Below are positions 1 through 64,000 of a stretch of DNA of 64,000 nucleotides, one piece after another. Below the pieces are notes generated by a model. The model did not search any database. It saw only the letters and a list, made by a program, of their open reading frames with translations, and was not told the origin of the DNA. The translations under genes and the position numbers were made by a program. The DNA comes from Rhodospirillales bacterium (GTDB taxonomy: Bacteria; Pseudomonadota; Alphaproteobacteria; Rhodospirillales; JAPHRK01), in the NCBI GenBank assembly GCA_026196105.1, contig JAPHRK010000015.1, forward strand, positions 1 through 64,000, read 5' to 3'. Position 1 is the first letter of the stretch. Each line of letters opens with the position of its first letter.

Positions 1-1008
1 ATCTGTGGCAAAATAGGTCCAAGAGCCATCCGATTTCTTAATGGGACGATCCACATCATCGCCAAACTCACTGGCTTTGAACAAAGTTTGTTCACGAGCT
101 TCCCAATCTGCAGGAGGCTCTTTGCCTTTAGGAGGCTCTAGAACACCTTCATAAATCAGCCCACGGCTTTCCAGATAGGTCAGAACCTCATCCACACCGC
201 CGCGCTCTACAAGCTCGCGCTCTGAAGAGAAAACATCATGGACAACACCCATGGCAGCTAAATCTTCACGGATCAGGTCCATCATGGCATCAATGGCAAA
301 GCTACGAAGAGCAGGAAGCCATTCGGCTTCATCCATCTTGGCCCATTTGTCACCATCACGAACAGCAAGGATTTTACCTACTGGGATCAAATAATCACCT
401 GGATAGAGCCCTTCAGGTATATCCCCTAAATTCTCACCCAAGGCTTCCCGATAACGGTGATGGAGCGATTGAACCAGAACGTCAACTTGGGAACCTGCAT
501 CGTTGATGTAATATTCTTTAGCAACATCGTAACCAGCTTTATGGAGAAGCCGAGCAAGGACATCGCCAAAAACAGCCCCACGTCCATGACCAACATGCAT
601 AGGGCCCGTTGGATTAGCTGAAACATACTCAACATTGACCTTGGCTTTATCACCCATGGATGAATTGCCGTAAGCTGTTCCGGCTTCAAGGACTTCAGCA
701 AGGCGAAGTCGCCAAAATTCTTCCGTCATGCGTAGATTAATGAAACCTGGACCAGCAACTTCTACGGAAGCAACGCCATCAACAGATTCTAATTTTGCTG
801 CCAGCATAGTGGCAATATCCCGCGGCTTCATTTTAGCCTGTTTGACCAGCACCATAGCGGCATTAGTGGCCACATCTCCGTGGCTAGAATCTCGTGGTGG
901 TTCCGTTGAAATACGGGAAAGATCAAGGCCTTCAGGTAGTTGACCGTCTTTAATCAATTCTTCAAGTGATGTAATAACTTGGCTACGTAAGTATTTAAAA
1001 AAATTCAT
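1..1008 (-). CDS. argS: Arginyl-tRNA synthetase, N-terminal part (cut by window edge)
   Basis: Class I aminoacyl-tRNA synthetase that charges tRNA-Arg with arginine in the cytoplasm. 336 codons are visible from the ATG at 1008 to the window edge with no stop, so the C-terminal part (KMSKS region and anticodon-binding domain) lies outside. The N-terminal add-domain (about residues 1-90) is followed by the catalytic core with the HIGH-type motif HVGHGRG after the ANPTGP segment, which is the ArgS signature. It starts 14 bases after the dgt stop on the same strand, so the two genes are probably co-transcribed, an order common in alphaproteobacteria. The identity is secure; only the edge truncation limits the call. 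Confidence 0.96.
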
Positions 1009-1022
1009 AGTTCCAAAATTCT

Positions 1023-2219
1023 TTATGACGCCCGAGCTTGAACATCGAACAGTTTCTTATGCTCATCCAGGGCGTAGCGATCTGTAATACCGGCGATATA
1101 ATCCACGACCAACCCAGCGGTTACTTCAGAGCCCGGCTCAGCAGCCTGAGCCCGCCATTCAGTTGGCAAACAGTTAGGCTCAGCAACAAGCAGCTTAAAG
1201 AGGTCGCTCACGACACGGCGCGCCTTGCTGGTCATACGATTGAGCTTGTAGTGCCGATACATGTTTTCGAAAAGGAAATTCTTCAAAGCCCGGTCATTTT
1301 CCTGCATTTTTTCTGAAAACGCGACAACACGCGAGGTGTGATTACGAATATCATCAGGAGACTTTGGATTAATATCTGCGATGCGAGATTTGGTTTCATC
1401 CAATAAATCGATCACCATCAAGCCGATCATTCGGCGCACGGCCTCATGGATCAAACGCGAATTTTCAATATCAGGATATTCTTTCATCACCTCAGCAAAA
1501 ACTGGCCCCGCCAAAGGAACGTCCGCTAAATCTCGCACCCGAAACAGGCCTGCGCGCAAACCATCATCAATATCATGATTGTTGTAAGCGACATCATCAG
1601 CCATCGCCGCTACTTGTGCTTCACCACTGGCAAAAGTATCAAGACCCAAATCATGGCGTTCGTTATAATCCAAGATTGATTGAGGAACAGATTTGTCTTT
1701 TTTATAACTTCTGACATAAGGCCCGATAAGCGGCCCATTGTGTTTCACCACGCCTTCAAGGGTTTCCCACGTCAGGTTTAACCCATCAAAATCAGCATAT
1801 CGCATTTCTAGACTAGTAATCGTTTTGAGCGATTGAGCATTGTGATCGAAACCGCCCCAGGGCTCCATTTCTTCATTTAAAGCGTCTTCCCCGGCATGAC
1901 CAAAGGGAGGGTGCCCTAAATCATGTGCCAAGGCCAAACCTTCCGCCAAATCTTCATTTAGAAACAGATAACGACAGACTGAACGGGCAATTTGGGAGAC
2001 TTCTAGGCTGTGGGTCAGCCGGGTTCGAAAGTAATCTCCCTCATGATTAACAAATACTTGAGTTTTATATTGCAAACGTCGAAAGGCTGCAGAATGAATA
2101 ATTCGATCACGGTCCCGCTGAAAGCAGGTCCGAGTTGCACTTTCCGGCTCGTCGAACAATCGACCTCGGGTTTCCTCAGAACGGCAAGCATAAATGGCGG
2201 GGCTATGGGGCTTAAACAT
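1023..2219 (-). CDS. dgt: dGTP triphosphohydrolase-like HD-domain protein
   Basis: Predicted to hydrolyse dGTP (possibly other dNTPs) to deoxynucleoside and triphosphate, which affects dNTP pools. 398 aa, normal for the family. HD-domain metal ligands are visible as His70 in the RLTHSLEV segment and His99-Asp100 in [12 protein letters not shown], with a further Asp in [12 protein letters not shown]. The N-terminal part carries the [11 protein letters not shown] segment typical of Dgt proteins. It is first in a dgt-argS unit and divergent from erpA, with about 150 bases between them for both promoters. The family is often annotated as dGTPase-like because substrate preference differs between members, so the exact nucleotide specificity is inferred. 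Confidence 0.94.
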
Positions 2220-2371
2220 CTTCTTAATTTACCCTTTCTCAGGCTTGCAAACAACAAAAGCCAATCGAATTATTTACCACAAAGGTTTGATTTTGGCGCA
2301 GTGTAGATTACATATAAGCATAATCATGCTAATATAGTCTTAGCTCGCTTTTACACATTCAGGAATTAAAG

Positions 2372-2761
2372 ATGTCTGAAGCCCAAACAGAAACTTCACA
2401 AACCACCCCTCCTCCTGCTCCAGTTCAAGACAAGTCAATTGTCACTTTGAGCGAAAGTGCTGCCAAGCAAATTACGAGATTGGTAGAAATGGAAGGCGAC
2501 CCATCTATGAAACTTCGTATCGAAGTTATCGGTGGTGGTTGCTCTGGTTTTTCATATAAATACAGCCTGGACAATGAATCCCGTGAAGGCGATCTCAATT
2601 TCGAAAGCCATGGCGTAGAATTTATCACCGACGACGTTTCTCTTGAAATGATCGGTGGCTCCATGTTGGATTACGTGGAAGACCTCATGGGTGCGTCTTT
2701 CCAAATGACCAACCCGCAAGCGGCCTCATCCTGTGGCTGCGGCACTTCATTTGGAGTTTAA
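2372..2761 (+). CDS. erpA: A-type iron-sulfur cluster insertion protein (ErpA/HesB family)
   Basis: Carrier that passes assembled Fe-S clusters to apo-enzymes. 129 aa with the three conserved cysteines of the HesB/IscA/ErpA fold: Cys57 in GGGCSGFSY and the C-terminal pair Cys121 and Cys123 in SSCGCG. An extra proline- and threonine-rich N-terminus of about 20 residues precedes the domain. The location opposite dgt-argS is the usual alphaproteobacterial place for ErpA. In many relatives xthA follows; here a GC-rich non-coding stretch follows instead. ErpA rather than IscA is preferred from context because no isc or suf genes are adjacent. Confidence 0.93.
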   Translation: MSEAQTETSQTTPPPAPVQDKSIVTLSESAAKQITRLVEMEGDPSMKLRIEVIGGGCSGFSYKYSLDNESREGDLNFESHGVEFITDDVSLEMIGGSMLDYVEDLMGASFQMTNPQAASSCGCGTSFGV

Positions 2762-3056
2762 ACAACTTGAGTTAGGTCACGGCATTCCTCTGAGTGTCGA
2801 ATAGCTTTATTGCCGCAGCCGAAGTGGGTTGGCGTCGCGTGTCCTATGGCTGCGGCTGGTTTGGCTGTTGTCCTTGGGGCACCAATGCTCAAGATAGAAT
2901 GCTGCTGAAATTGGTATGGAGCATAACTTGGGCCTCACCTGCGATCCGATAGGTGACTTCGCCCCATTTCCCTCTACTGAGTTTAAAAATACATCACTAT
3001 AAAACTCAATAATAATGACTCTTTTCCTTTGCGATAAAGAGCTTTAGTATCAATAA
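2762..3056. other. GC-rich, foldable intergenic region; possible structured RNA
   Basis: This stretch between erpA and the first diguanylate cyclase has no convincing gene. It is visibly richer in GC than its neighbours and carries several inverted repeats: a perfect 9-base pair of arms (GCCGCAGCC at 2812-2820 and GGCTGCGGC at 2848-2856), competing arms ACCAAT/ATTGGT (2881-2886, 2910-2915) and ATGCTC/GAGCAT (2885-2890, 2919-2924), and TCACCT/AGGTGA further on. A 52-codon GTG frame from 2793 also crosses it but has no Shine-Dalgarno sequence. It could be a small RNA, an erpA 3' structure or a decayed gene. I could not match it to 6S RNA, tmRNA or SRP RNA by eye. Confidence 0.3.
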
Positions 3057-4184
3057 ATGCTAACTATATTGTCACAAATTAGAAACTCAATACCTAGGGA
3101 AAAACTCCCTGAGTTATACCAAGAGAAAGTTAGAAAATATCATTCCTTTACTGTGATTAATGTTATCTTGGGAGCATTATTAACTCCCTTTTTGATAGCT
3201 TGGGATTTTGCTGTCGACCCTACAGGATGGAAGGATGCTGTTCCTTATAGAATTGCCATCATGGTCATCCTAAGTATATTTGCACTCTACTTTCATCTCA
3301 ACTTATGGCCTAAACTCAAAACCTACTTTTTTGTAATTACCATGGTGGCTACGCAAGCCGTTTTTCTAGGCCTTCTAGATCAATTAGATGATGGTCATAA
3401 AATTGGTAGTGGCGCTTTTCTCGTCTGGCTTATGTTCTTACCACTCATCAGCATGGGGTTAACCTTCAAAGGCTCATTATATACAATTTTTGCCCTCTCT
3501 ACAGCACCTCTGATATGGCACTCACTCGGGCTTACCCCAAACCTCTTAGTTGATGTTTTTATTATGTACACATGGCCTTTTGGGGCAATCATAGTCATAA
3601 TCATTATGGTTAATGATAAGTTGGTTCTTCAGACAATCCGTGATCAAAGGAGCCTACAAGAAGCCAAAGAAAAAGCTGAAATATTAGCTCAAACAGATTC
3701 TCTTAGCGGCATGAATAACCGTCGAGCTTTCTTTGATTTAGGCGAAACTGCCTTGCAGTCGGCTAAAAGATACAATCGCGCCCTGTCATTGATTGCGTTA
3801 GATATTGACCATTTCAAAAGAATCAACGACACCTTTGGCCATGCTATTGGGGATATCGCTATTAAAGAGGTTGCCAAAACCATTGGCAACATCATCAGAA
3901 CAACAGATATTTCTGGACGCATTGGTGGAGAGGAGTTTGCTATTATTCTACCGGAAACTTCATTAGAGAGTGCTCAAGAGTTAGCTGAACGCCTGCGACA
4001 TTCCATCAAAGAGATTAACATTGTGACAGATAATGGCAATCTTGCCTTTACTGCCAGCTTTGGCGTTGTAGGACTTAAAAAAGAGAACCCAACCCTCAAT
4101 GAAGCCTTAAATCAAGCCGATGCCGCTTTATATAAAGCCAAGGAGCATGGGCGAGACAGAGTAGTTACTGCTCTGCCCTCTTAA
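3057..4184 (+). CDS. Membrane-bound diguanylate cyclase (GGDEF)
   Basis: Predicted to make cyclic di-GMP from two GTP at the inner membrane. 375 aa. The N-terminal half (about residues 30-185) has around six hydrophobic segments and no recognised sensory domain name. The C-terminal half is a GGDEF domain with an intact active site, GGEEF at residues 290-294, and an I-site RTTD at 281-284 exactly five residues upstream, so product inhibition is expected. No EAL domain is present. The next gene is a close paralogue with the same length, topology and motif numbering, so this is a tandem duplication. The start at 3057 has only a weak ribosome-binding site. Confidence 0.9.
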   Translation: MLTILSQIRNSIPREKLPELYQEKVRKYHSFTVINVILGALLTPFLIAWDFAVDPTGWKDAVPYRIAIMVILSIFALYFHLNLWPKLKTYFFVITMVATQAVFLGLLDQLDDGHKIGSGAFLVWLMFLPLISMGLTFKGSLYTIFALSTAPLIWHSLGLTPNLLVDVFIMYTWPFGAIIVIIIMVNDKLVLQTIRDQRSLQEAKEKAEILAQTDSLSGMNNRRAFFDLGETALQSAKRYNRALSLIALDIDHFKRINDTFGHAIGDIAIKEVAKTIGNIIRTTDISGRIGGEEFAIILPETSLESAQELAERLRHSIKEINIVTDNGNLAFTASFGVVGLKKENPTLNEALNQADAALYKAKEHGRDRVVTALPS

Positions 4185-4276
4185 CCACCACCTCCCAACC
4201 TCTTCCTTTACTCTTTTTGTGCATACCCAAGATAACAACTCTTTTTCTTCAATAAGAAACGTTCTAAATTAAGCTT

Positions 4277-5410
4277 ATGCTTTCCCGAATAACAAAGGCG
4301 TGGGACAGAATACCACGTGAAGAACTTGAAGATTTGCAAGCAGAGAAGGTCCGTATTTACCGTCCCTTCTCTGTTATCGTCGTCACACTTGGGGTTTTCC
4401 TGACTGGACTACTCATTGCTTGGGACTTTGCCATTGACCCCATTGGGGCATGGAACGCCATCATTTACCGAATTGCCGTGATGGTAACCCTTGCACTGTT
4501 GGCGGCATATCTTCACTTTGACCTATGGCCGCGTTTCAGAACACATATCTTTGTCCTGGCTATGGTCATATCTCAATCTTTTTTATTTTTGATTCTCGCT
4601 GAACTTGAAAATGGTTTTCTTATTGGCAGTGGCGCCGTTCTATTTTGGTTTATTTTCTTACCGCTTGTCAGCATGGGACTTACTTTAAGAAGTTCAATAT
4701 TAGGAATTATTGCTCTCTCAACAGCTCCAATATTCTGGTATTTTCTGGGTTTTACACCTGATATCCTTATTGATGTATTCATCATGTATACTTGGTCATC
4801 AGGATCCATCATTGCTATTATTCTTATCGTAAATGATCGGCTCATCCTGCAGTCTATTCGTGACCGAAGAGACCTCACGATAGCAAAAGAAAAGGCTGAA
4901 ATATTAGCTCGAACTGATTCTCTTAGCGGCATGAATAACCGCCGAGCTTTCTTTGATTTGGGAAAAACAACCCTCCAAACAGCCATAAGGTATGAGCGAT
5001 CTTTTTCACTTATTACACTAGACATTGATCATTTTAAGCAAATCAATGATAGCTATGGCCATGCGATTGGCGACATAGCCATTAAAGAAGTAGCGAATAC
5101 AATTGCTAAAGTAATCAGGACAACTGATATATCGGGTCGAATTGGTGGAGAGGAATTCGCTATTATCTTACCAGAAACCTCCTTAAACAGTGCTCATGAT
5201 TTAGCGGAGCGCCTTCGTCTTTCAATCGAAGAAATAGAGATCCCACTAGATAACGCCAACCTTACTTTTACGGCGAGTCTCGGCGTGGTGGAACTCATGA
5301 CAGAGTTTCCAACGCTCAACGAAACCTTAAATCGAGCCGATACAGCTTTGTATAAGGCGAAGGAACAAGGACGCAATAGAGTTGTTATTGAGACTAAACC
5401 ACGCCCATGA
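4277..5410 (+). CDS. Membrane-bound diguanylate cyclase (GGDEF), tandem paralogue
   Basis: Second c-di-GMP synthase, 377 aa, with the same layout as the gene before it: about six N-terminal membrane segments followed by a GGDEF domain. GGEEF again falls at residues 290-294 and the I-site RTTD at 281-284. Long identical blocks around the SLSGMNNRRAFFDLG segment show recent duplication, while the membrane sensor half has diverged more, which suggests a change of input signal. The intergenic gap is about 90 bases without an obvious terminator, so co-transcription is possible. Function as an active cyclase is inferred from intact motifs. Confidence 0.9.
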   Translation: MLSRITKAWDRIPREELEDLQAEKVRIYRPFSVIVVTLGVFLTGLLIAWDFAIDPIGAWNAIIYRIAVMVTLALLAAYLHFDLWPRFRTHIFVLAMVISQSFLFLILAELENGFLIGSGAVLFWFIFLPLVSMGLTLRSSILGIIALSTAPIFWYFLGFTPDILIDVFIMYTWSSGSIIAIILIVNDRLILQSIRDRRDLTIAKEKAEILARTDSLSGMNNRRAFFDLGKTTLQTAIRYERSFSLITLDIDHFKQINDSYGHAIGDIAIKEVANTIAKVIRTTDISGRIGGEEFAIILPETSLNSAHDLAERLRLSIEEIEIPLDNANLTFTASLGVVELMTEFPTLNETLNRADTALYKAKEQGRNRVVIETKPRP

Positions 5411-5436
5411 TCGAGTAGCTGCACCACTTCAAGTGT

Positions 5437-5473
5437 ATAGCTTTAGACTATAAGCTTGATTGTTTTTTAATAT
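5437..5473. promoter_or_regulatory. Candidate OxyR-binding site upstream of the peroxidase gene
   Basis: Four tetranucleotides are spaced exactly 7 bases apart: ATAG (5437-5440), CTAT (5448-5451), ATTG (5459-5462) and ATAT (5470-5473). The classical OxyR recognition pattern is ATAG-N7-CTAT-N7-ATAG-N7-CTAT, so the first two elements match fully and the last two match three of four bases. The site lies about 105 bases upstream of the peroxidase start, and an OxyR gene follows that peroxidase. Binding is inferred from the pattern and context. Confidence 0.55.
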
Positions 5474-5577
5474 TTCTCATTTTTAGAAAAGTTCTACATC
5501 ATGTCTATTCCTGTCAGTTAAAGGTAGGAACGGGGACTAGCAATCCTCGGACAACGTTTCAATAAATGGAGATTAAA

Positions 5578-6627
5578 ATGAAACGTATTTTCGCAGTCTT
5601 TACATTTAGTGCCGTCCTGCTTTCAGCTTTCCAATCAGCTAATGCAGACATGTCTTTGATCAAAAAGGCCAACGAGTACTTCAAACCAATTCCAACATCA
5701 ATTCCGGCTATCAAAGGTAATAAAATTACAGCACAAAAAATTGAACTTGGTAAAATGTTGTTTATGGACCCTCGCCTTTCGGCCAGCCACTTAATCAGCT
5801 GCAATACTTGTCATAACCTCGGCATGGGAGGAGATGATAATCTTGAAACTTCCATTGGCCACGGTTGGGCTAAAGGTCCACGCAATGCGCCAACAACTCA
5901 TAATGCTGTTTTTAACATTGCGCAGTTTTGGGATGGTCGCGCTGAAGATTTAAAAGCTCAAGCAAAAGGGCCCATTCAAGCTGGTGTGGAAATGAATAAT
6001 AAGCCAGAGCGGGTCGTTAAAACTTTAAAAAGTATGCCCGCTTATGTCGCAATGTTTAAGCATAGTTTTCCTGAGGAAAGCGACCCTGTAACATTCGATA
6101 ATATGGCCAAAGCGATTGAGGCTTTCGAAGCCACTTTAATTACACCAAACTCCCGTTTTGACCAATTCTTACAAGGCAAGGAAACAGCCTTAAATAATGC
6201 CGAGAAAAAAGGGGTGGACTTGTTCATTGAAAAGGGGTGTGTCGCTTGTCATGCAGGACGAAACCTTGGCGGTGAAGGCTATTATCCTTTTGGTGTCATA
6301 GAAAAACCTGGATCAGAAATCTTGCCACCTGATGATAAAGGACGCTTCGCAGTAACCAAGACTGCAGATGATTCATATGTCTTTAGAGCCTCACCGTTAC
6401 GTAACATTGAAATTACGGCACCCTATTTCCATTCTGGTAAAGTTTGGAATCTAGAACAAGCCGTATCCATAATGGGTACCAGCCAACTCGGTGAAAAGTT
6501 AAATGATCAAGAAGTGTCTTTGATTGTCTCATTCCTCAAGACATTGACCGGTGAGCAACCACAGGTTACCTATCCAATACTACCAGTATCTAGTGAAAGC
6601 ACGCCGAAACCATTAGAAATGAAATAA
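5578..6627 (+). CDS. Di-haem cytochrome c peroxidase (CcpA/MauG family)
   Basis: Periplasmic enzyme predicted to reduce hydrogen peroxide to water using electrons from a c-type cytochrome. From the ATG at 5578 the protein has 349 aa; this start is preferred over the in-frame ATG at 5566 because GGAG lies 6 bases upstream and the product begins directly with a signal peptide ending near NA-D. Two c-type haem sites are present, CNTCH at residues 75-79 and CVACH at 221-225, matching the two-domain bacterial peroxidase. The gene sits between a candidate OxyR site and oxyR, supporting peroxide control. MauG-type protein oxidation is the alternative, but no mau genes are nearby. Confidence 0.92.
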   Translation: MKRIFAVFTFSAVLLSAFQSANADMSLIKKANEYFKPIPTSIPAIKGNKITAQKIELGKMLFMDPRLSASHLISCNTCHNLGMGGDDNLETSIGHGWAKGPRNAPTTHNAVFNIAQFWDGRAEDLKAQAKGPIQAGVEMNNKPERVVKTLKSMPAYVAMFKHSFPEESDPVTFDNMAKAIEAFEATLITPNSRFDQFLQGKETALNNAEKKGVDLFIEKGCVACHAGRNLGGEGYYPFGVIEKPGSEILPPDDKGRFAVTKTADDSYVFRASPLRNIEITAPYFHSGKVWNLEQAVSIMGTSQLGEKLNDQEVSLIVSFLKTLTGEQPQVTYPILPVSSESTPKPLEMK

Positions 6628-6650
6628 GGCTAAACCTTAAACATGTTCGT

Positions 6651-6676
6651 GAAGGAGGTTTGATAAAACCTCCTTC
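6651..6676 (+). terminator. Stem-loop after the peroxidase gene
   Basis: Perfect 11-base-pair stem (arms 6651-6661 and 6666-6676) with a 4-base loop, located 24 bases after the peroxidase stop and 50 bases before oxyR. There is no T-run after the stem, so it may be a weak terminator or an mRNA-stabilising 3' structure that lowers oxyR expression relative to the peroxidase. Confidence 0.5.
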
Positions 6677-6726
6677 ATTAACTTGCACAGGAACCACCAT
6701 TTTCTGACTGTAAAAGGAATAAATAG

Positions 6727-7677
6727 GTGAAGATAACACAGCTAAAATACGCCCTTATGGTTGCTCAAGAAAAAAACTTCAGCCGTGCTGCAGATATGTG
6801 TAACGTCTCCCAACCCTCATTAAGTGTTGCGATAAAAAACCTTGAGGAAGAGTTAGATGTAACGATTTTCGAACGTATTAAAAATGAAATTAAAATTACA
6901 GATGATGGTCAGAAAATTCTATTTCAAGCCAGCAAAGCTATCTCTGAAATTGAACAAATTAAAGAAGTGGCAAATTCCGTTCATGGTGAGTTATCAGGAA
7001 CATTAAATTTAGGAGCCATCTACTCTATTGGCCCCTATATTTTTCCTAACCTCATCCCCCAAATCCACAATCTCGCACCAAATTTGACGTTGTTAATCGA
7101 AGAAAATTTCACATCAACTCTTTTAGAGTTTCTAGCTCATGGGAAAGTAGATATTGCACTCGTTGCCCTACCTTTTGATCAACCGGGTATGACGACGATC
7201 CCTTTATATAAAGAACCATTTGTTGCGACCATACCTAAGGGGCATCCATGGGAAGGGCGAGATGATATTGCAGGTGATGAACTTGCTAGCGAGAAATTAC
7301 TTCTTCTTGGCAAGGGACATTGCTTCCGTGAGCAGGTTTTAGAGATTTGTGAATTTCCTCATGAGTTTGATGATAACTCAAATGGAGTCCACAACATCAT
7401 TGAAGGTAACTCATTAGAAACTATCCGCCATATGGTCGCTGTGGGAACAGGCATCACTGTATTGCCCACCTCTGCCTTGGAGAATTTTCTGTGCACAGCA
7501 GAACGATCTTGTCCAAGAGCCTCCAGCCAAACCTTAAGATATGCTTTTTTCAAAGACCCCGCGCCGTCACGAACAATTGCACTAGCTTTCCGAACCTCTT
7601 ACCCAAACACTCAAAGCATAAATCTCTTAAAAAATACGATCCAAAAAAATTTACCAAATGGGTGTCTGCAAATTTAA
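6727..7677 (+). CDS. oxyR: OxyR hydrogen-peroxide-sensing LysR regulator
   Basis: LysR-family transcription factor, 316 aa, GTG start. The N-terminal winged helix-turn-helix (about residues 1-60) includes the SRAADMCNVSQPSLS recognition region. The regulatory domain holds both redox cysteines of OxyR, in GHCFREQVLEIC: they fall at residues 199 and 208, the same numbers as in Escherichia coli OxyR, with the same 8-residue spacing. This distinguishes it from general LysR proteins. It follows the peroxidase on the same strand, and its probable target site lies upstream of that gene. Known OxyR proteins form a Cys199-Cys208 disulfide on peroxide exposure and activate transcription; the same is inferred here. 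Confidence 0.93.
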   Translation: MKITQLKYALMVAQEKNFSRAADMCNVSQPSLSVAIKNLEEELDVTIFERIKNEIKITDDGQKILFQASKAISEIEQIKEVANSVHGELSGTLNLGAIYSIGPYIFPNLIPQIHNLAPNLTLLIEENFTSTLLEFLAHGKVDIALVALPFDQPGMTTIPLYKEPFVATIPKGHPWEGRDDIAGDELASEKLLLLGKGHCFREQVLEICEFPHEFDDNSNGVHNIIEGNSLETIRHMVAVGTGITVLPTSALENFLCTAERSCPRASSQTLRYAFFKDPAPSRTIALAFRTSYPNTQSINLLKNTIQKNLPNGCLQI

Positions 7678-7687
7678 GGGGTTTGGC

Positions 7688-8380
7688 TTAACTTATCGCT
7701 GATGTTTTTTTAAGCAGAACAACATCCTTGATCGGTACCTCAATCTCCCACCCACGTTGCTTAGCAATCACCTCAAAGGTTTTCCCCCGATAGAACACAA
7801 CATGGGTTGGGTCATTCCTGTAATGCCAAGTTTCAAACTTACTATCATCGTTTTGGAAACAAGTCATAATGGCGAGAATTCCACCTGGCTTTAGCATTTT
7901 GCCTAATCTATCAAATTCGTCAGCAGGATGGTGGAAATGTTCCGCAACTTCGGTACAAGTGATGAAATCGTATATTTGGTTTAAGGGTTTTGGGTCAGGG
8001 TAAAAAAAAGGGTCATAAAGGACAATAGAATGGCCTTCTTCTTGGAGCATTTGAGCGAGAACTGGACCGGGGCCACATCCGTAATCAAGACCACTCAAGT
8101 TAGGGCTTAATTTCTCCAAAAGCGGCGCGGCAAGCTTGGTGAGGAATTTTCTGTATCCTGGGTCGTTTAAATTATTTTCGTGCTGCCGATATTCACCATA
8201 CTCTTCTTGAGATTCAAGCCTTTGTTTTGGTTCAAGAAAAGTTGCTCTACAAGCTTCACAACGCCAATAACCCTTCCCTTTAATACTCATAAAAGGGCTT
8301 GCTGAAGGAGCACAGCAAACAGGACAGCGGTCGCCAACCAATCTCCCTTTTACCTTGGTTTCTTTTTTTGGTCGACCCAA
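7688..8380 (-). CDS. SAM-dependent methyltransferase with N-terminal zinc ribbon
   Basis: 230 aa. Residues about 19-45 hold a CPVC...CEAC zinc-ribbon pattern, followed by a class I methyltransferase fold with the SAM-binding motif DYGCGPG near residue 100 and an acidic loop after it. A downstream TCTEVAEHFHHP segment fits motif II. The substrate is not evident; proteins of this layout are usually annotated only as class I methyltransferases. The only in-frame start before the zinc ribbon is TTG at 8380, since an in-frame stop lies upstream, so a TTG start is accepted. The gene is convergent with oxyR, and a frameshifted small gene precedes it on the same strand. Confidence 0.8.
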   Translation of the reverse strand: MGRPKKETKVKGRLVGDRCPVCCAPSASPFMSIKGKGYWRCEACRATFLEPKQRLESQEEYGEYRQHENNLNDPGYRKFLTKLAAPLLEKLSPNLSGLDYGCGPGPVLAQMLQEEGHSIVLYDPFFYPDPKPLNQIYDFITCTEVAEHFHHPADEFDRLGKMLKPGGILAIMTCFQNDDSKFETWHYRNDPTHVVFYRGKTFEVIAKQRGWEIEVPIKDVVLLKKTSAIS

Positions 8381-8395
8381 TCTCGCACACCCTTT

Positions 8396-8687
8396 TCATT
8401 CTTTGCTCACACTCTTCAAGGCATATATCGCTTCAATTTTACCAGTAGCAATCTTGGCAACTATGATAGCTGCTCCAATCGTATCTGTTAGCCGTTTCTC
8501 TCCTTTGAAGCCTTTAGGTATTACCGTCCTCACATGGGTGTAATTCATCAAATGGCGGCATGTAGCCATGAGCACGATAGTACGATTCATTTACTTGACG
8601 GTCATAACCGTTAGTATCCGTGACTCTAGCCTCATCTTCTATACTATCAGGGGTTATAACCCGACACACACCCCATGTCTCCGCCAT
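8396..8687 (-). pseudogene. Small hypothetical gene interrupted by a frameshift
   Basis: An ATG at 8687 with AGGAG 8 bases upstream opens a 57-codon frame that stops at 8514. A second frame, open across 8590-8396, continues with a sequence rich in ordered coding features (GFKGEKRLTDTIGAAIIVA). Removing one base at the TACCTAA junction near 8516 would join the two parts into one protein of about 97 aa reading through GNT-KGFKGEKR. I therefore read this as one short gene broken by a single-base insertion; a sequencing error or programmed shift are alternatives. The product family is not recognised. Confidence 0.5.
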
Positions 8688-8871
8688 CCTATATTCTCCT
8701 ATTATTTATCAAAAACATATCAGGATATGAAGGAAAGGTTCCAGTGTTGTCAATAGATCTGGTTTTCAAGCTAAGATACGACTGGAGGGTGCAGCTAACC
8801 ACAACCTTAATAAGATAAATAGCTAAACTGTGTTTTCATTATTTTTAGTTTTGGCTGGAAGTATATTAGCT

Positions 8872-9348
8872 TTAACTGTTCGGGTGACTATGGATATGGG
8901 GGACGCTTTGGTCACTATTTTCCGTATGATTATGTTCCCCTATTTTAACATCAGCTGGGACTAGGTTAAGACTCCCGTGGCGCACACCGCGTTGGGAGAT
9001 AACCCCATTAGCAAAACCACGAACTTCCCCAATCCCTCCCCTTAGAATCACGGCTTCCATACAGTTATCGTGGTCTAAATGTACATGTAAGGTAGACAAA
9101 GCAAGATCATGATGATCATGTTGCACCTTGGTCAGACGTTGCGCTAACTCACGTTCTTCGTGGTTGTAAACATACGTCAGACAAGCCACACAATGTGTAG
9201 CCCTATCTCGTTCTACCCGATCTTGTTCTAATTTTTCACGCAGCAAGTCACGGATGGCCTCAGAACGGTTTTCATAACCTTTGCGCTCCATAAATCCGTC
9301 AAATTGGGCAGCTAAATCTTCATCGACCGTAATCGTAATTCTTTGCAA
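8872..9348 (-). CDS. nikR: Nickel-responsive regulator NikR
   Basis: 158 aa ribbon-helix-helix repressor. Residues 1-45 form the DNA-binding domain (QRITITVDEDL strand, then helices with RSEAIRDLL). The ACT-like domain has all four high-affinity nickel ligands with E. coli spacing: His77, His88, His90 and Cys96 in the HVHLDHDNC region, each one residue later than in E. coli NikR. RGVRHG closes the conserved core, followed by a variable histidine-containing tail. It is divergent from a metal ABC importer with about 90 bases between the starts, and a candidate operator lies there. Known NikR represses nickel uptake when nickel is plentiful, so control of this importer is inferred. Confidence 0.93.
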   Translation of the reverse strand: MQRITITVDEDLAAQFDGFMERKGYENRSEAIRDLLREKLEQDRVERDRATHCVACLTYVYNHEERELAQRLTKVQHDHHDLALSTLHVHLDHDNCMEAVILRGGIGEVRGFANGVISQRGVRHGSLNLVPADVKIGEHNHTENSDQSVPHIHSHPNS

Positions 9349-9381
9349 AACTTTTCCCCTTTAACAAACAACCATTGACTG

Positions 9382-9408
9382 GTATGACGAATTATATATT
9401 TATCTTAC
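9382..9408. promoter_or_regulatory. Candidate NikR operator between nikR and the importer
   Basis: GTATGA (9382-9387) and TCTTAC (9403-9408) are separated by 15 bases within an AT-rich stretch in the divergent intergenic region. The E. coli NikR operator is GTATGA-N16-TCATAC, so one half-site is perfect, the other matches five of six, and the spacing is one base shorter. Assignment is by resemblance and position only. Confidence 0.45.
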
Positions 9409-9439
9409 TACAATTTTTTATCCGTGAAAGGGAAATGAT

Positions 9440-10378
9440 TTGATAAAGTTTTTTTTAGGGTTAGGACTTATTTTAGCTGCTTTCCCGACCACACTCTTAG
9501 CCGCCCCTCTAAAAGTCGTCACCACTGTTGCTCCTATAACCGACATGGTCATGCAGGTCAGTGGGGGAAACGTTGAAGTCGTTGGAGTTATTCCTCAAGG
9601 GCGGAACTCTCATACCTTTGAGCCCTCACCTTCTGACGCTAAAATTCTTGTCGCGGCCGACCTTATTATCGTTAATGGGCTGCACCTTGAAACTCCGATC
9701 ATAAATCTAGCAGAAAAAGTTAAAAGAAAGGCTGTTCCCATTGTTAAATTGGGCAATGCTACTTTGCGAAGTTCAGATTGGAAGTATGATTTCAGCTTCC
9801 CAAAGGAAAAAGGGAATCCCAACCCCCATCTTTGGCCCAACGTGTCGCTCGCCCAACGCTATGTGAGTGTGATTGAGAAAGCTTTAAGCAAGCAGCGGCC
9901 TGATTTAGCCTCAACCTTTGAAAAAAATGCCAACAAGTATAAGAAGAAGCTGCACAAACTTGATAATTTGATTTCCAAATGTATGGCAAATATTCCCCCA
10001 AAGAACCGCAAACTGATCACCTACCATGACAGTTTTGCTTATTTTGCCCCTCGGTACGCCATGAAGGTTATTGGCGCTGTGCAACCCGCTGATTTTGCTG
10101 AACCAAGCCCCAAAGATGTCGCTCGGATGATCCTTCAGATTCGCAAAGAACAGGTACCAGCTATTTTTGGCTCTGAGGTTTTTCCAAGTACAGTCTTGGC
10201 CCAAATTGCCAAGGAAACAGGGACTAAATATATTAATAAATTACGCGATGACAGTTTCCCTGGCAAACCAGGAGAGAAAGAACATTCGTACATTGGCATG
10301 ATGTACCTCAACACGGAAACAATCACTGAAGCCTTAGGCGGTGACAAAAAGTGTATGAGAAAATTTAACTATGATTGA
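9440..10378 (+). CDS. Metal ABC transporter substrate-binding protein (ZnuA/TroA family)
   Basis: 312 aa periplasmic metal-binding protein of the cluster 9 (zinc/manganese) type. TTG start at 9440 with a purine-rich ribosome site; signal peptide of about 21 residues ending at LAA-P. Family ligand segments are visible: NSHTFEPSP, NPHLWPN, YHDSFAYFAP and FGSEVFPS. The long histidine-rich loop found in many ZnuA proteins is absent here, while the partner permease has a histidine-rich tail. It overlaps the ATPase gene by 8 bases and is divergent from nikR, so nickel is a reasonable alternative cargo to zinc or manganese. Cargo cannot be decided from sequence. Confidence 0.88.
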   Translation: MIKFFLGLGLILAAFPTTLLAAPLKVVTTVAPITDMVMQVSGGNVEVVGVIPQGRNSHTFEPSPSDAKILVAADLIIVNGLHLETPIINLAEKVKRKAVPIVKLGNATLRSSDWKYDFSFPKEKGNPNPHLWPNVSLAQRYVSVIEKALSKQRPDLASTFEKNANKYKKKLHKLDNLISKCMANIPPKNRKLITYHDSFAYFAPRYAMKVIGAVQPADFAEPSPKDVARMILQIRKEQVPAIFGSEVFPSTVLAQIAKETGTKYINKLRDDSFPGKPGEKEHSYIGMMYLNTETITEALGGDKKCMRKFNYD

Positions 10379-11141
10379 GTTGAGAGACGTCACTGCAGGG
10401 TATCGACTAAACCCTGTCTTTGCACATCTGTCTCTTAAAGCGCACGAAGGCTCTTTCACGGGCATTGTTGGTCCTACAGGCGCTGGTAAAACAACCTTGT
10501 TGCGCGCTATTTTAGGGCTCATCCCAACAACTGCAGGCGAAGTCCTTGTCGGGGGCACTCCCCTCTCACAAACTCGCCCTGGGCTAATCGGCTACGTTCC
10601 TCAAGCCGGAACAACAGATAGTTATTTCCCCACCACAGTAAAACAGATCATCCTTATGGGTCTTGCTGGGGTAAGACGTCTCACTCCATGGGCTAGCCGT
10701 CAAGAAAACACTAAAGCTGAAGAGCTTGCTGAAAAGCTAGGCATAACGCCTTGCCTAAATCACCATATCAGTGACATCTCAGGGGGACAGCAGCAAAGAG
10801 CCTTTCTCGCCCGGGCTCTCATTGCTGATCCTCAAGTGCTCGTTCTGGATGAACCAACAGCAGGGGTCGACCTCAAAACTCAAAACCACATACTTCGTAT
10901 GCTCGCGGAGTTAAACCGTGAGGGGGTGACGGTGATTATGACCACTCACGATCTCAATGCCATAGCGGTTCACCTTCCACGGGTCATGTGTTTCAACAAA
11001 GGGATTAAAGCTGAAGGTGCGCCATCGGAGGTATTTACCGATGACATTCTACGCGAAACTTTCGGCGAAGAGCTAATGGTCCTTAAGCAAGAGCACCGAA
11101 TTTTTATCACCGGGCGCAACCCCATTAAATTTAGGGGTTAA
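10371..11141 (+). CDS. Metal ABC transporter ATP-binding protein
   Basis: 256 aa ATPase that powers the importer at the cytoplasmic face of the inner membrane. Walker A GPTGAGKTT is near residue 35, the signature ISGGQQQR near 138, Walker B VLVLDEPTAG just after, and the switch histidine in MTTHDLN. The layout is that of ZnuC/TroB/MntB-type subunits. Translation is coupled to the binding-protein gene by an 8-base overlap, and the permease begins 5 bases later, so the three genes form one operon. Confidence 0.92.
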   Translation: MIELRDVTAGYRLNPVFAHLSLKAHEGSFTGIVGPTGAGKTTLLRAILGLIPTTAGEVLVGGTPLSQTRPGLIGYVPQAGTTDSYFPTTVKQIILMGLAGVRRLTPWASRQENTKAEELAEKLGITPCLNHHISDISGGQQQRAFLARALIADPQVLVLDEPTAGVDLKTQNHILRMLAELNREGVTVIMTTHDLNAIAVHLPRVMCFNKGIKAEGAPSEVFTDDILRETFGEELMVLKQEHRIFITGRNPIKFRG

Positions 11142-11146
11142 CCGCC

Positions 11147-12127
11147 ATGGATTTCCTCATTGAGCCTCTTCAGTTTGAATTTTTCCGAAATGCCTTATAC
11201 GCCTCTATTATGGTGGGGGCTCTTTGTGGGTTAATGGGGGTTTTTATCGTTCTTCAAGGCATGAGTTATATTGGGCACGGCCTTTCTCATGCTGCCTTTG
11301 GCGGAGCTGTCGTGGGTTATTTGCTCAACATTAATTTCTACGCGGCGGCGGCTATTGCAGCTGTTTTTGCTGCTTTACTGATCCAGCGCATTAACGATGG
11401 AAAACGCGTACGTTCTGATGCGGCAATTGGCACCGTTACAACAGCTTTTTTTGCTATTGGCGTGGCTCTTATTAATTCTCAAGGGAAATTTGAACGTAAT
11501 TTTGAAACCGCACTTTTTGGTAATATTCTCGGCATCACTGATTTCGATTTACTCATCGTTGGTAGTGTCACCCTAATTTGTTTCTTTGCCGTTTTTGCCA
11601 ACTATCGAGGCTTGTTCTTTATGAGTTTTGACCGTGAAGCTGCAAGCGTATTTGGGGTAAGGGTCAGTCGCTTACAATTTCTCATCACCCTCCTCCTCGC
11701 CCTGTGCATTATTGTTTCCATGAATATGGTGGGAGCGACCATGATTGCGGCAGCTCTTGTGGTGCCAGCTGCTTCGGCACGCATGCTTACCAACAGCTAT
11801 AACCGTTTGATCGTTATTTCGCCAATTTTTGGCATGTTTATTAGCTTGGTCGGTTTATTCTTAAGCTACTACTTGGATGCAGCATCTGGCGCGACGATTG
11901 TCTTAACTGGCGCAACGGTCTTCTCTCTTGCTTGGCTATATCGGCTCTATCAAGACCGCTTTATCTCCCATGCTCATATCCATCTACATGATGGTGTTGA
12001 ACATGCCCATCCCCATAGTCATGACGGAGATCATGCCCATGACCATAAAGCTGGTAACCAAGCTCCTGTCCATAGTCACGATGGCATCGTCCACGCCCAC
12101 TCTCATGACCATGATGACAAACCTTAA
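11147..12127 (+). CDS. Metal ABC transporter permease with histidine-rich tail
   Basis: 326 aa inner-membrane permease of the ZnuB/TroC family with about eight membrane segments in residues 10-265, including the conserved GxxLSHAAFGG segment near residue 45. The last 50-odd residues form an unusual cytoplasmic or periplasmic tail with about 17 histidines in HxH and DHxH repeats, likely a metal-binding or storage segment. Such tails are not part of the core family. It is the last gene of the importer operon and its end overlaps the convergent cysteine-rich gene by 4 bases. Nickel, zinc or cobalt binding by the tail is inference. Confidence 0.9.
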   Translation: MDFLIEPLQFEFFRNALYASIMVGALCGLMGVFIVLQGMSYIGHGLSHAAFGGAVVGYLLNINFYAAAAIAAVFAALLIQRINDGKRVRSDAAIGTVTTAFFAIGVALINSQGKFERNFETALFGNILGITDFDLLIVGSVTLICFFAVFANYRGLFFMSFDREAASVFGVRVSRLQFLITLLLALCIIVSMNMVGATMIAAALVVPAASARMLTNSYNRLIVISPIFGMFISLVGLFLSYYLDAASGATIVLTGATVFSLAWLYRLYQDRFISHAHIHLHDGVEHAHPHSHDGDHAHDHKAGNQAPVHSHDGIVHAHSHDHDDKP

Positions 12128-12405
12128 GTCGGCATAAGTTCTATAGCATCATCAATAGATTTCGCATGATCGAGGATTGAGAGAATGTCTTCGCATGAAC
12201 AGAAACAGAGGGTAATCTCTTGATCATTAGCCTCCCCTGTGACTTCCATTTTTTTCTGGCAGGAAGGACAGATCACCTCCAACACAGTTTTGCGTATTGT
12301 TTCACTCCATTCCCCATAGACCTTCTCATCGACATTTGTTGTTCTTGAGATCATGACACACTCTTTCGAGATAAAACTTTCCCCGCAACAAGAACATCTT
12401 GTCAC
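12124..12405 (-). CDS. Small cysteine-rich protein, possible zinc ribbon
   Basis: 93 aa protein of unrecognised family. Cysteines are arranged as CSCC at residues 4-7, one at about 16, CPSC near 46 and CFCSC near 68, which suggests bound zinc or another metal. The rest is acidic and helical towards the C-terminus (ILDHAKSIDDAIEL). The start is GTG at 12405; the AGGA next to it is closer than usual, but later starts would remove the first cysteine group. It is convergent with and overlaps the end of the metal permease by 4 bases. A metal link is suggested only by position and cysteines. Confidence 0.6.
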   Translation of the reverse strand: MTRCSCCGESFISKECVMISRTTNVDEKVYGEWSETIRKTVLEVICPSCQKKMEVTGEANDQEITLCFCSCEDILSILDHAKSIDDAIELMPT

Positions 12406-12557
12406 TCCTATATACGCAACCTACTAGGTTTAGTATTTATATTGATGTGACATTTATCACGTTTAATCTGTAAAAGGGTCTTTTTTTTCAACTTCAGTTG
12501 ACCTTGGCTGTTACACCTGTTTCCTTGCAGGGTGAAAATTGGGAAGGACGATGAGAA

Positions 12558-13442
12558 TTGGATAAAGAACGGCAGTTCGGAACAGGGGATGCCTTTATGC
12601 TTGCCGCTGTTGGAGCATGGGGTGTCAATTTTCCTATTGCCAAAACTGTTCTTGGAGAAATGCAGCCTGAAGTTTTTTCAGCCACACGCTATCTTGCGGC
12701 TTCTTTTTTCATATTTCTTATTTTAATTGTCCGGCGCGAACGTTTCTCCATAAATTTACATGAAGGCATTCAGCTCATTGGTCTTGGTCTTTTAGGAATT
12801 ACGATTTTCCAGGGGTGCTGGTCTTTTGGTTTAGCGATGACCCAGGCATCAAAAGCTTCTGTCCTGATCGCCACAACACCTATTTTCGGCGCTATTTATG
12901 CTGGCTTTACAGGGAAGTGGCCCAGCCCAAAAGCTTGGTTTGGCATTGGCTTGTCCATGGTTGGGGTTGTTCTCCTGGTCAATAACAGCTTCACCCAACT
13001 CAATATTGGTGGTGGTTCTTTGAATGGGGATCTACTTATTCTTCTTGGGGCAATCATTTGGGCAATCTATACTGCGGCTTCTGGCCCTATGATCATGAAA
13101 AGAGGCGTCTTAGTGGTTATGGCCTGGGGTATGTTATTTGGCTCCCTCATCTTAATGATTTTCGCCTACCCCGGCATCATGGCGCAAGATTGGACCGCCA
13201 TCAGCCCTGTCGCCTGGGCTTCATGGTCTTTCTCAACCATAATTGGAGCCGCCTTTGCTTTTGTCTGGTATTATCAAGGGTTTGCCCGGCTCGGCATTAC
13301 TCGAGCTATGGTTTATACCTACTTGATCCCTGTGGTCGCCGTGGTAACTTCAGTAGCTTTTTTTGGAGAAACTCTCAGTTTTATCCAAGTAGGTGGCGCA
13401 ATAATCGTTTTACTTGGTATTAGCCTTAGTCGAGCCAACTAA
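12558..13442 (+). CDS. DMT-superfamily transporter (EamA, two repeats)
   Basis: 294 aa with about ten membrane segments arranged as two EamA repeats (roughly residues 10-140 and 155-290), the layout of drug/metabolite exporters. The N-terminal repeat has GAWGVNFPIAK and the second has the GAIIWAIYTAASG segment. Substrate is not predictable; relatives export amino acids, metabolites or dyes. A TTG start at 12558 is accepted because no ATG or GTG precedes the first membrane segment in frame. The 3' end overlaps the convergent haemerythrin gene by 4 bases. Confidence 0.85.
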   Translation: MDKERQFGTGDAFMLAAVGAWGVNFPIAKTVLGEMQPEVFSATRYLAASFFIFLILIVRRERFSINLHEGIQLIGLGLLGITIFQGCWSFGLAMTQASKASVLIATTPIFGAIYAGFTGKWPSPKAWFGIGLSMVGVVLLVNNSFTQLNIGGGSLNGDLLILLGAIIWAIYTAASGPMIMKRGVLVVMAWGMLFGSLILMIFAYPGIMAQDWTAISPVAWASWSFSTIIGAAFAFVWYYQGFARLGITRAMVYTYLIPVVAVVTSVAFFGETLSFIQVGGAIIVLLGISLSRAN

Positions 13443-13912
13443 GCCCTTTTGATATCGTCTTTATACTTCATATCCGTCACCGTGATATGATGCATAAACA
13501 TCTCAAAAAGGTCGTACTTTAAGCCAAAAATCTTTTTCACATCATGAGATTCAATTGCCGCACAATAGCCTTTGACTTTACGCGTAAAAACGTTGTGTTC
13601 AGCTTTATGAGCGGTCACATAACCATGACCACAGCTTTCCATCATCTCTTCTTCTTGCTTGAAATGGTTTTCGATTAACTGGCTTAAAGCCTCAAGATCA
13701 TAACCAATCTTCTCCCAGTCTTCAGAAGTTGGTGTCCCTTGGCGTAAAGTATCCATCGTGCGCTGAAAGCTGAAGAAAATACTGAGCAACCCCATGTGAG
13801 AATCGTTTAAAACTTCTGCCCCTACATCAGGTAATGCATCGGTTAGTCTTTGACGGAAAGTTGCGATATCTCCGGATTGCATTTCTTCATAAATTGTCAT
13901 GTCGGCGGTCAT
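13439..13912 (-). CDS. Bacteriohaemerythrin-like diiron protein
   Basis: 157 aa four-helix-bundle protein predicted to bind O2 (or NO) at a non-haem diiron centre. Haemerythrin ligands are visible in order: His in NDSHMGLL near residue 39, His in ENHFKQEEEMM with the conserved Glu, His pair in TAHKAEHNVF, and His plus Asp in MHHITVTDMKY. AGGGA precedes the ATG at 13912. It could serve as oxygen carrier, sensor or iron-repair helper; no other domain is fused. A 27-base tandem repeat lies in its upstream region, between it and guaC. Confidence 0.86.
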   Translation of the reverse strand: MTADMTIYEEMQSGDIATFRQRLTDALPDVGAEVLNDSHMGLLSIFFSFQRTMDTLRQGTPTSEDWEKIGYDLEALSQLIENHFKQEEEMMESCGHGYVTAHKAEHNVFTRKVKGYCAAIESHDVKKIFGLKYDLFEMFMHHITVTDMKYKDDIKRA

Positions 13913-13968
13913 TTACATTCCCTTTTTGCGCACTCAAGTTTCCCTTAAATATAATAGGCCCCATACAT

Positions 13969-14022
13969 ATAGTTATTCAACACTACTTTTCACTAATAGT
14001 TATTCAACTCTACTTTTCTCTA
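13969..14022. repeat. 27-base tandem direct repeat between haemerythrin and guaC
   Basis: Two adjacent copies, 13969-13995 and 13996-14022, differ at 2 of 27 positions (both A/T). Each contains ATAGTTATTCAAC. They lie about 60 bases before the haemerythrin start on one side and 90 before guaC on the other, so they could double a regulatory site or be a simple slippage duplication. Confidence 0.85.
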
Positions 14023-14111
14023 ACTTCTCTCCAAATTTTGGGTTTTCTTTTATCAGCCATATACTTCTGTTAAGCTGAATAAAATCTTTGGAACCAAGGG
14101 TAAAAAAAATC

Positions 14112-15230
14112 ATGCGCATCGAAACGGAAGTAAAGCTGGACTATAAAGATGTTTTAATCCGGCCAAAAAGATCGCGTTTAAATTCAAGGTCAAACGTTGA
14201 TGTCTTCAGGGAGTTAAAATTTCCTCACTCAGACCATATTTGGCGCGGTATCCCAATAATTGCAGCTAATATGGATACTGTTGGTACTTTCAAAATGGCC
14301 ACAGCCCTTGCCAGTCACCATATCATGACGGCCCTTCATAAATTTTATGATATTGACGATTATAAAAGCTTTGTGAGTGCCCCAGCGCCCAGCACCACCC
14401 ACCTTGATACATGGGATTCCGTTTTCTTCTCTTTTGGCATAACTGAAACCGATATGGAGAAGCTGGACAAGGTAATGGCGATTGGCGACAAAACCCTAAA
14501 TACAAAGCCCAAATTCCTCTGCCTTGATGTCGCAAATGGCTACAGTGAACCCTTTGCCGATGTGGTCAAAAGAGTTCGTGACAAATATAACAATGTTGTG
14601 ATCATGGCGGGCAATGTGGTCACAGGGGAAATGTCCGAAGAGTTGATCCTTTCTGGCGCTGATATTGTTAAGGTTGGGATTGGTCCAGGTTCAGTTTGCA
14701 CGACCCGGAAAATAACCGGTGTTGGTTATCCTCAACTTTCCGCTGTAATTGAATGTGCTGATGCCGCCCATGGCCTCAAAGGATTGGTTTGTGCCGATGG
14801 TGGCTGCACCGTCCCCGGTGACATCGCCAAAGCCTTTGCCGCCGGAGCTGATTTTGTCATGCTTGGCGGGATGTTGGCAGGACATGATGAAAGTGCTGGA
14901 AAAGTTATTACCCGCCGTTTTGCTACCGAAGAAATTGATGAAGCCGGGAATCCCATCATTGAAGAGCGAAAATTTGTAGAATTCTACGGCATGTCATCTG
15001 ATGCTGCCATGGAAAAACACTACGGTGGTGTAGCAAAATACAGGGCCAGCGAAGGCAAGCGAGTTGAGCTCCCCTATCGCGGTAAAGTAAATGATACGGT
15101 CCTCGAACTCCTCGGCGGCTTACGCTCAACATGCACTTACGTTGGCGCTCACCACCTCAAAGAATTATCTAAGTGCACTACCTTTATTACAGTCAGCCAG
15201 CAGTTAAACGAAGTCTTTGGCAAATCCTAA
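14112..15230 (+). CDS. guaC: GMP reductase
   Basis: Converts GMP to IMP with NADPH, returning guanine nucleotides to the adenine branch. From the ATG at 14112 it has 372 aa; this start matches the usual N-terminus (MRIE...[14 protein letters not shown]), while the open frame extends 8 codons further. The IMPDH/GMPR barrel is complete, with the catalytic Cys196 in [12 protein letters not shown] and the GMP-binding [10 protein letters not shown] segment near 51-60. The C-terminal [10 protein letters not shown] segment distinguishes GuaC from IMP dehydrogenase, as does the lack of CBS domains. The last 75 bases have a decayed second copy at 19054-19126. Confidence 0.95.
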
Positions 15231-15400
15231 GGTTAACCAATGATTGATGTTTTATTTTAATACACTCATATGGTGAATCAATGAACACAATCAATGGTTT
15301 GTAATGTCAAGTTTTTTACTATCACTTTATTGTTACTAAAAATTACTTACAACTAATTTATATCTACCCCTAGAGTTATATATAAAAGAAAAAAACCTTT

Positions 15401-15426
15401 AGGTTGTGCCCCTAACGGGCACACCT
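15401..15426 (+). promoter_or_regulatory. Leader hairpin before the signalling operon
   Basis: AGGT-TGTGCCC (15401-15411) pairs with GGGCACA-CCT (15417-15426) with one bulged base and a 5-base loop. It ends 22 bases before the ATG of the first kinase gene and just before its ribosome-binding site. It may affect translation or mark an upstream terminator read the other way, where an A-run at 15389-15396 would give a U-run; no gene on that strand ends there. Confidence 0.35.
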
Positions 15427-15447
15427 GATTATTACTCAGGGAAGAAG

Positions 15448-16605
15448 ATGAGCGATTTAATTACAATTCTGCTTATTGAAGATAGTGAAGAATTACGTGA
15501 TGTTGTGCAATTAATACTCACAACAAAGTATAATTATAAAGTACACGTGGCTGACAATGGTCAGGAAGCTTTAAAATTACTAGACAAATTAGATTATCAA
15601 GTAGACCTAATATTACTTGACTACATGATGCCTGAGATAAATGGGATAGATTTATTTCGGCTTCTATTGAAGTCCCCAGGCAAAGATCTTCCTGTTGTAA
15701 TGATTACCAGCTCTGATGCCTTAGAGTTGGTGATTGAGTTTATGAAACTTGGTGGGGCAGACTTTGTCCAAAAACCCGTAATCGATTACGGCATACTAGA
15801 TTTAATTATTCAACGAGCGATAGCTTTCTCAGAAAAGAACAAGAAACTTCTTAAGGCTGAAGCGGCTCTCATAGCTGCCGAAAGTGCTCGTGAATTTATG
15901 GAAAATTTCATTGCCAAAATAAGTCATGAACTCGGCACCCCTTCCCATCATATTTCAAGCGCGCTTACTTTAATCAAAAAAGCCCATGTAGAAAACGACA
16001 ATCAAAAACTCGAAGAATGGATTGCGACAGCTGAAATAAGTAACCAACGCCTCAAACGATTAGTCAAAGATATTTTTGACATCACAGCAATTCAAAAGGG
16101 ACGGTTTTCTATTTATCAAAATAAGGCGAACCTTCGCACATTGATCAAAACAGCGGTTTCAGAAGTCAAAACACAACCAAATGCTTTCACAGGAAAATTC
16201 GAGACAGACAACCAGGATATTATCCTGAACTGCGATCAAGATCGGGTCACTCAAGTTTTGGTCAATCTCCTAAATAATTCAGTTCGGTATGCCCCCGATA
16301 GTGAGAAAATCGACATAAAGCTTAAAAAGGAAGACCAGTCAGTTATTTGCAGCGTCTCAGATTTGGGACCAGGAATTTCAAAAGGCGATAGAGAAAATAT
16401 CTTCAAACCGTTCTTCCAAAATGAAGAGGGTTACAACCATTCCGGTACTCTCGGTTTAGGGTTGACCATATCCAGAGAAATTATTCGTCAACATGGGGGA
16501 ACCCTTTCTGTTGAATCTAATTTACCAAAAGGAACCACCTTTATTTTCACCCTTCCTCTATCACAAGGTGAAACACATGCCCAGCTTACTGAAGAAGGAA
16601 AATAA
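15448..16605 (+). CDS. Response-regulator/histidine-kinase hybrid (REC-HisKA-HATPase)
   Basis: 385 aa cytoplasmic signalling protein from the ATG at 15448, chosen for GGAAG just upstream and the REC domain starting at residue 5. The REC domain (about 5-125) has acidic residues 11-12 and phospho-acceptor Asp58 in LLDYMMP. A HisKA domain follows with His160 in SHELGTPSHH, then a HATPase domain with N-box NLLNNS near 273-278, G1 DLGPGIS and G2 GLGLTIS. It has no membrane segment, so input comes through REC phosphorylation or partners. The next gene begins after one base, and a globin-coupled chemoreceptor ends the operon. Confidence 0.9.
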   Translation: MSDLITILLIEDSEELRDVVQLILTTKYNYKVHVADNGQEALKLLDKLDYQVDLILLDYMMPEINGIDLFRLLLKSPGKDLPVVMITSSDALELVIEFMKLGGADFVQKPVIDYGILDLIIQRAIAFSEKNKKLLKAEAALIAAESAREFMENFIAKISHELGTPSHHISSALTLIKKAHVENDNQKLEEWIATAEISNQRLKRLVKDIFDITAIQKGRFSIYQNKANLRTLIKTAVSEVKTQPNAFTGKFETDNQDIILNCDQDRVTQVLVNLLNNSVRYAPDSEKIDIKLKKEDQSVICSVSDLGPGISKGDRENIFKPFFQNEEGYNHSGTLGLGLTISREIIRQHGGTLSVESNLPKGTTFIFTLPLSQGETHAQLTEEGK

Positions 16606-16606
16606 A

Positions 16607-17599
16607 ATGAATAAGCTTTCAAATAATGTTGTTGTCCTACCGATAAAACAACGGGTTCTAATTGTTGATGATGATCCGATAAATCGTAAAATATGGAACG
16701 ACGTTCTTTCTAAAATGTGTCGCCTTGAGTTCGCGTCAAGTGGGCATGAAGCAATTGATAAATACCCCAATTTCCGCCCTAACCTCATAGTACTAGATCG
16801 TATGATGCCGGGCATGCATGGCGATGATGTCTTAAAAAAAATCCGTTCCCTAGACAAAAACGGAGAAACCAAAGTCATCATGCATTCTATGCTTGAGAAA
16901 ACATCTGATCAGATTGATGGGATGTCTAAAGGCGCCGATCTCTATATTCCGAAATCCACCGATATAGCTGTTGCCGTTACTCAAGTTCAAAGCCTTTTGG
17001 AGATGCAAAAATCATCTCACTCTGGCGCTCTCTTCAAAGTTGCAAGAGAACAGCTGCAAAAGGGGAGTTTTTCTTCAAACTTAGTCGCCACAGGAATCCT
17101 GCGACATGCTTCATTACTAACTGATGAAATTAGGGCACAGAGAGTAGATGTTGCCAGAATTGCTCAAGATGCAATCTCCGAAACTAGAACTGACCATAGC
17201 ACCCCAATTGTTGTCGACAAAGAAATTGGCATCCAAGCTGATACGTTAATCTTAGGAAACAAGGATTTACTTACACAAGCGCTTGGCAATGTACTTACGC
17301 GAGCCTTAGAGGTTACAACAAATAAAGATACCGTGACTGTAAAAATTGAACAACGAAATGATAACGTCATTGTTTCTATTGAAGATTGTGGTCCTCCAAT
17401 ATCTCCATCAGAGCGCAGAGAAATTTTTCATTTTAATTGTGATCTCGAAGACCCACAGGTCAACCTGCCCGTGGCTTGGGAAACCGCTCAACGCCATCAT
17501 GGCGATTTGGTAGCAACAGATGGGGAAAAAGGGATGGTCTTTAGCTTCACCTTCCCTACAGCAGAAAAATTCATCCAAGCAGAATCAATTTCTTTTTAG
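16607..17599 (+). CDS. REC domain fused to a degenerate HATPase (pseudokinase)
   Basis: 330 aa from the ATG at 16607, directly after the previous stop with AAGGAA upstream. The REC domain (about residues 15-130) looks functional, with DDD near 22-24 and the acceptor Asp in VLDRMMPG. The C-terminal part resembles a HATPase (EDCGPPIS as G1-like box), but the N-box reads GNVLTRAL, with Arg in place of the key Asn, the GxGLGL box is missing, and no clear HisKA His-Glu motif is found. It is probably an allosteric or docking partner of the upstream kinase rather than an active kinase; that is inference. Confidence 0.78.
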
Positions 17600-17616
17600 C
17601 CTCGGAGCCAAAAAAA

Positions 17617-19008
17617 ATGCAGAATATCAAAAATATCCACGCTCGTCTGAAATTCCTCCGTATCGATGATTCAACATCAGTTACCCTTAAAGAATTCACC
17701 CCAATCGTTGAGAAAAATATCGAACCGATTATGGATTCTTTTTACGAATACATAACAACCGACCCTTCTTTAGCTCACTTTTTCGTTGATGACGCAATAA
17801 AAGAGCACGCTAAATCTGCCCAAAAAAAGCACTGGCTCTCGAGTATTTTTTCTGGAAACTTTGATACAAGTTATGTTGAAAGTGCTGTGCGGATTGCACG
17901 AACCCACGAACGGATCGGCTTAAGCCCAGAGTTTTATCTCGGCGGCTATGAATTTGCACATGAATCTATTATCGCCTTAGCGGTTGAAAACTTTAGCCCA
18001 ACTCTATTTGATTACCTCACTTTCCGTAGCAGAGGAAAAAAGAAAAAACTGACAGCACTCTTACAAGCAGTGGACAGAGCGATATTCTTGGATATTGGTC
18101 TTGTGATTGATGTTTACTTTGCTGAGGTACAAAAAACGAGCGCCAAAGTTTTGAACGACCTCGCCGAAGAATTTGAAATCAGAGTAGGAACTGTTGTCAC
18201 CTCCGTTACTGATTCAGCAGGAGAAATGAAACTAGTCGCCTCAACAATGTCAGCCGCAGCAGAAGAAAGCAGCCAACAAGCAGCTATGGTAGCGAATGCA
18301 GCTGAGGAAGCATCTTCTAACGTGGAAACCGTTGCGGTTGCTTCTCAACAGTTAGCCGCTTCAATTAAAGAAATTAGTGAACAGGTCGATCGTTCAACAG
18401 TCGTTGCCACTGAAGCCGTTGAACAGGCAGAAAACACAAATGAAATTGTCGATAGTTTAGCAAAAATGGTGAACAAAATCGGCGAAATCGTAAAAATGAT
18501 CAATGAAATTGCTGAACAAACGAATCTACTTGCCCTGAATGCAACAATCGAGTCCGCTCGTGCTGGAGATGCAGGAAAAGGGTTTGCTGTTGTCGCAAGC
18601 GAGGTAAAAGGTTTAGCCCAACAAACGGCAAAAGCAACCGATGAAATCGCTACTCAAATTAGAGGTGTTCAAGCAGCAACGGGCAGTTCAGTAAATGCGA
18701 TTAAAAATATCAGTGATACCATTTCTAATATCCAAGGAATCGCTACAGTAATTGCATCTGCCGTTGAAGAACAAGGGGCTGCGACCGAAGAGATTAGCCG
18801 CAATGTCCACGAAGCTGCAAACGGAACGACCCAAGTAACGGAAAATATTTCAGGCGTTTCAACAGCAGCAAACCAAACAGGAGAAGCTTCAGTCATGGTT
18901 CTAGAATCTGCTGATCAACTTACCGTAAAAGCTGGGGAGCTTGACGAAGAAGTAAGCAGTTTCTTAAATGGAATGCGCAATCAAACTAAACAGTTCATTG
19001 CGGCTTAA
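17617..19008 (+). CDS. Globin-coupled chemoreceptor (HemAT-like, soluble)
   Basis: 463 aa. Residues about 5-165 form a sensor globin (protoglobin type): distal Tyr43 in SFYEYI and proximal His97 in the [14 protein letters not shown] signature, close to the Tyr43/His98 pair of E. coli DosC. The C-terminal half is a methyl-accepting signalling domain with the conserved hairpin tip [18 protein letters not shown]. No membrane segments are present, as in HemAT. It should bind haem and report O2 (or another gas) to CheA/CheW, or to the two upstream signalling proteins, with which it forms an operon (17-base gap). Ligand and output are inferred. Confidence 0.93.
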
Positions 19009-19053
19009 GCATTACCAAATTGTTGTAAAATTTAAAAGACAACACAAAGCCCA

Positions 19054-19126
19054 CACCTCAAATAACTGTTTAAGTGCAGAATCTTTCTACCACGAACAGC
19101 AGTTAAATGAGGTGTTTGGCAAAGGC
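19054..19126 (+). pseudogene. Decayed copy of the guaC 3' end
   Basis: This 73-base stretch aligns with the last coding bases of guaC (15153-15227) from CACCTCAAA to TTTGGCAAA, with roughly 70-75 per cent identity by eye and a 2-base gap. Read in the guaC frame it gives HLK-stop-LFKC, and after the gap QQLNEVFGK, matching the GuaC C-terminus. It starts 45 bases after the chemoreceptor stop. The three-gene signalling operon therefore lies between two copies of the guaC 3' end, which fits an old insertion or a duplicated and lost guaC. Confidence 0.75.
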
Positions 19127-19130
19127 ATAA

Positions 19131-19616
19131 TCACAAGGTAACAGCAGGTTTATTCTTACCAAAACCTGGTTTAAATACTCCAAAAACCATTGCTAAAATC
19201 AACGGAATAACATTGCTAACGCCCGCAATTAATTCCACCTGTTCCCGCGCTTTAAATTCAGCGGTCAAAGCTCCAAGCTTGAGACTTTCCTCTGCCAACA
19301 TACGCATTTCAGGCATCATGGGAGCGAGAATAAGGAAAGCATTGAGTCCAAGGAAAAGTGCCAAACCTAACTTTATTTTCAGCCATAGAGGTCGAGGTTT
19401 GATTTTGGCATACATAACCAATCCAGAAACAGTCTTAAGAGCAATCCCAGGAAGGATGAGGATATAAGCACTGAGTTCTTTATAGACATAAGCATTATAA
19501 ACCGCCTGTACATCGTCGGTCAGGGTATTGGAAATAACAATGTGAGAAAGTATGCAGCCCACATACATAATTGTTCCAATTACGTGCAGAAATTTCATTG
19601 AAGTCATCAGTTGCAT
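19131..19616 (-). CDS. Small integral membrane protein (DUF2269-like)
   Basis: 161 aa from the ATG at 19616, chosen because GAGGAG lies just upstream and the first membrane helix follows directly (MKFLHVIGTIMYVG). About four membrane segments: near residues 10-30, 50-70, 80-105 and 130-150. The pattern resembles DUF2269 predicted membrane proteins, whose role is unknown; a conserved His near the N-terminus (FLHV) hints at haem contact in relatives, but that is not shown here. It follows the cytochrome b561 gene by 4 bases, so both act together under the divergent MarR regulator. Confidence 0.7.
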   Translation of the reverse strand: MQLMTSMKFLHVIGTIMYVGCILSHIVISNTLTDDVQAVYNAYVYKELSAYILILPGIALKTVSGLVMYAKIKPRPLWLKIKLGLALFLGLNAFLILAPMMPEMRMLAEESLKLGALTAEFKAREQVELIAGVSNVIPLILAMVFGVFKPGFGKNKPAVTL

Positions 19617-19620
19617 CACT

Positions 19621-20169
19621 CTACTCCTCTTTCGAACCAAACCACATACGCTGGAAGAGTTGTTCTTTGCGAACAAATTGGTGATAGAGCGCTGCGAGGG
19701 CATGAAGGGCGATTAAACCGATTAATACTTTGATCATCAACCGGTGCCCATCTAAAGGAGGAATAGCTTCTGTATTGGGCCATGGAGCCCATTGCCCAGC
19801 CTTAACGAGATCAAGAAAACCAAAGCCAACAAAAGAAACTGCCCCACTCACAAGGACAAGAAGAGAAACAATCATTAAGCCCCAATGGACCACCTTTGAC
19901 ACTAGATTCATCCAACCAGACCAACTTGGATCAGGTGCAGGGAGTGGTCCTTTTAAATGAAGAGCCATACGGACTACTGATAGCAAAATAATTGTCATGC
20001 CTGTCATGGCATGAATCTGCATGAGAATCAGCTTATCTGCCTGGGGATCAAGCGCCGCTAAGTTTTTCCCCATAGGGATCATGGCAATGGTGAGAAAGAC
20101 GATTAACCAATGAAGGACAACAATGATGGTTGGATAACGTTCACCCGTGGCAAGTTTTTTTGGATGCAT
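19621..20169 (-). CDS. Cytochrome b561 family protein
   Basis: Inner-membrane b-type cytochrome, 182 aa from the ATG at 20169. Four membrane segments carry the usual haem-ligand histidines: VLHWLI, MQIHAMTG, VVHWGLM and the ALHALAALYH segment near the end. Such proteins move electrons from quinol to acceptors such as superoxide or periplasmic oxidoreductases. In-frame ATGs at 20184 and 20205 are alternative starts, none with a strong ribosome site. It is first in a two-gene unit divergent from a MarR regulator, with a 12-base palindrome between them. Confidence 0.87.
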   Translation of the reverse strand: MHPKKLATGERYPTIIVVLHWLIVFLTIAMIPMGKNLAALDPQADKLILMQIHAMTGMTIILLSVVRMALHLKGPLPAPDPSWSGWMNLVSKVVHWGLMIVSLLVLVSGAVSFVGFGFLDLVKAGQWAPWPNTEAIPPLDGHRLMIKVLIGLIALHALAALYHQFVRKEQLFQRMWFGSKEE

Positions 20170-20211
20170 AACCGACACTCGCATGTTAAAAAATATACAA
20201 TACATTAATAT

Positions 20212-20223
20212 TTAGATATCTAA
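20212..20223. promoter_or_regulatory. Candidate MarR operator
   Basis: TTAGATATCTAA is a perfect 12-base palindrome in the AT-rich gap between the cytochrome b561 gene and the divergent marR-type gene. MarR proteins commonly bind such short palindromes between themselves and a divergent target. The site could repress both promoters. Confidence 0.5.
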
Positions 20224-20263
20224 TACTTTACATGTTAATTATGTCAATGGAAAACTTCTCTAG

Positions 20264-20731
20264 ATGAAAAAAAATACCGATAAAGCCCCTATTACTGTTC
20301 CTTACCTTCCCTCAATGGGCCGCTTACTTGGCTTTGCCAGCAAGGGCACCAATGATATTTCAGAGAAAAGATTAAAGGATTCGGATTTAACGCTGGTGCA
20401 GTGGGTTTTGCTTACGGCCCTTTGGCGTAAAGATGGCCTGACTGTTGGCGAGGTCGCTAAATATTATAAATCAACAGAAGCCTCAACCAGCAACCTGATT
20501 GAAAGGATGGTGAAAAAAGGCCTCTTAGACCGTCGTCATGATCAAATTGATCGCAGGCAGGTCCGCGTATTTTTAACAGAAAAATCAAAATCACTTTCTC
20601 ATTTGATTAACTTCTATTTAGAAATCAACGAAGTGCTACTCAAAGGGTTTAATGAAGAAGAAAAGGACCTTTTGAGCTCAATGCTGGAGCGAGTAATAGA
20701 GAATACTCAGGAAGATTTAGCTAAAGGCTGA
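20264..20731 (+). CDS. MarR-family transcriptional regulator
   Basis: 155 aa winged helix-turn-helix repressor. The recognition region LTVGEVAKYYKSTEASTSNL is followed by the wing motif DRRHDQIDRRQVRVFLTE, characteristic of MarR proteins; N- and C-terminal helices form the dimer interface. The ligand is unknown. No cysteine in the first helix suggests it is not an OhrR-type peroxide sensor. It is divergent from the cytochrome b561 gene, its likely target, and its 3' end overlaps the next convergent gene by 25 bases. Confidence 0.88.
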   Translation: MKKNTDKAPITVPYLPSMGRLLGFASKGTNDISEKRLKDSDLTLVQWVLLTALWRKDGLTVGEVAKYYKSTEASTSNLIERMVKKGLLDRRHDQIDRRQVRVFLTEKSKSLSHLINFYLEINEVLLKGFNEEEKDLLSSMLERVIENTQEDLAKG

Positions 20732-21153
20732 TCAGGCTCTGCTTGAACACGTTTATATTTTCTAAGAAATGCTTGCTGAATTTCTTCTTGGCGCTTGAGC
20801 CACAAAAGACGGAAGAAACACGAGATCAGACCAAAAATGGAAAGAGGAGCGACAAAAAAAGCGACAACAAGAAGCTTTTCCTGACGTAGAATTCTAAACA
20901 ACGCCTCTTCTTTTTCCTCTTCAGGGATAGCATGTGCATTCCCAGAACAATCCACATTACAATCCATCGTCACCAGCTCACTCTTCCAAGCGTACTTTGA
21001 TCCTGTAAAAGCAATATAGGCGAGGGAAACTGCCAACAATACGATTGACGTATAGACAAGAATTTTAAAAACCTGAATCTCTTCCTGAATATACCCAGAC
21101 TCAATCTCAGAAAACACTAATCGTAGGTTATCATCTCTAGGGGTTACACCCAT
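20707..21153 (-). CDS. Hypothetical two-helix membrane protein
   Basis: 148 aa, family not recognised. Two membrane segments are visible (about residues 28-48 and 93-115) with a polar loop between them holding two cysteines (MDCNVDCSG), which would be periplasmic and might form a disulfide. The C-terminus is charged and helical (LKRQEEIQQAFLRKYKR). AAGG lies upstream of the ATG. The 25-base overlap with the end of the MarR gene is on opposite strands. The reading frame has coding-like composition, but the function is unknown. Confidence 0.6.
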   Translation of the reverse strand: MGVTPRDDNLRLVFSEIESGYIQEEIQVFKILVYTSIVLLAVSLAYIAFTGSKYAWKSELVTMDCNVDCSGNAHAIPEEEKEEALFRILRQEKLLVVAFFVAPLSIFGLISCFFRLLWLKRQEEIQQAFLRKYKRVQAEPDQPLAKSS

Positions 21154-21259
21154 ACGATCAACTTACCTTTCCATAAATGTTCAACGGTCATTTCAAAAAC
21201 ACCCCTGACACTTATTAATACAATCACAAATGTTTTATTTAATCCAGCCCAAGAAAAAA

Positions 21260-21297
21260 ACAAAAAAAACGGGAGCAGCCTTAAGGCGCTCCCGTTT
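21260..21297 (-). terminator. Rho-independent terminator of ndk
   Basis: A GC-rich stem, with arms ACGGGAGC near 21269-21276 and GCTCCCGT at 21288-21295 plus an inner GCC/GGC pairing, is followed on the minus strand by a long U-run (21260-21268). It lies about 30 bases after the ndk stop. Confidence 0.9.
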
Positions 21298-21324
21298 TTC
21301 TTTTAGTGGTTGCCTCGAAAGAGG

Positions 21325-21747
21325 TTAGCCAACGATTTCACATTGTGAGAAGAAGTAAGCAATTTCGATGGCGGCGTTTTCTGGGCTGTCTGAGCCGTGG
21401 ACGCTGTTTTCTTGAACGTCAACACCAAAGTCTTTGCGGATGGTGCCTTCGTCAGCGTTAGCTGGGTTAGTGGCGCCCATGATTTCGCGGTTGGCGAGGA
21501 CGGCGTTTTCGCCTTCCAAAGCTTGAACAACAACTGGTTCAGAAATCATGTAGTCAACAAGCTCACCAAAGAAAGAACGCTCAGCGTGAACGGCGTAGAA
21601 GCCTTCAGCTTGGGCACGGGTCAGGTGGATGCGCTTGGAAGCGATAACACGAAGACCTTTTTCTTCAAAGCGAGCAACAATGGCACCGGTCAAATTACGT
21701 TTGGTGGCGTCAGGTTTGATGATTGAAAGTGTACGTTCGATGGCCAT
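21325..21747 (-). CDS. ndk: Nucleoside diphosphate kinase
   Basis: 140 aa cytosolic enzyme that transfers the gamma-phosphate of ATP to NDPs by a phospho-histidine intermediate. The active-site His117 sits in NSVHGSDS, and the N-terminal [10 protein letters not shown] and the [15 protein letters not shown] nucleotide-binding segment are intact. Length is standard. It is a single-gene unit ending in a strong terminator. Confidence 0.97.
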
Positions 21748-21931
21748 AGCGTTAAGAAACCTCGTGGCTAAACTTAAAAAAATTACATTCCCCCCCAGCC
21801 CTCAATGCCGGGTGCGGCGCGTTATAAAGGTAAGTCTCCCCTCTGGCAACTAGATTAAAGGGGTTTGTTTCATTAAATAAGCGAAGGCGCAGGTTTTTAT
21901 GGAAAAATACTTTCCTATTGTTTTTTTACGT

Positions 21932-22011
21932 AGGCTTGTGACTGCAAGCCCGCGCGACCATTCCCACCTATGAATGCGTGGTGATTGAACCTAGCAAACC
22001 GTTTGGTTTGC
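21932..22011 (+). promoter_or_regulatory. Two hairpins in the leader of the ABC-F gene
   Basis: GGCTTG/CAAGCC (near 21932-21950) and a perfect 7-base stem GCAAACC/GGTTTGC with a GTTT loop (21994-22011) lie before the ABC-F start at 22044. The wider 21748-22043 gap shows no gene. Some ABC-F genes are regulated through their leaders, so these may be functional; no leader peptide with clear signals was found. Confidence 0.3.
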
Positions 22012-22043
22012 GTACCAAGCATTTACCATGTTATGAGCCTCCC

Positions 22044-23933
22044 ATGTTACATATAAATGACCTTACATACCGCATTGGCGGACGCGTCATCATTGATCAG
22101 GCAACGGTTGTTCTTCCTAAAGGACATAAAGCCGGGCTGATCGGGCGCAATGGCAGTGGCAAAACCACCCTGTTCAACCTGATCTCAGGCGATTTATCCC
22201 TTGATGACGGTGAAATTAGGCTTCGCACAGGTATGCAGATGGGTCGAGTCTCTCAAGAGACCCCAGAAGGCACACACTCCTTGCTGCAAGAAGTTATGGC
22301 GGCTGATAAAGAGATGAATGATCTCTTAGCTGAAGCTGAAACAGCAACGGATCCTCACCGAATTGCTGATATCCATATTCGTTTAAGTGACATTGATGCC
22401 CATTCTGCAGAAGCAAGGGCCGGAGCAATTTTATCTGGCCTAGGTTTTGATGCTGAGGCTCAGCAAAGAGCGGTTAACGACTTCTCCGGTGGCTGGCGTA
22501 TGCGTGTGGCCCTGGCTGCGACATTGTTCCTTAAGCCAGATTTTCTATTGCTCGATGAGCCGACCAACCACTTAGACCTGGAAGCCTCCCTTTGGCTGGA
22601 GAATTACCTCTCCAATTATCAAGGGACAATCCTCGTAATTAGTCACGAGCGGAGTTTTCTTAATACCGTGGTGAATGAAATCATTCACCTTGAGCACGGA
22701 AAACTCACCCGCTATGGCGGCGGGTATGACTTTTTTGAAAAAACCCGGCGGGAAAAGCTTGAACTGCAATCAAAAATGTATGCCAAGCAACAAGCCGAAC
22801 GCAAACATATCCAAAGCTTTATTGATCGCTTTCGGGCTCAGGCAAACAAAGCAAGCCAGGCCCAAAGCCGGATTAAAGCTCTGGCCCGCATGGAGCCAAT
22901 TGCCTCGGTTATGGAAGAACGCACGACAACCTTCTCCTTCCCTAACCCAACAACTCTCTCTCCTCCGTTGATTACGCTTGATGAAACAACGGTTGGATAC
23001 GAACCTGGTAAGCCAATCCTCTCAAATATGAATCTCTATGTGGATATGGAAGACCGCATTGGCCTTTTGGGAGCAAATGGTAATGGTAAGTCAACCATGA
23101 TCAAACTGCTTGGCAACCGCCTTCAACCTCAAGAAGGGCAAGTTCGCAAATCAGGTAAATTGAAAACGGCCTATTTTGCTCAACACCAAACCGACGAGCT
23201 AAACGTCACTGAAACCCCTTTCTATCATATGGCTCAATTGATGGAAGGCGTTCCCATACACAAAGTTCGCGCTCATTTGGGGCGCTTTGGTTTTGGGGCT
23301 GATAAAGCGGATGTTGAAGTCGGCAAGCTTTCTGGGGGCGAAAAAGCGCGTTTACTTTTTGCCCTGATGAGCCGTGAAAACCCTCATATCATGCTTCTTG
23401 ATGAGCCGACTAACCACTTGGACGTTGATTCCCGTGAGGCTTTGATCCGCGCCCTTAATGACTATGAAGGGGCTGTCATTCTGGTAAGTCACGATCGGCA
23501 CCTACTTGAATTGGTTTGTGACCGGCTTTGGGTGGTTGAAGACGGTACTTGTGTTCAGTTCGATGGCGATATGAACGATTACAGCAAGCGGCTTTTAGAA
23601 AAACGCAAAGCCAATGGCGGCGGCAAGAATAAGAGCAAACCTGAGAAGCAAGAAGGCAAGTCGAACCGCAAAGAGGGTCGCAAAGAACGCGCTGCAGCGC
23701 GTGCTGCCCAAGCTCCCTTAAGGAAAGCTGTTAAAGAGGCTGAAAAACAAATGGAAATACTTGGTGCTAAAAAGGAAAAACTAAAAACAGCCCTTGCCGA
23801 TCCCGAAATCTACGAAGATGAAACAGGGAAAGCGACAAAACTGCAAAGAGAACTCGGCGAGTTGGAGAAAAAAATAGAGAATGCTGAAGAAACCTGGCTT
23901 GAAGCCCAAGAAATTTTAGCTGCTGCGAGTTAG
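22044..23933 (+). CDS. ABC-F family ATPase (YheS-like)
   Basis: 629 aa soluble protein with two ATPase domains and no membrane segments, expected to act on the ribosome. Domain 1 has Walker A GRNGSGKTT, signature FSGGWRMRVALA and Walker B LLLDEPTNHLD; domain 2 has GANGNGKST, LSGGEKARLLFA and LLLDEPTNHLD. A basic linker with the QSFIDRFRAQANKASQAQSRIK segment joins them, and the C-terminus is a charged coiled coil. The overall pattern, including PLRKAVKEAEKQME, follows E. coli YheS more than EttA or Uup. The ATG at 22044 is chosen because the ATPase fold begins there; the frame is open 22 codons further upstream. Confidence 0.93.
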   Translation: MLHINDLTYRIGGRVIIDQATVVLPKGHKAGLIGRNGSGKTTLFNLISGDLSLDDGEIRLRTGMQMGRVSQETPEGTHSLLQEVMAADKEMNDLLAEAETATDPHRIADIHIRLSDIDAHSAEARAGAILSGLGFDAEAQQRAVNDFSGGWRMRVALAATLFLKPDFLLLDEPTNHLDLEASLWLENYLSNYQGTILVISHERSFLNTVVNEIIHLEHGKLTRYGGGYDFFEKTRREKLELQSKMYAKQQAERKHIQSFIDRFRAQANKASQAQSRIKALARMEPIASVMEERTTTFSFPNPTTLSPPLITLDETTVGYEPGKPILSNMNLYVDMEDRIGLLGANGNGKSTMIKLLGNRLQPQEGQVRKSGKLKTAYFAQHQTDELNVTETPFYHMAQLMEGVPIHKVRAHLGRFGFGADKADVEVGKLSGGEKARLLFALMSRENPHIMLLDEPTNHLDVDSREALIRALNDYEGAVILVSHDRHLLELVCDRLWVVEDGTCVQFDGDMNDYSKRLLEKRKANGGGKNKSKPEKQEGKSNRKEGRKERAAARAAQAPLRKAVKEAEKQMEILGAKKEKLKTALADPEIYEDETGKATKLQRELGELEKKIENAEETWLEAQEILAAAS

Positions 23934-23937
23934 GCTT

Positions 23938-24699
23938 ATGTCAAACTCACCTCGTATAATCTCTTTAGTTCCCAGCCTGACAGAAACTTTATTCGATCTC
24001 GACCTCCAGGACCAACTTGTTGGGCGAACCTCTTTCTGCATCCATCCCCATGATAAAATTGCTTCTATTCCCTCAGTAGGCGGGACAAAAGCAATTAAAA
24101 TGCAAAAGTTCAAAGACCTTGCCCCGACACATGTCCTGGTTAATGTGGATGAAAACCCTAAATCATTGGCTGAGGACATTGAGGCCCTTGGTGTTGAAGT
24201 CGTTGTCACCCACCCCCTAACCCCTGAAGATAACCTCCCCCTCTTTCGTCTATTGGGACAACTTTTTGGTCGCCAAGAGCAAGCCGAAAAGCTTTGTGAT
24301 CAATTTTCAAGTCAAATGGATCAGTTAAGTGAAGCCGTTAAAAATCGTCCTGCAGAGAAAGTACTTTATCTTATATGGAAAAATCCATGGATGACTATTT
24401 CAAAGGATACCTATATTTCCAAAATGCTTGGGCTGATTAATTGGCAAACAGTGGGGCACGATCCCAACATTCGTTACCCTGAAGTTACGCTAGAGGAAGA
24501 AGGCATTGCGGCCATTGATCGACTATTACTAAGCACAGAGCCATATTCTTTCTCGGATAAAGATGTAAAAGAATTAACCAAACAATACACCTTACAGAAT
24601 ACAAGTATTTCTTTAATTGATGGAGAAATGACTTCTTGGTATGGAAGTAGAGCAATCGAAGGACTTAACTATCTCAGAAAAATATCTGATAAAAAGTGA
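23938..24699 (+). CDS. Cytoplasmic BtuF/helical-backbone metal-receptor-like protein
   Basis: 253 aa with the fold of cobalamin and siderophore binding proteins: RIISLVPSLTETLFDL at the N-terminus, GGTKAIKMQKFKDLAP, then a long backbone helix (QLFGRQEQAEKLCDQF) and a second lobe. Unlike BtuF it has no signal peptide or lipobox, so it should stay in the cytoplasm. The start is 4 bases after the ABC-F stop, which points to co-transcription. No BtuC or BtuD is nearby. Ligand unknown: cobalamin or another corrinoid is possible by family, but the location argues against import. Confidence 0.75.
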   Translation: MSNSPRIISLVPSLTETLFDLDLQDQLVGRTSFCIHPHDKIASIPSVGGTKAIKMQKFKDLAPTHVLVNVDENPKSLAEDIEALGVEVVVTHPLTPEDNLPLFRLLGQLFGRQEQAEKLCDQFSSQMDQLSEAVKNRPAEKVLYLIWKNPWMTISKDTYISKMLGLINWQTVGHDPNIRYPEVTLEEEGIAAIDRLLLSTEPYSFSDKDVKELTKQYTLQNTSISLIDGEMTSWYGSRAIEGLNYLRKISDKK

Positions 24700-24923
24700 C
24701 TTAAACTTACGTTAAATAATCTAAAAAGTACCATAAACCCTTATTTTATAGCTTTTTTCACCGTTTATTAACTTTAATGCTTGAGATATGATTCTAATAG
24801 GATTATGTCAAATTATGGAGACAACGTTCTTCATCTAGCTGAGAAAATATCGAGTTCGCCCACTTCCATCAGATTAATAAATAATCGGTGGAAAGAATAA
24901 AATGGAAGGAAAAGGCGGAAACA

Positions 24924-25472
24924 ATGCATGGCTTTTTACTGCCGGTACTAAAGCTCTTTGGTTTTAATGAGCTCCAAACGGTAATTGCACTTTTATCAAT
25001 GCTTTATTTTCTTGCCGCATTTTTCGGTGGGCTGCTTTCTGGCATCGCTAAAGCATATGGCGCACCGCGAGCCCCTATTCCGTTATCTCAAAAAATCTCC
25101 TTCCGTATCATTTTGCTTGGCGCAATTATGATGATCTTCTTTATTTTCTATTATCATTTTGGTGTCACAGGGAACTTTAATGCCTCTCATGGTGTTTATT
25201 GGACATCAACGATGATTGCTGGCCCCTTAATCGGTATGCTTGGCAATGCGATTATTGAAGCTATATTTTCTGGCAAAATAAAAAAGAATGAGAAAATTTA
25301 TAAAGCATGGGCAGATAAACAAAGAGCCAAAGCATTTGCAAAACGACGCGCTGCTGTGCGCGAAGGCGTCGAAGAAGTCAAAGATTTACACAAAGACAAA
25401 GCACGCCGCAAACGCCACTACAAAGATCGTGAAGAAAACGTCGCTAGGCGCAAACCTTCATCGGCTCGATAA
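24924..25472 (+). CDS. Hypothetical membrane protein with basic tail
   Basis: 182 aa from the ATG at 24924, chosen because GGCGG lies upstream and the first helix starts at once; the open frame reaches back to 24888. About three membrane segments (near residues 12-40, 60-80 and 90-115) are followed by a long, strongly basic cytoplasmic tail rich in Lys, Arg and Glu (residues 120-182), probably helical and possibly binding nucleic acid or phospholipid heads. The family is not recognised. It is convergent with holC with 2 bases between their stops. Confidence 0.65.
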   Translation: MHGFLLPVLKLFGFNELQTVIALLSMLYFLAAFFGGLLSGIAKAYGAPRAPIPLSQKISFRIILLGAIMMIFFIFYYHFGVTGNFNASHGVYWTSTMIAGPLIGMLGNAIIEAIFSGKIKKNEKIYKAWADKQRAKAFAKRRAAVREGVEEVKDLHKDKARRKRHYKDREENVARRKPSSAR

Positions 25473-25474
25473 AC

Positions 25475-25924
25475 TTAAGCCTTTTTCTCCCAACCGCCTC
25501 GTTCGTTTTGCTGCCAGTAAGTTAGGGTGTGCCCAGCGTCTTTATAGGTTTTCCAACGCCCTCTAGCCGCTGAAACTTCGTCATCATCGTTACCATCGAA
25601 GAGTTCAAAACAGCGTTCAAAATCGCTTACTTTTTCTGAAGTCGCCCCATCAGATAGAAACAGAAATGTTGCGCCATTCGGTGCATCATCATCTGTTGTC
25701 AGCCAGATAAGTTGATCAACTGGAGCCCCATCTTTAGCTGATCCATGGGGGAGCCAACTATTTGGCTCATAGGTCCATAGAAGGCTATTAAGGGCATCTA
25801 CCCTTTGGGTTGAACCTGCCATCACGACAGCGCGCTTCCCTGCCTCCAACGTTTTCTCCAGCAGCATCGGCAAAGCCTTTTCTAATGGAGAACGTTGAAG
25901 GTGATAAAAAGCGATATCGGTCAT
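25475..25924 (-). CDS. holC: DNA polymerase III chi subunit
   Basis: 149 aa clamp-loader accessory protein linking the polymerase III holoenzyme to SSB. It begins with the family pattern (TDIAFYHLQRSPLEKALPMLLEK), followed by GKRAVV and the LLWTYEPNSWLPHG segment, which is conserved in HolC. The position 8 bases after pepA on the same strand is the usual order in proteobacteria, which supports the call. The sequence ends with the WKTYKDAGHTLTYWQQ segment typical of chi. Confidence 0.93.
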   Translation of the reverse strand: MTDIAFYHLQRSPLEKALPMLLEKTLEAGKRAVVMAGSTQRVDALNSLLWTYEPNSWLPHGSAKDGAPVDQLIWLTTDDDAPNGATFLFLSDGATSEKVSDFERCFELFDGNDDDEVSAARGRWKTYKDAGHTLTYWQQNERGGWEKKA

Positions 25925-25932
25925 GGGTTAGC

Positions 25933-27432
25933 TTACACTTCGTAATGGTCTGCAACGAGACGATCTAACAAGCGGACACCGTAACCCGTACCACCCCGAG
26001 GGACAGTAGGTTTAACTTTTGAAGACCACGTCACACCAGCAATATCAAGGTGAGCCCAAGGGGTTTTATTGACAAAACGTTCTAGGAATTGTGCTGCTGT
26101 GATGCTACCACCAAAGCGCCCGCCAACATTTTTCATATCGGCAATTTGAGACTTGATCAGGGCATCGTAGTTATCCCCCATCGGCAAACGCCAAACTTCC
26201 TCACCAACAGCCTTACCCGCATCAGTGAGGCGTTTCGATAGTTGATCGTTGTTGGAGAATAATCCTGCCATCTCTTGACCTAATGCCACCATGATAGCTC
26301 CGGTAAGAGTGGCAAGATCCACCATGAACTGAGGCTTGTAGGTTTCCTGGGTGTACCAAAGAGCGTCAGCCAAAACCAACCGACCTTCCGCATCCGTATT
26401 GATCACTTCAATAGTTTGTCCTGACATAGAGGTCACCACATCACCAGGACGCTGTGCGTTACCAGAGGGCATGTTCTCAACAAGCCCAACAACACCTACA
26501 GCATGGGTTTTCGCTTTACGACCTGCTAAGGCTTTCATCAAACCAATAACAACCCCGGAACCACCCATGTCCCATTTCATATCTTCCATACCACCGGCTG
26601 GCTTAATGGAAATACCCCCCGAATCAAAGGTCACGCCTTTGCCAACAAAGGCAATCGGACCTTTTGTTTCCTTAGTTCCTTTTGGCAAGCCATTCCATTC
26701 CATAATGACCATTTGGGAATCACGAGAGGACCCCTGCCCGACCCCAAGCAAAGCCCCCATACCGAGCTTTTTCATCTGCTTTTCACCCAGGATGGATACT
26801 TTAAGGCCGAGGGCCTCTAGTTCTTTAGCCTGTTTAGCCAAGGTTTTCGGATAAATAACGTTTGCAGGTTCAGAAACCAAATTCCGGGTAAGGAACACAC
26901 CTTCAGCCACTTTGTCCAATGTCTCAAATTGCTTACGAGCCGCCGTATAGCCCTGACAAAGAATACGTACGTTTTTTAAAGAGGGCTTTGCTTCAGCTTT
27001 TTCCTTGGTGCGGTACTTATCAAATCGGTAAGAGCGTAACTTTAGACCAAAAGCCATATGTGCTCCACACGCATCATCAGACAGAGGGCCATCAACAATG
27101 TGGTCATGGAGAATAGAAACTGACGTTCCGGCTTTCATGGCAGAGCCATAAATCTTACCGCCCAAGTCTTCGATTTTTAGGTCTGTAAGGTCTTCGGCTT
27201 TTCCCGTTCCAACAATAAAAATCCGGTCTAAGCCGGACCCTTGAGGCGCATAAAGGGAAACCATTTGACCGTATTTACCTTTAAATTTGCCAACTTTCAT
27301 TGCCCGACTTAAGGCCCCATCTGTCTTCTCATCCAATGTTTCTGCTGAAGACAAAAGTTTTGGCCCAGGGCCTGCAAAAACAACGAGGATGCCTTTTGGG
27401 GGCAAAGCATGTTTGGCAAAGGTAATTTTCAT
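25933..27432 (-). CDS. pepA: Leucyl aminopeptidase (M17)
   Basis: 499 aa cytoplasmic metallo-aminopeptidase that removes N-terminal residues from peptides. The catalytic domain has the M17 signature NTDAEGRLVLADAL and the metal-binding GKGVTFDSGG segment with following KPAGGMEDMKWDMGG. The ATG at 27432 is preferred over upstream in-frame codons because GAGG precedes it and the fold begins with MKITFAK. holC follows it closely. In E. coli PepA also binds DNA in Xer recombination; nothing here addresses that role. Confidence 0.95.
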   Translation of the reverse strand: MKITFAKHALPPKGILVVFAGPGPKLLSSAETLDEKTDGALSRAMKVGKFKGKYGQMVSLYAPQGSGLDRIFIVGTGKAEDLTDLKIEDLGGKIYGSAMKAGTSVSILHDHIVDGPLSDDACGAHMAFGLKLRSYRFDKYRTKEKAEAKPSLKNVRILCQGYTAARKQFETLDKVAEGVFLTRNLVSEPANVIYPKTLAKQAKELEALGLKVSILGEKQMKKLGMGALLGVGQGSSRDSQMVIMEWNGLPKGTKETKGPIAFVGKGVTFDSGGISIKPAGGMEDMKWDMGGSGVVIGLMKALAGRKAKTHAVGVVGLVENMPSGNAQRPGDVVTSMSGQTIEVINTDAEGRLVLADALWYTQETYKPQFMVDLATLTGAIMVALGQEMAGLFSNNDQLSKRLTDAGKAVGEEVWRLPMGDNYDALIKSQIADMKNVGGRFGGSITAAQFLERFVNKTPWAHLDIAGVTWSSKVKPTVPRGGTGYGVRLLDRLVADHYEV

Positions 27433-27706
27433 AAAAAGCCTCAAAATTCTTATTAGAGTTATCAATTACAAGAAATGTAGTCTGCAGTGCGCCCTATCTC
27501 AAGGGTGAAAGGCAACGGATAGGCAAAGTGCTTAGCTTACTCATAAAAAGCCACGCTCAATCCTCTAAGGAAAATCAACGGAAATGCAGAATTCCTAACC
27601 TACAAACACAACGAGCTTTTCAGTGCCACGTCATTTGTTTTTTACGACAAAGGAGTTTGTCGGATATATGTGGTACTAATCAAAAAAACTCAAACAAGTT
27701 CATACT

Positions 27707-28825
27707 TCATTGAGCTCGTGAAGGTGGAGGCTGAGAAGGTCTTAACTTAACCGGACGACGTTTTCTGCCCCAATCGCCGGGAGGCCCATCGAACACACCT
27801 CCACATTGAGTGCCGCAGCTTTGGCACTTGCCTTCACCATCCAATTTCCAGGTAGAAAGCTCATACCAATCACGCCCAATCACTAAGTCACCACAGTTAT
27901 GGCAATAGGTGCTATCGCCTTCTTTATTGTGAACATTACCAACATAAGCATAGCGCACGCCATTTTTGATGGCGATTTGTCGTGCCTTGATGAGAGTTTC
28001 AGGTGGCGTTCTAGGGTGTTCCATCATTTTCCAATCAGGATGGAAAGCGCTGAAATGCATGGGCACATCTGGCCCAAGGTTTTCCACCACCCATTGGGTC
28101 ATCTCTTCCAGTTCTCCTTCAGAATCATTTTCTCCAGGAATTATCAAGGTGGTGGTTTCAAACCACACATCGGTTTCATGCTTTAGATATTGCAAGGTTT
28201 CCAGCACATTTTGCAAATGACCACTGCACAGACGGTAATAAAAATCCTCCGTGAAACATTTTAAATCAACGTTGGCAGCGTCCATGTGGTTATAGAATTC
28301 AACCCGAGGCTCATCACATATATACCCAGCCGTCACAGCGACAGTTTTAATCCCCCGAGCGTGACATGCTTTGGCAACTTCAACAGCATATTCGAGGAAG
28401 ATCACTGGATCGTTATAAGTAAAAGCCACCGATTTACAGCCCAGTTGCGCTGCGGCATCGGCAATCATTTCGGGCGAGGCTTGATCTGCAAGCTTATCAA
28501 AAGCCCTGGATTTACTAATGTCATAGTTCTGACAGAACTTGCAGGTCAGATTGCAGCCTGCTGTTCCAAACGATAAAATAGGAGTGCCTGGTAAAAATTG
28601 ATTGAGAGGTTTTTTCTCAATAGGGTCAACACAGAAACCACTGGAGCGGCCATAAGTAGTGAGGCCCATCTTACCGCCGATATTGGCTCGAACAAAGCAT
28701 AAGCCCCGCTGCCCATCTTTGATTTTGCAATAGCGAGGACACAGGTCACATTGGATGCGTCCATCTTCAATTTCGTGCCAATAACGCCCAAGAACGGCTT
28801 GAGGCCGATAAGCCTGATTCATCAA
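27707..28825 (-). CDS. amrS: AmmeMemoRadiSam system radical SAM enzyme
   Basis: 372 aa radical SAM protein. The cluster motif CNLTCKFC (Cx3Cx2C) is preceded by FGTAG near residue 90. An N-terminal cysteine group (CDLCPRYCKIKDGQRGLC) and a C-terminal zinc-ribbon-like region (YCHNC...CQSCGTQC) frame the barrel, as is typical of AmrS and related pyruvate-formate-lyase-activase-like proteins. It is divergent from the Memo-AMMECR1 fusion, the defining partner of the system. The system occurs widely in bacteria and archaea and its chemistry is not established to my knowledge. Confidence 0.9.
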   Translation of the reverse strand: MMNQAYRPQAVLGRYWHEIEDGRIQCDLCPRYCKIKDGQRGLCFVRANIGGKMGLTTYGRSSGFCVDPIEKKPLNQFLPGTPILSFGTAGCNLTCKFCQNYDISKSRAFDKLADQASPEMIADAAAQLGCKSVAFTYNDPVIFLEYAVEVAKACHARGIKTVAVTAGYICDEPRVEFYNHMDAANVDLKCFTEDFYYRLCSGHLQNVLETLQYLKHETDVWFETTTLIIPGENDSEGELEEMTQWVVENLGPDVPMHFSAFHPDWKMMEHPRTPPETLIKARQIAIKNGVRYAYVGNVHNKEGDSTYCHNCGDLVIGRDWYELSTWKLDGEGKCQSCGTQCGGVFDGPPGDWGRKRRPVKLRPSQPPPSRAQ

Positions 28826-28921
28826 AATTCACCAATTTTGTGTTTCAATAGTTGAAAAGTAAGCCTTTCGGGGCCAAGCTTCAACTTGAGAACTTAAAAA
28901 CAGTGACTTAAAGGACTTAAA

Positions 28922-30391
28922 ATGGCGACGGCAAGACCGGCAGCGGTGGCTGGGGCATTTTATGACGATAACCCACAGCGGCTAACTCAATCCATTCTCC
29001 ACTATTTAGTGGAGGCGGAAGAAAAACCTGAATCTAAAGGCAAGGTTCCTAAGGCTATTATCGCCCCCCACGCTGGATATGTTTATTCAGGCTCGGTAGC
29101 GGCAACGGCTTATGCTCGGATTAAACCCGCAAAAGAAACCATTAAAAGGGTGGTTTTGCTTGGCCCTTGTCACCGAGTGGCCGTTCAAGGCCTTGCCATG
29201 AGCAGTGCCGATTATTTCCTGACGCCTCTTGGCCGAATCCCTCTCGACAAACAATTCCAAGCTAAAATCACGGAGCTCCCCCAAGTTACGACCTTTGATG
29301 CGACCCATGCCCAGGAACACAGCCTAGAAGTCCACCTCCCCTTTCTACAAACACTCATTAGAGAGTTCATATTAGTTCCTCTTGTCGTTGGCAATGCAAG
29401 CCCGGAACAGGTTGCAGAGGTTCTTGAAACCCTTTGGGGTGGGCCTGAAACTCTTATTGTCATCAGCACGGACCTTAGCCATTACCTGAATTATGAGCAA
29501 GCACACGAACTTGATGGGAAAACTAAAAATGCCATTGAGAATTTTGATATTGATAGTATTGGCAATGAGCAAGCTTGCGGGCGCATACCTGTAAAAGGAC
29601 TACTTCATCTAGCCAATAAAAAAGGCATGGAAATTTCCACCGTCGATTTCCGCAACTCAGGCGATACGGCGGGACCGAAGAACCGGGTCGTTGGCTATGG
29701 CTCTTGGGTACTAATTGAGTCAGAGAATGAAGTGCCGCAGAATTCTCCCAATCCTGACCCGACAGATGCTTTTGCCCAACAAACCAAAGATATTCTAGAA
29801 AAACATGGAACTATCCTTCTGCAATTAGCCGCAGCTTCTATAGAGTCAGGGCTTGATAAGGGCGTTTCAGCAACCATTGTTCCAACAAATTTCTCTCAAG
29901 ACTTACAAGCCAACGGAGCAGCCTTTGTTACCCTAGAAAAAAACGGTCGTCTCAGAGGATGTATTGGCTCCTTACAGGCCCACCAACCCTTAGTCGAAGA
30001 CGTGGTTCAAAACGCTTTCAAAGCTGCCTTTGGTGATCCTCGGTTTCCAAATTTGGGGCGCGAAGAACTCAAAGACCTCACCATTTCGATCTCTGTCCTC
30101 AGCCCTGCTGCTCCAATGAATATAAGCGATGAAGCTGACCTATTAAGGCAACTGCGGCCCGGTGTTGATGGGCTGATTATTATGGATTTAGGCCGACGCT
30201 CCTTGTTCTTACCCCAAGTCTGGGATCAACTCTCTGACCCGATACAGTTCCTCGCTCACCTTAAACAAAAAGCGGGGCTTCCCGTTGATCATTGGTCTGA
30301 TGGATTTAAAGCGTGGCGTTTTATAACGGAAGGTGTAAAACAAGCCCAACTGAGTGACCCAATGTCTATCTGGAACGAGCCATACGACTAG
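28922..30391 (+). CDS. AmmeMemoRadiSam fusion: Memo domain plus AMMECR1 domain
   Basis: 489 aa cytoplasmic protein that joins two parts of the AmmeMemoRadiSam set. Residues about 5-270 are Memo-like (IAPHAGYVYSGSVAATAY, GPCHRVAVQG, EHSLEVHLPFLQ, STDLSHYL), resembling extradiol dioxygenases with a His-based metal site. Residues about 285-480 are an AMMECR1 domain with the hallmark LRGCIGSL. The radical SAM partner is divergent upstream, sharing a 96-base promoter region. The joint function is unknown; redox or radical modification of a small molecule or protein is a reasonable guess. Confidence 0.92.
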   Translation: MATARPAAVAGAFYDDNPQRLTQSILHYLVEAEEKPESKGKVPKAIIAPHAGYVYSGSVAATAYARIKPAKETIKRVVLLGPCHRVAVQGLAMSSADYFLTPLGRIPLDKQFQAKITELPQVTTFDATHAQEHSLEVHLPFLQTLIREFILVPLVVGNASPEQVAEVLETLWGGPETLIVISTDLSHYLNYEQAHELDGKTKNAIENFDIDSIGNEQACGRIPVKGLLHLANKKGMEISTVDFRNSGDTAGPKNRVVGYGSWVLIESENEVPQNSPNPDPTDAFAQQTKDILEKHGTILLQLAAASIESGLDKGVSATIVPTNFSQDLQANGAAFVTLEKNGRLRGCIGSLQAHQPLVEDVVQNAFKAAFGDPRFPNLGREELKDLTISISVLSPAAPMNISDEADLLRQLRPGVDGLIIMDLGRRSLFLPQVWDQLSDPIQFLAHLKQKAGLPVDHWSDGFKAWRFITEGVKQAQLSDPMSIWNEPYD

Positions 30392-30419
30392 GGGCATATA
30401 CATTTTTGGAGTTGATCAT

Positions 30420-31193
30420 TTGCCTTTGACTATTACCCCTGAACTGATGGAAACCTTGCGCCAAACAGCCCTCAAAGCTGGTGAAAAAATTATGGAGATC
30501 TATAACTCTGATTTTGAGGTTATTACCAAAGCAGATGATTCTCCGGTTACCTTAGCCGATCAAGCCGCTGAAGCCATAATTACCCCTGTCCTTAAAGAAA
30601 TCTGGCCTGATGTCCCTGTGGTTGCTGAAGAAGCAGCGGCGGCTGGAGATATTCCTGATGTAGGAGATGGTCCTTTTTGGCTGGTTGACCCTGTCGATGG
30701 CACCAAACAATTCGTTTCTCGCAAGGATGAGTTCACCGTAAATATCGCCTTGATTGAAGATCGCACCCCCCTGCTCGGTGTTGTTTACGTTCCTGCCTAC
30801 GACCATATGTATTTAGGTAGCCCTCTTGGAGCAACATTTTCAGAAAAAGGTGAAGAGCCTAAACCAATCCATGTTCGCAAACGCCCGGAGGAGAGCCTTG
30901 TTGCAGTTGCCAGCATCTCACATCGCACTCAGGAAACTGATGATTTCCTAGAACAAGTAGGCGCGACAGAAACCACGTCCGCTGGTAGTTCTCTCAAATT
31001 CTGCCTAGTCGCTAAAGGGGAAGCAGATGTTTATCCTCGTTTTGGTCCAACCATGGAGTGGGACACTGGCGCAGGTCATGCCGTCCTAGCAGCAGCAGGT
31101 GGAAAACTAATCAATCCAGACGGTTCAGAGTTTCTTTATAGCAAGCCTAATTTTCGCAATGGCGACTTCATCGCTTGGGGTACCGAACAATAA
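30420..31193 (+). CDS. cysQ: 3'(2'),5'-bisphosphate nucleotidase
   Basis: 257 aa inositol-monophosphatase-fold enzyme that removes the 3' phosphate of PAP, a by-product of sulfate activation and acyl-carrier-protein labelling. Metal-binding motifs are present: EE in VVAEEAAAAG, DPVDGTKQF, and WDTGAGHAVL near the C-terminus. The TTG start at 30420 is used because GGAG lies 8 bases upstream and the normal N-terminus (LTITPELMETLRQ) follows; the upstream frame overlaps the fusion gene. It may be co-transcribed with that gene (28-base gap). PAP specificity rather than other phosphatases comes from the TKQF pattern. Confidence 0.92.
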   Translation: MPLTITPELMETLRQTALKAGEKIMEIYNSDFEVITKADDSPVTLADQAAEAIITPVLKEIWPDVPVVAEEAAAAGDIPDVGDGPFWLVDPVDGTKQFVSRKDEFTVNIALIEDRTPLLGVVYVPAYDHMYLGSPLGATFSEKGEEPKPIHVRKRPEESLVAVASISHRTQETDDFLEQVGATETTSAGSSLKFCLVAKGEADVYPRFGPTMEWDTGAGHAVLAAAGGKLINPDGSEFLYSKPNFRNGDFIAWGTEQ

Positions 31194-31328
31194 ATTAATC
31201 TATATGGATCAAAATAAGGAATAAGGATGTTTCTTATTTTTATCACAAAACATTTACAAGTATAAAACCTCGCATTTTCCGATGTTTTCTTATAGTTTTT
31301 TCTTAAGGAATTTTATTCCAAGGGGGAA

Positions 31329-32573
31329 TTGTTTTCATCGTTTGATGTGAAGAATTCAAAATATAAAACCTTAAGTACCAAGGAAACTGACAAAGTGACG
31401 GTGAATACATGTTCAGCCCCTATCGCAACCGATAGGGCCTTTTCAAGATTCATTTCATTCGGGCTGGATGATATTCCACACCTGTCTGTAGTGTTTTTTG
31501 CTCTTATTATGACCTTTTCGTTCTTGGCTCCTGCTACAGCACTGGCTCAAGCAGCTGAAGCCATTGGCTCAGTTCTTAAAGTTAAGGGAACTGTTGACGC
31601 CATTCGAGATGGCACAGGCCAAGTCCTCAAAAAGGAAGATCCGGTCTTTATAGGCGACGTTATCCAAACCAGTCTTGTCGGTTCTATTGTTTTAAAACTG
31701 CTTGATGATAGCCTCGTCTCCTTGGATGCTGAAAGCCAAATCGTCCTAGACGACATGGTCTATGACTCGGCAACAGGTTCAGGCCAAATAGCAATGAATG
31801 CTGTACAAGGGGTTTTCTCCTTTGTCTCTGGTAAAATCTCAGCCAATACATCCAGCGGAATGAATGTTCGCTCTCCTTCCATGACTATTGGGATCAGGGG
31901 GACTGTTGATCTCCTTAAAGCAAGACCTGCTGGCTTACAATCAGTCGTTATTAACAAAGAAGGTCGTTCAACAGCACGGAATAGGGCTGGAGCCGTAAAC
32001 TTGGTTGCAGGGGAATTAGCCGAAACAAGCAGCCCAGACCAAGCTCCACAAAAACGGAAATCCACACCAGAGGACGAAGAAGAGTTTAAAAATATTGAAC
32101 TCGAAGTTGCTGATAGTATTGCTGACCCAGCAGGAAGTTCACTTGATAGTTCTGACGATGGTCTTAAGGAAGAGGTTATAAACAAAACTCCCTACCGTCC
32201 ATCTGGGAAAGCAACAGGTAAGCTGACACAAGCTCGGACTACTTCTGGGGCTGTAATGGTCAGTTCGAATACGGCAACAACTTCAGCTGGCTCAACAAGT
32301 GGCGGGAGTTACCCAAGTTCTATCGTTTGTACTTCAGGTAACTATTATTTCAAAATCACCAGTGGTCCTACTATGACAGCAGGAACATCAGCGTCCGGGG
32401 ACCACGACATGCGGTTCAACTGTAGCGGTGGAAGTAGTTATGTTTTTGGCCCAGATGCGAGCCCACAAAGTGGTAACGTTGACACTGATTTAACGTTCAC
32501 TGTCAACGGTGTGACCTTTGACCTTAACTTCAGTGTCTCTGGCAACACTGTCACCATTAATAAATTCGAATAA
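31329..32573 (+). CDS. FecR-domain protein, probably periplasmic
   Basis: 414 aa. After a long N-terminus there is a hydrophobic segment ending in TALAQA (about residues 55-80), probably a signal anchor or signal peptide. The FecR domain follows (about 85-195: GTVDAIR, GDVIQTSLVGSIVLKLLDDS, and IGIRGT near its end). The middle is acidic; the C-terminal 150 residues are Ser/Thr/Gly rich with two cysteines and a beta-like pattern, unlike FecR sensors. No sigma factor is adjacent, so it is more likely structural than a TonB-linked regulator. The start is uncertain (TTG 31329 is very close to AGGGGG; GTG 31347 is possible). Confidence 0.7.
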   Translation: MFSSFDVKNSKYKTLSTKETDKVTVNTCSAPIATDRAFSRFISFGLDDIPHLSVVFFALIMTFSFLAPATALAQAAEAIGSVLKVKGTVDAIRDGTGQVLKKEDPVFIGDVIQTSLVGSIVLKLLDDSLVSLDAESQIVLDDMVYDSATGSGQIAMNAVQGVFSFVSGKISANTSSGMNVRSPSMTIGIRGTVDLLKARPAGLQSVVINKEGRSTARNRAGAVNLVAGELAETSSPDQAPQKRKSTPEDEEEFKNIELEVADSIADPAGSSLDSSDDGLKEEVINKTPYRPSGKATGKLTQARTTSGAVMVSSNTATTSAGSTSGGSYPSSIVCTSGNYYFKITSGPTMTAGTSASGDHDMRFNCSGGSSYVFGPDASPQSGNVDTDLTFTVNGVTFDLNFSVSGNTVTINKFE

Positions 32574-32584
32574 GGAGTGGTTTT

Positions 32585-33145
32585 ATGAAGAATACAACGA
32601 TCAAGCACTGCTCCAGAGCACTACTCGTAGCCATTATTTGTGGAGGGGTCACTTGGGTTTCTCAGAGTGAAGCAAGAGAGTTTCGCTCACCGAACCCCAT
32701 CTTTACACCGAAGGGGCTAGCAGGTGGTTCAGGGTTTAAACTTGATCCGTCAAAGCAGATTAAACTCAATGCTGAAAACCTTCCTGGAATTCGCTTAGGA
32801 CAAGTCCCTAGGAGTGAAGTTACAACCATATTAAAAGATATTATTTCCAAATGGAATACGCCACAGATGGCAAATACATTGGCGAATTCATTTCCTAATA
32901 AATCTGGTTATTTGACCCAATTTTCAGCCAACGCCAGTTCTACTTCCAAAGGACAGCTTGTCTCAGTCCGTGCCATTCAAATGAAGCGTCAAAGAGCAGA
33001 ACGAGTTGGCACTGGGAGCCGAGATGAGATCGAATTAATTAGTGATGTGGTTGTTTCTTTTAAATATCGAATTATGGATTCAGGTGAAGCCTCCGAGGGG
33101 GAAGCTGACTACCAGTTGGAAATAAGGCAGAGGTTTAGCCGATGA
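32585..33145 (+). CDS. Hypothetical periplasmic protein in the FecR/barrel operon
   Basis: 186 aa, family not recognised. AAGGAG upstream of the ATG makes the start firm. A signal peptide of about 30 residues ends near SEA-RE. The mature part is mixed, with a helical middle (EVTTILKDIISKWNTPQ) and a beta-rich C-terminus (DEIELISDVVVSFKYRIM). It lies 11 bases after the FecR-domain gene and overlaps the barrel gene by 4 bases, so the three are translated together. A periplasmic adaptor between the other two products is the simplest guess. Confidence 0.68.
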   Translation: MKNTTIKHCSRALLVAIICGGVTWVSQSEAREFRSPNPIFTPKGLAGGSGFKLDPSKQIKLNAENLPGIRLGQVPRSEVTTILKDIISKWNTPQMANTLANSFPNKSGYLTQFSANASSTSKGQLVSVRAIQMKRQRAERVGTGSRDEIELISDVVVSFKYRIMDSGEASEGEADYQLEIRQRFSR

Positions 33146-35448
33146 GCTTTAAGAATAAATATTTAACCGGCGGTTTGCTCGCCGTTATGTCGTTTGGAGG
33201 ACAAACCGCATCGGCTGCTGAGGCACTCCCAAACAACTTCTTCATTGATCGGATCGTAAATTCTATTACGTCTAATCCTGTTGAAAGTGCCCTCTCCCAT
33301 GATTTATTAAAAGATTTCACTGTTAATTATAACAATACCCTTTCAACTGCTTTGCACAGAAGCAGCGGAGATCACGGTACTCGGCTTTACAGCACGACGG
33401 GAACAGAAACATACAACGACTTTAGTCTATCAATTGCTCGGCAATACGATAACTTCCGTTCAATGAGTGCGATGATTTCTGGTACATTAAGTGCTTCAGA
33501 TTATCGCTACGATGACCGTGGCTTTGTGCCTGAACGGATTAACCTCAAATTTGAAAATGGAGCAGCACATACGCCTTTCAAAGCCGAGGCAGGTGATACC
33601 TTTGCGGACTTTAGTATCCGAACAGTTCAAACATCTGTTAAAGGTGCTCAGATTGAATTCCAACCTCAATCTAAAAACCAAAAAGAGTTTAGCTCTATCC
33701 AACTATTTACGGGAACAGCTAAAACTGATTGGTCAAAAGGCAATCCCAAGCAGGATTACTACACTGGAGCATCTTACTTAGTTGAGATGCCTGATGTGGG
33801 GTTATTTAGCATTAACTGGGTAAACAACATTAAAGAACAGCTGAGTACGACAACGACGGAGTCTAAGACTCAAAACGTCTACAGTATTGCTGGGGAAAAA
33901 GAATTTACTATTCCTGTCGCTAATCTGGAAGTCATCCGGGACATAATGCCTGATCAAAACATCATTGCAGAGGGCGAACTCTCATATTTTACGGGGGATC
34001 ATTCAGAAACAGGCGTTGATGGGACAGATAAAGAGCAGAATGGCAAAGGCTATTTCTTCCAACTAAGCGGAACAAATGCCAGCCCTTTTTCATGGAGAAC
34101 TCGCTACGAGCGTTATAGCAAAGATTTTGCTCCCGCAGGGGCTGGTATTGCAACTGGGACCCAAAATATTGAACTCCATGGAGCCTGGCGACATGAGAGC
34201 GGTTTGCAAACCCGTATTCGCCGCTTGCTCTATACCACGAATGTTGACAATTCAAACCCAACCTTCAGTAAAACCTGGGGGGTTAACTTTTCTGGTCCGT
34301 TCAACACAGATTATTTCCCTCATCGGAAAATTACAGGAACGGCAGACTTCTTCCAAGAAAGAAGTGAAACTGATTATAAAGATGCCGTATCTGTAACGAG
34401 AGTTGCCGATATTAACCTTGCAGCCCCTATGGATTACGGCTGGAATGGCCGCGCTGGATTAGTTATAAAATCAATAGTCGATGTTACGACAGCAACAGGA
34501 AGTTCTCTTACTAAAGAAGTTTCCGTCGGTGGTGATCATGCTTTGACGTATAACAACTGGAAAGGGACAATCACCCCGACCTACAGGCTCACTCAGACAA
34601 AGACAAATTCAACAAACACTTTCGGCAACAACCCAACTTTGTCCATCAATATGCTCAATGGTCAGCATAGCGCAGGTATGGTTGCCAGCTTGACAAAAAA
34701 CGTCGTCGATAATGGCAATAACTATGATGAATATTCTTTTGACGCTAACTATGGGTACAATTTAGGAGCCCATACATTCCGTTTTGAAGGTAATGCCTTA
34801 AAACGAGAAACAAAATCGGCTGGAAGCAATCGCGACCTCCGCATCGGCGTTTCCTGGAACTATAACTACGACAAACCAGCAGGGAGCACTTTAGCAGATA
34901 AGGGACTTGGCGTCGTTTCTCCTGCGACAGTTGCTGAAAGTGATACCCTTGATGTAAAATCTCTGGCACCTGGCCTCTCCCTTAAAGACACATTAGGGCG
35001 TCTTGATCGTCTCAATATCAAAGATGGTGCTGAACAACCTGGAGAACGGGTATTTGAAACGCGCTTGATTGAAGAAGTTCCAACTCGCCAAAGGCTTGTT
35101 GTCCAACATAGTGCTAACACGGTAAACAAAACTGGTGCCGTTATCGCATTTGACAACATTGCCAATGTTGCCGGAACACAGAGAACCTTTAAGCAGGTTC
35201 GGAGCGCTTTGTTTGCTAAATATGGCCAACCAAGTAATGTTGTCGAAAAAGGCAATTTCTCAGCAACTTTAGCCACGGATATCCGTAACGGTGAATTTGT
35301 TCGTATTTACGAGTGGAAAACACCTAGTGGCGTCATTCGTTTTGGCATACCTAAACGTCTCGACAATACAGTCCGCATGGAAGTACAGCATGCCAGATCA
35401 CTGCCACCTACAGCTAACTCAAGCTGGAGCATGGAGACCGTTCGCTAG
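33142..35448 (+). CDS. Large outer-membrane beta-barrel candidate
   Basis: 768 aa with a signal peptide ending at SAA-E (about residue 28). Residues about 60-590 show alternating polar and hydrophobic strands rich in Tyr, Thr, Asn and aromatic residues, many ending in FxFxx or YxY patterns, as in outer-membrane barrels of 20 or more strands. The C-terminal 170 residues (from about 600) look globular, with a segment near 680-750 (FKQVRSALFAKYGQPSNVVE) that resembles small periplasmic lipoprotein folds. The last residue is not aromatic, so the barrel probably does not end at the C-terminus. No plug or TonB box was recognised. Function unknown. Confidence 0.65.
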   Translation: MSFKNKYLTGGLLAVMSFGGQTASAAEALPNNFFIDRIVNSITSNPVESALSHDLLKDFTVNYNNTLSTALHRSSGDHGTRLYSTTGTETYNDFSLSIARQYDNFRSMSAMISGTLSASDYRYDDRGFVPERINLKFENGAAHTPFKAEAGDTFADFSIRTVQTSVKGAQIEFQPQSKNQKEFSSIQLFTGTAKTDWSKGNPKQDYYTGASYLVEMPDVGLFSINWVNNIKEQLSTTTTESKTQNVYSIAGEKEFTIPVANLEVIRDIMPDQNIIAEGELSYFTGDHSETGVDGTDKEQNGKGYFFQLSGTNASPFSWRTRYERYSKDFAPAGAGIATGTQNIELHGAWRHESGLQTRIRRLLYTTNVDNSNPTFSKTWGVNFSGPFNTDYFPHRKITGTADFFQERSETDYKDAVSVTRVADINLAAPMDYGWNGRAGLVIKSIVDVTTATGSSLTKEVSVGGDHALTYNNWKGTITPTYRLTQTKTNSTNTFGNNPTLSINMLNGQHSAGMVASLTKNVVDNGNNYDEYSFDANYGYNLGAHTFRFEGNALKRETKSAGSNRDLRIGVSWNYNYDKPAGSTLADKGLGVVSPATVAESDTLDVKSLAPGLSLKDTLGRLDRLNIKDGAEQPGERVFETRLIEEVPTRQRLVVQHSANTVNKTGAVIAFDNIANVAGTQRTFKQVRSALFAKYGQPSNVVEKGNFSATLATDIRNGEFVRIYEWKTPSGVIRFGIPKRLDNTVRMEVQHARSLPPTANSSWSMETVR

Positions 35449-35478
35449 GCATTTCTCTATTAGATCAAGGAAATATAT

Positions 35479-35510
35479 AAGGGGGAGCTTAAATACTCCC
35501 CTTGCCTTTT
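35479..35510 (+). terminator. Terminator of the FecR/barrel operon
   Basis: AAGGGGGAG (35479-35487) pairs with CTCCCCTT (35496-35503), with one extra G and an 8-base loop, followed by GCCTTTT. It lies 31 bases after the barrel gene stop. Confidence 0.75.
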
Positions 35511-35563
35511 GGGGCCCCAGGAAGTTATTTTCTCGCTTTCTTAACTGATACCAAGTGTCGATA

Positions 35564-36511
35564 ATGGAAACTTTACGGCTCACAGATAACGCACAGTCCA
35601 TTAAGAAAGCCAGCGCCTTGATAAATCAAGAAGCGCTCGTGGCTTTTCCAACGGAAACTGTTTATGGACTTGGGGCTGATGCTCGAAGTGACGAAGCCGT
35701 TGCTAAAATTTTTGAAGCAAAAAGCCGCCCCCAATTCAATCCTTTGATTGTTCATGGGCAAAGCAAAGAGTTTCTATCAAACTTTGTCGAGTTTACGCCA
35801 CTGGCCAACAAACTGGCACAAGCTTTTTGGCCTGGCTCCCTTACTTTAGTCCTCAAGAGAAAAGTTGATTGCCCGATTTCTCTATTAGTCAGTGCAGGAT
35901 TAGATTCTATCGCCGTCAGAGTCCCTGACCATCCCTTAGCACAAAACTTATTACGTCAATCACAATGCCCAATAGCAGCCCCTAGCGCTAACCGCTCTGG
36001 CGAAGTTAGTCCAACGTCGGCTGAACACGTTTTAGGTTCTCTTGAGAGCCGAATAGCTGCTGTTTTAGATGGTGGTTCTTGCCGAGTAGGTATTGAATCA
36101 ACTGTTGTTGATCTCTCCAGTGACAAAGTAACATTGCTGCGCCCCGGTGGTGTAGCTGCTGAAGATATTGAAGCTGTAATAGGCCCCCTTGCCCGCCCAA
36201 GTGAAGATCCAACAGCCCCAAAGTCTCCTGGAATGTTAGCAAGACATTATGCACCCAATCGCCCCGTATGCCTTAATAGTTCTAACTTTAAAGAGGGTGA
36301 CGGTATCTTAGGGTTTGGCCCTAAGGCACCAAAGGAATGTTTGAACCTAAGCCCTAAAGGTGATTTGGTAGAAGCGGCGGCAAATTTATTTGCCATGATG
36401 CGACAATTAGATAAACCAAAATTTGACCGAATTGCTGTCATGCCCATTCCTAATCACGGTTTAGGCGAAGCTATTAATGACCGATTAAAACGGGCCGCTA
36501 CACCGCAATAA
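35564..36511 (+). CDS. sua5: L-threonylcarbamoyladenylate synthase (Sua5 type)
   Basis: Makes threonylcarbamoyl-AMP from threonine, bicarbonate and ATP for the t6A modification of ANN-decoding tRNAs. 315 aa from the ATG at 35564 (a GTG 9 bases earlier is possible). The YrdC domain covers about residues 10-200 with FPTETVYGLGADA and the SANRSGE segment; the extra C-terminal Sua5 domain begins after the linker with SPGMLARHYAP, which marks the long form rather than short TsaC. It is followed by a thioesterase gene 16 bases later. Confidence 0.94.
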   Translation: METLRLTDNAQSIKKASALINQEALVAFPTETVYGLGADARSDEAVAKIFEAKSRPQFNPLIVHGQSKEFLSNFVEFTPLANKLAQAFWPGSLTLVLKRKVDCPISLLVSAGLDSIAVRVPDHPLAQNLLRQSQCPIAAPSANRSGEVSPTSAEHVLGSLESRIAAVLDGGSCRVGIESTVVDLSSDKVTLLRPGGVAAEDIEAVIGPLARPSEDPTAPKSPGMLARHYAPNRPVCLNSSNFKEGDGILGFGPKAPKECLNLSPKGDLVEAAANLFAMMRQLDKPKFDRIAVMPIPNHGLGEAINDRLKRAATPQ

Positions 36512-36527
36512 AGGAAGAAGAATTAAG

Positions 36528-37019
36528 ATGGATGATACTGCCTCAAATCCCCCTGAAGGGTTTATACCCTTTCCTGTTGATTTCGGCTTTGTAGGGCTCA
36601 TCGGCCCTCTGTATGCGATGCCTGGGGATGCGCAAGCACGTTTTGGTTTCCGGGTTATGGAAAAACACCTCAATCCTGCCGGTATATGTCACGGAGGCAT
36701 GACCATGGCAGTTGCCGATATGGCCGTTGGTTTTGCCGCCCTAACAGCCTCAAAAGTAAGAGTTTTCCCTCCTTCAATTAATAATACATTTGATTTTCTT
36801 GCACCGGCACAATTAGGAGATTGGTTAGAAACCCGCGTCACTTTCGTTAACCCAACTCGGAGTATGGCATTTGCTGACGGAATTATGCACTGTGATGAAA
36901 AACCGATTTTGCGGTTTAATGGTATCTGTAAATTCCCTCGTCCCGATGACAGTCGTTTTGCGGGCCAAGAAAAATTCAACAAACTTATTGAAATATTTAA
37001 CTCTGGGTCAGGAGACTAA
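36528..37019 (+). CDS. PaaI-family hotdog thioesterase
   Basis: 163 aa hotdog-fold protein predicted to hydrolyse acyl-CoA thioesters. The active-site helix segment NPAGICHGGMTMAVADMAVG (about residues 49-68) with the HGG motif is typical of PaaI/4HBT enzymes, and the following strands fit the fold. The acyl substrate is unknown. AAGGAAG lies upstream of the ATG. It sits between sua5 and an FAD-linked oxidoreductase with short gaps (16 and 2 bases), so it probably shares their transcript. Confidence 0.85.
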   Translation: MDDTASNPPEGFIPFPVDFGFVGLIGPLYAMPGDAQARFGFRVMEKHLNPAGICHGGMTMAVADMAVGFAALTASKVRVFPPSINNTFDFLAPAQLGDWLETRVTFVNPTRSMAFADGIMHCDEKPILRFNGICKFPRPDDSRFAGQEKFNKLIEIFNSGSGD

Positions 37020-37021
37020 CT

Positions 37022-38443
37022 TTGCCCCCTCTCAGTGATACTCTGATTGAGAAATTTAAAGCCGTAGTAGGTATTAGTGGTGTCATAACAGCCCCTGCAG
37101 ACCAAGAGCCCTTTGTAGAAGAAGAACGAGGACTTTACCGTGGAGTTTGCGATGCTGTAATTCTCCCTGCTACCACTGAGCAAGTTTCTCAAGTCGTAAC
37201 AATTTGCTCAGAAAACAATCTTCCAATCACCCCACAAGGCGGAAATACAGGGCTTTGTGGTGGAGCAGTTGCCCATGGTGGGATCATTCTCTCCCTGAAG
37301 AGAATGAATAAAATCCTCAATATTGACCCGCTTAACCAAACCATGACTGTTGAATCAGGCGTTATCCTGGCTTCTATACAAGCAGCTGCTGAAGACACTG
37401 GTTTTCTCTTCCCCTTAAGCTTAGGCGCGGAAGGAAGTTGTCTCATTGGAGGAAATTTAGCCACTAACGCTGGTGGAGTGAACGTCTTGCGCTACGGCAA
37501 CAGTCGAGAATTAGTCCTTGGCTTGGAAGTCGTTCTTGCCGATGGACGAATTTGGAATGGCCTGCGTGGTTTACGAAAAGATAATACTGGCTATGACCTG
37601 AAGCACTTGTTCATGGGGTCAGAAGGCACTCTTGGTATTATCACAAAAGCCGTTCTCAAGCTCTTCCCCTATCCAAAAACCAAAGAAACCGCCCTCCTCG
37701 CCCTCCCGGGTCTTGATGAAGCTGCACAGATTTTTTCTGCATCAAAAGAAAATATGGGGGACAGCCTTAGTGCTTTTGAACTAATCTCCCACACAGCCCT
37801 CTCCCTAACCACTAAGCATATTTCAGGCATTAAAGCCCCATTTGAAAATGTTCACGCTCAGTATGTTTTGATAGAATTCACATCCCCCCAAGAAGGTTCG
37901 AACTTGCGTGATAGTGTTGAAGCGTTTCTTGGCGGAATATTTGAGCAGGGATTAGCTGAAGATGGTGTCATTGCAGAAAGCCAATCTCAGGCCCTCGATC
38001 TCTGGCGTTTGCGAGAATCCATCCCTGAGGCACAAAAAATCGAAGGGGGTAGTATTAAGCACGATGTCTCTGTACCCGTTTCCTCCATAATAGACTTTCT
38101 GACAAAGGCCACTAATTTGGTAGAGGCTGAAATGCCGGGTATTCGGGTCTGTTCATTCGGTCACTTTGGTGATGGCAATATTCACTTCAACCTTACCCAA
38201 CCCAAAGACATGGACCGCCATGCATTTATGGATCAGTGGAACCATTTCAATCGTCTCATCCACGATCTAGTAAATTCCATGGGGGGAAGTTTTAGTGCGG
38301 AACATGGGATTGGTCAGTTGAAGGTTGGAGAACTTGAAAAATATAAAGACCCCGTTGAGCTTGAGCTCATGAAGACAATTAAAAAATCTTTAGATCCGAT
38401 GATGATTTTAAATCCAGGAAAGATCATTAGGAACATACAATAA
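37022..38443 (+). CDS. FAD-linked 2-hydroxyacid dehydrogenase (GlcD/D2HGDH family)
   Basis: 473 aa flavoprotein of the VAO/PCMH type. The FAD-binding region has [13 protein letters not shown] and [10 protein letters not shown] (about residues 75-160), and the C-terminal cap has the metal-binding [11 protein letters not shown] and the AEHGIGQLK segments found in D-lactate and D-2-hydroxyglutarate dehydrogenases. It probably oxidises a D-2-hydroxyacid and passes electrons to an electron-transfer flavoprotein or quinone. Substrate is not decided by sequence alone. The TTG start at 37022, 2 bases after the thioesterase stop, gives the normal N-terminus. Confidence 0.88.
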
Positions 38444-38520
38444 TTCTAGCTTCATCATTAAACACTTGCTTTTACACTTTATTTGATAATCATAACCACA
38501 AATTATCAAATGGAGTTTTT

Positions 38521-39939
38521 ATGAAAAGTTACAGTGAAATTTTTGTTGATGGTGAATGGTCACGCCCAAGTGGTACAAACACGATTGATGTTGTAAACCC
38601 AACAACTGAAGCAGTGTGTGGTCGTATTCCAGCCTGCGATGCCAATGATGCAGAGAGAGCCGTTCTTGCTGCCAGAGGTGCCTTTAATCAATGGTCACGA
38701 ACCCCCAAAGCTGAACGAATTGAATATCTGCTCAAAATTCATCAAGGCCTGAAAGAGCGAGCCGGTGAGATTGCCAAAACCATCACAGATGAAGTTGGGA
38801 TGCCTTTAAAGCTTTCAGCAATGATTCAAGCGGGTTCTCCTATCGGACAATTCAAAGGTATGGCCAGAACCACCGAAGCCTTTTCTTTTGAGGAAGAAGT
38901 CGGAAATTCAAGAATTATTCGTGAAGCCGTAGGGGTTACAGTTTGTATCACCCCATGGAACTACCCTCTCCACCAGATTGCGGCAAAAGTAGCCCCTGCC
39001 TTGGCTGCAGGCTGCACCGTTGTTCTAAAACCAAGTGAAGTTGCTCCTCTTAACGCCTTTATTCTTGCTGAAGTTATTGAATCTGTTGGACTACCTAAAG
39101 GGGTATTCAACCTCGTCACCGGTACGGGCACAGAAATCGGTGAGCCTTTGGTTGCCCATCCTGAAGTTGATATGATCTCATTTACCGGATCAACAGGAGC
39201 TGGTCGTGCAATATCAGCAGTAGCCGCTCAGACAATCAAACGAGTCACCCTTGAACTAGGCGGCAAATCAGCAGCAATCGTACTCGAAGATGCTGACTTA
39301 ACCAAAGCAATCAAGGGTATTTTTGGTGCTTGCTATATCAACTCGGGCCAAACCTGCACCGCCCATACACGACTTTTAGTTCCTGAAAGCAAATATGAAG
39401 AAGCTAAAACCATTGCAAAAAAAGTAGCTGAATCCTGGACTGTAGCCGACCCTAATACAGAAAACGCCCGGCTTGGCCCTTTAGTCTCCAAAGATCAATG
39501 GGAAAGGGTTCAAAGCTTCATTTCCAAAGGTCAACAAGAAGGCGCTGAACTCATCAGCGGCGGAGAAGGAAAACCTGAAGGGCTAGAAACAGGTTTCTTC
39601 GTCAAACCAACAGTATTTGGACAGGTCAACCCAAAATCGACAATCGCTCAGGAAGAAATTTTTGGCCCCGTTATGTCAATTATTACCTACCAAACTGAAG
39701 AAGAAGCCGTTTCCATAGCAAACGACTCTATCTATGGGCTTTCTGGCGGTGTTTGGTCTGAAGATCAAGAAAAAGCCATTGAAATTGCAAAGCAATTACG
39801 GACTGGCATGGTAGATATCAATGGAGGAAATTTCAATCCAGCAGCTCCATTTGGAGGCTATAAACAGTCGGGAAATGGCCGTGAATTCGGTAGTTACGGG
39901 CTTGAAGAGTTTTTAGAATTCAAAGCCATTCAACTTTAA
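38521..39939 (+). CDS. NAD(P)-dependent aldehyde dehydrogenase
   Basis: 472 aa. Catalytic residues of the superfamily are present: Cys279 in [11 protein letters not shown], Glu245 in LELGGKS, Asn147 in TPWNYP and Lys170 in LKPSE. The Rossmann motif FTGSTGAGR is near 221-229. The sequence is a general-class enzyme and its aldehyde is unknown; neighbouring acyl-CoA enzymes suggest a carbon-catabolic role. It is separated from the upstream oxidoreductase gene by 77 AT-rich bases and ends in a hairpin terminator. Confidence 0.92.
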
Positions 39940-39953
39940 ATTAAGCTCTCAGT

Positions 39954-39987
39954 AAACAGGGGAGTTTCATTCAAATCTTCCCTGTTT
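39954..39987 (+). terminator. Terminator after the aldehyde dehydrogenase gene
   Basis: AAACAGGGGAG (39954-39964) pairs with CTTCCCTGTTT (39977-39987) with one mismatch and a 12-base loop, 15 bases after the stop. The T-run that follows is short. Confidence 0.7.
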
Positions 39988-40146
39988 GTTGGTCTTATTC
40001 CCTATAGGTAATTTACATTCCCTTACCGTTTTTATTTTGGCTTTCTCACATCTGCACAGTATAGTGCGATTTGCTGGAGCGGAACCTTCGGGGAGTAGGT
40101 CTGGGCAGCAGTATTGTGGGAAATATTAAAAAAGACAGGAAGTAAG

Positions 40147-41937
40147 ATGACCAACTACACCGCCCCCATTGAGGACATGCGTTTCACCTTAGATGAAATC
40201 GCCAATTTGAATGATGTAGCCGCCCTTCCAGGTTTTGAAGATGCTACTCCCGACTTAGTCGAAGCAATCCTTGAAGAAGCCGGTAAATTTGGCAATGAAG
40301 TTTTGGCACCAACCAACCGAAATGGTGACGAACAAGGTAACGTATTAGAAAATGGTGTCGTTCGTACCGCCAATGGCTTTAAAGAAGCCTATCAGCAGTA
40401 TTGGGAAGGCGGCTGGAACAGTGTCATGTTTGACCCAGAATATGGCGGACAAGGGCTTCCCTGGACATTGGCGACAGCGATTGACGAAATCTGGAATTCA
40501 GCCAACATGGCTTGGGGCCTGACAGCAATCCTGACCAAAGGTGCAACTGAAGCTATTCTTGCTCACGGAACCGAAGAGCAAAAACGCACTTATTGTGAGA
40601 AAATGATTTCCGGTGAGTGGACAGGTTCCATGAACCTAACCGAGCCTCAAGCAGGATCTGATTTAGCTGCCATTCGTGCTAAAGCCGTTAAAGAAGGTGA
40701 TCACTACCGTATTTCCGGTCAAAAAATCTTTATCACCAGTGGCGAACACGACATGGTAGAGAACATCATCCATCTTGTCCTCGCCCGTACTCCTGATGCC
40801 CCTCCAGGGGTAAAAGGCATATCTCTTTTCATCGCCCCAAAATTCATGGTTAATGAAGATGGAAGTCTTGGCGATCGTAACGATGTTCGTTGCACTGCTC
40901 TTGAACACAAACTTGGCATCAATGGCAGCCCAACATGCGTCATGTCTTATGGCGACAATGACGGGGCTATTGGCTACCTAGTCGGGCAAGAAGGCATGGG
41001 TCTGATGTGCATGTTCACCATGATGAACAACGCTCGTCTTGCTGTTGGCCTCCAAGGGGTTGGCATTGCTGAACGGGCTTATCAACAAGCCCGTGAATAT
41101 GCAAAAGAACGGGTTCAATCAAAAGCTATCTCCAGCTCAGAAACCGGCCCCTCAACTATTATCAACCATGCTGACGTTCGGCGCATGTTGTTGTCTATGA
41201 AATCGCAAGTTGAAGCCGGACGAGCAATGTCCTATTTCGCAGCAACCCACATTGATCGAGCCCATAAGCACGAAGATGAAAAAACACGTATGGCCTCCAA
41301 CGCTTTGGTTGCCCTGCTTACACCTATCGTAAAATCTTGGAACACTGATATGGGTATCGAAGTTGCCAGCATTGGTATCCAGGTTCACGGTGGAATGGGT
41401 TTCATTGAAGAAACTGGCGCCGCTCAACATTATCGTGACGCACGTATCAACGCTATTTACGAAGGAACTAACGGTATCCAAGCCAATGACTTGGTTGGTC
41501 GTAAAGTCGCCCGTGACGGTGGCACTATCATGAAGGGTTACATTGCACAATTGCGTGAATTTGAAGCCACTCTATCCGCAGCAGGAGATGAGTTCACTAC
41601 GGTTAGCAAAATTTTCACAAGAGGTATCAATGCGCTTGAGAAAACCACCGAGTGGCTCCTTGAAACCAATGCTGATGCACCGAACCTTGTTGCTGGTGGC
41701 TCCGTCCATTATCTCAATCTCGCTGCTTATGTAACGGGCGGATGGCTTCTTGCTAAAGGAGCCCTCGCAGCTCAAGAGAAACTGTCGGCAGGTGAAGGAA
41801 ATGCTGAATTTCTCAAAGGAAAAATCCTGACAACGACGTTCTTCTTCAGCCAATTTGTCTGCCAAGCGGAATCATTGGGTGAAGTCTTTATGGACGGGAG
41901 TGGTACAATTATGGAGATGCCAGAAGACCAATTCTAG
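40147..41937 (+). CDS. Acyl-CoA dehydrogenase, long form
   Basis: 596 aa FAD enzyme of fatty-acid beta-oxidation from the ATG at 40147, which has AGGAAG upstream. The substrate-binding segment MNLTEPQAGSDLA (near residue 160) and the C-terminal YEGTNGIQANDLVGRK, holding the catalytic Glu in the usual place, mark the family. About 120 extra residues at the C-terminus place it in the long, FadE-like subgroup found in alphaproteobacteria, often acting on longer or aromatic acyl-CoAs. It is preceded by a terminator and is probably transcribed alone, 34 bases before lptF. Confidence 0.93.
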   Translation: MTNYTAPIEDMRFTLDEIANLNDVAALPGFEDATPDLVEAILEEAGKFGNEVLAPTNRNGDEQGNVLENGVVRTANGFKEAYQQYWEGGWNSVMFDPEYGGQGLPWTLATAIDEIWNSANMAWGLTAILTKGATEAILAHGTEEQKRTYCEKMISGEWTGSMNLTEPQAGSDLAAIRAKAVKEGDHYRISGQKIFITSGEHDMVENIIHLVLARTPDAPPGVKGISLFIAPKFMVNEDGSLGDRNDVRCTALEHKLGINGSPTCVMSYGDNDGAIGYLVGQEGMGLMCMFTMMNNARLAVGLQGVGIAERAYQQAREYAKERVQSKAISSSETGPSTIINHADVRRMLLSMKSQVEAGRAMSYFAATHIDRAHKHEDEKTRMASNALVALLTPIVKSWNTDMGIEVASIGIQVHGGMGFIEETGAAQHYRDARINAIYEGTNGIQANDLVGRKVARDGGTIMKGYIAQLREFEATLSAAGDEFTTVSKIFTRGINALEKTTEWLLETNADAPNLVAGGSVHYLNLAAYVTGGWLLAKGALAAQEKLSAGEGNAEFLKGKILTTTFFFSQFVCQAESLGEVFMDGSGTIMEMPEDQF

Positions 41938-41971
41938 CTTTAAGGAAGGCGCGAGGGTATAATCCATCGTT

Positions 41972-43105
41972 ATGAACAGAATTACGCGCTACATCATGCT
42001 TCAACTGGCAATCGGGATGATTTTTGTCACCTCGATTTTAACCTGTGTTATATGGCTTGCTTGGTCTTTGAGATTTGTTGAACTCATTGTTAACCAAGGG
42101 GTTTCAGCGGGGACTTTTGCCTACTTAACAGCTTTGATGTTACCTAACTTCCTCCCCTTCGTCTTGCCCTTGGCGATGGCCATTGTTGTTACATTTTTCT
42201 ACAATAAAATGACCACTGACAGAGAGTTAGTGGTCATGCGGGCTTCGGGAATGAGCCAAATAGAAATTGCGAAACCCGCCTTATTTATCTCCAGCATCGT
42301 GATGATCTTAATCTTTGCTGTAAATTTCTACTTTTTGCCTAAGTCTTATCAGAAGTTTCGCGAATTTCAGTGGGAAATCCGTTACAACTACTCCAATGTC
42401 CTCCTTCAAGAAGGAATGTTCAACTCCATCTCTAAAGATATTACCGTTTACGTAAGAGAGCGTAACCGTAATGGTGAGTTGGTTGGCATCTTAGTCCATG
42501 ATAATCGGGTTAATGGACGGCCAGCAACCTTGATGGCAGAACGGGGCGCTCTTGTGGATACGGATAAAGGTGCTCGAGTCGTGATGTTTAGTGGCAACCG
42601 TCAAGTTGTCGACAAAAAAGCCTCAAGCATGTCAATTCTCTATTTTGATCGCTATACCTTTGACATGGAATCAGCCGGAGAAGCCGCCCCCTCTCGATAT
42701 AGAGAAGCACGAGAACGTATGGTCCCAGAGCTCCTTAACGCCAGAACAGACCAAACAATCTTAGATAAAGATCGTGGAAAATTTCTTGTAGAGGGGCATA
42801 ATAGAATTACAGGTCCTTTACTAAGCCTAACATTTACCATAGCTGCTCTGGCTTGTATGATTTCAGGCCCATTCACTCGCCGAGGCCAAGTCAAAAGGGT
42901 TACAGCTGTCGCAGGTTTAGTTATTTTGCTGCAAGGGCTTGTTTTGGGTGTAAATAGTTTCGTTGCCAAAAACTTAGGCATGGCCCCATTAATTTACCTA
43001 ATGGCAATTCTACCAATGATTATTTGCTGGTTTGTCGTTATCAAACCCCATGTCTTTAAGCGCCTCCTTCCCCAAAAAAACGTTTTAGTGAATGAGGGAG
43101 GATAA
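41972..43105 (+). CDS. lptF: Lipopolysaccharide export permease LptF
   Basis: 377 aa inner-membrane subunit of the LptB2FG transporter that extracts lipopolysaccharide and passes it to LptC and LptA. Three membrane segments near the N-terminus (residues 10-30, 55-80, 100-120) and three near the C-terminus frame a periplasmic beta-jellyroll (about 130-270), the LptF/LptG layout. RELVVMRASGMS is the conserved coupling segment. lptG begins 6 bases later. The upstream gene differs from the usual pepA neighbourhood, which is located elsewhere in this window. Confidence 0.93.
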   Translation: MNRITRYIMLQLAIGMIFVTSILTCVIWLAWSLRFVELIVNQGVSAGTFAYLTALMLPNFLPFVLPLAMAIVVTFFYNKMTTDRELVVMRASGMSQIEIAKPALFISSIVMILIFAVNFYFLPKSYQKFREFQWEIRYNYSNVLLQEGMFNSISKDITVYVRERNRNGELVGILVHDNRVNGRPATLMAERGALVDTDKGARVVMFSGNRQVVDKKASSMSILYFDRYTFDMESAGEAAPSRYREARERMVPELLNARTDQTILDKDRGKFLVEGHNRITGPLLSLTFTIAALACMISGPFTRRGQVKRVTAVAGLVILLQGLVLGVNSFVAKNLGMAPLIYLMAILPMIICWFVVIKPHVFKRLLPQKNVLVNEGG

Positions 43106-43111
43106 TAAGAC

Positions 43112-44212
43112 ATGCGTATTTCCCCTATCATGTCGATTTATGTTGGGCGTCAGTTTTTACTTTCGTTCATCACCCTCTTTATCATGTTACTCGCCCTTGT
43201 CTTCTTGTTTGATATTGTTGAGCTTTTAAGAAGAGCCTCTTCAAAATCTGGTATCGGCTTTGCCCTGATCATTGAGTTAGCTCTTTTAAAACTCCCTAAA
43301 ATTGGCAATGAAATTTTTCCATTTTCTGTTCTCTTTGCGGGCATGGTGACCTTTTGGAGGTTGACCAGGAGTCATGAACTTGTTGTGACAAGGGCAGCAG
43401 GGATTTCTGTGTGGCAGTTTTTAGCCCCCTGTCTTTTCATTGCCTTTTTTATCGGACTCTTCCAAATTGGCGTTTTTAATCCTTTATCCTCTGTTTTTCT
43501 CAATCGTTTTGAACAACTTGAGGCGAAACACCTTCGTGGACAAGCAAATCTACTTGCTATTTCCCAGACAGGTTTGTGGTTGAGGCAATCAAACTTAACT
43601 GGGCAATCGGTTGTTCACTCCACCCACGTTTTGCAGCATGGCCAAAACATGGACCTGACTGAAGTTACAATTTTTGCCTATAGGGGGGCTGACAAATTTA
43701 TTCAGCGTATTGAGGCTGAGACAGCACGACTTGAAGATGGGTTTTGGCATCTTAAAAATGCATGGCTTTATGAGCCTGAAGCACCACCTGTTTTTCGTAA
43801 AAAACATTTATTTGAAACAGACCTAACAATCACAAAAATCCAAGATAGTTTTGCCCCTCCAGAAACATTATCTTTTTGGGACCTCCCATCTTTCATTAAA
43901 ACATTGGAAGATGCAGGCTTTTCGGCAATACGCCACCGACTTCACTGGCATAGTTTATTAGCGGCTCCTTTGTTGCTCTGCGCTATGATTTTAATTGCCG
44001 CAACATTTACATTACGCCAAACTACCCGAGGAAGCATGCTGCCAATTATTTCAGGAGGCATTCTTTCTGGATTTTTGCTATATTTTTTCTCAGATCTCGT
44101 ATTTGCTCTTGGACTATCTGATAGCGTTCCGGTAATTCTAGCGGCATGGACGCCTTCAGGCGTCTCAACACTTTTGGGGCTTGCCATGCTGCTTCATCTG
44201 GAAGATGGTTAA
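43112..44212 (+). CDS. lptG: Lipopolysaccharide export permease LptG
   Basis: 366 aa partner of LptF with the same six-helix and periplasmic jellyroll layout; HELVVTRAAGISVWQ near residue 89 is the conserved LptG segment that contacts LptB. It follows lptF by 6 bases. In many alphaproteobacteria lptD comes next, but here surA starts after 47 bases and no lptD is present in the window. Confidence 0.94.
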   Translation: MRISPIMSIYVGRQFLLSFITLFIMLLALVFLFDIVELLRRASSKSGIGFALIIELALLKLPKIGNEIFPFSVLFAGMVTFWRLTRSHELVVTRAAGISVWQFLAPCLFIAFFIGLFQIGVFNPLSSVFLNRFEQLEAKHLRGQANLLAISQTGLWLRQSNLTGQSVVHSTHVLQHGQNMDLTEVTIFAYRGADKFIQRIEAETARLEDGFWHLKNAWLYEPEAPPVFRKKHLFETDLTITKIQDSFAPPETLSFWDLPSFIKTLEDAGFSAIRHRLHWHSLLAAPLLLCAMILIAATFTLRQTTRGSMLPIISGGILSGFLLYFFSDLVFALGLSDSVPVILAAWTPSGVSTLLGLAMLLHLEDG

Positions 44213-44259
44213 AGCATAATTTTTTTGTTTATTAATGAATGAGTAGATAGCAGAATATA

Positions 44260-45528
44260 ATGATGTCACGACTGAAAAAATTTACTTTTATTTTAGCTCT
44301 ACTTCTATGGGCAACACCTACACTCGCCCAGAATGTGTCACGCATTGCAGCTATTGTGAATAATGATGTTATCTCTCTCTTTGATCTCCAGCAGCGAATA
44401 AATCTTGCAATATTTTCTAGCGGTATGAAGAAAAACCAGGAAACGATACAAAAACTTGCCCCTCAAATATTGCGAAGCTTGATAGATGAACGCTTAAAAA
44501 TTCAAGAAGCTGAAAGAAATAAAGTTAAGGTAAATGATACGATTATCAAAAATGCTCTTAATGAAATATCCCAGCGAAATAAAATACCGAACAACGATAT
44601 CCTCGCCTTTATGGAATCAAAAGGCATTGATGGTTCAACACTGAAAGCGCAAACTAAAACATCAATAGCTTGGCAAGAGTTACTCAGACGAAAATCACTC
44701 CGCCAAGGCAAAGTATCTGATGATGAAGTTGATGAAGAAGTTTCCAAAATCAATGCAAATAAAGGCAAGCCTGAACGTTTAGTTTCTGAAATTTTTCTTA
44801 CGGTTGATGATCGAAAAGATGAACCCCAAGTAAAATCACTAGCCAACCGTTTACTCCAACAAATACGTAGCGGTGCAGATTTTGGCCAAACAGCACAACA
44901 ATTTTCTCAAAGCCCCTCAGCAGCGGTTGCTGGAGATTTAGGATGGGTAATCCAAGGGCAGTTAGGTGAGGAACTAGAAGCAAAATTATTGCATATGGAA
45001 ACAGGTGCAATATCAGATCCGATTAGAAGCTTATCTGGCTACCATATCCTTTACGTTAGAAATAAAAGAATTTCAGGTTCGGTTTCAGAAAACGACACCA
45101 AAATTACGTTGGAGCAAGTCGTTATTGGTGTTCCTCCGAAGCCTACCCAAGAAATTCTAAACGCTAAAATGGCTGTCGCCAAACAAGTCGCCATAAGTTC
45201 TCAGAATTGTGCGACCTTCAATGATCTCGGCAAGCAAGTTGGGACAAAAATTTCTGGGAGCCTTGGCACTTTAAAACTTGGGCAATTGCCTCGTCCTATC
45301 AGAGAGAAAGTGTTAACCCTCCCTATAAATAGAGCAAGTGCACCATTTGTTTCAAAAGATGGCATTATGGTTTTGATGGTTTGCAAAAGGGAAAACCCGA
45401 AAGAAACAAATGAAATCGTCAAACGGCAAAATATCAAGAACCGTTTGCAATCTAAAAAAATGGGAATGATTGATCGCCAATTAATGAGAGATTTACGTCG
45501 TTCGGCTTTCATTGACATCCGTATTTAA
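44260..45528 (+). CDS. surA: Periplasmic chaperone/peptidyl-prolyl isomerase SurA
   Basis: 422 aa periplasmic chaperone for outer-membrane proteins. Signal peptide of about 23 residues ends at TLA-Q. The SurA N-terminal domain (about 25-165) contains IVNNDVISLFDLQQRI, and a parvulin isomerase domain follows near 175-275 (SEIFL, GDLGWV, SGYHILYV). The C-terminal region resembles a second, degenerate parvulin domain. Two ATGs in tandem at 44260 and 44263 are equivalent starts. It lies between lptG and pdxA, the usual order apart from missing lptD. Confidence 0.91.
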   Translation: MMSRLKKFTFILALLLWATPTLAQNVSRIAAIVNNDVISLFDLQQRINLAIFSSGMKKNQETIQKLAPQILRSLIDERLKIQEAERNKVKVNDTIIKNALNEISQRNKIPNNDILAFMESKGIDGSTLKAQTKTSIAWQELLRRKSLRQGKVSDDEVDEEVSKINANKGKPERLVSEIFLTVDDRKDEPQVKSLANRLLQQIRSGADFGQTAQQFSQSPSAAVAGDLGWVIQGQLGEELEAKLLHMETGAISDPIRSLSGYHILYVRNKRISGSVSENDTKITLEQVVIGVPPKPTQEILNAKMAVAKQVAISSQNCATFNDLGKQVGTKISGSLGTLKLGQLPRPIREKVLTLPINRASAPFVSKDGIMVLMVCKRENPKETNEIVKRQNIKNRLQSKKMGMIDRQLMRDLRRSAFIDIRI

Positions 45529-45540
45529 TTTGAGGGTTTC

Positions 45541-46542
45541 ATGACCGTCCTGGCCTTAACCATGGGAGAACCAGCTGGAATTGGCGGAGATATATCCCTT
45601 AAAATTTGGGCGGAGCGGACCACTAACAACACCCCACCATTCTTCATGATTGCCGATCCCAAACAGTTAACAACTTTAGCTGATGATTTAGACTTTCAAT
45701 TACCCATTAGAGAAATCACAGAACCTGCAGAAGCATCTGCATTATTTGCAAACCATTTACCTGTTCTCCCCTGCCCAATGGCGGCCCCTTGTGTTAGTGG
45801 TGAATTAAATAAAAAGAATGCTGCGGCTGTTCAGAAATCAATAGAGACTGCTGTCTCTCTTGTCCAAGCAGAGAAAGCATCTGCCGTTGTAACCAACCCT
45901 ATACAAAAACAGGTTCTCAACGAAGCAGGGTTTCCTTTCCCGGGACATACAGAGTTTTTGGCTGACTTAGCTGGCATTTCTACACCTCCTGTCATGATGC
46001 TGGCTTGTGATAGCCTCCGAGTTGTCCCTGTTACCATCCATGTAAGCCTTGCTGAAGCAGCCCTTAGCTTGACAACTGAAATGATAGTCACAAAATCACT
46101 GATTACAGCTGAAGCTCTTAAAAAAGATTTTGGTATCAAAAATCCAGCCCTCGCTATAGCTGGCCTCAACCCCCACGCAGGAGAAGGGGGGCAAATGGGT
46201 ACAGAAGACGAAACAATCGTTAAACCGGCTGTTGAGGCTTTAAAGGCCCAAGGGATTAACGCTTTTGGCCCCTTGCCTGCAGATACAATGTTCCATACCA
46301 GGGCAAGGGCTGAATATGATGTGGCTATCTGCATGTACCACGATCAAGCCCTTATCCCCATTAAAACGATCGATTTTGATCAAGGGGTTAATATTACTCT
46401 TGGTCTTCCTTTCATTCGCACGTCACCAGATCATGGCACAGCCTTAGAACTTGCCGGCAAAGGGATTGCAAAGGAAAGCAGCCTCCTCGCCGCTTTAAAA
46501 ATGGCAGCTTCAATGGTTGGAAAAAGAGATCGCGGACAATGA
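45541..46542 (+). CDS. pdxA: 4-hydroxythreonine-4-phosphate dehydrogenase
   Basis: 333 aa enzyme of pyridoxal 5'-phosphate synthesis (DXP-dependent route) that oxidises 4-phosphohydroxy-threonine with NAD(P) and a divalent metal. Family segments are present: TMGEPAGIGG at the N-terminus, FPGHTEFLADLAG, GLNPHAGEGG and MYHDQALIPIK, which holds metal ligands. The stop overlaps the rsmA start by 4 bases, giving coupled translation; surA-pdxA-rsmA is a conserved order. Confidence 0.96.
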   Translation: MTVLALTMGEPAGIGGDISLKIWAERTTNNTPPFFMIADPKQLTTLADDLDFQLPIREITEPAEASALFANHLPVLPCPMAAPCVSGELNKKNAAAVQKSIETAVSLVQAEKASAVVTNPIQKQVLNEAGFPFPGHTEFLADLAGISTPPVMMLACDSLRVVPVTIHVSLAEAALSLTTEMIVTKSLITAEALKKDFGIKNPALAIAGLNPHAGEGGQMGTEDETIVKPAVEALKAQGINAFGPLPADTMFHTRARAEYDVAICMYHDQALIPIKTIDFDQGVNITLGLPFIRTSPDHGTALELAGKGIAKESSLLAALKMAASMVGKRDRGQ

Positions 46543-47384
46543 CATCTTCCCTTCCGCCGTTAAGAGATATCATCGCTAAATATGACCTCGGCGCCAAAAA
46601 ATCCCTCGGACAAAATTTCCTGCTCGACCTTAATCTGACGGGCCGAATTGCCCGCACAGGCGGAGATTTGACTAAAGGCACAGTAATTGAAATTGGCCCT
46701 GGTCCTGGGGGCTTAACTCGTGCCCTTTTAGATAATGGTACCAAAAGACTTATCGTTATAGAGCGTGACAAGCGTTGTCTAGATGCCCTTGCCGAGATTG
46801 ATGCCGCTTATCCTGGTTGTATGGAGGTTATTGAAGGGGATGCTCTCAAGGTAGATGTTGCAAACTTAGGGGACGGGCCACGAAAGGTCGTCGCCAATCT
46901 TCCTTACAATATATCAACCGTTTTGCTGCTTAAATGGATTAAAGATATCCAGAATTTTGAGAAGCTAACTTTGATGTTTCAAAAGGAAGTTGCCGACCGT
47001 ATTTGCGCAGAGCCTGGAAGCAAAAGCTATGGCCGCCTCAGCATCTTCCCCCAGTGGCTTTGTCATGTAAGACAAGTGTTCAATGTCGATCGTAAGGCCT
47101 TTACTCCACCACCAAAAATTATGTCAACCATCGTCAGCTTTACCCCAAGAGAAAAGCCTCTCGCTCCCGCCAATGCAGTAATTTTGGAAAAAGTGGTGAC
47201 AGCAGCTTTTGGCAAAAGACGCAAAATGCTCCGCCAAAGTCTCAAATCTGCGACAAATGAGCCTGAAAAAATTCTTGAAATGGCTGATGTATTACCGACA
47301 GCCAGGGCAGAAACTCTTACGGTTGAACAATTTTGCGCACTGGCCCGGGCTTACGAAGAGCTCCTTAGCCCTCTTCAACCATAA
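46539..47384 (+). CDS. rsmA: 16S rRNA dimethyladenosine transferase (KsgA)
   Basis: 281 aa SAM-dependent enzyme that dimethylates two adjacent adenines near the 3' end of 16S rRNA. KKSLGQNFL, the SAM motif EIGPGPGGLT and the catalytic NLPYNIST are intact, followed by the C-terminal KAFTPPPKI segment and helical domain. It overlaps pdxA by 4 bases and its 3' end overlaps the convergent gmk gene by 20 bases. Confidence 0.96.
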   Translation: MTSSLPPLRDIIAKYDLGAKKSLGQNFLLDLNLTGRIARTGGDLTKGTVIEIGPGPGGLTRALLDNGTKRLIVIERDKRCLDALAEIDAAYPGCMEVIEGDALKVDVANLGDGPRKVVANLPYNISTVLLLKWIKDIQNFEKLTLMFQKEVADRICAEPGSKSYGRLSIFPQWLCHVRQVFNVDRKAFTPPPKIMSTIVSFTPREKPLAPANAVILEKVVTAAFGKRRKMLRQSLKSATNEPEKILEMADVLPTARAETLTVEQFCALARAYEELLSPLQP

Positions 47385-48006
47385 GCCCTTTAACAAAGTC
47401 CGGCAAACCGACCTGACGAGTTCGTTTCATCCGCTCTACTTTCAGAATACTCTGGACTTCCTGGATGGCCTCTTCCAAATCTACGTTGATTACAACATAG
47501 TCATATTCGGGATAGTGGCTCATTTCAGCGGACGCTTTGGACATACGGCGTTGAATGACTTCCTCTGGATCTTGCGCCCTTCCACGCAGCCGCCTCTCTA
47601 GTTCTTTCACATCAGGTGGTAAAATAAAAACCCGCACAAGATCATCTAAGGCATTGTTGGAGACCTGCTGAGTTCCCTGCCAGTCGATATCGAAAAGCAC
47701 GTCCTTGGCGGCTTTCAGAGCATTCATAACGGGCTCTTTGGGCGTGGCGTAATAGTTGTCAAAAACCTTCGCGCTTTCTAAGAACTCACTGTTTTCTTCC
47801 ATGCGTTTATAGTCGTCGATGGAAATGAAGTGATAATCCTTCCCATCTACTTCCCCTTCCCGAGGAGGGCGTGTTGTGGCAGAGACGGACATATGCAAAT
47901 CTGTTTCACGGGTCAAAAGCTCCCTCGCGATACTACTTTTCCCAGCCCCAGAGGGGGAGGAGAGAACAAGCATGAGCCCCCGTCGGGCTATTTCTATCTG
48001 TGACAC
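47365..48006 (-). CDS. gmk: Guanylate kinase
   Basis: 213 aa enzyme phosphorylating GMP to GDP. The P-loop SSPSGAGKSS lies near residues 15-25, with SVSATTRPPREGEVDGKDY as the GMP-binding lid segment. The GTG at 48006 is used because AGGGGAAA lies 7 bases upstream; upstream in-frame codons reach into the yicC gene. It is last in the fabF-mltG-yicC-gmk series and overlaps rsmA tail-to-tail by 20 bases. Confidence 0.94.
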   Translation of the reverse strand: MSQIEIARRGLMLVLSSPSGAGKSSIARELLTRETDLHMSVSATTRPPREGEVDGKDYHFISIDDYKRMEENSEFLESAKVFDNYYATPKEPVMNALKAAKDVLFDIDWQGTQQVSNNALDDLVRVFILPPDVKELERRLRGRAQDPEEVIQRRMSKASAEMSHYPEYDYVVINVDLEEAIQEVQSILKVERMKRTRQVGLPDFVKGLMVEEG

Positions 48007-48016
48007 AATCTTTCCC

Positions 48017-48904
48017 CTACTCGATATTTTGAACTTGTTCCCGGAACTGCTCAATCGTTGCTTTCAACGCCATGCCAATATTGGTCAACTCAACATCAGA
48101 CGATTTCGAACAAAGTGTATTGGCTTCACGATTAAATTCCTGACACAGAAAATCAAGTCGGCGCCCTACAGGTTCATCAGAATTCAACAACTCCTGGGCG
48201 GTTTCGCTGTGGGCCTTAAGCCGGTCCAACTCTTCACGAATATCCGCTTTGATCATCAATAATGCGGCTTCCTGGGCCAGCCGATCCTCAGAAAGGGGGG
48301 GAACAGCAACCAACAACTCGTTCACTTGCCCCTGTAATTTTTCTTTGATAGCTTCCGGTTGAAAAACTGATAGCTTCTCAGCTTGAGCACATAAATTCAA
48401 AATCGAATCAAGTTGCCCCTGCAAGACGACTTGCATCTGAACCCCTTCAGTGGTGCGCATTTCAGCAAGTCCTGTAATCACCAGGCTCAAACTCTCTAGA
48501 ATTTCTTTTTCTAAAGCGGCCCTGAACTCTTCACTAACCTCTTGTTCCTCTACTTCAACCGCCCCTTTTATATTAAGAAGGCCATCTAAGCTTGGCGGTG
48601 TGGCATCAGGAACATTAGATTTCAAGGTTCCTAGTAGCGTGCCTAATTGCCCGAGAATATCTTGGTTGATTCGTAGCTTGCTACTGAATTGAGACTGCTT
48701 AAGGTTCAAACCTAGAGAAAAATTCCCCCGTTTAAAGGCCCCAGAGACAGCCTTGCGCGTTGGCATGTCCAAGCTGTCAAAACCATGGGGGAAACGGCTC
48801 CGCATATCCAGGGATTTACCGTTAACGCTCTTAATTTCCCAAGTCCAGGAACAATCTTCATATTGCCCTTGTGAACGGGCAAAACCTGTCATGCTTTTAA
48901 GCAA
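48017..48904 (-). CDS. yicC: YicC family endoribonuclease-like protein
   Basis: 295 aa. The family N-terminus (LKSMTGFARSQG) and the C-terminal EFNREANTLCSKSSD segment are intact. YicC of E. coli is reported to be an RNase acting in sRNA turnover, so a similar role is possible. The TTG at 48904 is chosen because GAGGAG lies just upstream; an ATG 12 bases later would also give a full domain. It sits directly before gmk, a common pairing. Confidence 0.9.
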   Translation of the reverse strand: MLKSMTGFARSQGQYEDCSWTWEIKSVNGKSLDMRSRFPHGFDSLDMPTRKAVSGAFKRGNFSLGLNLKQSQFSSKLRINQDILGQLGTLLGTLKSNVPDATPPSLDGLLNIKGAVEVEEQEVSEEFRAALEKEILESLSLVITGLAEMRTTEGVQMQVVLQGQLDSILNLCAQAEKLSVFQPEAIKEKLQGQVNELLVAVPPLSEDRLAQEAALLMIKADIREELDRLKAHSETAQELLNSDEPVGRRLDFLCQEFNREANTLCSKSSDVELTNIGMALKATIEQFREQVQNIE

Positions 48905-48976
48905 AACGCTCTCCTCAATGTTTGCCTGTTTATACCCCTCCAAGAATACAGCAACAAGTCAGACAAGAGAGTATTT

Positions 48977-49960
48977 TTATTTTGATTTATTCCGCCTGAT
49001 TTTTCGCCACTTGGCGACATTACGATTGTGTTCTTTGAGAGTACGGGCGAAGGCGTGGCCTCCGGTGCCGTCGGCAACGAAGTAGAGAGCGTCGGTTTTG
49101 GCGGGGTGGAGAACGGCTTCTATGCTGGCTTTACCCGGATTGCTGATGGGAGATGGCGGCAGACCGCGGTTTTTATAGGTATTGTAAGGGGAGTCGATCA
49201 TCAGGTCTTTGCGGGTTAAGGCTCGGTCCATGCGCCCTGTCCCTTCGCTGATGACATAAACGACTGTGGGGTCTGATTGCAGACGCATGTTTTTACGAAG
49301 GCGATTGATAAACACACCCGCAACAAGTATCCGCTCTCGGGCAACCCCTGTTTCTTTTTCAACGATTGAGGCGAGGATCAAAGCTTCCTCAGGGGTGCGC
49401 AAAGGCAATCCTTTTTCTCTTCCTTGCCAAAGTTTCTCTAAAGTTAAGCGGCTTTGGGTTTCCATGCGCTCAATGATATCTTGACGGGAATCACCAAAGG
49501 TAAAGTGATAGGTTTCTGGCAGAAGAACCCCCTCTCCAGGAAAAGCCTTCACATCTCCCTCTAATCCCTCAGTTTGAAGAACAAGTTCCATAACTTGGCT
49601 AGTGGTAAGCCCTTCGGCAATGGTAATACGGCGAACTACAGTTTTGCCGGCCTCTAAAATTTCCAGAATTTCTCTTTGGCTAGCTCGCGGAGGAAAGGAG
49701 AATTCACCAGCTTTAAGGCTGCGACCAAGTTTAAGAACGCGCGCAGCTACTCTGAAAACCAGTGGGTCAACAATGACCTTTTGGAAAGTGAGTTTTTCAG
49801 CGATAGCATCAACCCCCAAACCATGCTCAATAACAATGGTGGCTTGAGTGATCAAAGGACCAGGCTTGATGTATTTGCCATATCCCCACATGAAAACGCC
49901 GCCCCCGGCTGCACCGAGAGCGACGAATAGAAAAACCAGAACTGCGACAAGGCGCCGCAT
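48977..49960 (-). CDS. mltG: Endolytic peptidoglycan transglycosylase MltG
   Basis: 327 aa inner-membrane enzyme that cuts new glycan strands and so sets chain length. One N-terminal membrane segment (residues 3-28) precedes a LysM-like region and the YceG catalytic domain with Glu201 in ILASIVEKETG. The gene lies 6 bases after fabF, a conserved alphaproteobacterial order that links fatty-acid synthesis and cell-wall genes. Confidence 0.95.
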   Translation of the reverse strand: MRRLVAVLVFLFVALGAAGGGVFMWGYGKYIKPGPLITQATIVIEHGLGVDAIAEKLTFQKVIVDPLVFRVAARVLKLGRSLKAGEFSFPPRASQREILEILEAGKTVVRRITIAEGLTTSQVMELVLQTEGLEGDVKAFPGEGVLLPETYHFTFGDSRQDIIERMETQSRLTLEKLWQGREKGLPLRTPEEALILASIVEKETGVARERILVAGVFINRLRKNMRLQSDPTVVYVISEGTGRMDRALTRKDLMIDSPYNTYKNRGLPPSPISNPGKASIEAVLHPAKTDALYFVADGTGGHAFARTLKEHNRNVAKWRKIRRNKSK

Positions 49961-49966
49961 AATATT

Positions 49967-51226
49967 CTAGGCGAACTTTTTCACGACGAGGGAAGCGTTG
50001 GTTCCACCGAAACCAAAGGAATTAGAGAGAATAGCATTCACCTCCCGTTCCTGTGCAGTTTTAGCAACCAAATTGATATCGCAACCTTCGGCAGGGTTAT
50101 CAAGATTCAAGGTCGGAGGCACAACACCGTGGCTGATCGCCAGGGTTGAGAAGATGGTCTCAACGGCTCCAGCGGCACCAAGAAGATGACCAATAGATGA
50201 TTTTGTTGAAGACATACACAGGTTGTTGACCTCATCACCAAACAGACGCTTCACAGCCCCAAGCTCAATAACATCTGCCATGGTCGAGGTACCGTGTGCA
50301 TTGATATAATCAATGTCACCAGGGTTCATCCCTGCTCGTTTCAGAGCATTACCCATAGAACGGAAAGCACCTCTACCTTCAGGATGGGGCGCCGTAATAT
50401 GATGGGCATCCCCAGACATGCCATAACCGACAACTTCACCATAAATGGTGGCGCCGCGTTTTTTAGCATGCTCAAGTTCTTCAAGAACAACAACACCGGC
50501 ACCTTCACCCATGACAAAGCCATCACGGTCGCTGTCCCATGGACGGGAAGCTTCAGTAGGAGTCTCATTTCTTTTGGTAGAAAGAGCTTTAGCTTGGGCA
50601 AAGCCAGCCATACCAACACGACAACAAGCGGCTTCAGCACCACCAGCAATCATAACATCAGCATCTTCCCATTGAATCAACCGAGCAGCGTCACCAATAG
50701 CATGCGCACCTGTTGAACAAGCCGTTACAACTGAATGGTTAGGGCCTTGAAAACCGTATTTGATGGAGACCTGACCAGAGACCAAGTTAATCAAACTTGC
50801 AGGAATAAAGAAAGGGCTCAAACGGCGGGTCTTACCGCTATCAACAAGAATGGAGCCGCTTGAAATTTCAGGCAACCCACCAATACCAGAACCGATCATC
50901 ACACCAGTGCGTTCTTGGTCTTCCTCGCCTTCTGGCATCCACCCAGAATCTTCAATCGCCATTTGCGCAGCAGCCATACCGTAGAGAATGAAGGTATCGT
51001 TGCGACGTTGTTCTTTGGAGTCGACATAATCATTCACATTGAAATTGCCATCAGCGGTTTCCCCAGTGGGAACCTGCCCAGCAATTTTCGCAGGGATGTC
51101 GTCAACATTGAATGAGGTGATTGGGTTGATACCGGATTCGCTGTTGGTTAAGCGATCCCAGTTATGTTTAACACCTACCCCTAATGGGGTAACAAGACCT
51201 AGTCCGGTGATTACTACACGTCTCAT
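49967..51226 (-). CDS. fabF: Beta-ketoacyl-ACP synthase II
   Basis: 419 aa condensing enzyme of fatty-acid elongation, needed for temperature control of unsaturated chain length. The catalytic triad is visible: Cys170 in VTACSTGAHA, His in INAHGTSTMAD (about 310) and His in KSSIGHLLGAAG (about 347). It is separated from acpP by 150 bases with two hairpins, so its expression may be set below that of acpP. Confidence 0.97.
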   Translation of the reverse strand: MRRVVITGLGLVTPLGVGVKHNWDRLTNSESGINPITSFNVDDIPAKIAGQVPTGETADGNFNVNDYVDSKEQRRNDTFILYGMAAAQMAIEDSGWMPEGEEDQERTGVMIGSGIGGLPEISSGSILVDSGKTRRLSPFFIPASLINLVSGQVSIKYGFQGPNHSVVTACSTGAHAIGDAARLIQWEDADVMIAGGAEAACCRVGMAGFAQAKALSTKRNETPTEASRPWDSDRDGFVMGEGAGVVVLEELEHAKKRGATIYGEVVGYGMSGDAHHITAPHPEGRGAFRSMGNALKRAGMNPGDIDYINAHGTSTMADVIELGAVKRLFGDEVNNLCMSSTKSSIGHLLGAAGAVETIFSTLAISHGVVPPTLNLDNPAEGCDINLVAKTAQEREVNAILSNSFGFGGTNASLVVKKFA

Positions 51227-51283
51227 GGTTTACCATAAATCCCGTTAGCAAAGCTAACTCTAGCCAGTAAAAATAGAGGCGAA

Positions 51284-51365
51284 GCTGACTTCAACCCACT
51301 TTAACTAAGGTGGGGTTAAATTCAGCCTAACGCAAGAGGTTGGAAGGGCGCCAATTTCAGCGCCC
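51284..51365 (-). terminator. Two hairpins between acpP and fabF (attenuator candidate)
   Basis: Right after the acpP stop a perfect 6-base stem GGGCGC/GCGCCC (51346-51365) occurs, then a longer imperfect one in which GCTGA (51284-51288) pairs with TCAGC (51322-51326) around an inner AACCCAC/GTGGGGTT stem. Neither has a U-run. They may act as partial terminator or stabilise the abundant acpP mRNA. Confidence 0.45.
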
Positions 51366-51376
51366 ATCTCAGACCA

Positions 51377-51613
51377 TTAACCGTTTTGGCTATTGATAAA
51401 GTCGATAGCGTCTTTAACGTTAAGAATTTTTTCAGCAGCATCATCAGGGATTTCACAGCCGAATTCTTCTTCAAAAGCCATAACTAACTCAACGGTGTCT
51501 AGGCTGTCTGCGCCCAAATCATCAATGAAGCTAGCGTTTTCAGTAACTTTGGCTTCTTCAACACCAAGGTGTTCAATCACAATTTTTTTCACACGATCTG
51601 CGACGTCACTCAT
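51377..51613 (-). CDS. acpP: Acyl carrier protein
   Basis: 78 aa acidic four-helix carrier of growing acyl chains. The 4'-phosphopantetheine attachment Ser37 lies in the [14 protein letters not shown] motif. Length and composition are typical. It stands between fabG and fabF with its own spacing on both sides (180 and 150 bases), consistent with separate strong expression. Confidence 0.98.
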
Positions 51614-51794
51614 TTAGATATTCCTTTAGATGACTTGAACTAATAAAACTAAACAATTAGGGATGTGTCCACCCCAATAAAATCCCCGGAAAAACTAGCT
51701 TAAATTCCTTCCCAAGGACGAAATTAGGGGGTTAGTTAACATACTTTTTCTGCCATTACCAGCACCCGAAAACTGAAAAAATTTCAGTCTCCAA

Positions 51795-52532
51795 CTAGAT
51801 CATAGCCATACCACCATTTACGTGCAAAGTTTGCCCCGTAATATAGGCGGCTTCATCACTCGCTAAGTAAACAACACTCGCTGCAATATCACCAGGATCA
51901 CCAAGGCGACCAGCAGGGATATTTGTTAGTAATTTCTCGTGCTGAGACTCTGGTAGGTCATCAGTCATAGGTGTCGCAATAAAGCCAGGAGCAACACAAT
52001 TGATTGTAATTCCACGAGAAGCGACTTCTTGAGCTAATGCTTTGCTCATCCCAATCATACCAGCTTTTGAAGCGGCATAATTGGCCTGCCCTGGGTTACC
52101 CGTCACCCCAACGATAGAAGTAATACCGATAACCCGACCACTACGGCGCTTCATCATACCTTTAAGAAGGGCTCTGATCAGCTTGAAACCTGCGCTCAAG
52201 TTAACATCAAGAACAGCTTGCCAATCTTCATCCTTCATTCTCATAGCAAGGGTATCGCGTGTTAAACCAGCATTGTTAACCAGGATATCCACTCCACCCA
52301 TCGCTTCTTCAGCATTTTTCGCTAATTGAGCAACGGATTCGGGATCAGAAAGGTTACAAGGCAGTACATGAGCCCGCTCGCCAAGTTCTTTCGCCAATTC
52401 TTGCAGAACCTCTTCCCGAGTCCCAGAAAGTCCAACTTCTGCTCCTTGAGCATGAAGGGCAATTGCAATAGAGCGACCGATACCACCTGTAGCCCCAGTT
52501 ACCAGTGCTTTTTTTCCTGTTAGATCAAACAT
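51795..52532 (-). CDS. fabG: 3-oxoacyl-ACP reductase
   Basis: 245 aa NADPH-dependent short-chain reductase. TGATGGIGR binds the cofactor, NNAG follows near residue 86, and the catalytic set is Ser139, Tyr152 and Lys156 in NYAASKAG. It follows fabD by 14 bases and precedes acpP, the standard fab order. Confidence 0.97.
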   Translation of the reverse strand: MFDLTGKKALVTGATGGIGRSIAIALHAQGAEVGLSGTREEVLQELAKELGERAHVLPCNLSDPESVAQLAKNAEEAMGGVDILVNNAGLTRDTLAMRMKDEDWQAVLDVNLSAGFKLIRALLKGMMKRRSGRVIGITSIVGVTGNPGQANYAASKAGMIGMSKALAQEVASRGITINCVAPGFIATPMTDDLPESQHEKLLTNIPAGRLGDPGDIAASVVYLASDEAAYITGQTLHVNGGMAMI

Positions 52533-52546
52533 ATAGTGACCACTCC

Positions 52547-53488
52547 TTACAAACTTGCCAAGAACGTTTCAATATCAGCAGGACCTTGAATAGAAACCCC
52601 AGTCATGTCCCGATTAATGCGACGAACCAAGCCTGAAAGTACCTTACCTGACCCAAGCTCGACAAGACTATCGACACCTTGTTCGCCAAGATAAAGAACA
52701 CTTTCCCGCCAGCGCACCATGCCCGTTACTTGTTCAACAAGAAGGCGTCTGATTTCAGTTGGATCATCAGTTGATTCAGCCGTAACGTTAGCAACAAGTG
52801 TCGGTATGGGTTGCCTAATTTGAACTTCGCTCAGCGCTTCAGCCATAACCTTTGCGGCTGGCGCCATCAAAGGGCAATGAAAAGGAGCACTAACAGGCAA
52901 CAAAACGGCCCGCTTCGCACCTTTCTCTTTTGCTATCACCAAAGCTCGCTCAACAGCAGCTTTATGGCCACTTACAACTACCTGACCAGCGGCATTATCA
53001 TTTGCCGCAGCACAAATTTCACCTTCGCTTGCAAGCTCAGCAACTTCTTGAGCTGCCGGAAGCTCTAACCCGAGCAATGCAGCCATAGCGCCTTCACCGA
53101 CAGGCACAGCCTTTTGCATGGCTTGCCCTCGGGTTTTAAGAAGACGAGCTGTATCAGAAAGCTCTAAAGCATGAGCTGCGGCAAGAGCTGAATATTCACC
53201 TAAAGAGTGACCTGCAACAAAAGAAGCCTTGTCAGCTAGGTTAAAACCGCCTTCGCTTTCCAGAACGCGGACAACAGCCAAACTCACAGCCATCAAAGCA
53301 GGTTGGGCATTTTCAGTCAGGATAAGTTCATCTCCTGGGCCTTCAAACATCAAGGTCGAGAGTTTCTGTTTGAGCGCTTCATCTACTTCTTCATATACTT
53401 CCCGAGCAACAGGGAAAGCCTCGGCCAACTCTTTACCCATCCCAACAGCTTGGGAACCTTGCCCAGGAAAAACAAATGCTCTTGTCAT
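52547..53488 (-). CDS. fabD: Malonyl-CoA:ACP transacylase
   Basis: 313 aa enzyme that loads malonyl groups on ACP. The nucleophile Ser95 is in the GHSLGEYS motif, and the N-terminal FPGQGSQ loop and the later APFHCPLM segment (active-site His) are intact. It heads the fabD-fabG pair and is divergent from a cobC/cobD-like gene. Confidence 0.97.
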   Translation of the reverse strand: MTRAFVFPGQGSQAVGMGKELAEAFPVAREVYEEVDEALKQKLSTLMFEGPGDELILTENAQPALMAVSLAVVRVLESEGGFNLADKASFVAGHSLGEYSALAAAHALELSDTARLLKTRGQAMQKAVPVGEGAMAALLGLELPAAQEVAELASEGEICAAANDNAAGQVVVSGHKAAVERALVIAKEKGAKRAVLLPVSAPFHCPLMAPAAKVMAEALSEVQIRQPIPTLVANVTAESTDDPTEIRRLLVEQVTGMVRWRESVLYLGEQGVDSLVELGSGKVLSGLVRRINRDMTGVSIQGPADIETFLASL

Positions 53489-53648
53489 GAAGAACCCCTT
53501 CTAAACTTATTTAGACTTTAAAATTTGACCGTAGACATAACGAATCAGTGGCTTAAGTCAAGCATTTGGCCTAAAAAAAGGGAATATCTTGATCCCTCTG
53601 AGACGAAGGTGTACCCCATCGCAACGGAATTAATATGTGGAATTTTGA

Positions 53649-54677
53649 TTGGTGACTAATAAGGTGAACAGCAACCCGGTACAGCATGGGGGAAATCTAG
53701 CCCTGGCAACGGAACGCTTTGGCTCACCCCCAAAGGGGTGGCTTGATTTATCCACGGGAATCAACCCTTCCCCCTACCCTGTTGAAAAAATTACTTTCAC
53801 CAATTTAGATCGCCTTCCTGACCCTACCGATATGGCTAAGCTCACGGATGCAGCCTACAGTTATTTCTCTTGCCCTACAGATACTGGAATCGTTGCAGCA
53901 CCAGGGACTCAAATGATCCTTCAGTGGCTCCCGCAGCTCTTTGAAAAGACCACGGTTGCCATCGTTGAACCTACTTATGGTGAACATCGTGCGACCTGGA
54001 CATTAGCAGGGCACACGGTTTTATCTTGTCCGGACATTAAAGAAGCGGAAGAGAAAGCTTCAATTGTGGTCATAGTTAATCCCAACAACCCCAATGGTAA
54101 CCAATATCCTATTCACGATCTCTTAGCCCTCGCCCAGCGTCTCCATCAACAAGGTGGAATCCTTGTGGTTGATGGTGCCTTTGAAGATGTTATGGAAGGG
54201 GCGCCAATGTCATCTCTTGCGGGCATAGAAGGCTTGGTTGTTTTACGCTCCTTTGGAAAATTTTTCGGACTAGCAGGCATAAGACTAGGCTTTGCTCTTT
54301 GTCCTAAAAGCTTAGCTGAACAACTTGAAAGCTCTCTTGGTCCCTGGGCCACTAGCCAACCAGCTATAGCAGCAGGTTGTGCCGCTATGAACGACAAAAA
54401 GTGGATTGAAGAAACAAAGATTCGGTTACAAAAAGAAACTCAAAACCTGGATCGACTCTTAAAAGAGGCCTCTCTTAAAATTATTGGTGGGACATCTCTT
54501 TTCCGATTGATCGAATCACCAAAGGCTGAAACCCTTTATAATCACTTAGGAAAAGCAGGAATTTTAGTTAGGCCTTTTGTTGAAAACCCCGATTGGATAA
54601 GGTTAGGACTGCCGGGAAATGTTAAGAATGTTAAAAGACTCGCTGAAGTACTAGAAACCTTCGCCAATTCAGTTTAA
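53649..54677 (+). CDS. PLP-dependent threonine-phosphate decarboxylase-like enzyme (CobC/CobD)
   Basis: 342 aa aminotransferase-fold (class I/II) protein. The N-terminal HGGNL...LDLSTGINPSPYP pattern is characteristic of CobC/CobD, which makes the (R)-1-amino-2-propanol phosphate arm of cobalamin. PLP-site segments are VNPNNPNGNQ, VVDGAF and LRSFGKFFGLAG, with the Schiff-base Lys near residue 204. HisC-like aminotransferase activity is the main alternative. No other cobalamin genes are adjacent. The TTG at 53649 is the likely start; GTG at 53652 or 53664 is possible. Confidence 0.82.
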   Translation: MVTNKVNSNPVQHGGNLALATERFGSPPKGWLDLSTGINPSPYPVEKITFTNLDRLPDPTDMAKLTDAAYSYFSCPTDTGIVAAPGTQMILQWLPQLFEKTTVAIVEPTYGEHRATWTLAGHTVLSCPDIKEAEEKASIVVIVNPNNPNGNQYPIHDLLALAQRLHQQGGILVVDGAFEDVMEGAPMSSLAGIEGLVVLRSFGKFFGLAGIRLGFALCPKSLAEQLESSLGPWATSQPAIAAGCAAMNDKKWIEETKIRLQKETQNLDRLLKEASLKIIGGTSLFRLIESPKAETLYNHLGKAGILVRPFVENPDWIRLGLPGNVKNVKRLAEVLETFANSV

Positions 54678-54722
54678 AACCCACCCTGCCGTGTAATTAT
54701 GAGGGGGCTTGAGATAAAATCC

Positions 54723-56711
54723 ATGTTTAAAAAAATTTTGATTGCCAACCGTGGCGAAATCGCCTGTCGTGTAATTAAGTCTGCTAAGAAAATGGGTATC
54801 GCTACTGTAGCGGTCTATTCAGAAGCTGACAGAGACGCCGTACATGTGGCTATGGCTGATGAAGCCGTCCTGATTGGCCCTGCTGCCAGTGCAGAGAGCT
54901 ATCTAGTCATCGATAAAATCGTTCAAGCGATTAAGGATACAGGTGCTGATGCCGTTCACCCTGGTTATGGCTTCCTTTCTGAAAACTCAGCTTTTGCACA
55001 ACGCTTGAAGGACGAAAACGTTACCTTCATCGGTCCAGAAGAATTAGCGATCAACGCCATGGGCGATAAAATCGAATCTAAAAAGTTGGCTGAAGAAGCA
55101 AAAGTAAACGTCATTCCTGGTCATACAGCTGCCCTTAAAGATGCTGACGAAGCTGTTGAGGTGTCTGAAAGCGTTGGCTACCCAGTGATGATCAAAGCCT
55201 CTGCTGGCGGCGGTGGTAAAGGTATGCGAGTGGCGTGGAATGCTGAAGAAGCTCGTGAAGGTTTCCGCCTTGCCACCAACGAAGCGGTTACATCCTTTGG
55301 TGATGATCGCATTTTTATTGAAAAATTCATTGAAGAGCCTCGCCATATTGAAATTCAGATTTTGGCAGATGGCCAAGGTAACACTATTTATCTTGCTGAA
55401 CGTGAATGCTCCATTCAACGGCGCCACCAAAAAGTTATTGAAGAAGCTCCAAGCCCCTTCATTGATGAAAAAACTCGTAAAGCAATGGGCGAGCAAGCCG
55501 TTAAACTTTCTGAGGCTGTGAATTATAAAAGTGCAGGTACAGTCGAATTTATTGTTGACAAGAACCGCAACTTCTACTTCCTAGAAATGAATACCCGTCT
55601 TCAGGTAGAGCACCCAATCACCGAGTTCATTACTGGACAAGATATTGTCGAATGGATGATCAAGATTGCCGCTGGTGAAAAACTCACTCTCAAGCAATCT
55701 GAGGTAAAAATCAAAGGGTGGGCGATTGAGTCACGCATTTATGCTGAAGACCCCTTCCGGAATTTCTTACCGTCTACTGGGCGTCTTATTCGTTACATGC
55801 CGCCAGAAGAAACTGATTTGGTTCGTGTCGATACAGGTGTTGAAGAAGGTGGTGAAATCTCCATGTTCTACGATCCAATGATCGCCAAACTGGTCACTTA
55901 TGGAACAACCCGTGACGCTGCAATTCGCCACATGCAACAAGCGCTTGATGAGTTTTATATTGATGGAGTTTCTCACAATATATCTTTCTTGGCTGCGGTC
56001 TTAGCACACCCTCGATTCCACGAGGGTAGGCTCACAACAAACTTTATTGCTGAAGAATATGCTGATGGTTTTCATTCTGCTGACGTCCCGCACGACGACC
56101 CTGCAGTTTTAGCAGCAGTTTCTGCAGCTATTCACTCTAAACATGTGATGCGTAACGCTCATACCAGTGGCCGCATGACAGGTGCCTCTGTTAATCTTCC
56201 TGACGAATGGGTAATCCTCATTAACCAAGAAGAAAAATTCAGCGTTGAAGTTAACCGTGTCGAAGGTGGCTATGATGTGAAAGTCGAAGGTGAACCCTAC
56301 GAAATTCGCACTGATTGGGCCTTTGGTGAACCGCTCTATAAAGCAGACATCAACAACAAACATTACTGCCTGCAAGTCAGTAAAAAAGGTGTTGGCTACG
56401 AAATCATCCATGCGGGGACTTCGGTCAACGCAATGGCCCTTTCAAAACGGGCTGCCGAATTAAATGATCACATGTTGATCAAAGAAGCACCTGACATGTC
56501 AAAGTTCCTTCTCTCTCCCATGCCGGGCGTTTTGGTTTCTATCTCTGTTGAAGCAGGTCAAAATGTAAAAGCTGGTGAAGAATTGGCTGTTGTTGAAGCT
56601 ATGAAAATGGAAAACGTTCTTAAAGCTGATGTCGATGGAACTGTGGTAAAAGTAGCTGCAGCAGCAGGCGATAGCTTAGCTGTTGACCAAATCATCGTTG
56701 AGTTTGAATAA
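54723..56711 (+). CDS. pccA: Acetyl/propionyl-CoA carboxylase alpha subunit
   Basis: 662 aa. A biotin carboxylase region (about 1-450) with KILIANRGEIACRV, GGGGKGMR and the FLEMNTRLQVEHP segment is followed by a linker domain and a biotin carrier domain with the attachment Lys in VEAMKMEN near residue 629. This two-in-one layout fits propionyl-CoA (or other acyl-CoA) carboxylase alpha subunits rather than AccC. The carboxyltransferase beta subunit is not in the window. The ATG at 54723 is the normal N-terminus; the gene ends in a strong terminator. Confidence 0.92.
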   Translation: MFKKILIANRGEIACRVIKSAKKMGIATVAVYSEADRDAVHVAMADEAVLIGPAASAESYLVIDKIVQAIKDTGADAVHPGYGFLSENSAFAQRLKDENVTFIGPEELAINAMGDKIESKKLAEEAKVNVIPGHTAALKDADEAVEVSESVGYPVMIKASAGGGGKGMRVAWNAEEAREGFRLATNEAVTSFGDDRIFIEKFIEEPRHIEIQILADGQGNTIYLAERECSIQRRHQKVIEEAPSPFIDEKTRKAMGEQAVKLSEAVNYKSAGTVEFIVDKNRNFYFLEMNTRLQVEHPITEFITGQDIVEWMIKIAAGEKLTLKQSEVKIKGWAIESRIYAEDPFRNFLPSTGRLIRYMPPEETDLVRVDTGVEEGGEISMFYDPMIAKLVTYGTTRDAAIRHMQQALDEFYIDGVSHNISFLAAVLAHPRFHEGRLTTNFIAEEYADGFHSADVPHDDPAVLAAVSAAIHSKHVMRNAHTSGRMTGASVNLPDEWVILINQEEKFSVEVNRVEGGYDVKVEGEPYEIRTDWAFGEPLYKADINNKHYCLQVSKKGVGYEIIHAGTSVNAMALSKRAAELNDHMLIKEAPDMSKFLLSPMPGVLVSISVEAGQNVKAGEELAVVEAMKMENVLKADVDGTVVKVAAAAGDSLAVDQIIVEFE

Positions 56712-56736
56712 TCATTTTTTGATTTTCTAACGAATT

Positions 56737-56776
56737 AAAGCCACCATGCTTTTACTGCATGGTGGCTTTTTCTTTT
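56737..56776 (+). terminator. Rho-independent terminator after pccA
   Basis: AAAGCCACCATGC (56737-56749) pairs perfectly with GCATGGTGGCTTT (56757-56769) across a 7-base loop, followed by a T-rich run to 56776. It lies just before the acylphosphatase leader. Confidence 0.93.
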
Positions 56777-56788
56777 GGAGTAAGGCCA

Positions 56789-57073
56789 ATGGAACCAACA
56801 AAGTCAGTACAAGTTAGAATTGAGGGTCGTGTCCAAGGTGTTTGGTACCGAGGGTGGACTGTAGATACTGCAACAAAATTGGGTTTGGTAGGCTGGGTTC
56901 GCAATCGCTTCGACAGCAGTGTTGAGGCAGTTTTCTCAGGACCGTCGAGCTCTGTAGACCAAATGCTTAAGGCTTGTCACTCAGGTCCATCCTCTGCCCA
57001 CGTAACTAAGGTAGAGGCGATACTTTGTTCTGCTCCTGAAGCTATTGATTTCAAGCAACACCCAACAAACTGA
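56789..57073 (+). CDS. acyP: Acylphosphatase
   Basis: 94 aa enzyme hydrolysing acyl phosphates. The signature GRVQGVWYRGWT holds the phosphate-binding Arg, and GWVRNRFDSSVEAVFSG holds the catalytic Asn. The ATG at 56789 follows GGAGTAAGG and gives the standard length; the frame is open upstream into the terminator. Confidence 0.94.
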   Translation: MEPTKSVQVRIEGRVQGVWYRGWTVDTATKLGLVGWVRNRFDSSVEAVFSGPSSSVDQMLKACHSGPSSAHVTKVEAILCSAPEAIDFKQHPTN

Positions 57074-57183
57074 TCACTTAAATATTTGAAAACGATACTG
57101 TGACTTTCATCACATACATAAAATATTAATTATGTAATCCTGATCATGAAGAATAATGAACCCGCTAATCTAGAGGTCGTATT

Positions 57184-57639
57184 GTGAACAAAGAATATCT
57201 TGAACTTACCCGTATTGTCGAAAGACTACACCGGCGATTCTTGGATGTTTTGCGTGTTGAGTTAAATCGCATGGGAGAGCGCAACGTCAATGCTGTGCAA
57301 GCCCTGCTGCTCACCAATATTGGCACAGAGGAAATCGCAATCCGCGATCTGATTGAACGTGGTTATTACCTAGGATCAAACGTTTCATACAACATCAAAA
57401 AGCTGGTCGAATACGGTCTGCTGGAGCAGCATCCCTCCATTCATGACCGCCGCTCCATCAATATCCGCCTCACGCCCAGAGCCCTTGACCTAGTCGAGCG
57501 TTTCAAAGAACTCGAAGAACGCCAAGTCGCCAACCTTGCCGAAAACGACATCGCCGCTGGCGACATCAAAACCGTCCTCAACTCCCTAAAACGAGTAGAA
57601 CGCACTTGGGCCGATTATGTCCAATTCGGTGCTGCCTAA
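57184..57639 (+). CDS. ldtR: MarR-family regulator, LdtR type
   Basis: 151 aa winged-helix regulator with GTG start. The sequence (VERLHRRFLDVLRVEL, NAVQALLLTNIG, YYLGSNVSYNIKKL, HDRRSINIRLT) follows LdtR of alphaproteobacteria, which controls L,D-transpeptidase and stress genes in Liberibacter and Sinorhizobium. Such a gene is widespread in the class. No L,D-transpeptidase is adjacent here, so the target is unknown. Confidence 0.82.
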   Translation: MNKEYLELTRIVERLHRRFLDVLRVELNRMGERNVNAVQALLLTNIGTEEIAIRDLIERGYYLGSNVSYNIKKLVEYGLLEQHPSIHDRRSINIRLTPRALDLVERFKELEERQVANLAENDIAAGDIKTVLNSLKRVERTWADYVQFGAA

Positions 57640-57650
57640 CTCATTATAGG

Positions 57651-58349
57651 CTATCGTTTCTCGTATTGTTTCTTTCCAAACAACTGCTCTTTTTGTTCAT
57701 CTGTCATGGTGTCGGGGTCTTTACGTAAATCAGCAAGGACATTGTTGCCGCGTTTTACAGCAGGCCGGGCATGGATTTCTTCAAACCAGCGTTTTAAATT
57801 TGGATAATCATTAAGGTCTTGGCCTTGGCGCTCATGTGGACGTATCCAAGGATAGGAAGCCATATCAGCGATTGAGTAATCATTTCCGCCAAGAAACTGT
57901 GCTTCCCCTAAACGGGTATTAATCACACCATAAAGCCGACTGGCTTCATTCGTGTAACGGTCAATGCCATATTGTATTTTTTCTGGTGCATACTGACGGA
58001 AGTGATGCGCCTGTCCAAGCATGGGGCCAAGCCCCCCCATTTGAAACATCAGCCATTGTAGAACCTCAAACCGCCGTCGGGCATCTGAAGGCATAAATTT
58101 TCCAGTTTTTTCGGCTAGGTAAATCAAGATCGCGCCTGATTCAAAAATTGATATGGGTTTATCATCTGGGCCATTTTGATCGACGATAGCTGGCATTTTA
58201 TTGTTGGGGCTAATTTTGAGAAAATCAGGTTTAAACTGGTCACCCTCCCCAATATTTACAGGATGCACCTTGTAGTCTAACCCACATTCCTCAAGCATAA
58301 TGTGAACTTTCCACCCATTGGGGGTTGGCCAAGTATAGAGATCAATCAT
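57651..58349 (-). CDS. Glutathione S-transferase, Nu-class (YfcG-like)
   Basis: 232 aa. The thioredoxin-like N-terminal domain has TWPTPNGWKV and SPNNKMPAIVD with the FESGAILIYLAEKTG glutathione-binding segment. The C-terminal helical domain includes MGGLGPMLGQAHHFRQYAP and YSIADMASYPW, closely matching E. coli YfcG, a GSH-dependent disulfide-bond reductase. No catalytic Cys is in the NGWKV position, as expected for Nu-class proteins. It is convergent with the LdtR-like gene. Confidence 0.9.
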   Translation of the reverse strand: MIDLYTWPTPNGWKVHIMLEECGLDYKVHPVNIGEGDQFKPDFLKISPNNKMPAIVDQNGPDDKPISIFESGAILIYLAEKTGKFMPSDARRRFEVLQWLMFQMGGLGPMLGQAHHFRQYAPEKIQYGIDRYTNEASRLYGVINTRLGEAQFLGGNDYSIADMASYPWIRPHERQGQDLNDYPNLKRWFEEIHARPAVKRGNNVLADLRKDPDTMTDEQKEQLFGKKQYEKR

Positions 58350-58416
58350 CAGATTTTTACGCCTTGAGTAATTACATTTAGAAAGACGTTAACCGGGAGA
58401 GAAAGAAGAACCAACG

Positions 58417-58454
58417 TAAAAAAAACTCACGGCGATCAATATGCCGTGAGTTTT
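58417..58454 (-). terminator. Terminator of the ECF sigma operon
   Basis: AAAACTCACGGC (58422-58433) pairs with GCCGTGAGTTTT (58443-58454); on the minus strand the stem is followed by a run of U. It lies about 28 bases after the stop of the sigma factor's partner gene. Confidence 0.92.
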
Positions 58455-58481
58455 AACAAGCCTTGATGAGCAAAGCTAAGA

Positions 58482-58853
58482 TTACCGCTTAACTCCTAAC
58501 AAAGAAATCTGCATTTCCATATGCTTCATCGCACGTAAAATACGATTAGCCTGAATTGCTGGATATACGGTCATTCGCATTATAAGCGCGGCTAATAATA
58601 AAACAGCTGCTGAAACACCCCAGCGAATTACATCAAGAATTTCTGTTAGGGTAAAAAATTTCCAGGCTGCATAAGCACCCGCTATTGCAAACAAGAGATA
58701 CCCAAGTAAAAGAACCCCATTGAGCCACCCTAGCTTACCTCGAAACAAATCTAAAGCCGCTTCAGCCAAGGTTTGTTCCCGGCCTATTTTTTCTAAAATA
58801 AGACGATCTTCATCATCCAGGGCCTCATTGATCATTGTGTCTAACTTATCCAT
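58482..58853 (-). CDS. Membrane partner of the ECF sigma factor (DUF6768-like)
   Basis: 123 aa from the ATG at 58853, which has GGAG 6 bases upstream. The cytoplasmic N-terminus (about 45 residues, acidic, with DKLDTMINEALDDEDRLIL) is followed by two membrane helices near 48-70 and 82-105. The arrangement fits a membrane anti-sigma factor or sensor downstream of an ECF gene, but no zinc-binding ZAS motif is seen. It overlaps the sigma gene by 8 bases. Confidence 0.72.
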   Translation of the reverse strand: MDKLDTMINEALDDEDRLILEKIGREQTLAEAALDLFRGKLGWLNGVLLLGYLLFAIAGAYAAWKFFTLTEILDVIRWGVSAAVLLLAALIMRMTVYPAIQANRILRAMKHMEMQISLLGVKR

Positions 58854-59406
58854 TGTCATCTCCTTCAAGTGCTACGCGCAATCTTTTTCGCGCATGCATT
58901 AGTCGGGACTTTACAGTCCCCATCGGTATTTCAAGAACGATTGCCACCTCAGCAATGCTCAATTCTTCCAGGTAAAATAGGGCCGTAGTCACTCTATGTT
59001 CTATGGGAAGGTTTGCCAGGGCTTCATGGATAGAGGTACGATTTACCGCCTGTTCTATATCGTCAACGGTTCGATTTTCCTTCGCGGGCTCTGACAACAC
59101 ACCAGCTAAAATCCTACGATTCTTCTGCAATCTACCTATGAGCTGAGTGCATTTACGAGTGATGATACGAAAAGCCCAAGCTTGAAAAGCACTTTCGTCT
59201 TTTAGCTTAGGTAAATTACGAACAATTTCCACCCATCCGTCTTGCACAGCATCCCGTGTCTGTTCAACATCCCCAAGAAGCCTACAGGCATGGCTGTGAA
59301 ATTTTTTTTGGTACCGATTAACGAGTTGCTCTTGCGCAACCCGATCCCCTAACTGGGCGCAGGATACAAGATAGCTCTCAAAAATCCGTTTTGTTTTTTG
59401 CACCAC
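58846..59406 (-). CDS. ECF-type RNA polymerase sigma factor
   Basis: 186 aa from GTG at 59406, which has AGGGTGG 9 bases upstream (TTG at 59415 is possible). Region 2 contains QDGWVEIVRNLPKLK and AFQAWAFRIITRKC; region 4 contains LSIAEVAIVLEIPMGTVKSRLMHARKRLR-type helix-turn-helix. The downstream overlapping membrane gene is the probable regulator. No stress-specific target is evident in the window. Confidence 0.92.
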   Translation of the reverse strand: MVQKTKRIFESYLVSCAQLGDRVAQEQLVNRYQKKFHSHACRLLGDVEQTRDAVQDGWVEIVRNLPKLKDESAFQAWAFRIITRKCTQLIGRLQKNRRILAGVLSEPAKENRTVDDIEQAVNRTSIHEALANLPIEHRVTTALFYLEELSIAEVAIVLEIPMGTVKSRLMHARKRLRVALEGDDNG

Positions 59407-59502
59407 GGTTAACAACCACCCTAACAGTATGACTCAATGAGGCATTCATATATAAGGTGCTAGGATATCGAATTTTGGTTCACGTTAGCTGTAAAAAAAA
59501 CC

Positions 59503-59898
59503 TTATCCAGTTGTGGTTTCCCGATAAAGAGCCAAAAGGTTCGTCACAACTTCAACAAGCCTTTCATCTGCTTTTGCAAGATCATGAGCCAGCACCAACT
59601 CTTTTTTGGGTAGCAGGTGGATATCCAAGTCATCATCACACCCTCTTCCTGTATCAACGAGTTCGTAGAAATAAGTCACAGGGACTTTAAGGGCTACGGA
59701 TAATTCGTATAGACGACTGGCACTGATCCGATTGGTTCCATATTCATATTTTTGGATTTGCTGAAACGTAATTCCTAAAGTTTTAGCCAATTGTTTCTGG
59801 CTAATAGAAAGTGAAATACGTCTTTGCCTTAAAGCTACTCCGACCCGTAAATCTACCGGGTGTATCACTGAATTTTCTTTGTTCGCGGTATAGGGCAC
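59503..59898 (-). CDS. XRE-family helix-turn-helix regulator
   Basis: 131 aa with GTG start and GGAAG upstream. The helix-turn-helix (about residues 17-75) contains SISQKQLAKTLGITFQQIQKYE and ISASRLYELSVALKVPVTYFYE, a type common in Rhodospirillales. The C-terminal 50 residues are helical and acidic. An 18-base palindrome lies 64 bases upstream. Target unknown; phage-type control is possible but no phage genes are near. Confidence 0.87.
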   Translation of the reverse strand: MPYTANKENSVIHPVDLRVGVALRQRRISLSISQKQLAKTLGITFQQIQKYEYGTNRISASRLYELSVALKVPVTYFYELVDTGRGCDDDLDIHLLPKKELVLAHDLAKADERLVEVVTNLLALYRETTTG

Positions 59899-59961
59899 AG
59901 CAAGCTTCCAATAAGATAACTGCTATTACTTTCGGCAATTTTTGGTAGATCGTCAAGCAAA

Positions 59962-59979
59962 TACTACGTATTTGTAGTA
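59962..59979. promoter_or_regulatory. Candidate operator for the XRE regulators
   Basis: TACTAC (59962-59967) and GTAGTA (59974-59979) form an inverted repeat with a 6-base spacer, between the two XRE genes and upstream of the first. Further CTAC half-sites occur nearby at 59994 and 60005. Confidence 0.45.
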
Positions 59980-60004
59980 AAAATATAAATAGGCTACATA
60001 ACGA

Positions 60005-60673
60005 CTACAACCTACCGCATTTAACGACTACGACAGCTAAAATGGTGATTTGTTCACCATCGACTAAAAGAGGTTTGCTTAAAGATTGGTTGGTCGAACG
60101 AGAAATCAGATAAGGTTCTTCGTATTGGCGTAAAACCGTAAATGTATTGGCTACACCTTCTTGGTGAATTTGTGCGAGAACTACATCGCCATTTTTGGCC
60201 TTTAGGCTTAAATCTGTGATGATTTGGTCACCTGGGAGAATACCGGCTAAATTCATAGCTTCAGTACCGACAGTCCACAAATCTGAATTTGGGTGCCCAG
60301 GGTAAAGGGCCTCAATTAAAGAGTTCTTTTTATCCTCGCCCTCTTCAACGCCAATATCAAAAGGAACAGCATCCTCGGCAAAACCAGTTGGTTTTAGGTT
60401 ATCTAAACCCTGAAGCGAAAGGGGCGGATTACCCCTGCCAAAAAGCAGCCAATCAATACTCAAAGCTTCCAAATACTCGGAAAGCTTTTCCACGTAGATT
60501 TCAGCAACAGGGCGTTTTAGTCCCCTCCCCCCATTCTCAGGTCCCCGTTCATGAGAACTGTAGGTTTGGTGCGCAACGCCAATCGTTTCGGCAAACTCTT
60601 TTGCCCGTCGAAACCCTGCCGCAATCCGCGCTGCTTTTAATCGTTCACTTGCCGTATCCATGGCACCAATCAT
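60005..60673 (-). CDS. XRE regulator with S24 (LexA/CI-like) domain lacking the catalytic Ser
   Basis: 222 aa. An N-terminal helix-turn-helix (RRAKEFAETIGVAHQTYSSHERG) is followed by a C-terminal S24 region (about 125-220) with GTEAMNLAGILPGD and KNGDVVLAQI. The position of the nucleophile Ser in LexA-type proteins is Ala (TEAM), so self-cleavage is not expected; it is more likely a non-cleaved ligand or dimer-controlled repressor. ATG at 60673 or 60661 may be the start; neither has a strong ribosome site. It precedes the smaller XRE gene on the same strand. Confidence 0.82.
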   Translation of the reverse strand: MIGAMDTASERLKAARIAAGFRRAKEFAETIGVAHQTYSSHERGPENGGRGLKRPVAEIYVEKLSEYLEALSIDWLLFGRGNPPLSLQGLDNLKPTGFAEDAVPFDIGVEEGEDKKNSLIEALYPGHPNSDLWTVGTEAMNLAGILPGDQIITDLSLKAKNGDVVLAQIHQEGVANTFTVLRQYEEPYLISRSTNQSLSKPLLVDGEQITILAVVVVKCGRL

Positions 60674-60778
60674 AAAGCCAGATGGATAGACTGCAAGTAT
60701 TTGGTGTGCAAGATGTACAGTTTCATCATTCTGGCTTAATTAGGAGTCCAAAAATGTCAGATGCTAACTAGTGGCGCT

Positions 60779-60805
60779 CTGGATTCACCCTTTCGCGGGA
60801 ATGAC
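60779..60805. repeat. Degenerate palindromic intergenic repeat
   Basis: CTGGATTCACCC-TTTCG-CGGGAATGAC resembles the widespread proteobacterial palindrome in which ATTCCCGC pairs with GCGGGAAT, with one arm altered at two positions. It lies 22 bases after the gatB stop. Only one copy was seen here. Confidence 0.4.
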
Positions 60806-60826
60806 AATAAGTAAAATATGAAAAAG

Positions 60827-62284
60827 CTAACCAAGCAATTTCTTTTTCAGCATGCCGTTCACTGCACCAGGATTTGCTTTGCCTTGAGTGGCTTTCATCA
60901 CCTGACCAACAAACCAGCCAATCAGTTGCTCTTTCCCGCCTTGGACTTCAGCAACCTTATCAGGGTTTGCCGCAATAATTTCATCTACCGCACCTTCAAT
61001 CGCGCCTGTATCCGTGATTTGTTTTAGGCCTTTTTCTTCAACGATGGTTTCGGGATCATTGCCTGTTTCAATCATCATTTCAAAGACATCTTTGGCTATC
61101 CGGCCAGAGATTGTGTCGTTTGAAATCAGGTCGAGGAGCTTTCCCAAGCGATCAGCTGAGATCGGGCTTTCGGAAATTGATTTGCCTTCTTTCTTCAGAA
61201 GTCCAAACAAAGTTGAAATAATCCAGTTGGCGGCCAATTTCGCATCACGCCCCTTGGCTACTTCTTCGAAATACACCGCATTATCTTTTTCAGCTACCAA
61301 GATTCCAGCATCGTATTCAGACAGGCCATAATCGCTTACATACCGTTCACGACGCTCGTCAGGAAGTTCTGGTAAAGTCGCCCGAATTTGTTCTACGAAC
61401 TCATCAGAAAAAACCAGAGGTGGCAGGTCAGGATCTGGGAAGTAGCGATAATCATGGGCTTCTTCTTTAGAGCGCATGGACCGGGTGGTACCGTTGCTCG
61501 AATCAAAGAGGCGAGTCTCTTGTTTGATTTCTCCACCTTCGTCATAAATCTCAATATGACGTTGGGCTTCGTACTCAACAGCTTGCATGGCAAAACGCAC
61601 AGAATTGACGTTCTTCATTTCACAACGAGTACGCAATTCTTCAGAACCAACGGGACGCACAGAAACATTAACGTCACAGCGCATGGAGCCTTCATCCATA
61701 TTCCCATCACAAGTCCCTAAGTAACGGACGATGGAACGGAGTTTCCGCAAATAAGCACCGACTTCTTCAGGGCTGCGAAGATCAGGCTTAGAAACGATCT
61801 CCATGAGGGCGACCCCTGCCCGGTTCAAATCAATAAAGGACTTAGTTGGGTGCTGGTCGTGCATGGATTTTCCAGCATCCGTTTCCAGATGCAAACGCTC
61901 AACCCCAACTTCCCGGTAATGGCCTTCACCCAGTTCCAACACAATCGTGCCTTCACCAACAATTGGTTGGTCAAACTGAGTGATTTGGTAACCAAAAGGC
62001 ATATCCGCGTAGAAATAGTTTTTACGCGAAAAGACGGAACGATTGTTGATTTGAGCCTTAAGGCCCAAGCCAGTGCGCACCGCTTGCTCAACACAAACCT
62101 CATTAATAACAGGCAACATGCCCGGCAAGCCAGCGTCTAACAAATCCACATGGTCGTTAGGCTCGCCGCCAAAGTCCGTTGATGCGCCAGAGAAAAGCTT
62201 GGCGTTAGAGACCACCTGACAGTGGACTTCCAGGCCAATAACAACTTCCCATTCACAGGTTTCGCCTTGAAGAATATAACTCAT
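60827..62284 (-). CDS. gatB: Asp/Glu-tRNA amidotransferase subunit B
   Basis: 485 aa subunit of GatCAB that phosphorylates and amidates Glu-tRNA(Gln) and/or Asp-tRNA(Asn). The N-terminal [33 protein letters not shown] and [17 protein letters not shown] segments and the C-terminal YqeY-like tail ([18 protein letters not shown]) are intact. It follows gatA by 2 bases. Confidence 0.97.
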
Positions 62285-62286
62285 GA

Positions 62287-63768
62287 TTAAGCTCCCTCAA
62301 CAAAGGCTGGGACGGCACTAAAGTTTGCAGCGGTCTCAAGAACCCCAGCGGCTCTGTACAGAGTTTCTTCATCAAAGGCTCGGCCGATGAGTTGAAGACC
62401 TAAAGGCAAGCCAGAAGATGAAAGTCCTGCCGGAAGTGAAATTCCAGGCAAACCAGCCATTGATGTCGGAACCGTAAAGACATCGTTCAAATACATGGCA
62501 ATGGGATCATCCATTTTCTCGCCAATGGCAAAAGCTGCCGAAGGAGCCGTTGGGGTCAAGATCACATCTACCTTTTCATAGGCATCATTGAAATCTTTTG
62601 AAATCAAGGTTCTTACTTGTTGAGCTTTCTTGTAGTAGGCATCGTAATAACCAGCCGACAATACATAAGCTCCCATTAAGATACGACGCTGGACTTCTTT
62701 ACCAAATCCTTCCCCGCGGGTGTTCATGTACATATCGTCGAGTGACTCACCATCAACCCGCAAGCCATAACGAACGCCGTCATAGCGGGCAAGGTTTGCA
62801 GAAGCTTCTGCAGGCGCCACAATGTAATAGGTCGCCAAAGCGTACTTGGTATGGGGCAAAGAAATATCAACGATCTCAGCCCCTGCATCTTTAAGCCATT
62901 GTGTCCCTTGATCCCAAAGCTTGACGATTTCTTCAGGCGTGCCATCCATTTTGTATTCGGCAGGAATACCAACACGAAGACCTTTGATATCCCCTGTCAA
63001 AGCAGCCTCAAAATTTGGCGTTGCTTTGGGAGAAGACGTGGAGTCTTTGGGATCATGCCCCGCCATTGAATTCAACATAATAGCTGAATCTCGAACGGTC
63101 TTGGTCATGGGACCAGCTTGATCAAGAGATGAGGCAAAAGCGACAATACCCCAACGAGAACAACGACCATATGTTGGCTTCATGCCCACAATACCGCAAA
63201 AAGACGCAGGTTGGCGGATAGAGCCACCTGTATCTGTTCCTGTGGCAGCGAGGCATGTGTGAGAAGCGACAGCAGCAGCAGAGCCACCAGACGAGCCACC
63301 AGGAACCAAATCTTTGCCGTCAGTAGCCTTCCAAGGATTAATCACATTACCGTAGTAACTGGTGATGTTGGCTGACCCCATAGCAAATTCATCAAGATTA
63401 GCCTTACCCAACATCACAGCACCACCTTGGCGCAAATTGTTGCTAACCGTGGATTCATACACTGGTTTATAGCCATCAAGAATGTGAGATCCTGCGGTGG
63501 TCAAAACACCTTCAGTGCAGAACAAATCTTTTACCGCAATCGGAATGCCTTCCATACCACTTGCAGCACCGTCACCGCTGCGACGCTCATCGGAAGCTTT
63601 TGCACGCTCTAAAGCCAGTTCAGGAGTTTCAGTGATATAGGCGTTTAATCCACGCGCTTTTTCCATCGCCCCGATGCAAGATTCCGTAAGTTCAACAGAG
63701 GTGAAGTCACCCTTTTCCAAACCATCACGAGCTTCAGAGATGGTCAGTTGGTTCAATTTGTTACTCAT
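62287..63768 (-). CDS. gatA: Asp/Glu-tRNA amidotransferase subunit A
   Basis: 493 aa amidase that releases ammonia from glutamine. The Ser-cisSer-Lys triad is Lys80 (AVKDLF), Ser159 (GGSSGGS) and Ser183 (GGSIRQPA), as in amidase-signature enzymes. It overlaps gatC by 4 bases at its start and is followed by gatB; gatC-gatA-gatB is one operon. Confidence 0.97.
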
Positions 63769-64000
63769 TCGACCACCTTCGGGACTAAGAAAAACCCTTT
63801 ATTTTCTTCTGGAGCATTCGCGGTGACTTCTGCAGGTCGATTTCCACCTGTGATGACGTCCTCGCGCATGGGGAGGGTGACATCAGAGACACTTGCCATG
63901 GGCTCGACCCCGTCAGTATTAACCTCAGCAAGTTGCTCAACCCAATCAATAATTTGGGATAACTCACCAGCTAAATGGTCAAGGTCTTCGTCTGGCACTT
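63765..64000 (-). CDS. gatC: Asp/Glu-tRNA amidotransferase subunit C, C-terminal part
   Basis: Last 78 codons of a small (about 95 aa) GatC; the N-terminus lies beyond the window edge. The visible sequence has [20 protein letters not shown] and GVEPMAS, the family hallmark, ending in FFLVPKVVE. The 4-base overlap with gatA supports coupled translation. Confidence 0.93.

Follow-up and report, generated by a model that had tools for sequence, protein, structure and literature searches.

A tightly packed unit of exported proteins

The window analysed here is a stretch of 64,000 nucleotides from a Rhodospirillales bacterium (contig JAPHRK010000015.1). It harbors three consecutive open reading frames on the + strand (31329-32573, 32585-33145 and 33142-35448 in the ORF list), and by inspection all three products begin with a hydrophobic stretch that runs up to an A-x-A-like site. 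Genes 1 and 2 are separated by an 11-base gap, and genes 2 and 3 share a 4-base ATGA overlap. The tightly packed, exported three-gene unit proposed in a preliminary description of this DNA is confirmed, with the corrections given below. The features of the locus are the following:

31380-31384, + strand: probable ribosome-binding site AAGGA, 10 nt 5' of GTG 31395, proposed from the sequence
31395-32573, + strand: gene 1, encoding an exported protein with a FecR domain (392 aa counted from GTG 31395; 414 aa from TTG 31329)
31545-31793, + strand: gene 1, segment resembling a retention module (matches 5ix9)
31659-31949, + strand: FecR domain PF04773 of gene 1 (E 8.1e-7)
32181-32570, + strand: gene 1, C-terminal module comprising a PYRPSG motif, a Ser/Thr/Gly linker and a beta-rich region at the end (aligned with loci L006 and L008)
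32585-33145, + strand: gene 2, 186 aa, exported; residues 70-186 predicted to adopt an NTF2-like fold
33142-35448, + strand: gene 3, predicted outer-membrane beta-barrel protein (768 aa)
33319-34875, + strand: predicted plug-less 26-strand barrel of gene 3, residues 60-578 (AlphaFold2 pLDDT 75.7)
34954-35445, + strand: C-terminal alpha/beta domain of gene 3 (about residues 605-768, ~160 aa), the most conserved part
35480-35503, + strand: hairpin 3' of the operon, weak candidate terminator (8-bp stem, poor U tract)

The boundaries of the unit required two amendments. The start initially assigned to gene 1, TTG 31329, has an AGGGGG just 2-3 nt upstream; the GTG at 31395, preceded by AAGGA, fits better and is the more likely start on sequence grounds. 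The terminator said to close the unit corresponds to a hairpin that is indeed present but weak: its stability is not above that of shuffled sequences (z 0.56), and the terminator scan scores it on the minus strand only. Upstream of gene 1, a promoter scan of the + strand found no promoter above chance.

The flanking ORFs appear by inspection to be MEMO/AMMECR1-like, CysQ-like, Sua5-like and thioesterase-like, and have no obvious link to the operon. As the preliminary description had pointed out, the FecR domain is not accompanied by a sigma factor or a TonB receptor: neither an ECF sigma factor nor a TonB receptor was found among the neighbouring ORFs in the window. Because the flanks differ in other genomes, the three genes are considered to be the unit. 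A gene for a radical-SAM protein on the minus strand adjoins an apparent fused MEMO-AMMECR1 gene (28922-30391); by inspection, this gene set (27707-30391) is of the AmmeMemoRadiSam type.

Three products, two of them without a known family

The PF04773 match in gene 1 reaches 29.8 bits (gathering cut-off, 24). Part of the same region matches the structure 5ix9, both with the single sequence (phmmer E 2.8e-5) and with a profile (hmmsearch E 1.6e-7, the alignment covering the N-terminal portion of the FecR region). We take 5ix9, labelled 'Antifreeze protein', to be region I of an antifreeze RTX adhesin. The NCBIfam model retention_LapA also hits gene 1 (E 1.5e-4), with 22 bits and hence below its cut-off of 50. 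Retention modules stay periplasmic and hold adhesins in outer-membrane pores (PMC13090378). Likeness to such a domain suggests that the FecR region of gene 1 may anchor the protein instead of travelling with it. The 5ix9 match may, on the other hand, come merely from the general FecR fold; the separate FecR protein of locus L057 (see below) gave no match to 5ix9.

The C-terminus of gene 1 had been described as rich in Ser, Thr and Gly. A low-complexity linker of this composition exists, but it is not merely a tail, as it is followed by a beta-rich module of ~80 aa. When this module was compared with the B proteins encoded at related loci (see below), hhalign gave P 0.005, and none of 100 column shuffles reached the score, with an HHalign probability of only 7%. 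A possible interpretation, offered as a lead, is that the module is the counterpart of the separate B proteins, in which case gene 1 would be a fusion.

Gene 1 has a signal peptide and no RTX profile match, and outside the signal peptide no TAAG-like (LapG-type) cleavage site is seen. A LapG-like cysteine protease (PF06035, E 7e-20) is encoded in the window's own genome, unlinked to the operon (G000 contig 47, L068 6352-7047), where it adjoins a PAS/HD-GYP sensor protein. Since gene 1 lacks a TAAG-like site and the protease is unlinked, proteolytic release of the gene 1 product is not supported. The haem-binding motif CXXCH is absent from the sequences of genes 1 and 2.

Models of genes 2 and 3 were obtained with moderate confidence (pLDDT about 75). 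In the gene 2 model (pLDDT 75), three helices are followed by three long strands. Its nearest structures (VIA) are NTF2-like domains, among them 3ub1, from a conjugation system, which superposes over 87 residues with Z 8.7 and rmsd 2.6, a value borderline for a common arrangement. NTF2 (Z 8.3) and DotI (Z 7.7) also match, and on this model gene 2 may be regarded as a borderline NTF2-like protein. In Pfam, NCBIfam and PDB sequences, gene 2 gave chance matches only, also with a profile of 21 homologues; one of these 21 matched LptE at chance level (E 0.031). No chaperone profile matched gene 2.

Structure prediction agrees with the earlier view of gene 3 as a barrel with an extra C-terminal domain: 26 strands are predicted, followed by a domain of ~160 aa. 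The best structural match of the model is MtrB (Z 18.5, rmsd 4.9, 440 residues), followed by pilus ushers (Z 15-16), which Foldseek ranks first; the model also resembles AlgE and substrate-specific porins (Z about 14). Gene 3 found no family in Pfam (E up to 1), NCBIfam or PDB sequences, and a profile of 14 homologues did no better. A few homologues weakly match outer-membrane models: GSU2204 in two homologues (E 7e-4 and 0.015) and TIGR03016 (E 0.014). Neither of the outcomes that would have refuted the preliminary description occurred: gene 3 is predicted to be a barrel, and it matched no porin or TonB-receptor family. The C-terminal domain carries the motif RxxEW...G.(L/I)R(F/L)GIPRRLDG.VRxE and found nothing credible in PDB or Pfam, where DUF6301 came closest (best E 0.0052, in 3 of 12).

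A conserved pair with changing partners

The statement that the operon does not match a known system is supported, as genes 2 and 3 have no family in Pfam, NCBIfam or PDB sequences and the gene order is conserved. Gene 3 is present once in its own genome. Counting that genome, it was detected in 4 of 100 relatives, in 5 of the 317 genomes searched from the order (one of them through a short C-terminal match only), in 8 of 385 genomes of the class and in 7 of 398 of the phylum. A search for conserved gene order found the arrangement in three further genomes of this order. G005 ('Rhodobacterales bacterium' HKST-UBA117) and G024 have the complete set of genes 1 to 3; in the Magnetospira MAG G058 genes 2 and 3 are present and the contig end cuts off gene 1. 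The gene 1 orthologues of loci L006/L066 and L008 share 35-36% identity with the window protein.

The pair formed by the small protein and the barrel extends to about 20 loci in 9 families. In 19 loci gene 3 follows directly on gene 2; the two overlap by 4 nt in 18 of them and are 10 nt apart in the remaining one. These 19 loci include same-genus orthologues and amount to about 11 independent or divergent lineages. Two loci (L054 and L057) show the order barrel-FecR-B-small, and one genome (G603) has three divergent copies. When a gene 2 profile was run over 15 barrel-bearing genomes, its matches adjoined the barrel except for one extra copy and one fragment. The conservation of gene order is more than chance. 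The extra copy, in G951 (L084 5561-6142), is found beside a B gene, with no recognised barrel within 12 kb.

In a tree of the barrels, those of the window clade form one group (support 100/100), and the two barrels of the Magnetospira family branch as the sister group of the window protein (99/98); the tree does not resolve the deeper forks. Within the tested set, a tree holding the FecR loci together as one clade was neither supported nor rejected (p-AU 0.44). No match was found in a plasmid tblastn search with two divergent barrels, nor in a single-sequence scan of genome contigs, and a literature search for this operon found no paper.

Other exported proteins are encoded beside the pair, and they differ among clades. 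They can be summarized as follows:

(i). B proteins are almost always found beside the pair, with their gene lying ahead of it, and have a GxNPFNxxDP-like motif and a beta-rich C-terminus. The window clade has no separate B gene, and its gene 1 leads from a FecR domain through a linker to a beta-rich end. In the split loci L054 and L057, the FecR gene is separate and adjoins B, and both FecR proteins contain PF04773. FecR is not the core of the system, but one of several alternative proteins beside a conserved pair. Two B proteins (L052 5363-6649 and within L084 6538-8049) have tandem repeats at the N-terminus, with units of 19 and 15 residues, respectively, far above shuffled sequences; the repeats, KPMVVNVTRQGEGMTSGVD-like in L052 and APLLTTSALRYAPGR-like in L084, precede the GTNPFD/GTNPFN motif and could be fibre-like or serial binding motifs.

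(ii). X proteins (790-1100 aa) are large exported proteins found in other clades. Their last ~190 aa are common across clades (HHalign 92-94%, E about 1e-7), and the 560-870 aa at the N-terminus show no relationship from one clade to another. A changing N-terminus over a constant C-terminal domain is the usual mark of a passenger plus a transport domain, and the X proteins are read in this manner. In the 11 genomes searched, X domains are confined to these operons. A relationship between the X C-terminal domain and either the FecR C-terminus or B was considered and discarded, as the comparison shows no relation.

(iii). Y proteins (1031-1738 aa) are also large and exported, and occur likewise in other clades (L058 2-3097, L030 9529-13896 and L032 136-5352). 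Parts of them are rich in coiled coil, a kinase-like DxxPxNhhh stretch lies in the C-terminal half, and they have no Pfam match above cut-off.

A putative export and display module

The combination of a conserved pair, changing clients, a large pore predicted to be plug-less and Sec export favours an export or display machine. Our tentative reading, to which we give a probability of roughly 0.4, is that the operon encodes a Sec-dependent, two-step outer-membrane export or display module with a dedicated large pore and, in this genome, a FecR-anchored client. A 26-strand barrel without a plug, if the model is right, would need an occupant. The operon encodes no ATPase or TonB part, which would agree with usher or two-partner pathways. 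The roles suggested at the outset, building a surface structure or secreting the FecR protein, point in the best-supported direction, with the FecR region itself a possible anchor rather than cargo.

Export itself, its direction, who binds whom and the topology are what we infer in the following scheme. All products would cross the inner membrane via Sec. In the outer membrane, gene 3 would form a wide barrel of 26 strands that has no plug, and its C-terminal domain would sit on the periplasmic side. The periplasmic product of gene 2, predicted to be NTF2-like, would dock on the barrel or on its C-terminal domain and guide or gate the client. The client, a beta-rich exported protein (B or, here, the C-terminal module of gene 1), would enter or cross the barrel. 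The FecR/retention-like domain of gene 1 would be too bulky for the pore and would stay in the periplasm as an anchor, with the Ser/Thr/Gly linker sitting in the pore.

Several known systems show partial likeness to such a module. The 5ix9 match suggests a likeness to LapA/MpAFP-type RTX adhesins (type 1 secretion) and to Pseudomonas aeruginosa CdrA/CdrB, in which a periplasmic FecR-like module at the N-terminus of an exported protein would be shared, and the surface protein is held in an outer-membrane pore (PMC13090378). Unlike the LapA type, however, the operon has a Sec signal peptide, neither RTX repeats nor ABC/TolC parts, no visible LapG site, and as its pore one large barrel from a different family. 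Chaperone-usher pili (FimD/PapC) also combine subunits exported by Sec with a small partner in the periplasm and a large barrel that ends in a periplasmic domain, without an ATPase, and ushers are among the best structural matches. In contrast with ushers, the barrel has 26 predicted strands rather than 24 and no plug, and the small protein models as NTF2-like instead of as a two-Ig-domain (PapD-like) chaperone. Membership in the chaperone-usher family was discarded, as neither the window protein nor its 14 homologues match an usher Pfam family and no PapD-like chaperone is found.

If the pore moves proteins, it would extend the short list of two-step secretion pathways, and FecR domains that take no part in iron signalling would gain a role as periplasmic anchors. 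The conserved pore, its partner and the variable clients lack a name in Pfam or NCBIfam. That they constitute an undescribed secretion or display pathway of Pseudomonadota, in which the 26-strand barrel, equipped with a C-terminal domain of its own, and its NTF2-like partner would translocate dedicated clients (X-type proteins or, in the window, a FecR-anchored surface protein), is a more doubtful proposition. Counting against export are the X proteins of 1100 aa, which would be hard to pass if folded in the periplasm, the weak homology between the FecR C-terminus and B (HHalign probability 7%), the moderate pLDDT and the lack of a LapG-type site in gene 1.

The main rival, which we consider unlikely, is a complex that permanently spans the envelope and has no export function. 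In it, gene 2 and/or gene 1 would plug the barrel, the FecR domain (SPOR in a relative) would tie it to peptidoglycan or periplasmic partners, and the function would be structural or organising. Such a complex would fit the observation that gene 2 is bound to the barrel more strictly than any client, as well as the presence of an N-terminal SPOR domain, a peptidoglycan-binding type, in one homologous barrel, and the co-occurrence of FecR domains with LysM in other proteins (PMC5192318). The chance-level LptE match of one gene 2 homologue would point in the same direction. LptD/LptE likewise combines a barrel of 26 strands with an invariable small partner in the periplasm; the small protein of the operon, however, is not a lipoprotein and models as NTF2-like, and neither gene 3 nor its 14 homologues match an LptD profile. 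A permanent complex leaves unexplained why the large exported proteins change from clade to clade over a conserved C-terminal domain.

A channel for a substrate (nutrient, polymer or polysaccharide), with genes 2 and 1 as periplasmic binding or scaffold proteins, seems improbable: the fold resembles AlgE and substrate-specific porins among others, but matches of this kind are common to many barrels, and in the compared loci the genes conserved beside the module include no transporter, polymer synthase or catabolic gene.

Even less probable is a relative of the MtrB/PioB porins serving as sheath for a membrane-crossing protein, be it an electron conduit or another inserted partner. MtrB, the best structural match, is likewise a 26-strand barrel, MtrAB and PioAB are wide barrels that need an inserted partner, and the weak GSU2204 matches of two homologues agree with such a relationship. 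However, the operon encodes no haem protein comparable to the decahaem cytochrome partner, as genes 1 and 2 lack CXXCH, and no sequence relation was detected: hhalign against PF11854 proteins gave 0.7%, with a comparison profile of only two sequences, and PF11854 matches neither gene 3 (hmmscan) nor any protein of its own genome. A haem-less sheath for an inserted partner would merge with the export and display reading.

Cell-surface signalling of the FecR type, with a FecR anti-sigma regulator and a TonB-type receptor, is extremely improbable and, on the features tested, ruled out as FecIRA signalling: the likeness ends with the name of the PF04773 domain, no sigma factor adjoins the operon, gene 1 has a cleavable signal peptide in place of a cytoplasmic anti-sigma domain, and neither gene 3 (Pfam, E up to 1), whose strands start at residue 60, nor its 14 homologues have plug or TonB_dep_Rec domains.

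Additional observations concern relatives of the barrel in other arrangements. At L053 (2390-5326), the homologous barrel with the N-terminal SPOR domain (PF05036, E 4e-13) is followed on its 3' side by small exported proteins and by one with many short tandem repeats. At L033 (2893-3483), the C-terminal domain of the barrel occurs alone, unlinked to a barrel, as an exported protein of 196 aa with a twin-arginine/lipobox-like N-terminus. At L056 (6179-7577), a tandem pair of fragments of this domain look like decayed copies.
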